Origin: Polyrhizophydium stewartii
Lineage: Eukaryota > Chytridiomycota > Chytridiomycetes > Rhizophydiales
Reading direction: 5' to 3'
Assembly (NCBI GenBank): GCA_027604665.1
Contig: JADGIZ010000068.1
Location: 1 to 31,375, forward strand
DNA length: 31,375 nucleotides
In this document: piece after piece, positions 1 through 31,375 of the stretch
Numbering within the stretch: the first letter of the stretch is position 1
Layout: each line of letters opens with the position of its first letter
Notes under the pieces: model-generated
The model's input: only the letters and a program-made list of their open reading frames with translations
Databases searched by the model: none
What the model was told of the DNA's origin: nothing
Program-made: the position numbers and the translations under genes

Positions 1-79
1 ACCGGCCCCGAAGGGGCCGCCGGTGCTTCAAGCACCGGGCCTCAGAAGAGCTTCTGAGGCGACGTCGCTAGCGATCAAT
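1..79. repeat. Composite GC cluster made of four consecutive hairpins
   Basis: Four adjacent palindromes sit in the first 79 bases: a GGCCCC/GGGGCC hairpin, a CCGGTGCTT/AAGCACCGG hairpin, the palindrome CCTCAGAAG-AG-CTTCTGAGG, and a GACGTC/GCTAGC-like tail. Bases 35-75 (41 nt) recur without change at 3797-3837, and a shorter version is at 15037-15068. The surrounding DNA is AT-rich. This is the arrangement of GC clusters in expanded mitochondrial genomes. The window starts inside or at the edge of the element, so the left boundary is unknown. Confidence 0.8.
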
Positions 80-2410
80 ATTTTTATGAGCTAAACAGCC
101 AACCTTAACTAGGAAGAGCAACGAAGTATTTGTGCCATTCATGATCCATCATTTTGAATCAGCTTTTTTAATTTCACTGTTGCTGCTATTCTAATCTCAT
201 ACTTTAATGACTTTAGAGGTAAATTATTTAGTAATGACCGTAATATTTTATTAAATAGTTAGGGTTCACTTTTATTATAAATTCCTGAGCATCTTTGATG
301 ACTGATTGAGGTTAGGGAACACATAGAATATGCCTGCAGTGTTCCGAAGCCGCTCAAATTATTCAATTACCTACAGGTTTTCTTCTTGATTTTGTATATC
401 CTGTATTCACCTATATTCTATAAACCTCTCAAAATGTAACTACTACTTATTCTAATAAATCTTGAATCCCATTTGCTACAAATTATTAGAAATTACAAAA
501 GTATTATAGTTTTTGCTCGTTAGATGATGCGGTATTATCATTTTTACTGATTTGAGGATCTGCATTGTAAAAGTAGGGGTTCTCTCATATTTATACAGGA
601 AGATTCTTAATTTTAGAATAGTCTAATAGAAGGGCAATAATAACTCAAATAATTCAAGTTGACGCATAGACCAACTCAGGATGAATTACCCATAATAGAG
701 CCTCTTGTAAAACAGAGAATATGTAAGAACTCAAATGAACAAATCTTAGATTTATGCACTAATATGAAAAGATGACAGCTTATGTATATAAGTCCAGCAA
801 TCCAATGAATTGATGATTTTTGGCTAGTGCCGCTAGGAGTCGCTCCAATTACTTTGTAACTCTTATTCACTGACAATTCGTGCTCTCTCTTTTCAAACTT
901 CCAAATATCAAAAGCATCTAGACCTGTTTCTATCTTTCATTCTGTAGGTTTACCTATTTACTACTTACTCTGCGCACTCATAGAGTGCTTAATCAGAGAT
1001 CTATAGCAAATTAAATAAAAATGCTTACGCTTACCTCTAGATTGGGTAAACTTAAATAAGTGGAAGTGAAGCGAACTAGTTGAACGAAATGGTGATCAAA
1101 ATAGATGAAGGATTACCGAATCTATAAAGCGCTCGTTGTGGTTGCGGCCATAACGTAACCACGAAGGGAAGGATTAAGTTCATCTGCGGTCAATTCGATC
1201 ATCCCGGCCGCGGCCAAAAATGAAAATATGTTCAATCGCGAAGCTATTCTTAATTTTAGTAATTTTACTAATCTTGCTTAACTCATGTAGATGAGTGGTT
1301 TATAAGGCAGTTATTTTAAAGATACTTTTTATCGATAACCCTACACAATTACTTATGATCAATGAAGTAATGTCTAATGATTAGCCTTCTATTCTAGAAT
1401 CTATTATGTAATATGCTTATAGGGTTATGCATCCTCTAGGAGAATACACATGGTTTATTACAAATGCTATGACTTTTATTATTAATTGATCGATCGTTTG
1501 GTTTATATATATTTATCCTTAGCTATAATATGCAGAATTCATGGTTAATACATCTCATTGGACCAATCTTTAGTAGTATGGCATTGAATATGGAATATTT
1601 ATGTGAAGCAGGGACGGGTACCATTAAATAATCCAATCTAAAGGCATTTAATCTAATTTAACTCATGATACAAATTGTGTTCTGGATTTATTCTTCCTCC
1701 TTTACCGTTACATATCCTTCATTATACTATTTAATAGATTATTGTAGAAGAGGTTTAGAGTAAACTCCATCCTTTTTTGCTGAAGGATTTAGCTTAACTT
1801 TTTTAGTTGATTTACATGTTAGTTGCAATTTATTTTGTTTCTTTTATTTTGTTCTTTAGTGTCCCCATTTAGGGGTATGCTACGGTCAAATCCTGGCTAT
1901 TAATAGCCTCCTTTCTATATACTATATCAGCTCTAAGGGACCAAACTATCAACAATAGTTGTGAGCTTTACTATGAAACACATCAAAGCTATTTTGATGG
2001 GGGTAACTGGCCATTACAGGCTCATCAGAACTTAATCAATTGAAAGCTCAACCGTCTCACGCGCTAATTTACCGACGAGCGGACATAAGCTTGTTCACCT
2101 AGATTCCGCTCGGGCCAATTGAAGAATCCGAGTAGAAGATAATAATTCTAGAATAATTGAAATAACTAATAAGAAGAAATAACAAAAGAAAGAATTAAAC
2201 AATTAGCTCTATGAGAGGCCACCACGACAGCTCCTTAGTATATACTTGTCAAATAAGCGCGTCATATGTTTACTGAAGGCAAGCTTCCTAGGAAACCTGT
2301 CAAATTGATCACCACTGTAGTTCGCGGCGTCATAGCAAAATTGATTATTGGTTGAACCTGCTCCATTTATCTGAGGCCAAAGGAACTTATTTAACTGAAT
2401 TACTAGTAGG
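80..2410. other. AT-rich spacer, no gene supported
   Basis: All six frames are broken at short intervals and no conserved organelle protein, rRNA or tRNA signature was recognised. It holds one copy of a recurring GC motif (830-849), a GC-richer patch at about 1134-1216 with a GTGGTT/AACCAC hairpin (1138-1162), and small hairpins. A T-rich stretch at 1680-1880 gives hydrophobic translations in several frames, which is expected from its composition and is not evidence of a gene. Confidence 0.6.
830..849 (-). repeat. 20-nt GC motif, inverted copy of 2411-2430
   Basis: The motif ccgctaggagtcgctccaat is the exact reverse complement of 2411-2430. Related copies are at 7595-7612 and, shortened, at 11484-11497. 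Its core GGAGTCGCTCC/GGAGCGACTCC is nearly self-complementary and can fold into a short hairpin. It is a dispersed repeat of the GC-cluster type, found in both orientations. Confidence 0.75.
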
Positions 2411-2430
2411 ATTGGAGCGACTCCTAGCGG
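2411..2430 (+). repeat. 20-nt GC motif, plus orientation, leading into a GC cluster
   Basis: This is the exact reverse complement of 830-849. It is followed directly by gcgggcccgagaggg, so it is the left end of a small GC cluster that reaches about 2440. Inverted identical copies 1.6 kb apart could pair or recombine. Confidence 0.75.
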
Positions 2431-2475
2431 GCCCGAGAGGGTAAATCAGCCCTACAGGCTGGATTTTAGTGATTA

Positions 2476-2510
2476 GAATTGCCGCTTTGCGGGAATTCGT
2501 GCGTACGCAC
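2476..2510. repeat. Double-hairpin GC element, copy A
   Basis: First hairpin, 2476-2498: GAATT, an unpaired G, CCGC, a TTT loop, GCGG, an opposing G, then AATTC. The second is the perfect palindrome GTGCGTACGCAC (2499-2510). A relative at 5466-5489 has GAGTT/AACTC in place of GAATT/AATTC, so the third pair changed from A-T to G-C on both sides while the internal G-G mismatch was kept. Paired change of this kind indicates that the hairpin itself matters. Confidence 0.7.
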
Positions 2511-2518
2511 TGAATTTG

Positions 2519-2564
2519 ATCGAGGTGGACGTGCCCGCCCCCGCGGTGCGTTCACCTCCACGAT
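2519..2564 (+). repeat. 46-nt GC element with inner payload, copy 1
   Basis: The left arm is atcgaggtggac, the inner payload is 23 nt of GC-rich sequence, and the right arm is acctccacgat; GAGGTG in the left arm pairs with CACCTC at the right. Identical copies are at 2519-2564 and 28109-28154. The copy at 5308-5352 lacks one C of the payload, and a 5'-truncated copy ends at 4282. An inverted copy at 5819-5842 keeps both arms with only one base between them. It begins nine bases after the double-hairpin element at 2476-2510. Confidence 0.85.
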
Positions 2565-3713
2565 TGATTATAGTTCAAATCTCTTTAGAAACTTTTATAA
2601 CTATGGTTAACCTAGAGCTTTTCCAACTAATTACACTATGGTATTAGATTACAGAGCCCAAGTTGGTAGGTGACCTTGTAATAGTAGTGCTATGTCATCA
2701 ATCAAAGATAGATTCCGCATCATCTAAAGAACAAATCGGAGATTTGGTAAAACCTGATCGCACAAACTCGAGTTTGTTTAGTAATTTCTAATCTTAAAAC
2801 CTATAACGGCCATCAGCGGCGGATGCCGCTCCAAGATGGCTTAGATAAGATCATAATTATTTTTATTTAATTCAGTAGGTCTAATTGCTATTCTATAGAT
2901 ATAATTAAATACAGATCTCAACCAACACTGATAAATCATTAGCTGGAACCATTACTGGTGCAATTTACCTAATACTTAAGCTTCAAATAGGTGCCCACTC
3001 TACCAATATTCAGATAAATTGATTGATCCTCCCTATTATTATCCTATCTATAACAATCTAAATGTAAAAGGGAGAAAATGAATAATCTAAAGAGAGGTAT
3101 TTAAGCACATGAAACTCAAAGTTGCTTCTATAAAATATTCTAAGAGTCTGATTAAAGATTAAATCAAGTTGTCTACTTACCAAAATAACCAGGTAATGTA
3201 GAGAATTAGTTTTCTAATAGCTTTAGGTGAATAAGAAAAGTACTCAAGAGTGCCTTGCAGTAATTGTAATAAGGGAGATAATAGTTTCAGAAACTTACAT
3301 TTGTTCAATTAATAATGTTTTCTATGAAGATCGTGGGAATATCTAGGGCTTCTGAGAGAAGCTAATTCTAGGGATGACGACTTTGTCATTGGTGGTTGAA
3401 CGATTATACCTGTAATGTTATTTTTATCGTGAATAATCTTCTAGTTAAAGTTAACTGTAGTAAGCTTAAGTCGGTGTCTTTGAATGGTGCGCTTATGGAT
3501 AATAAAAATGTCAAATAGTATATAAAGGTAAACTATCAAACAAAGAAGAAAATAGTAGATACAACAAATATATATGTAGAATAAAGTAAAACCAAAAAAG
3601 AGTAATGGACGATAATAAAAAACTAAGTTTAGACTTATGAAATAAGAAACCACCGTATAAATCAGTAAAACCTCAACTCATGTAAATGAGTGAAGTATTA
3701 TCTTCAGTAGTTT
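2565..3713. other. AT-rich spacer, no gene supported
   Basis: No tRNA, rRNA or protein motif was recognised. Short hairpins occur, for example around 2810-2840. The minus-strand open frame at 3441-3653 (70 codons) is an AT-rich, aromatic and leucine-rich translation with no family motif, and frames of this length are expected by chance in such DNA. Confidence 0.55.
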
Positions 3714-3837
3714 GAGCGGCTGGTGTGGCGTAGGCGAAGGCCGGCCACTCCGCGACCGGGGCCCCCCTTAGGGGGGCCCCCCCGGATCCTTCAGATCCGG
3801 GCCTCAGAAGAGCTTCTGAGGCGACGTCGCTAGCGAT
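3714..3837. repeat. Large composite GC cluster
   Basis: About 124 bases of nearly continuous hairpins: a GGCCGGCC-centred palindrome, a GGGGCCCCCC/GGGGGGCCCC palindrome, CCGGATC-CTTCA-GATCCGG (3782-3800), then the 41-nt module shared without change with 35-75 (here 3797-3837). The left part (gcggctggtgtggc, 3716-3729) resembles gcggctggagtggcc at 6065. Modules therefore appear in different combinations in different clusters. Confidence 0.8.
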
Positions 3838-5307
3838 GAAGTTTAGAACTACAATCAAAGCGACTAAGAAGATCTCTACCTATGTTGATTGAGGCAAGCT
3901 GCTATTATTAAATAGGCGAAATCCAAAAACTAAGAGGTTCAAATAAAGGAATAATAATATTGTCACCGCAACCTCCAAATTATGGAATAGCATACAATAT
4001 ATTAATAGAAGCATAAAGTAGAGTAATACAAAATAATTAGAAACTCAAATTGTAAAATGTCCTTGAGCGTGAGTAAAACCTGCTAACCAATCACCATTGG
4101 TGTAGAAACACCATATGCAGAAAATATGAGAAAAAAATGCTTAGTAAAAAGTATCTGAGACTTAAACGGAGGCGGGGATTTAGAAATGCAGCGAGCAACT
4201 CCGCGCCGCGGGAATTCGAAAGTGATCGATTCACAAATGCGGTTTATCAAATTGGCGCCCGCGGTGCGTTCACCTCCACGATTGATTCTACATTGATTGT
4301 TTTTTGGTTGATTTTTCGAGCATAATACCAAATAGATTTGTACTACAGCATTTATTCAAGTTGATGATAGAACCTACTAGATCTATAGAACTCATTAATA
4401 TGAGCCTTATTTGCATCTAGATTGTTTATAGATGATTTAGATAACATTGAGCAATCCACTGATTGCTTAGAGCACCATGATTCAGATCATTGGATGTCGG
4501 TGGTAACCAATTAGAATAGCACCCTTTGAGACTCTGGAACTAGTCGTAGTTGATAGATGGTTTGATGAGTTGTGGTATACTTTTAGGGTCCCAGGAAGCA
4601 CGGAAGAATCTCGAATAGAACCTTCAGCTTTTCTGTTTAGACTCGTAATTCCATATTATTAAACCAAATAGTAAGTGGTAAAACAATTACTAATGAAATA
4701 AAATTGCTATCTTACTGGAATTTACCTGGCTTACCAAAAGAATGGAGGGGTTTTCCTCCAGGAAAAGGAACTTTTAATTACATCTGATAATTCTATTTCA
4801 AAGAGTTATTAGAGAAATGCAGCTAAATCCCCTTTCATTGCATCTTTGAACTAAAAATCTAAATTAAGTAATCTGACTTCCTCCTGCAAAGAACATTGGT
4901 TGTCAACCACGAAACTTCAATAAACACAAATGAAATTTAATTATTCATCATTAACTTTTTCAATTTTTAATTGTGATCCATTCATTATGTTACCTTAATT
5001 AGAGCAATCCCACATAAGTTCAAATTCATTATCTGTCTTAATGAACACTATAATATTCTTGATGACAAATTATTAATAAAATATGTAGGTTACATCTTTA
5101 GAATTCTCTCCTCAAATAATTTTATCTCCCTTGTAGGTTCTGATCCCAATTATGGAATAATTGAGCAATCGTAGATTGCTTCTTATCTACTTCGCTTCAA
5201 GTGATTTTTATCTATTTTATTTACTTTACTAGACATATACATAGGATAAGTACATTGCTATCTGTCTCCTCCTAACATGCTAATTCAATTGAATAAGTGG
5301 ATGATTT
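3838..5307. other. AT-rich spacer with a truncated GC element and mini-hairpins
   Basis: No gene could be supported. A GC-rich patch at 4193-4282 contains CCGCG/CGCGG pairing and the right half of the 46-nt element. Two mini-hairpins of the gagca...tgctt family lie at 4449-4468 and 5163-5181. The overlapping open frames at 4083-4331 and 4137-4325 on opposite strands come from the GC patch and show no family motif. Confidence 0.55.
4258..4282 (+). repeat. 5'-truncated copy of the 46-nt GC element
   Basis: This segment matches the last part of the payload and the complete right arm of the 46-nt element, including acctccacgat. The left arm is absent: the sequence 5' of it is attgg followed by unrelated GC-rich bases. 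As at 2519, an AATTC-containing hairpin segment lies a short way upstream (about 4211). This is a broken or rearranged copy. Confidence 0.7.
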
Positions 5308-5352
5308 ATCGAGGTGGACGTGCCCGCCCCGCGGTGCGTTCACCTCCACGAT
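5308..5352 (+). repeat. 46-nt GC element, copy 2 (one C shorter)
   Basis: Both arms are identical to 2519-2564. The payload has one C fewer, in a C-run, which looks like replication slippage. It lies in AT-rich spacer and a double-hairpin relative follows about 110 nt downstream at 5466. Confidence 0.8.
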
Positions 5353-5465
5353 TGATTTAGTTCCTAATGATTCAGTAATAAAACCTCTAACTAATTCACC
5401 AACGAAGTTGGTCTAGGATTAAGTAGAAAATAATCCAGCGACGTAGTAGGTGGGTCCCACAATTA

Positions 5466-5505
5466 GAGTTGCCGCGTCCGCGGGAACTCGCCCTTCGGCC
5501 GAGTT
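5466..5505. repeat. Double-hairpin GC element, copy B
   Basis: First hairpin, 5466-5489: GAGTT, G, CCGC, a GTCC loop, GCGG, G, AACTC. It has the same plan as copy A at 2476-2498, with one compensated base pair and a 4-base rather than 3-base loop. The second, 5486-5505, is ACTCG-cccttcggc-CGAGT. Its loop region is shared with a hairpin at 13354-13376 that has a different, still fully paired, stem. Confidence 0.7.
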
Positions 5506-5724
5506 TGGTTAGAATATGTAGAAGGTTTGTTCACCATAGAATGCGATGTATTTGAGATAATCCGCGAAGCTTTCCAATATTTATCGTACATGTAGCCTTC
5601 TAGTTTATATTTGACTCAATCTATGAACTAATCTTATATACGATCGGGCCTAAACGCGTTATTAGTAAAATGATATTAGCCACTTATTGGTTTAGTTCAA
5701 CCCAATTCCAGCCGCCCCCCTTAA

Positions 5725-5744
5725 GGGGCCCGGGTTCTTAAGAA
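5725..5744 (+). repeat. 20-nt GC motif shared with 6400
   Basis: The motif ggggcccgggttcttaagaa recurs in the cluster at 6398-6419. It combines a GGGCCC palindrome with a GTTCTTAAGAA inverted repeat. The bases on either side differ between the copies, as expected for a mobile or copied module. Confidence 0.7.
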
Positions 5745-5818
5745 ATAGACAAATCCTCTCTATTATTAATCGATCACTAGATCGATGGTTATTATGCTAT
5801 TTATTAGAGCCTAAGCTC

Positions 5819-5842
5819 ATCGTGGAGGTAGTCCACCTCGAT
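5819..5842 (-). repeat. Payload-less inverted copy of the 46-nt GC element
   Basis: On the minus strand this reads atcgaggtggac, one t, then acctccacgat. Those are exactly the 12-nt left arm and 11-nt right arm of the 46-nt element, but the 23-nt payload is replaced by a single base. It is either the empty state before payload insertion or the product of payload loss. A run of nine C follows at 5878-5886. Confidence 0.8.
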
Positions 5843-6062
5843 TGAGTTGCGATCCTCAATAGCCGCGCTACATATAGCCCCCCCCCTAGGACAGGATAGC
5901 CCTTACTGACTTCTGAGGTGATAATTAAAGCCCATTATGAATTAATTAGTTGTGGCTTATAAAAACTATTAAAAATGTCTTTTAAATAACTTCAATATTC
6001 CTCATTTCCTAAGTTGATAAACATTATATATCACTATGCAGTTGCTATTACTTGATTAATTT

Positions 6063-6125
6063 GAAGCGGCTGGAGTGGCCGGCCCTACGGGCCTCATAAG
6101 AACTTCTGAGGCGACGCCACGGCGC
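6063..6125. repeat. GC cluster with a variant of the 41-nt module
   Basis: It begins gcggctggagtggcc, followed by a GGCCCTACGGGCC hairpin and the variant module CCTCATAAGAACTTCTGAGG (about 6091-6110) plus gcgacgccac. The variant differs from the copies at 41-60 and 3803-3822 by G to T in the stem, which creates a mismatch, and by the loop base. The same variant recurs at 10368-10397, so two subtypes of the module exist. Confidence 0.7.
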
Positions 6126-6397
6126 GATTGACTAGAAGATTATTAGAAGAACCCAAGGCGTCTAAAAATAGAACCTAAATTAATAATAAGGATAGAATCA
6201 CCATAATGCTATAGATAAGGTTAGGTCGGTTTTACTTTCTATAGCTCCCCTAAATTAGCAATTCAAGATGTTAATCATTCGATTCAGATGTAGGTAGATC
6301 TATTGATGACACTACATGGTTATATGATTATTCCAAACTAGCTTATATCACGTTAGTAACTTATCGTCTGAGGGTGATTTTCTGAGGATGCTCAAAT

Positions 6398-6446
6398 GGG
6401 GGCCCGGGTTCTTAAGAACGCGGGGGAGGCGCGGCTGACGCGGAAT
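6398..6446. repeat. GC cluster containing the ggggcccgggttcttaagaa motif
   Basis: The motif of 5725-5744 reappears here, extended to GTTCTTAAGAAC, and is followed by a GC-rich segment ending in gctgacgcgg. It marks another insertion of the shared module in AT-rich spacer. Confidence 0.65.
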
Positions 6447-7352
6447 TGGTCAATCTTTATACTTATCACCTATTAGTCGATCTTCTATATCGATCAATTA
6501 GATGCCCTTTAAATATTCGGAAAGATAAAATACAAATAACTTCAATCATATCAGCTTCTACTAAGCTTCCATTATTAGCTGCTGCAAAAATAGTTTTATC
6601 ATTATCTTTTGGTTCCTATTTTAGGTTCTAGATTATTGTTGGTTGGATCTTTTTTATTGTTGATTACCTAATTAAGATTTATGTAAAATGTCTCATGTTC
6701 ACTAAATTTAAATATTCTTGTTAAGCCGTTTTCTGTCCAAGCTATCATCTATATTTTAATGTATAACATATTAATTACAAACTAATGAGATTACATTACA
6801 GCATCTAGTCTTAGAAATAAACCAATTAGTTATAACAGCAATTGATCCTTGTACCGCTTAGCTTAATGTCTTGAGAAGATTGATTCCAATAACAATAATC
6901 AAAATGTCTACGCTAAAACGATTGTTATGGTCCTTTGATCCAATTAATCAAATAGGTTCCACCGCTCATAGCTTCTTAAGATTGAATTCAGTTTAGTCAA
7001 TTGTTAAAGAAATGACAGTAATTAGGTGATCATTGATGATTAGAAATACCAAGAGATAATCAGATAGATGAACTGGAAATCCTAAATAGTCTACTAATTC
7101 TATCTCTATTGTTATGTTCAGCTGTTTAACTTAATCTATTTGATTTACAATTAGTTTAACCTCTTCTAGCAATAGTTGATTTAACATTTTTAACCTAAAG
7201 GAGATGATTATTGGAATACCCTGTTCAATATAAAATCACTTCTAGTATGTCTAATATAACCGTATTAGCTTCAGATAAACCTAGTTGATCTCAAAGTTCC
7301 ACATCGGCTGATTATTTCAATTGCTAGTTGTTGCCCTACCCTGGAACCACCT
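6447..7352. other. AT-rich spacer, no gene supported
   Basis: No complete gene is visible. An open frame of 61 codons starts at 6446 inside the GC cluster, and its translation does not hold a convincing family motif. A stretch near 7159-7203 gives a weak cox1-like reading that fails downstream (see rejected items). The tRNA-Tyr gene follows on the opposite strand. Confidence 0.5.
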
Positions 7353-7432
7353 GGAGGCGATAGGACTCGAACCTACATTGAGATTACTCACAGATTTACA
7401 GTCTGCTGTCTAACCAATTAGACTACGCCTCC
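7353..7432 (-). tRNA. trnY: tRNA-Tyr (anticodon GUA), long variable arm
   Basis: The minus strand folds into a complete cloverleaf. The acceptor stem is GGAGGCG/CGCCTCC (7 bp, perfect). The D-stem is GTCT/AGAC with loop AATTGGTT. The anticodon stem GCAGA/TCTGT, with one G-U pair, closes the loop CTGTAAA, which gives anticodon GUA (Tyr). The variable arm is GAG-TAAT-CTC, and the T-arm is GTAGG-TTCGAGT-CCTAT. A class II variable arm is usual for bacterial and organellar tRNA-Tyr but not for cytosolic eukaryotic ones, so it supports an organelle origin. CCA is not encoded. There are no stem mismatches, so tRNA editing is not needed. It is the only gene in the window that looks fully intact. Confidence 0.95.
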
Positions 7433-8008
7433 TATTAATTAGAGAGTAATGTTAGTTAAGTAATTGAATTGAGCAACTTCGTAGCAGCTCATTGCCCTAA
7501 ATAAATTAAATTCAACCTCTCCTTTATTCTCAGTCTAAACTCCACAATCTCGTCCTCATCATCTTCGATGATTAGCTTTGTAATATGGTCGTGACGCTAG
7601 GAGTCGCTCCAACCTCTTAATAAAAACCACCTAAGATGGTTGAAGAACCTGAAGGTGGCAATATCATGAATAATTAGTAACTTGGCATGAGTAAAATCTT
7701 TAGAAGATCTGGTTTTATCCTTATATAACTAAAGGACCGTCTAGCTAGTTTAATCAGTAATAAACCATCGATGTTTCGCATCTTGTTCCACCTCGTGTTT
7801 AATTACCCCTAATATGTATAGCAATAATTAGTGAGCAACTTGAAGTTGTTGGAAATATACTCCTAGCTCGTTATGGTCTCATTCCTCCTCGAATTTGGCA
7901 ACGCCTCCTGGACGCGGACCGCGTCTGCCCCTCTGGAGCTTTATTGGAATATTAATAGATGTTCAACCATTGATAATGCTACTATAGGATTATCAGCCTA
8001 ATCTTGGT
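7433..8008. other. AT-rich spacer with small hairpins
   Basis: No gene is visible. It contains a copy of the ccgctaggagtcgctcc motif (7595-7612), the hairpin AACC-acctaagat-GGTT (7625-7641), whose loop recurs in a different stem at 11074-11090, and GACGCG-GAC-CGCGTC (7911-7925). Confidence 0.55.
7595..7612 (-). repeat. Copy of the cgctaggagtcgctccaa motif
   Basis: It matches the central 18 nt of 830-849 in the same orientation. The flanks differ. Confidence 0.7.
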
Positions 8009-8085
8009 TAGTTGGAGCGACCGATCTTCGATCACCGCCCCTTGAGGGGCGGGGGGCCCCTACAGGGGGCCCGCCGCTCCACCTC
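8009..8085. repeat. GC cluster; its right part is inverted at 10524-10568
   Basis: It contains ggagcgaccgatcttcgatc, CCGCCCC-TTGA-GGGGCGG and GGGGGCCCC-type palindromes, ending ccgctccacctc. Bases 8040-8084 are the exact reverse complement of 10524-10568 (45 nt). The cluster abuts a tRNA-like hairpin at 8086. Confidence 0.8.
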
Positions 8086-8124
8086 GATAATAGCTGGAAT
8101 TGAACCAGCAAGGTAGTAATTATC
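8086..8124 (-). other. tRNA T-arm plus acceptor-like hairpin
   Basis: On the minus strand: GATAAT, nine bases (tactacctt), GCTGG, loop TTCAATT, CCAGC, T, ATTATC. The 5-bp stem with the 7-base loop TTCAATT has the form of a tRNA T-arm, and the 6-bp GATAAT/ATTATC helix is placed like an acceptor stem. There is no D-arm or anticodon arm between them: only nine bases. It could be a tRNA remnant, a minihelix, or chance. It ends where the GC cluster begins. Confidence 0.35.
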
Positions 8125-8389
8125 TCCTAGACATCAAACCACATGGGTTTTACAGTGACATGACCTAAACTGTATAGAGTACTGAAGGTAAGTTGATAAA
8201 TATTCGATTCATAAGATCAACTATAAAGTACTTTGCATTTGACCTAGTTACTTAGAAATATAGTATAAGGTTTATGTGTAGCTAAAAACTGAGCCATTAG
8301 CAGTTGCTTGTTGACCGCCTCTGAACGATATTCTTATAATTACCACCTTAACTAACTCTTTGATTTGTTGGACACTTCCCACAATCTGG

Positions 8390-8462
8390 AGCGGCGGAGC
8401 GACCGGAGCCTTTACAAGGCTCCTACGTCGCGACCTAGCGGTCGCGGGGCGAGCTACGCGGA
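8390..8462. repeat. GC cluster with GGAGCC hairpin module, copy 1
   Basis: It reads gcggagcgaccggagcc, a short loop, ggctcctacgtcgc, then CGACC-tagc-GGTCG. GCGAC on the left pairs with GTCGC on the right, around the inner GGAGCC/GGCTCC stem. The copy at 10284-10322 has GTGAC/GTCAC instead, a compensated pair. A third version at 10650-10706 joins the module to another GC segment. Confidence 0.75.
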
Positions 8463-9833
8463 TTGTTTAAATCAACTCCCATCAACTTTGGTCTATTGTT
8501 AAATGGTTCTACAATCTATACTTTATACTTCCAGTCTATTATAGCTAGGATGGTTGTGATTATATAAAAATGAGTGGTCTCAATTCTAATTATTACTGAT
8601 CTTAAGCGGCTTCGCGTTCGAGATTACCCCATGAGTGGGCCCCTGGGATCGACTTAGGCCTATTTGGAGCGGCTCCTTATATTGTTCGAAGTACCAATTT
8701 AAGGATAAATCTGCTGTAGTCTCATTATCCAATTTGTAGTAAGTAATTTAGCTCAATCAAAGGTTGGCTTAAGTGTTGACTAACTTAAAATAGAAATAAC
8801 TCAGAGGAGCTTCATAGAAGCGGTATAAAGTCTTCTAAACTCGATTAAATCGAGTGAATAATCTATAATAATCCAGCCCAGTGGGCGGATAATCCCCTCC
8901 TCGGGGCTAATCCAATCAGAAATAAATAGAAGCGATAGTGCACAGCACTGATTAGAGTTATGTTAATTACCCAGAGCTCCTCGAGGTAAACGTGCAGCGG
9001 GCCGCTGCTAACTTCAAAAAGTAATTCAGGGTTTATTTGCCAGATCTAACTTGGTATTATTTTAGGTTTATTTCCCCCCCCCCCCATTATTTTGAAAATG
9101 CTAGCAATTCATCTTTAGTTCTACTTATTTCACCTAATTAGAAGCCATATATAGAGGGTCCCTAGAAGATAAATTAAGGAAGCTTCATATGAAACCGGAA
9201 ATATGTGATGGCCTTTTGGGCTCCAGGTGAACCACGGCTAAGTGTCAAAAATGCATCAGGATGTTCAAAGTTCCAGCAATCTTTGAGGTTATCATAAGCT
9301 ACTTGTAATTCTAGTAGCACCTCTGGTGCGATAAATCACATAATCCATTAGCATCTACAGATGCTTAAGGTAACTTACTGAATCTCAATATAACGTCTGA
9401 AGGACTACAAATAGTAAGAGCTTAAAGCTCTCCTTTTCCTAAATAATAAAAGATGTAAGAGACCCAACCTGATGTCCGATCCCCAAGGAGGGTCCAACAA
9501 TAAGTTCAAAGGTAAGAATTCGTAGTCTACTCCCTAGAATAGCGTGAGCCCACTAAGATTGGGCAACTAATGTTGCTCTTTTTATTATGTGTTTCTTTTT
9601 ACTTTACTTTAGCTCTTTTTTTTTAGATTTACTCCCTAGACCCTCGATCTAATGATCGACTATAATGATTAGGTTTAATTGCAATACATCATTCTGATCG
9701 ACTCTCGATCAAAACTTCTCCTGACGATTCCCTACGGGCCGTTTCATCTAAATTCATCACGTAGCCGCTCAATTGCTGGGAACCTGCGAAGTTGGTCAAA
9801 TAATAGATTATTCCAATACTGAATTAGGAGGTT
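8463..9833. other. AT-rich spacer, no gene supported
   Basis: All frames are broken. It holds mini-hairpins TAGCACC/GGTGCGA (9315-9331) and TAGCATC/GATGCTTA (9349-9366), a run of twelve C (9074-9085) and a T-run near 9610. No rRNA or tRNA motif was recognised. Confidence 0.55.
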
Positions 9834-9882
9834 GTCGAATCATCGGACGGCGCTCAGCGACGTCCTAACGATTCGATTCAAC
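9834..9882 (-). repeat. GC element with short inner loop, inverted relative of 14050-14114
   Basis: Bases 9834-9853 and 9861-9882 are exact reverse complements of 14095-14114 and 14050-14071. Only the middle differs: 7 nt here (tcagcga) against 23 nt there. The outer arms form a long helix, CGAATC/GATTCG and GGACG/CGTCC, with a small internal loop. A third relative is at 14531-14573. Confidence 0.8.
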
Positions 9883-10264
9883 TACATGATTAGTAGATTT
9901 AATCGCACCGAAGGTGCGAGTTTGAATTCTAGATCCATAAACCAATCGACTAGGTCGATGCAACCTAAATAAAGGTCCTCTTACAATTTCTGAAACTATG
10001 GTGCATCAACTTCAATAATCGATCTCCGATTATTCACGACATCCAACCAAATCAGGTTTAGCCCAAGATTCTACAACAGGTGCCACTGAATATTATTTCA
10101 ATTATTCGTAGTTATATCTTCTGTATCTATATTATATTATTCCTCCAGACCTCTACAGCACCAATTATTATTGAAACATCGCATTCGTATTAAGATCATG
10201 TCAGTTTACAAATTAGTAATTAACGTCTCGATCAATGATCGATTTGACCAGATAGTTTCTATTA
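9883..10264. other. AT-rich spacer
   Basis: No gene is visible. There are small GATC-containing palindromes and the start of an open frame (10171) that is open mainly because it runs into the next GC cluster. Confidence 0.5.
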
Positions 10265-10397
10265 TCTTGGTCGCGACGTCGTCGCGGAGTGACCGGAGCC
10301 TTGTAAAGGCTCCTACGTCACGTCCGTGGCCGGCCCCATCCGGGGCCCCCGCCCCTCAAGGGGGCGGGCCTCATAAGAACTTCTGAGGCGACGCCAC
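10265..10397. repeat. Large composite GC cluster
   Basis: It combines tcgcgacgtcgtcgcg, the GGAGCC hairpin module (10284-10322, with GTGAC/GTCAC), GGCCGGCCCC/GGGGCC, CCGCCCC-TCAAG-GGGGCGGG and the variant 41-nt module (CCTCATAAG... to gcgacgccac, 10368-10397). The module order differs from other clusters. Confidence 0.8.
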
Positions 10398-10523
10398 ACC
10401 GCGGCATCCGCCGCTCACTTAAGTTTATAGCCCATCTACTAAGAGACCTAACCTGATATTTAGTCTAGATGGCCTACTAATCAATGGCTATCGTAATCAA
10501 TAAACATCAGCACCACATTATTG

Positions 10524-10725
10524 AGGTGGAGCGGCGGGCCCCCTGTAGGGGCCCCCCGCCCCTCAAGGGGCGGGCCGGAGGCTAGCCGCGACCGGTCCCC
10601 GGCTCTTCGAGCCCGGTGCTTTGAGCTAGGTGGGGCGTCGCCCCGGTCACGGAGCGACCGGAGCCTTGTAAAGGCTCCTACTAGCGTCCGCGACCGACCT
10701 CCGGTCTACGTCGCGTCCACCTTCA
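10524..10725. repeat. Largest composite GC cluster, with inverted copy of 8040-8084
   Basis: About 200 GC-rich bases. The first 45 nt are the exact reverse complement of 8040-8084. They are followed by a GGGGCG-TC-GCCCC hairpin, the GGAGCC module (10650-10680) and ctagcgtccgcgaccgacct (10681 onward, 26 nt shared with 14994-15019). The open frame at 10521-10748 is a by-product of low stop-codon density in GC-rich repeats. Confidence 0.85.
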
Positions 10726-12452
10726 CGAGTAAAATGAAGAAGAGATGATAGGTCTGATCCTAGTTAACAATTAAAGCTGAATTCGAAATGGGGGAATCTA
10801 AATAGATTTTGTATTAGGGTTCAGAGGGGGACTTTAATTGATAGAGTAAACTTGCAAAAGTCTAATGTGTAAGAAGCAATTTGCTTATAGGGAAGCTAAG
10901 AGCTAAGGTGTTGGCCGTTTCCCATGACTAGCATCAACTAGCTAAAGGGTAGATTTCCAGTACTAGTCATAAAAACTAAATAGTTAAGTACCGGTAAAAA
11001 ATAGCAAAGAATCAGGGAAGAATGAAAAGTAACTCAATTGAGTAGCGAAACAGAACTTTACACATTTAATAACCCCCACCTAAGATGGGGTGGGTTCCGA
11101 TTATCTCAATTGAAGTAGAAAAAGATCACCTCAAACGCGTCAGCCTAGGTGGCTCCTCTAGCTTTAATGATAATGATAGCTTGGCCCAATCTTGAGATTG
11201 GTGAGGAAGTATGGAGGATATAACACTTATTTTCTCGCTGTATTATTTAGTGAGCATCCTCAAATTAGCATGACACCAGCTACTTCGTTCAGTTTGATCG
11301 TAGTACGCTCAATACGTCGGCTTTGGTTCTTAGTTAATCATCCTATCATAGGTTGGTGTTAAGCAAATAAGAATCTATATCTAACTCGGACCAGTCCACC
11401 CCTCATTCTGAGGGAGGTTCTACCTGTTACTCGAAAATAAATCCGAAGATATCTCAAGCATCTATCCTCAGAATCAATGCCGCGACGGAGTCGCTCCAGA
11501 CTTGCCTAGAATAATAAGTACATAGTAATGAGGTGCAAGGACATCCTAATCAGTCAAATAGAAAGTAGGCTCTTAAGTGTAACTCATTTAATGAGAGATA
11601 AGCCCGATAAATAAAAAGATCTCAAATGATTAATCGGGCGTTATACACTAAATATTTCAATTCTATCTTCATACTAACTCAAAACTTCTTCAATTAATAG
11701 ATACCTCTGATTGCTTCTAATTAGAACCAAAGGATAAGACCCATTCATATAGTAAACCAGTTAATCCTGCACCTATTTGAATAAGATTGAGCGAGGTACC
11801 AGGCTATTCGGAGCTAATTACATAATAATGCCACTGACCTAATACAAAGAGTTCTAAATGACAAGTTAATTGTGGAGGTGCGATTTTTGGTGATTTGACC
11901 AATAACGGAGAATATAGTACAAATTAATAATCAGGTAAATATGGTTATAAAATATATCGAAATCTCACACTAGATTTATATAATATAGCCTAACTAGTTA
12001 TCAGTAGAGTACATACTTAATGGCAGATAACTTCATAAAACAAAATAGCAGCTTTTTTATAAGCAGGGCTTAACCATTTCGGAATAAACCGATTAGGTGG
12101 AAATAAGTCGCTTTATCGTGGGACTACCTATAATTAATATTAGTTCAATCGATAATAGCACCCGCTATAATTATAGTGTATTACTTATGAACAATGCTAA
12201 TAAATATAGAATATCTATGAAATTAATTACAACTATGTATATATAGAAGATATAATAAGTACAAGGTTCTACGTAACTAAGACAATACTAGACTTTAACT
12301 GAATAGTACTGAGGTATATAATTAATCATAAGTTAGAATTAGGATAAAATTGCTCCAGTATAGAGATAGCATGAATTCAATTAATAAGCCTATACATTGT
12401 TTAACCATTTAGCTACACATGCCACAATCGGCAAAAACTTCGCGCACTAATC
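10726..12452. other. AT-rich spacer, no gene supported
   Basis: No protein or tRNA was recognised. Bases 10800-11060 are purine-rich with rRNA-like words, but no conserved core could be aligned by eye. The hairpin CCCC-acctaagat-GGGG (11074-11090) shares its loop with 7625-7641. A shortened gacggagtcgctcc motif is at 11484-11497. Confidence 0.5.
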
Positions 12453-12512
12453 GCGGATTGGAGCGGTCGGGGGCTAACTTGCTGAACCACCGCCCCGGTG
12501 CCACGGGGGAGC
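12453..12512. repeat. Small GC cluster
   Basis: Contains cgcggattggagcggtcggg and ccgccccggtgccacggggg, with GGGGC/GCCCC-type pairing. No exact long copy was seen elsewhere; ggagcgg is shared with 8073 and 10528. Confidence 0.5.
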
Positions 12513-13749
12513 CTGTTAAATTGCCCTGCTTATTTTGTTTATTCAAATTATTGTATCAGTAACGCTCGTGTTTAAAGCCGAAGACTAACAATATGTTTCT
12601 AATTTAGTTCGTTAATAAATAGGTAAGATGCTAAGAGTTACACTAAGTAGAACCCGTAAATATATGACATTAATATAGCCATTACAATATACTATAAAGG
12701 ATTAAACCATATAAATATATATGAGAGTTAGTATTGCTTTGGCTTTCCTATCCAAGGCTCCTAGGAGCCTTCCTTCGTATCAAACCTTTATATATTGGTC
12801 CTTGATAAATATACAGCTTATTCTACTGTTCATTAGGTAACTGGGCCATTATTATTGAAGGCTACATCTTTTGAGGCCTCAACTCTGAATATTTAGGCCT
12901 GTATGTCTAAGTGTTTACCTACATAATCATTTATTGAATGAAAGTTACTATTGTCATAAGTAAAGCTACCACAGGAAAGAATCTTAGTTTAATTGGGAAA
13001 ATCTTAAAGATTTTTAATAGAGAATATAGCCCGCTCCATTGGATTAGACTTACCAATATAAATAAATAGTATAGGCGGTAAAGTGCATGGATTGCGCAGC
13101 CAGAAAATGGCGGGGCCCCATCACTCGGATACGCGGATTACGAATCCGCGAACTACATGCTCCGTGTGCTGGAACCCCCACCCGTGGCACCTCCACTACA
13201 CGTGCAAGGTTTATACATTGCCTTTGTGCCTGGTTAAATTACCTTAGGTCTTAATTACAATCGTTATTGGGTTCCTAATAGAACTCTTATCCTGAGCATC
13301 TATAGATGCTTTAATAATTATATGCTTCCTAAGATTTAAGCTCCTCTAGGAGCGAAATCGCCCTTCGGCCGATTTCAATCAACAAGCATAGTGGACTCAT
13401 CCAAATCATATGGCCTAGTAGGATTGGTTGACTATTGGCTATCTTAAATAAATGGGTACCTAAAAGATTAGTCTGATGTTAGCATAAAACTAAGTTAATC
13501 TATGAGTAAATCCCCTATTTTAATCAGCACCATTGCTGTTCGCCAATTAAACTTATTCAGTGCCAAATCAATTCAAAACATGTGATAAATTAATAAAGTA
13601 AACCTCCGGTCACTATGTTCCCTACGGTTATTTAGTTAACTTCAAAATCGATCGTTGAGCAATCAAAAATCTGTTAATAAAAATGGAAAGATAATGGGCC
13701 TAACCACCAGCCAATTGATCGGCCACAAAATCGACCGTAAATGGATTTT
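12513..13749. other. AT-rich spacer with isolated hairpins
   Basis: No gene is visible. It contains the 18-nt perfect palindrome aaggctcctaggagcctt (12754-12771), CGCGGATTACGAATCCGCG (13132-13150) inside a GC-richer patch (13081-13210), a gagcatc/gatgctt mini-hairpin (13294-13312) and AAATCG-cccttcggc-CGATTT (13354-13376). Confidence 0.5.
13354..13376. repeat. Hairpin sharing the loop of 5486-5505 with a different stem
   Basis: The loop region cgcccttcggccg is the same as at 5489-5501. The outer stem here is GAAAT/ATTTC, where the other copy has ACT/AGT-type pairs. Both stems are fully paired, so the stem changed on both sides. Confidence 0.6.
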
Positions 13750-13925
13750 TGGGGGCCGCCGGCGGCGCTGCCCCCGGAGTCGTGGAACTGTCCAAATAAG
13801 CAAAGCGCGAAGCTGGAGAGGGCTTTGCAGCCAGCCCCCTGGAGCGGGCCCTCGGGATAAAATGATCCATTAAGCCTCCCACCGGGAGCCACCGCCACGG
13901 CGGTGGCTCCGGGGGTTACCCTAGG
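13750..13925. repeat. GC-rich island ending in a 12-bp perfect hairpin
   Basis: About 175 GC-rich bases beginning ggggccgccggcggcgctgc. It ends in the hairpin GGAGCCACCGCC-AC-GGCGGTGGCTCC (13885-13910). Open frames on both strands here (13655-13873 plus, 13674-13898 minus) overlap each other and follow from the base composition. The middle (13785-13850) is not an obvious palindrome and matches no other cluster seen here. Confidence 0.6.
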
Positions 13926-14049
13926 GTGGGTCCGTAACTTAAATTCGGTGATGCGCGATCGATTAATTTATCCGGTGGCCTTAGTATTCGTTCTTAATTA
14001 TTAATGGAGGACAATCGATTATACCATAAGAATATAGTCCGTAGCACCT

Positions 14050-14114
14050 GTTGAATCGAATCGTTAGGACGACCCCCGTACGGGGGGAGCTAACGCGCCG
14101 TCCGATGATTCGAC
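14050..14114 (+). repeat. GC element with 23-nt inner payload
   Basis: The arms are gttgaatcgaatcgttaggacg (14050-14071, written here in part only as arms) and the 20-nt right arm at 14095-14114; both match 9834-9882 exactly in reverse complement. The payload (14072-14094) contains CCCCCGTACGGGGG, a self-complementary hairpin. CGTTAG in the left arm can also pair with CTAACG across the payload boundary. Confidence 0.8.
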
Positions 14115-14396
14115 GAGGTCTGTAAATATAGAGCCGGAGACTATGTAATATTTCGACATTTATTTTATAGATTTAGTCTAATAGGTGTTTCTATATTATC
14201 AGTCGTAATGTAGATTGCTAATCGCCAAACCTCCCATTTAGATCACTAGCTGATTGTAAATTAACATTTTAAATATTTTCAGCTATTTTACGAATATAAC
14301 GTAATATTTTGACTTTTATTGGATATTACTGAAGGACTATACTAATTTGAGCAACCTCTGGTTGCTTCATACTGAATAATGTTAAATATAAGGAGG

Positions 14397-14417
14397 CCCA
14401 CCGCCTGAGGCGGTGGG
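14397..14417. repeat. 9-bp perfect GC hairpin
   Basis: CCCACCGCC-TGA-GGCGGTGGG in AT-rich spacer. There is no T-run after it, so it does not look like a bacterial-type terminator. It is probably a minimal GC cluster. Confidence 0.6.
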
Positions 14418-14530
14418 GCGATATTGCCAATTAGTTAATTTTGTACCTTAGTGCTTCTATTAAAATACCAAATATTGATAACTGATGATTGATTAGCAAC
14501 AGGAGGCTAAGTATAAAATTGTTGTAAATT

Positions 14531-14573
14531 CGTAAGGACGTCGCTGAACGCGAGCTTACGCGCCGTCCGATCT
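14531..14573 (+). repeat. Third relative of the 9834/14050 GC element
   Basis: It starts cgtaaggacgtcgctga and ends cgccgtccgat. Relative to 14064, CGTTAG/CTAACG is replaced by CGTAAG/CTTACG, so both sides changed and pairing was kept. It shares tcgctga with the reverse complement of 9854-9860 and adds twelve further bases. Confidence 0.7.
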
Positions 14574-14954
14574 TTAGTAATTTAGTATCCTACCAGGGTC
14601 TTCACTAGATTAATCCTTTAGATGGCTAATTCATAATCCTTCCTGTTTTGATGGTCTAACTTTAGAGTATGCCCTGAATATGCCTAGTTTTGAGGTGCAG
14701 ATCTGTTTTAAGCCGATAGCTTTATGGTCTTTTATGAATAAATGGCAGGATAATCCTATGGATATTATATAAAATAAATATTATGGTGGCTGTTAGAAAT
14801 CTAGGCACTCTACTTATAATAATCACACTATCTCTTAAATGATTGACGTACTCACGAAGTTTTATTGTTCAGAGGAGGCCTCAACTAAATTAAGTTAAGT
14901 AAATATAGATCTATGATCGATTAAACTAAATTAGATTCTCACATCAAATTTATC
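14574..14954. other. AT-rich spacer
   Basis: Nothing recognisable; frames are broken and no hairpin longer than a few pairs was seen. Confidence 0.5.
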
Positions 14955-15075
14955 CTGGGGGCGACGCCCCGACGCTCAAGCGTGCTGACGCGACTAGCGT
15001 CCGCGACCGACCTCCGGTCACCGCCCCTCAAGGGGCGGGCCTCAGAAGAGCTTCTGAGGCGACGTCGCGGCCGCC
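14955..15075. repeat. Composite GC cluster with the 41-nt module core
   Basis: A GGGGCGACGCCCC hairpin and GACGC-TCAAG-CGTGC lead into the 26-nt segment shared with 10681-10706 (here 14994-15019). CCGCCCC-TCAA-GGGGCGG and the module CCTCAGAAG-AG-CTTCTGAGG-gacgtcgc (15037-15068) follow. Each part has a copy elsewhere, but this order is unique to the site. Confidence 0.8.
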
Positions 15076-15150
15076 GCAGCAATGCGTATTGATTTTATTG
15101 AAAGCTTCGAAGCTTCGAAGCTAGCAACGAAGAGGAGGCAAAAATAGGTG

Positions 15151-15230
15151 CCTGGGTCTGGGCGGGGCCCATCAAAGTGAGGCGAATGAGCTTGCCGAGT
15201 AAGCCGATACGTACTGAAGCCAGACCCAGG
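15151..15230 (+). other. Candidate structured RNA or long stem element
   Basis: CCTGGGTCTGG (15151-15161) pairs perfectly with CCAGACCCAGG (15220-15230), enclosing 58 bases of mixed composition. The interior starts gcggggccc and includes gagcttgccgagtaagccg and gatacgtac. It is not one simple palindrome, unlike the GC clusters. It is followed by gaaagcgtggc. No known RNA family was recognised. It lies at the junction between the GC-cluster half and the low-complexity tract. The strand is arbitrary. Confidence 0.35.
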
Positions 15231-15362
15231 GAAAGCGTGGCGTCGATCTACATGTCTTTTTGGTAGAAATAGCCCTACTTATGGTTTTGGAGTAGATGAT
15301 GTGTTAATTAAAATTACCTTAGATCTACATTGAATTACAAATAAGCAGTTAACTGTTGCTTA

Positions 15363-16640
15363 ATAAAGAGTACTTAACTAAAAATCTAATTTAAATAAAT
15401 AGATAGAGTTCTAATAAAGATAAATGGTAGTAAGCTATAAATGAGATAGCTAAATATATAATATCAGCCCTATAATAAGTAAGAGTATCAATGATTATAA
15501 GTTCTAATAGTTAAGGTAGATCCAGAGAGTTAATAATGAGAATCAAAGTATCAGATAGAGTCAATTAATGGTAAATATAAAGTAATGATAGATTCGTCCT
15601 AGGTATAATCTCAATAGTAATATAAGGGATAGGATAATCAATGTCAATAAGGATATCCCCTGGTCAATAATTATAATAATAGTACTAGATATAGTCAATT
15701 CTAGAAGGAATCTAGTGTCAGTAAGTCTAAATGTCAGTCTAGTTAAAGTCAGGAGTAATATCAATCTAAGGGATAATAGTATATCCATAGTCAATAATTC
15801 TTCATAATAGTAATATACATAATCCAATAAGTTAGGAAGAGTATATAGATGTAGGAAAATACTAGTAGATCAAGATAGTAACTCCATAGATTTTAGTAGA
15901 ATAGTTTATTAATTAAATAAGGAGTAATATCAGTATACTAGTAATAATTATAGTTCTTCTATTAATACAATTCTAGTCAATTAGATAAGTATCCTAGGGA
16001 TATTCAATTAATGTATATAATTGCGATGCATCGAAATGAGTATAAGTAATAGATAATACAAGTAGTTATAGTCCATCTCAATAATAGAGTAAAATAATTG
16101 GATAGGTAAGTAGAGTACTAGGATAGATATGATTATTAAGGATGAATACATAGAGGTACTTAGAATATCAGGATTAGAATATCATCAATAGAATCAGTAG
16201 ATCAAGTAAGATGGAGTGATCGGGGGTAATACTCCTATTGTTCTTCTATAATTAGTCTAGTCAAAATAATATTAATCAATCTCAGTAATAATAATGATCC
16301 CAAAGGGGCGTAATAATATGATTAATCTAGATAATCCTATAATTTATAGTCTTAGTACCAGATCTAATTAGTAGTAATCTATGTATCAATTAATAAGGTA
16401 GATAAGTAGAGTTATTATATGATGAGGTATATAATGGATAAAATAGAATCACTTAGTAATCGTCTATCTAAAGTATTGGGGATATCAAGTATCCCTAGAG
16501 TTAATGATAATATAGTACCTTATAGTCAGTCTAAGTAGTAGTATAGTAATTGGCGAAGCCATCGATGTATATTAGAAGTAATAGGATCTATAAGTATACT
16601 AACAATATTAGTAGGTATATAAGTGATATAGTTAAATAGA
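15363..16640. other. Gene-free low-complexity tract, G-skewed
   Basis: Built largely from short words such as agtaat, tagta, gtcaat and gataa, and dense in the trinucleotide TAG. G exceeds C: for example 16141-16200 has 12 G and 6 C. No tRNA, rRNA or protein motif was seen. The 88-codon minus-strand frame at 15561-15827 is leucine/isoleucine-rich and is a by-product of the word usage. Confidence 0.6.
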
Positions 16641-19570
16641 TATATGATAACTAAATATGGATAAATAATTAATAACTTATCAACAGTAAGAATGGATTCC
16701 TACATCTAAATAACTAATATTCTTAATATTAATCTATCTCTAGAACTCATAATTAATTACATAAAATATTAATGAATCATTTAAACTATAAATAAAATAG
16801 AACTAATATAAACACATTAATCAACTAATCTAACTAGAGTAAGTTGAATATTCTCATTAATAATAAATAACTTAATACCACCCAAATGTACATATCAATG
16901 CATAATCTATAAAATAACATTAATTAACTTGATTAGATACAATCCCTTCATAACAATCTTAATAATAGATATAATACACCATTTATACTAAATATAATAC
17001 TTACATATAATAGCATCAATGATGCCCATTACATAAATACTTTTAATCTAACTATTACATATAATCAATACTAACTATCATTCTTAATCAATCTAATGTT
17101 AGATAATATTGATATACTGTCATCCTTCATCAATCATTAATATATAATCCTTCACTATAATAGCCTCGGTGCTTCGCAATGATGCCCACTAATAACTTAC
17201 ACTTAATTAGAATAAACTAATCAATCTAATAATACTTTAACTCAATATTTCAATATCTACTTATCTATAATCAACACTTAATTAACATCTAATAAATAAT
17301 ATATCAATTTAGATCTCTGACTAACTCCTATAATTCTTATATATAGTTAACTTAATTAAATAACATAATAACTCTAATTCTAATCATTGCGAAGCACCAT
17401 AATACTTAATAAACTAGTATCCTTATACTTAATTCCTCTCATTAATAACTAAGTAATCTTATTCAATTTAACACTTATATAACATTAATCATCCGCTATT
17501 ATTGCATATCTACAGATGGGCCTCTATCTATATATCTATCTTAACCTCATACTAATCCGTAAGTAATAAATAACTATCTCATATAACTATTAACTTAACT
17601 TAATATAACTCTTATGTAGAAAATATATATGTATAACAATCCTAAATATTAATAGGAGATCTCTTAGATATTTTATATAACTCTCATGCTATTAACTAAC
17701 TTAGATAAGTCCAATAATCTCAGGGCTAAAATATGATAGACTAATGGGGAGGATATATACAACTATCAATAGATTTAGGGTAGATAAATTAGAAGACTAT
17801 CTATTAATACTCATATTTACTAAGAGCATAATAATTGCGACAGCATCACAATAATTCCATGAATAACAATAACTTAAGTCAATACATTAAACTAACACTT
17901 AATAACTCATAGTATATAACTATATCCACTTAATCTAGATAGATATAACAATAATATATATATTATCTATTGACAGTCATATTACTTTACTTAATAACTC
18001 ATTTAACTTAATATAATACTTACATTATCTACACTAATTACTTAATATCATAATAGAACAATAGCCATATTTTATTTATATCACTTAATTAATCCTAACT
18101 TAACTTACTTAAATTAATCACTCTAAATTCATAACATTAATACCTTTAATTATTAGGACCACGCTTATCTCAATAACACACACCTAACTATAAGCAATAT
18201 TTACTATATCACAGAATAAGCTAATATACATCAAATTTTACTTAAGAATAACACTAATTAACTTTAGATCCTGTATAACTATAATCAATAAGAATCCATA
18301 TAATTCTTAATCTAGAGTTTAATACCTTTGACCTTAATATCTAACAGCTTATCTAAATTAACTCAATGTAATCAATTCTAAATAACATGCAGACATTCTA
18401 GTTCTTAACGCTCATATAGACCCCCCAATTAAGAATGACACTTAATCTACATATAATAATAAACATATTATACATTTACAGTTTATCCCATAATCTAATC
18501 TAACATATCCTTAATCTATCTAAACCAGGTGATAGATAGAGATTCATAACATTAATAGAGATACAATATCTACATGAATATAATAACTTAATTATAGGAC
18601 TATAACACATACTAATAACCTAATACTTTCTATCATACTAATAAATAATAGAACCTACTTAATTAACACCTAAATAGACTCACTAATCAATTACATAATA
18701 TTTAACTTAATACTATTGACACTCATATCTATCTTTAATCTAATTTAGTAAATATATTAACCTCTCATTTAATAACTCTCTCTTCATATAAATAACTTAA
18801 CTCATTATACTAATAATTCACAACTAAAGTCATCATAATCTTAACAATAACTTAATAATGGTCCTATAACTCATTCATACTTAATAACACTTATACATAC
18901 ACAATATAATAATCTTATCCTTATATAATTTAACTATTAACATTCATAATATGCTTGCACATAAATATTACCTAATAGAGATCCATACCTTAAGTTAGAT
19001 ATAATACATCCCTCATTAAATAACCTAAATAATAATTCATCTTCATTAATCATAGCATTAATACATAAATAACTAGGTAATAATATAAATACTCCCGGCA
19101 GTAATTAAATACAAAATTAACTCAATATATATATATCCTACTAATAACAATAATAGAACACTTCACCTTCATATACAACATAAATTATTGTTAAACTATA
19201 CAGATCCACTTTATTAACTTAACTCTTATATACAATTAATTCACACCAAATAATAATAACATTGCGACAATAATTAACACTTTGATCATATAACAATAAG
19301 AGTTCAACATAGTTAGATACTTTAATAATAACTTAGACTAATACTATAATAAATGTCTTCACTTGTATAGTCATATACTTAATATCCCAGCTAGTTCCTA
19401 TCCTAGCTTACTTTAAATAATAACACTAGTTTTAGATAACTCTTAACCCTCATAATTACTAACTTACATCACCTTAATCTAATATCAATATAATAACTCA
19501 TACTATAATTAGATAATAACTAACACACTATGTACTAACAGACTTAATTCTACACCAATAAGAATTAATA
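16641..19570. other. Gene-free low-complexity tract, strongly C-skewed
   Basis: About 2.9 kb of recurring words such as taactta, acttaat, aatataa and tactta, with very little G. Bases 17221-17280 contain no G and 12 C; 18841-18900 has 2 G and 12 C. Small hairpins such as gcttcgc occur near 17172 and 17391. No gene was recognised. The skew is the reverse of that in the tract to the left, with the switch close to 16650. Confidence 0.6.
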
Positions 19571-19655
19571 ATGATTAACTTAATAAATAACATAGCCCAA
19601 AGTCATACTTGGAGAGGTCGGGTACCTACCAAAGTTCAGAGGATAATAGTACGCG

Positions 19656-20111
19656 TCAAAGAATGGTTAAATGGTAGACGTATGATCGTCCCATGTTCTC
19701 CCCTGTTAAATCCAACTGTAACTTACTCTTTTGCAATGACCTTGCCAAATTGGATCTATTCAATTCGCGGCGCCCCGATCCTTTACTGTTCAACCCAGTT
19801 ATAGAGAGAATCCCGCCGGCGCATACAAAAGGTAACAATGGGGGAATTACACCAAGAAAATCACGGGTAGGGTCTCGTTGATGAGCAGAACTACCTGGCC
19901 TTGTCAGTAAGGAATAAGATTGGAAGTTGACGGGGAGTCTGAGGAGTCTCACCATGAAGAGAACAATGGGCACCATAAGTTTTTCAAGCTCAGACCAATA
20001 AATAATCGAAGAAGCAGTCAAACGATCACGGATTAAACCAAGTAGAGGGACCGAATAACCGGTATAGCCGTAGGATTTGCCAAAAGGAAGCCTGGCGATT
20101 AGCGAAGGCAC
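19656..20111 (-). CDS. Unrecognised 151-codon open frame
   Basis: This is the longest ATG-to-stop frame in the window (ends in TGA). The translation starts MPSLIARLPFGKSYGYTGYS. It has a hydrophobic, arginine-bearing middle (around residues 45-60) and a second hydrophobic run around residues 87-103 containing IPPLLPFVCAGGI, then a basic, serine-rich C-terminus. I recognise no family. It lies wholly inside the 19.57-20.9 kb island, where composition makes long chance frames likelier than in the rest of the window. If the code reads TGA as Trp, the frame would continue. Whether it is expressed is unknown; a chance frame or a decayed gene are both possible. Confidence 0.25.
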   Translation of the reverse strand: MPSLIARLPFGKSYGYTGYSVPLLGLIRDRLTASSIIYWSELEKLMVPIVLFMVRLLRLPVNFQSYSLLTRPGSSAHQRDPTRDFLGVIPPLLPFVCAGGILSITGLNSKGSGRRELNRSNLARSLQKSKLQLDLTGENMGRSYVYHLTIL

Positions 20112-20538
20112 TATCTACAAACCCAATCGAAGATATGATAGCAATACGATGGTCAGGAATACCCCTGGCATATTAGGGCACAACAGTACCTACAAGCCAG
20201 GAACCTACTATATCGGATTGGGAGGTCTAGCATTAAGCTAACCGGTAGCATTTGTGTTGTTGATCATAAGGATAAGGGAACAAGACCGTCAACCCCTTGG
20301 CCTTTACCTAATGATGGGATTATTACTTAGTTGATTGTTGATCTTTACTTTGGTTTCTGTTTGGGTCGACTGGCTTACATCTTCTTTGGGAGCATAAGGA
20401 CTGTCCTTCTTAGTTTAGCTTACGTTGGGTCAAAGAGAATTTTATCTCCTGCTTCCACTTTACGCAATTCAACTTTCCCTCAACCATATACCTTCCCCTC
20501 CTTCAGATAAGTCGGGGTTTCTTGGTCGGCTGTAAGTC

Positions 20539-20724
20539 TTATCTTGAAATCTGACGAGATCTTCTAATAACTGCCGCTTTGAAGATAGAGGTCATTTCAA
20601 CTTCGTACGTATAAGAAGATGGAGGTACCTCCTTGGCTTTAGTAACTTTAGGCTGGTCCCAGAGGATTTGACTCAATTTATTGGTTGCCGCACCATTACA
20701 AGTGTCCCACTTACATACGCCCAT
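20539..20724 (-). CDS. Unrecognised 61-codon open frame
   Basis: The frame begins MGVCKWDTCNGAATNKLSQI, with cysteines at residues 4 and 9, and ends in a basic stretch (VIRRSRQISR). Another minus-strand frame continues plausible hydrophilic protein (for example TYLKEGKVYG) just downstream, so a frameshifted longer gene is possible but unproven. It lies in the 19.57-20.9 kb island. No family was recognised. Confidence 0.15.
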   Translation of the reverse strand: MGVCKWDTCNGAATNKLSQILWDQPKVTKAKEVPPSSYTYEVEMTSIFKAAVIRRSRQISR

Positions 20725-20900
20725 TATTTTACACTGGATTCAACGGGTGGACCCGAAAAAGAAAGCCTATCACTATCTTTAATGCGAGAGGGAGCAAGCA
20801 GATAAGGGCACTAATTCTGTAAGGACTCAAACTAATGAATGCCAGAGGGAGGCAAGCAGAGTTGAACTCAAATATACAATCTACTTACAAAAGCAGAAGG

Positions 20901-22386
20901 TGACAATTAGAAGCAAAATTAGTCTCTGTCAATAGTTTTAGTGATAATTTCACTATTTATTACCTATGTAGTGATAGTATCTACATAATGTTATAACATG
21001 CATATTAAGACTCAATTGTCAATCTAATCTATTTGAAGCACTCTAGTTCCATTTTAGGGACATTGTGAAGATAAGTTCCAGTTTATAGAATTCCCAAGAG
21101 ATCTATTTATAATTAGGCTTATAAGGATCTAAATAAATTCTGCTTATAAGGATAGAAACAACAAATAACATATATAATTGGAATTAGGCTTATAATGCCA
21201 TCACTGTCAAAATTGAAAGATTATTGATAATCTCCATTCCTTCTACTACTAGGCCAACCTTATTCTAATTTAAGTAACATTGTTATTGATTAGATTATTA
21301 TGAAGAATGAAATTTCTAATTATCTCTAGTTATTGGGAACCTATGGTGCCTTTGTTAGATTCTCATAGTTAGTTATATTTAATTATACGCAATTAATGGG
21401 TCACACTCAATTGGCTAGTTCTTCTTCTCTAATATCAGTCATTTTCCCTCAAATTACTTCTTTATTATCCCTTGGTTATAAATAGTATTACTCATGTGGG
21501 TCTATTATATTTACAGTGACATTCATTTATTCGTCTCATTGGTACTTAATTTATTTGGTTATTATATTTATGGTTAATTAGTTACTAATAATTATTATCT
21601 AATGGATCCATGGTTCTATTTAGTTAGAATCAGTCATTATTACCTTATTAATCAGTTAGAGTTATTATATTCAGCTATGCTGTTTAGTTGTAGTTATATT
21701 GATCTCCGGATTTCTATAACAATAGTATTATAGATTTAGTAGTACCTACCAGTGTGCATACTCTTATTAGTTACAGCTAACGCTGGTTATATGATCAATC
21801 TATTAAATGAGACTGATGCTCCTATGGTTAGAGATTATTAGTGAGTTATAATTCTACCAATGATTACTTCTGCCCAATTATTCTTATATTAAAATATTGC
21901 AGATTCCTCCGATTTGACCTACGACCAGCATTCAGTCACTCCGCTCCCTCATTGTTAATATTCTAACTCCAATTTTATTATAGACCAAACTATTATTACC
22001 TATCTTAAATCATATACTTTAGATATTGTCAATCTTTTATCCTATACGATACGAGCCTCCTGCCCATTATACTAACTATTTTAATCTACAATAACACTAC
22101 TCATAGACTACCATCTAGAATCCCAATACATCTTCTTCTACATAATATATCAAGAGATACTTATTCATTTAATAAATACTGATAGAGGTAGTTATGATAT
22201 CTTCCATAATCACCCATCCTATTTTGGTTACTAATGTTATACTTTACTTACTAATGCCACTAATGGTATACTATCCGCTCAAGTCGGGGTAGTGACTTAT
22301 AGGATAATATAAACCAATACTATGGTAACAAATGTCTCAATACATACAATACTCATCCATATTATTTGCCAACTGTATCTCTTTAA
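20901..22386. other. AT-rich spacer; hydrophobic translations but no assignable gene
   Basis: Bases 21220-21960 are T-rich on the plus strand and give membrane-like translations in more than one frame, each with several TAA/TAG. A short PTSVHTLI reading near 21747 faintly recalls nad5, but the surroundings do not fit. Nothing is assigned. Confidence 0.45.
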
Positions 22387-22740
22387 TCCTCTCCACATGT
22401 ACGAATTACACTAATAACATCTGGAATGCTACAAGATCCTAAGTATACATTAACTAGGACTTAACCTACTAAGACTTACAGCATAAGAGATACAGATATA
22501 TTAGATTGGATACATAAAGGTGGATATACAGATAAAGGCTATCCTCCAACTAGGAGACTAGTTATGCAGCTATTGCCACATATATGGGTAAGGTATAATA
22601 ACTCTACAAACCTTTATCAATATTCTTACATAACAAAATTTCACAGTACTTTGAACCAACATATACATATAAATAAGATAGAAAGAATAATAGTTATAAC
22701 TCCTTTAATATCTTGGACAAATGATCGATTCATATTGTAG
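22387..22740 (+). other. Open frame of 91 codons without a clear start, unrecognised
   Basis: Open from 22387 to 22461 (25 codons), then TAA, then open for 91 codons to the TAG at 22738. The translation includes TDILDWIHKGGYTDKGYPPT and ends TNDRFIL. It is hydrophilic, unlike neighbouring translations. In DNA this AT-rich, open runs of about this length are expected a few times per window by chance, so it is only a candidate. Confidence 0.15.
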
Positions 22741-24069
22741 AATCCTATACTTCTCTCATAGATTTGAATAGCATATTTGTGTCCTTATTGATGGTAGGGC
22801 CGTATAAGTGTTCAATAAGGTTGGTATAAGTAGAAGTACTTTATTCAAATGGACAATATAGCTATAAGTAAAAGTCACTGCGGGGTATAGATTGGATAAT
22901 GAATAAGAGAGAAACTAGATTCTATATTTAGAATAAAGAGAATAGTGACTAAGTGGTAGTTCTAGTTAGTAATAAGATATATATCTATAACTCTATTATT
23001 GTGGTCAACATAGTGATTAGAGTAAACCTTAATCTTATCCTTAATTAGAGTATACCTATTATGGATTCCTCTTTTAAGGCAATATAAACATAATATGATT
23101 GATATATATAATGTTAATCAAATCTAAATATTACAGTACTAAACCTAAGGTGAGTCTAAGTTAGTAATGGTCTCGCACCCGGTGTTAATGGGCATAGTCT
23201 ACTAATTATTTACCTAAAGTAATGTAGAAGTCTCCGCGACTCTTGTAATTAAATATAATAGAATGTATCTTAAATATAATAGAGGAGGACGGCTGTAAAA
23301 TCCTTTCCGGCCGACCCCATAGTAAGGTACCTTAAAAGTAGCTATGAGGGTTACCAAGAGTAGCAGGTAACTAAGATAAGAGTAATAAATTAGATAAGTT
23401 AAGATTATAAGGATGATATTTCCTTTAGACTCGGTGAGTTTTAATTCGTATCCCTTTATTGGTAAGTTTCTATAATAAGTTATTAATCTATGTGGCTCCA
23501 ACTAGCTTACTGATTCTGTTATTATTTAGTAGATATTCTTAAGTATAGGTTAATTACCGGAATAAGTTAGAATATTATAGTTATAAATTTAGTATTATCG
23601 GTTTAATTCGATGGCTCTGCCAATCATTCTATTTCTTTATATCGAGGCACAGCAATTCATTGTTAATTATAGTTTATATTATTACTTAATAATCTCTATT
23701 TATTCCCTCTTTATTTAATTTAAGTCCTTATAAATTATTTATTAAGATATCTGAGATCCTTCTATCCATTTTATTTTAAGAATTCATTTAATTATTATCT
23801 GATAACTAATCTATATGATTTTAGTATTAACTACGAGGCTCAGTTGGATTAACTGTAAGTATTTTATTATAATTCACAGCATAGCTGTGGCTATTTTATT
23901 TATCCACACATATGATCCAGTGCCAGTTAAAATTAAACAATAGTAATAGTAGTATAACAGCTCCGCTGTGGTAATAGTTGTATTATAGTCACAATGACAG
24001 TGGGATACTAGTAATAAGTATAACTTTAATAAAGATTCCTTATATAAATCTTACTAAGAATCCGATGCG
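22741..24069. other. AT-rich spacer with mini-hairpins
   Basis: No gene is supported. Small hairpins such as ACAGC-AT-AGCTGT (about 23877) occur. The 95-codon minus-strand frame at 23214-23501 is leucine/tyrosine-rich with no family motif. Confidence 0.5.
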
Positions 24070-24500
24070 ACATCCCTCTGGACCCGCGGACCACCCTCAA
24101 GGGATCCACCGAAGGTGCTACAATTAGGTCAACCTTGATTTAAAGACCGCGCAGACGTTCTCGTTGTTTTAATGGAATATAATTTGTCCTTTAGGCCTAA
24201 ATAGGCCCGTTATTACCAAAATTGATTGGGCAGCAGTGGTCGATGCCCGCGCGGACGTGTAAGTGCAATGGAATGTAATGTAATGGAATGTAATCCTCCC
24301 TATAGGTCAAATCCTTAGTGGGCAATCTATCAACTCTTGGTACCATAGGACCATCTATTGTAATTACTTAGGGGCTAGCCTTCCGGACCATCTGTAGTCT
24401 TCCGAAGGGGTCCATATGACCATCTATTGTAATTACTTAATAGCTTATTTAAGCCTTTAAGGCGAGAAACTCACCGAAGGTCCCCTCTTTACAAGTAATT
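24070..24500. repeat. Spacer with direct repeats and small GC segments
   Basis: A 22-nt exact direct repeat ending in gtaattactta lies at 24349-24370 and 24418-24439; between the copies is a CCTTCCGG/CCGAAGG hairpin. The motif ccgcgcggacg occurs at 24247-24257 and 25201-25211, with a variant (ccgcgcagacg) at 24147-24157. A short tandem of atggaatgtaatgtaatgg lies around 24268-24294. Confidence 0.65.
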
Positions 24501-26079
24501 AAATGCTTATTTATTATTCCCAGAAATCTAATGATCTCGTAGTAAAATATCATATATCATACATCCTTTATCATAATTACATGAGGCCTTTAGGTCCTCA
24601 TTACAGTAGAAGCCTTACGCCTTCGGCTCCAGATACTCATGCGGCGTTTACCTTATTTATATTAAAATTTATAAGACATAATTTCTTTTATCGTAAATGT
24701 AATCCGTATTAAGGCGATTTATTAGCTAGCTAAATACTTATAAGTTGGCTCCATTCGTAGATAAATTAGACAAGCACTCCGGAAACTCAATAATTCAGCC
24801 CTTGGTCGTATTAGAATGTCACTTATTTTAATGAATATAGGTGATGAATCTTATGGTTGACATTTTAACTGCAGCCAGCATTTGGTTCCTAATAAATATT
24901 TACCTGCTGGGTTTCTATCTTATGTCTACTTCTTAAAATTAGAGCCTGATGGCTTCCATCATTTTAGTAGTTAAAAATCTTACATCATTTTCTTTAAATC
25001 TGACATTTTTGCTTTTAAACTAGAGCCTGATGGCTTCCAAAATTGAGATGGCTTCCAGGATTTGGATTAAAAGTCTTGAATTGTACTGGGCGGTACATGT
25101 GTAGCCCTGAATTTCATCTTTGGTGGCGGTCTAAGCCCGCGAGACTAAGGAAGTCCAGTATTTGGTTGGTTACTTCGCAAGCTGGTAAACCAAAGGTCGA
25201 CCGCGCGGACGGTTTACGGTAATGAATACATCCATCGTAGCAATTAGCTTGATAGGCACATTCATCCTGCCTCCCTCCATTTGGAAGCTAATTCACTTCA
25301 ATTAAGCTTGTTTGGTGATAATGTTCCTGTTTTAGCTAATTTGGCTACACGCTACTAAGTAAACCCGCTGGAATGTATCCCAACCAGCAGCAGCAAAACT
25401 CCATAAAAGGAGCAAACCCATGCTTAACTACATAAAACCAGCTTGAATCAAGCTATGGATGCCTCTAACAAAACCAGCTTAAATCAATCCACCTAAGCAG
25501 CAAAACTCCATAAAGGAGCAGAAAAGTTGAACTCAGGCGCCAATGGCGACGATTACACCTAGAGATGTTTACGGCCAATTTCTTTGGAAATTCCGAATCC
25601 TCTTGTCTCATGTCATCCCGTGAGTATTGTGACATATAAGATAATGTGAAAACCCTCACTCTTCCACGAACCCTCTTAACAGGGGGGATTCTGGACATAA
25701 TGTGAACAATTCAAATGGAGCGCAACAAATATAAAGGATCTAATATAATAGTAATAGCGCAGCGCGATATAATGTCAAGAGTTAAACCTATTCGAGTAAT
25801 ATTTGACGTAATTTATCCCCCTGGACATTTGAATCTACCATAGAAACTAATATAACAATAGTACTATCATAAAATACAGCATAGCTAGAGGTAAGATGTA
25901 ATATAGTATTACGGTCACCAAAGGGGAAACTTCATTTTAGATTAGAATATTCGGGCAAATTATGCTTATGTTCAACTATTGGTGATAATACTGTTCCCAT
26001 TGTAAAAGTTGTGGAGTGGAAGTTGCAATCTAATTCTTGTGATAACCACCCAAAGTTGTATTCAACTGTTCGCCCAACC
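24501..26079. other. Spacer with short direct repeats, no gene supported
   Basis: The 18-nt repeat agagcctgatggcttcca is at 24941-24958 and 25022-25039. A 25-26-nt repeat starting agcagcaaaactccataaa is at 25389-25414 and 25496-25520, and aaaaccagctt-g/a-aatcaa is at 25434-25451 and 25470-25487. The 77-codon minus-strand frame at 25465-25698 begins in these repeats and has no family motif. Confidence 0.5.
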
Positions 26080-26281
26080 TTAGGATAGATAGATGGAGAT
26101 TATTAGATTTTATACAATCTCTTTATGGTGGATCCAGGCACTTTTGTATAGCAAATGGGATGCCTATAATCAGCTGAGATAAAGTAATACATTAAAAGAT
26201 TGTGCGGAGTATTCTTTCTATCAATTAAGAGATAGAGGGCAGATTAAAGGGTATAAGAGATGTAGCTATAGAGTTAATTAA
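26080..26281 (+). pseudogene. Possible decayed LAGLIDADG endonuclease fragment
   Basis: Two pieces in different frames recall the LAGLIDADG homing endonucleases of fungal mitochondrial introns, which cut intron-less alleles. From 26080 the reading is LG-stop-IDGDY-stop-ILYN, close to the family motif pattern G-x-IDGDG. From 26198 another frame reads 27 codons including YQLRDRGQIKGYKRCSYRVN, similar in pattern to the region after the first motif where such proteins have Y-Q-I-K, G-S-I-K and Y-R-V segments. Stops and a frame change mean that it could not be translated as it stands. No group I intron core was found around it. The likeness is by eye and modest, so chance remains possible. Confidence 0.3.
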
Positions 26282-27351
26282 GGTGGAGGAGGTTTAAATG
26301 TTTATTTAACTATCTTATTTTAGATTTAAAGACAAAAATACCTAAAGGTTAATATATTAATAGTAATAATACAAATAAGGTGAACAGAAGGTCACCTAGG
26401 CTCGCCACACAGATAAATGGCTCAGCAGAATCCTGTTTAATTGTCAGTAGTAAAGTGCGTGTAAATCCCGCAAGGCATTTGACTTTTAATAGCGCATGTT
26501 TGTATTACAAAGGTGGGCCCTCTATATATTTGCAGGAGATATCCTTATATATTAGAAGGAGTAAAAGGTTTATATTGTAATTATAGGAACCCCTTTATAT
26601 TAGATTGTCAATGAATAATTATGGAGATTGCACTTATCTATATATAACTGAGGTCTAAGCCAGAAGGAGGTCACCCTTTCTACACTTATTTATATATTAG
26701 ATGGTGATGAGAGGTAAATATCTCTGCTTAATCCACTAGTAAAAGGTAGTGTATAAGGAGTGTTATACCGGCCTAGCATAGTATTACATTCCAGATAATA
26801 AATAGTAACGAATAATTCAGCCAACATAGTAAAAAGCTATATGAGGTACAAATGGATTCTACCATCAATAATTAAATGAGTAATAAAATTAAGAGACAAT
26901 GGATAAACACTATACTATACACTCTATCCCTACATTATAAATTTACTGTGACATGTATCAAATAATAGGTCATATTGCACCGGATAGAGCCAAACTAAGT
27001 GTAGATATATATAAGAGGGTTATAAAACTAATAATAGGCTCAGATCTTATACTAAATATTACAATTAGTTTACTAACTATTATCTCAATTAGATTTTTAC
27101 AATTGTCCACTTATATTTGATTAGAATTTATAGACCTCCTAACCTTGATTTTATCCTTTATCAACTTTCGATCTTGGCCCCCAACACTCCTCTCTTCCCT
27201 ACCACTGAATAATTCCTCTAATATTCCCTACTGGCCGGAACCGTGAGGTGACCTTTATTCATGATTGACCGTTAGGTGGTTCCCCTTTCTTTGGTAACAT
27301 AGGTTCCTGCTTATTTTATTACGTAAGCTCCTTCCAGTAATGATCCCTCCC
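26282..27351. other. AT-rich spacer, no gene supported
   Basis: The 66-codon frame at 26380-26580 has no convincing motif, though it lies just after the possible LAGLIDADG fragment and might be part of the same decayed reading. The rest is AT-rich with broken frames. Confidence 0.45.
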
Positions 27352-27423
27352 ACCCTTGGGATAGTAATTCTTCGCCCGACCCTTGGGATAGGAAAGCTGG
27401 GATTCGCCCTACCCTTGGGATAG
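27352..27423 (+). repeat. Three copies of acccttgggatag
   Basis: Exact 13-nt copies at 27352-27364, 27379-27391 and 27411-27423, separated by unrelated short spacers of 14 and 19 nt. The minus-strand frame at 27255-27476 translates the repeat repeatedly as IPRVG and is explained by it. Confidence 0.7.
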
Positions 27424-27480
27424 GTAATTAGTAAATGCCTTGGGTTATAATCCCGAAGATAGGGGGGAATCGTCATTCGT

Positions 27481-27514
27481 CAGGTAGACCGTAGGTACCA
27501 GGTTGACCGTAGGT
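27481..27514 (+). repeat. Two tandem 18-nt units
   Basis: caggtagaccgtaggta is followed by caggttgaccgtaggtg with one base between; the units differ by one internal substitution. Confidence 0.65.
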
Positions 27515-27563
27515 GAAAGATTACCGTTGGGGTGTATCCTGATAATCGTCAGAAAGACTATCT

Positions 27564-27622
27564 ATTTGACGTCGTTCCCCTGCTTAGTTTCCATTTGACG
27601 TCGTTCCCCCGCTTAGGTTCCA
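27564..27622 (+). repeat. Tandem duplication, 29-nt period
   Basis: Two head-to-tail copies starting atttgacgtcgttcccc (27564 and 27593) and ending ttcca, differing at two positions. This is a recent local duplication. Confidence 0.75.
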
Positions 27623-28108
27623 CGTTTAGTCACGATTCCTGCTGTTCCCCTGGGTTTGGTCACCTATTCCTCCTGATTATTACATTACCCTCCTTTTATT
27701 ACAATAATGCTCCTTCTTTAAACTTCAAATATAGAATTAAGCATAATTTTAGAACTATTGATTATAGATATATTTAATTATTAATACTGGTCACTACGTG
27801 ACTGATTATACTAGAGAAATTAGTATCCCTATTACATGCGTAGCATGTATTGATAAGTATTTGACCTCTTTATTGGAATTAAGGTCCTAAGTATATAAGA
27901 TAATATTAGTATAATGCTTTGCATTGTCTCAAAGATGTGTAGGATCAGAAGGTCGGATAAAGGGATTAAGTAACTATCTGGAGTAGATTAAACTCTAGCA
28001 ATTAGACTAAATTAAACAAACATTAAGCACCAAATCGATGCGATGCTCCTCCCGGTCCCCCGGGCTGGGACGCAAACGCAATAATATTAATATAAGGTTA
28101 GAAATTTG
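27623..28108. other. AT-rich spacer with mini-hairpins
   Basis: Contains short hairpins around the words catgcgtagcatg (27836) and aatgctttgcatt (27914). No gene was recognised. Confidence 0.5.
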
Positions 28109-28154
28109 ATCGAGGTGGACGTGCCCGCCCCCGCGGTGCGTTCACCTCCACGAT
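28109..28154 (+). repeat. 46-nt GC element, copy 3, isolated in the right half
   Basis: Identical over all 46 bases to 2519-2564, 25.6 kb away, including the complete payload. The preceding tttg is also shared, but the following bases differ. It is the only long GC module of the left-half type found right of 15.1 kb, so it probably arrived recently. Confidence 0.85.
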
Positions 28155-28753
28155 TTACTAAGAGAATAAAGAGCTTAGATCTAAGCTAGAATTGTAATTA
28201 TCTAATTTTAATTAATAAATCAATATAGATAGAGCATAGTTAGGTAAAGTAACCAAGGATATTATTATCTATTAAAGTAAAGAGTAAGAGTAGAAGTTAG
28301 TCCGATGTACCTCGGAATAATTAAAATAGGTAAATACATATTGGCTGGTAGTTGATTATTGAATATAGATTATTAATAGCGAGAGTCTGTATAATTTTCA
28401 TTTATATTAGTATATTATATACATTATTACAATTTTAATGCGAAGCATTGTGGTTATTAACTAATATTATTATAGTTAGCTAGGGCTATATATCTAGATC
28501 TGCGGTCCAATTATATAGGTATAAATACTGCGACAATATTCGAATCTAATCATATATTGCCCATCTATTATTGTAAAGACTACTTTTAGACATTCAACAA
28601 TGCTAGCCATGTTTGGGTGTTGACGTTAATATTTCAGCATTAACCTACCTATCATATTAGCTAAAGATTTACTTATTCTCTATATTATATTAGCTGAAAA
28701 CCTAATTATTGTCATTCATATTAGATTCGCTCAGTCTTCACTTTTTAGTTTAA
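28155..28753. other. AT-rich spacer
   Basis: Broken frames and mini-hairpins (AATGC-GAA-GCATT at 28438-28450). Nothing is assigned. Confidence 0.5.
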
Positions 28754-28957
28754 TGGTCGGATGCCTATCTAGCTATTATTGTGGCTATATTAGTATTGCC
28801 TGCCCTGATTCTGAGTGTGAAACTCTCAAAATACGGGCTGTTACTAAAGACCATAGGATTACTATATCTGGCAATTTTGACTATATCTCTAAGTAGGACA
28901 CCCCCCGATATCTGGCTATGTCTAGGGGTATATCTTTATCTCAAATGAAAGCGAGGG
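28754..28957 (+). other. Hydrophobic open frame, possibly a nad-type fragment
   Basis: A frame without ATG runs 64 codons to a TGA at 28946, and to a TAA at 28958 if TGA is Trp. It begins WSDAYLAIIVAILVLPALIL and contains LAILTISLSRTPPDIW. The RTPPD piece is similar to the conserved RTPFDL of NADH dehydrogenase subunit 1, and a SLS...WS pattern lies just upstream, but large parts of that family's pattern are missing. It is too weak to name. Confidence 0.2.
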
Positions 28958-29957
28958 TAATTAATATTTATTGAGGATAGATTGGAAACTTCGTCAGGAG
29001 GACCTATGTCTGCTCGATATCTGAGGCAAAGAGGCTAGACCTGCTCTGCCTTCCAGGCGTCCCGGGTCTTTGTGACCAGAATATCTTACCCTCCCTATGG
29101 CTATGTCTGCCCCCTCTGCCTGAAGGGTTGCTACTGTCTCTTGCGGATATCTTATAGCTAATATTGTCTAGTATCGCAAGTATTAATTGACTACTATATC
29201 TGACCTATAAGATGTTATTAATATTAATGGGGATATATCCCGTATATGTTATAAATATTATCTATATATATTAGAGTAAAAGTATGTATTATTGAGAATG
29301 AAGTCCCATCGGACTTTCCCAGGTATACCTTATCTGATGCCAGATGTGAGCCAAGTCAGAGGATAGATCCAATAACCCCCTATAATAGTTGACATAGGTA
29401 ATGTGCTAGATTAATGCTAGAGCAATCAGCAGTATAAGGATAACATAGATAGTAAATGAATAAGTAACGGGAGAATCTAACAGAATGAGTTGGAATCAAG
29501 TTAATACTTAAATATCTCTGCGGATCTTTATAGGTCAATTGCGGAGCATCTAGGCCTCAAAGATTAGGATATCTAATAACAAGTCTATAAGTGATAGTAA
29601 TAAGTACGAAGTGGGTAAATAAAGGGACATACTAATAGGTATATTATCCCATTGTAAATCTAGTTATAGTGAGACTAGTCAAAATAGAATAATAAGAAGT
29701 ACGTAGTACTGGATAATGAGTAATAGCAGATTAAGCTAAGAAGTTTAATAATAGATTGCTAGCCAATGCTAAATAACAATCGAATATTCTCATGTAAATA
29801 CTAATCTCATGTTAATAATAGTATCTATATTAGTAACTATCAATTGAATATCATAACGTATGGGATAATAATAGTTTATGAGTAAGATATATCTAATCTT
29901 TTAATAATTAAAATCATCCCGTTCCGAGGGGACTCTGGACCCGAGGTCCATAGGAAG
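28958..29957. other. AT-rich spacer downstream of the nad2-like region
   Basis: A small GC hairpin, GGACC-CGA-GGTCC (29937-29949), lies at the point where nad2 similarity stops. The remainder gives hydrophobic readings on the minus strand (29370-29650) with stops; no nad3 or other usual neighbour was recognised. Confidence 0.45.
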
Positions 29958-30936
29958 GCCAATATGAATAAATAAAAAATAATTTAGGGGTGGAATACCA
30001 GCCAATGAGAAATAGGATAATAATAATGAAAGATTAAGATAAGGATTTTAAACCAGATAAATGAGAAATAAAATAAAATTCTTTTTAAGAATTATTAATA
30101 AGATATTAAATATAATTAAAATAATAAAAGAGATCCGAAGGCCATAAGAAAAATGATAAGAGATTAAAGTTAATAATAAATAACCTAAATGACTTTAACT
30201 TCAAAATCTTTTAATATAAATTAAACCAATTAAAATACTAGAAAGACCAATAATTTCTAATAATTGAAACCTAAGAAATGACCAGAAGTTAAAAGGAAAA
30301 TAAGATCTAAAAAGAGGATAAGAGTCATTTTAGGAATAATCATAATATATAAATTTCTATGGTACAAACCCTAATTTCATTAAAATAGGTTAACATAAAG
30401 TCATAAATAATATCTCATGATTAGAAAATAAATAATATATATAGCATCAAAATGTAAATCACCTACATTTGAATAAAATCTAAATAATATTTAATAAAAA
30501 GAAAGTAGTACTTATCATAATATATTTTAAAGTCATTGATAAAGTTTTAGGATTCATAAGTATTATAAAATATATAATTCCCAAGATATAATAGTTAATA
30601 CTAAATCATAACTATTTAATAATAAACCTATACTAACTAAATTACACAATCTTGCTAGCAAGACTATTTATTTTAAATTTTCTAATAATTCTATATCTAA
30701 GTCTAAATTTAAATTGATAATTAAATTATCTATATTTCTGATGAGGTTATATATGTATCTATTTTTACTACCCCATCATATAAGAATATCTCATTTCTAA
30801 TATTTCCTGATGTTTGAGGTATAGGTAAATAAAAACCTATTAATAATGTAATATAACTAAATAAAATTAATTTTGTTATTCGATTTAGGACCTGTTTATC
30901 ATGAGTTAGATAAGCCTAATATTGATTTAAGATCAT
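29958..30936 (-). pseudogene. nad2: nad2-like gene with in-frame stops and two frame changes
   Basis: NADH dehydrogenase subunit 2 is a proton-pumping membrane subunit of complex I. On the minus strand its landmarks appear in order. LNRI lies at 30877-30888 (frame open 30915-30733), then LYDGVVKIDTY. SYDLVLTIISWEL follows, with the usual nine-residue spacing from D to E. Next come TLKYIM, KLGFVP (30360-30377), IKRF and SHLGYLLL (30171-30194). NPYLNLSLLLSYFSLAGIPP follows (SLAGIPPL at 29985-30008). From about 30560 to 29958 one frame holds throughout, yet it contains TAG at 30480 and 30357 and TAA at 30390, 30330, 30195 and 30048, plus TGA where Trp is plausible. Two frame changes are needed, near 30735 and 30560. 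ATG at 30934-30936 is a possible start, but a TAG follows at 30916. At about 326 codons it is shorter than fungal nad2 (roughly 480-580) and lacks the C-terminal third. Confidence 0.72.
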
Positions 30937-31375
30937 TCCTATACTTAAACTCAATTAGTATAAATAAAGTATATATTATAATTTGATACTTTTATTTAAA
31001 TATTAATAACTATAGTTAACTATCATCTGAAATAATAAAAGATATTATTTTTAACTGTATTAATTAGATGTTATAGTAATAGATGTTAGCATAAGCCTAT
31101 ACTAGAACTCACACGTGACGATCTAAATTTATTGATTAATGGTACTTATTATAGCCTATAATAAATCATAATTTCTAGTATTTAAACATCTAAAAATGAA
31201 ATTTTAATTATATGATCTACAATCGCTTTTCTATGTGGGAATCAAATCTCTAGTTTTTGGATCTTTTAACATATTTATCAAGTAATAAATCAATATATTA
31301 AACTTTAAATCTTAATCTACCACCTTTACCTAAAGAATTTTTATGATAATACTTAAGTATTTAATAACTTTATTG
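30937..31375. other. AT-rich region upstream of nad2-like gene, unassigned
   Basis: A minus-strand reading SLGKGGRLRFKV near 31340-31300 is basic and glycine-rich and could be a ribosomal-protein fragment, but stops follow and no family can be named. The window ends here. Confidence 0.35.

Follow-up and report, generated by a model that had tools for sequence, protein, structure and literature searches.

A broken, partly deleted nad2 copy in Polyrhizophydium stewartii is very probably an ordinary mitochondrial pseudogene

Kinetoplastid cryptogenes and the genes subject to insertional editing in Physarum have frames that are broken in the DNA. Large fungal mitochondrial genomes (mtDNA) likewise harbor pseudogenes and duplicated gene fragments, which are broken extra copies standing beside an open gene. 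The nad2 copy of the chytrid Polyrhizophydium stewartii described here resembles the latter. It differs from the edited systems in that every kind of base is missing, in blocks, and in that an open copy exists. Relative to the fungal mtDNA pseudogenes, nothing is distinctive except an apparently long divergence before decay.

The window analyzed here is the entire contig C68 (JADGIZ010000068.1; 31,375 nucleotides) of a 690-contig, 12.86-Mb assembly. Judging from sequence comparison, we consider it very probable that the nad2 in this window is a dead, partly deleted copy in fungal mtDNA. Read as an ordinary pseudogene, it drops out as a candidate for hidden RNA editing, and its frame-blind deletions offer a view of how such large mtDNA decays.

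Identity and setting of the nad2 copy

Similarity to nad2 runs in colinear order along the minus strand from about 30954 to 29960, at the contig end. The first-pass annotation had named the gene from motifs in the right order, and both the identity and the order are borne out by alignments scoring far above shuffled sequence. An nad2 frame on another contig of the same assembly, C611, gives a DNA alignment score of 298 against the window (mean 136 and maximum 168 for 100 dinucleotide shuffles), with 579 of 803 aligned bases identical between window 30792-29963 (minus) and C611 1152-2129. In a frame-aware alignment to the C611 protein the window reaches 339, and none of 60 shuffles exceeds 110; at a frame-shift penalty of -15, our main setting, it spans 30789-29960 and 132 of the 272 listed residue pairs are identical. 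Three database nad2 proteins (P0121, P0122 and P0125) extend the similarity upstream, their alignments starting at 30948-30954 and ending at about 29978.

The annotation had proposed a profile search of the stop-containing translation, and the read-through matches at E 8.6e-20 a profile that was built from 22 database nad2 proteins and excludes both C611 and the window. The joining of frames in this read-through was guided by C611, which biases it toward similarity; the same profile also matched two of the three unjoined frames (E 6.8e-5 and 1.6e-4), and none of 200 shuffles and 198 decoys rose above 4.7 bits. Other searches were weak or negative. Pfam returned no match on the three unjoined frames of the region and, on the read-through, no nad2-type match (PF00361), only an unrelated one below threshold (E 0.021). 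A tblastn search with 120 database nad2 proteins matched the window weakly with one of them (E 0.006), and a protein search of the species' own genome with the C611 protein recovered the window copy at a similarly weak E 0.02. The copy and other features of the window are as follows.

29960..30954, minus: decayed copy of the N-terminal portion of nad2, as far as the GIPPL region (alignments to C611 and database proteins)
30721..30723, minus: in-frame TAA facing Leu (TAG) of C611 (protein alignments)
30709..30711, minus: in-frame TAA facing Leu (CTT) of C611 (protein alignments)
30673..30675, minus: in-frame TAA facing Arg of C611 (protein alignments)
30390..30392, minus: in-frame TAA facing Leu (TTA) of C611 (protein alignments)
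30346..30362, minus: PFHNW...DLYDN segment missing, a frame change followed by a 14-codon gap (C611 alignment)
30195..30203, minus: a TGA and a TAA close to the KR..YS.SHLG motif, preceded directly by a three-codon loss (C611 alignment)
30048..30050, minus: in-frame TAA facing Leu (TTA) of C611 (protein alignments)
29916..29960, minus: GC-rich, hairpin-forming stretch at which nad2 similarity ends (fold of -14.9 kcal/mol for a 66-base stretch)
7352..7432, minus: tRNA-Tyr (GTA), the sole tRNA gene found in the window

We infer that the contig is mitochondrial because its GC content is low, like that of the nad loci, and because it shares repeats with nad contigs. The assembly also contains nuclear DNA, as seen from actin matches. 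GC is 0.344 in the window and 0.27-0.44 in the other mitochondrial-type loci that were fetched, versus 0.671 and 0.652 at two actin loci; short dispersed repeats, some of them identical, are common to the window and the contigs bearing nad4 (C285), nad5 (C4) and nad2 (C611). Both observations count against a nuclear contig on which nad2 is a nuclear copy of mitochondrial DNA, a reading that we hold to be improbable even though nuclear copies of this sort typically contain decayed organelle genes. For nad4, the first match that names an organism is Rhizophydium sp. 136, at 53% identity (among 120 of 6021 matches listed).

The open frames of this mtDNA indicate how the stops in the window should be read. 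TAG occurs inside the open frames of nad4 (9 in 476 codons), nad5 (9 in 539) and nad2 (17 in 467), while no TAA lies inside any of these three frames; nad4 and nad5 end in TAA, and nad2 and nad1 in TGA. This is the pattern of NCBI table 16, with TAG as sense and TAA and TGA as ends. In the chytrid mitochondria annotated in PMC6131824, TAG is read as Leu under that table. Similarly, Leu is the largest class of database residues at the TAG columns here (203 counts for nad4, 572 for nad2), with other residues at several columns, and at two strongly conserved nad2 TAG columns it occurs in 100 and 109 of at most 112 database proteins. We therefore read TAG as sense and probably as Leu, as in other chytrids. 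ARAGORN found no tRNA, including tRNA-Leu(CUA), in 15 stretches of C611, C285, C42 and C4, which contain some N letters and make up a small part of the mtDNA. Five database nad2 proteins (P0123, P0124, P0126, P0127 and P0128) have Gln where their relatives have Leu, which suggests that these entries come from mitochondria with TAG as Leu but were translated with TAG as Gln. With TAG as sense, the real breaks in the window copy are TAA and TGA, and the worry about its stops partly dissolves.

A second nad2, for which the first-pass annotation had suggested looking, exists elsewhere in the assembly. The gene on C611 is one open frame of 467 codons, from a predicted start to TGA, with TAG inside as sense; it matches PF00361 over its full length (E 8.4e-36) and is likely a working gene. 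Its first organism-named match is Blastocladiella emersonii, at 33% (among 120 of 715 matches listed). The window copy is colinear with C611 nad2 and its sister, but it is broken and its C-terminal fifth is undetected. An open copy elsewhere in the genome is what an ordinary pseudogene would leave, and given this frame the window copy is most likely a dead gene rather than one corrected in RNA.

Stops, gaps and lost segments

A functional nad2 would be expected to form one open frame under the code of this mtDNA. In the window copy, alignment to the C611 protein at the -15 setting yields six TAA codons, one TGA and six frame changes. These counts depend on the frame-shift penalty: there are 8, 6, 4, 4 and 4 frame changes at penalties of -12, -15, -20, -25 and -30, and 13 at the loosest, -8, while total stops vary from 6 to 9 between -12 and -30 and fall to 4 at -8. 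As controls for the frame counter, alignments of C611 with P0121, P0122 and P0125 gave 1, 0 and 0 frame changes, the single change lying in the N-terminal part of C611 nad2, which carries a GC-rich, insert-like stretch. The first-pass annotation had counted six TAA/TAG stops and two frame changes. The TAA breaks are real, but TAG is not a break; frame changes do exist, but two is too few at every penalty used.

The annotation had also held that the stops do not line up with one conserved amino acid, which is incorrect, as five of the six TAA codons face Leu in C611. Leu makes up 83 of 408 residues of C611 nad2, and TTA, the commonest Leu codon (47 of the 83), is one step from TAA. Because Leu is abundant and TTA so close to TAA, decay also predicts stops that face Leu.

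Whole segments of the protein are missing as well. The 14-codon gap takes in conserved W, D and Y columns of nad2, and a search for the C-terminal fifth (the last ~83 residues) beyond the GC-rich stretch did not exceed shuffles with any of five proteins. Thus, the window copy lacks both the PFHNW-DLY segment and the C-terminal helices that a functional nad2 would carry.

The pattern of insertions and deletions points the same way. In a DNA alignment to C611 that is blind to frame, there are 42 gaps, 1 to 18 bases long, in the 803 aligned bases; 32 of them are bases missing from the window copy, and 13 of the 42 are divisible by three. Without selection on frame, one third of gaps is expected to be so. 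At other gap costs the fractions are 8/26, 8/21 and 23/87, with 2/6 in a short alignment. The gaps therefore have no frame preference, as in a pseudogene. By comparison, the open nad1 frames of contigs C17 and C233, which are more diverged (395 of 598 bases identical), differ by five gaps. It had been argued from few indels and frame changes of one kind that the locus had too few for a neutral pseudogene; with 42 gaps versus five in the nad1 pair, this argument for a cryptogene fails. A total of 175 bases are missing relative to C611 (58 T, 56 A, 35 C and 26 G). A U- or C-insertion cryptogene would instead lack mostly single bases of one kind, and with all four kinds absent here, insertion of U alone or of C alone would not suffice.

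Overall, the frame-blind gaps, the TAA and TGA breaks, the lost segments and the open C611 nad2 support the decayed duplicate that the first-pass annotation had listed among its alternatives.

Competing readings of the broken frame

The cryptogene reading, in which RNA editing by insertion or substitution restores a working nad2 mRNA, draws on the conserved residues outside the gaps, most of which are kept (29 of 38), and on the Leu opposite five of the six TAA codons. We judge it very improbable. Open nad4, nad5 and nad1 frames read without correction, an open nad2 exists on C611, and what is absent from the window copy is whole conserved protein segments rather than single bases, in addition to bases of every kind. 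Given the open C611 nad2 and the frame-blind gaps, we find no support for cryptic coding, and U-insertion editing in particular is rejected.

Errors of assembly or sequencing could have damaged a good gene, as the copy lies on a single contig whose end is about 400 bases away. However, 224 of the 803 bases aligned with C611 differ, whole conserved segments are absent, and dispersed repeats elsewhere are 100% identical, a sign of a low error rate; error is thus a very slight prospect.

Finally, a code in which TAA is reassigned to Leu, or bypassing of the stops, would allow the copy to be translated as it is, and an nad2 fragment on C4, read by eye, likewise has TAA where Leu is expected, but we reject both as scarcely credible, since TAA is absent from the inside of the open nad4, nad5 and nad2 frames and ends two of them, TTA lies one step away, and a new code leaves the frame changes and missing segments unexplained.

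History of the copy and the surrounding mtDNA

Branch length, residue conservation and codon periodicity of the window copy count against the pseudogene reading. A tree of 24 nad2 sequences pairs the copy with C611 as its sister (support 0.981), the branch measuring 0.673 for the window copy and 0.542 for C611, a ratio of 1.24. Between the two, 125 of 258 compared residues are identical, so that about half of the aligned residues differ. Twelve database nad2 proteins define 51 columns with at least 90% conservation, of which C611 retains 40 and the window copy 29; of the losses in the window copy, 11 are due to gaps or frame changes and two to stops, and outside these it has 29 of 38. Q was scored as L in this count because several database entries seem to read TAG as Q. 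Substitutions at codon positions 1, 2 and 3 amount to 0.286, 0.222 and 0.330 between the window copy and C611, and to 0.300, 0.235 and 0.485 in the nad1 pair, so that codon periodicity is present in the window copy, if weaker than in the nad1 pair. Neutrality ever since duplication would predict a far longer branch than 1.24 times that of C611. The window copy was therefore probably long under selection and died late.

These data suggest a sequence of events. The window copy would have been under long selection, whether as an old duplicate or within another mitochondrial lineage before transfer. Later decay would have introduced small deletions blind to frame, together with TAA and TGA codons. 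The PFHNW-DLY segment would have been lost, as would the C-terminal end, in whose place the GC-rich hairpin element now stands.

More tentatively, two anciently separated nad lines may have resided in one mtDNA (nad2 on C611 and in the window; nad1 on C17 and C233), both long selected, through duplication or mixed mitochondrial lineages, with one line now in decay in an mtDNA that is very large and rich in repeats. We regard this as possible but doubtful. If two old nad lines do coexist, the window copy dates the duplication or the mixing of mitochondrial lineages. The nad1 open frames are L049 (C17) and L050 (C233), of which the C233 frame spans family positions 4-201 (out of 298). TAG occurs nine times within the nad1 match of C233 and twice in that of C17, which suggests that C233 nad1 belongs to a second, TAG-rich nad line, like C611 nad2. 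Apart from nad1, a single weak repeat match is all that ties C233 to the mitochondrial set.

Seventeen contigs with mitochondrial genes or window repeats (C1, C2, C4, C17, C20, C29, C31, C32, C42, C61, C68, C98, C133, C233, C285, C467 and C611) total 648,913 bases; should all of them be mitochondrial, this mtDNA would be very large. Searches of the assembly by gene family returned other matches with internal stops: nad1 on C2, C61 and C32, cob on C133 and in one of two C285 pieces, and some cox1 pieces. Together with the nad2 fragment on C4, the nad1 matches and the cob on C133 favor the pseudogene reading, although intron-flanked exons may account for some of these matches. On C42 (L027 4631-6400), nad2 and nad3 of a more usual fungal type lie in a stretch whose frame shifts when read by eye; it may be a broken copy or exons with introns. 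Pieces of cox1 lie on C29 and C98 and pieces of cob on C42 and C285, a scatter that may reflect long introns, split genes or assembly breaks.

The first-pass annotation had seen no other intact protein gene in 31 kb. The longest stop-to-stop frame in the window under code 16 is 210 aa, Pfam searches covered the nad2 region and 15201-20100, and the nad4, nad5 and nad1 of the same assembly score 56 to 76 against the window (raw scores). Two further nad2-like candidates were rejected: one at 15.3-17 kb (minus) scored 116 where shuffles reach 136, and one at 21-22.8 kb (plus) reached 115 where the best of 60 shuffles gave 113, with all five database nad2 proteins at only 52 to 87. An AT-rich island at 15300-19500, with GC skew of -0.42 and -0.58 at 17-19 kb, has no convincing nad match, and Pfam found no match in the six frames of 15201-20100. 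Four GC-rich stretches (3700-3860, 10270-10400, 15000-15080 and 29916-29960) fold into several hairpins and resemble the mobile hairpin elements of mtDNA; the first three are common to many other contigs.
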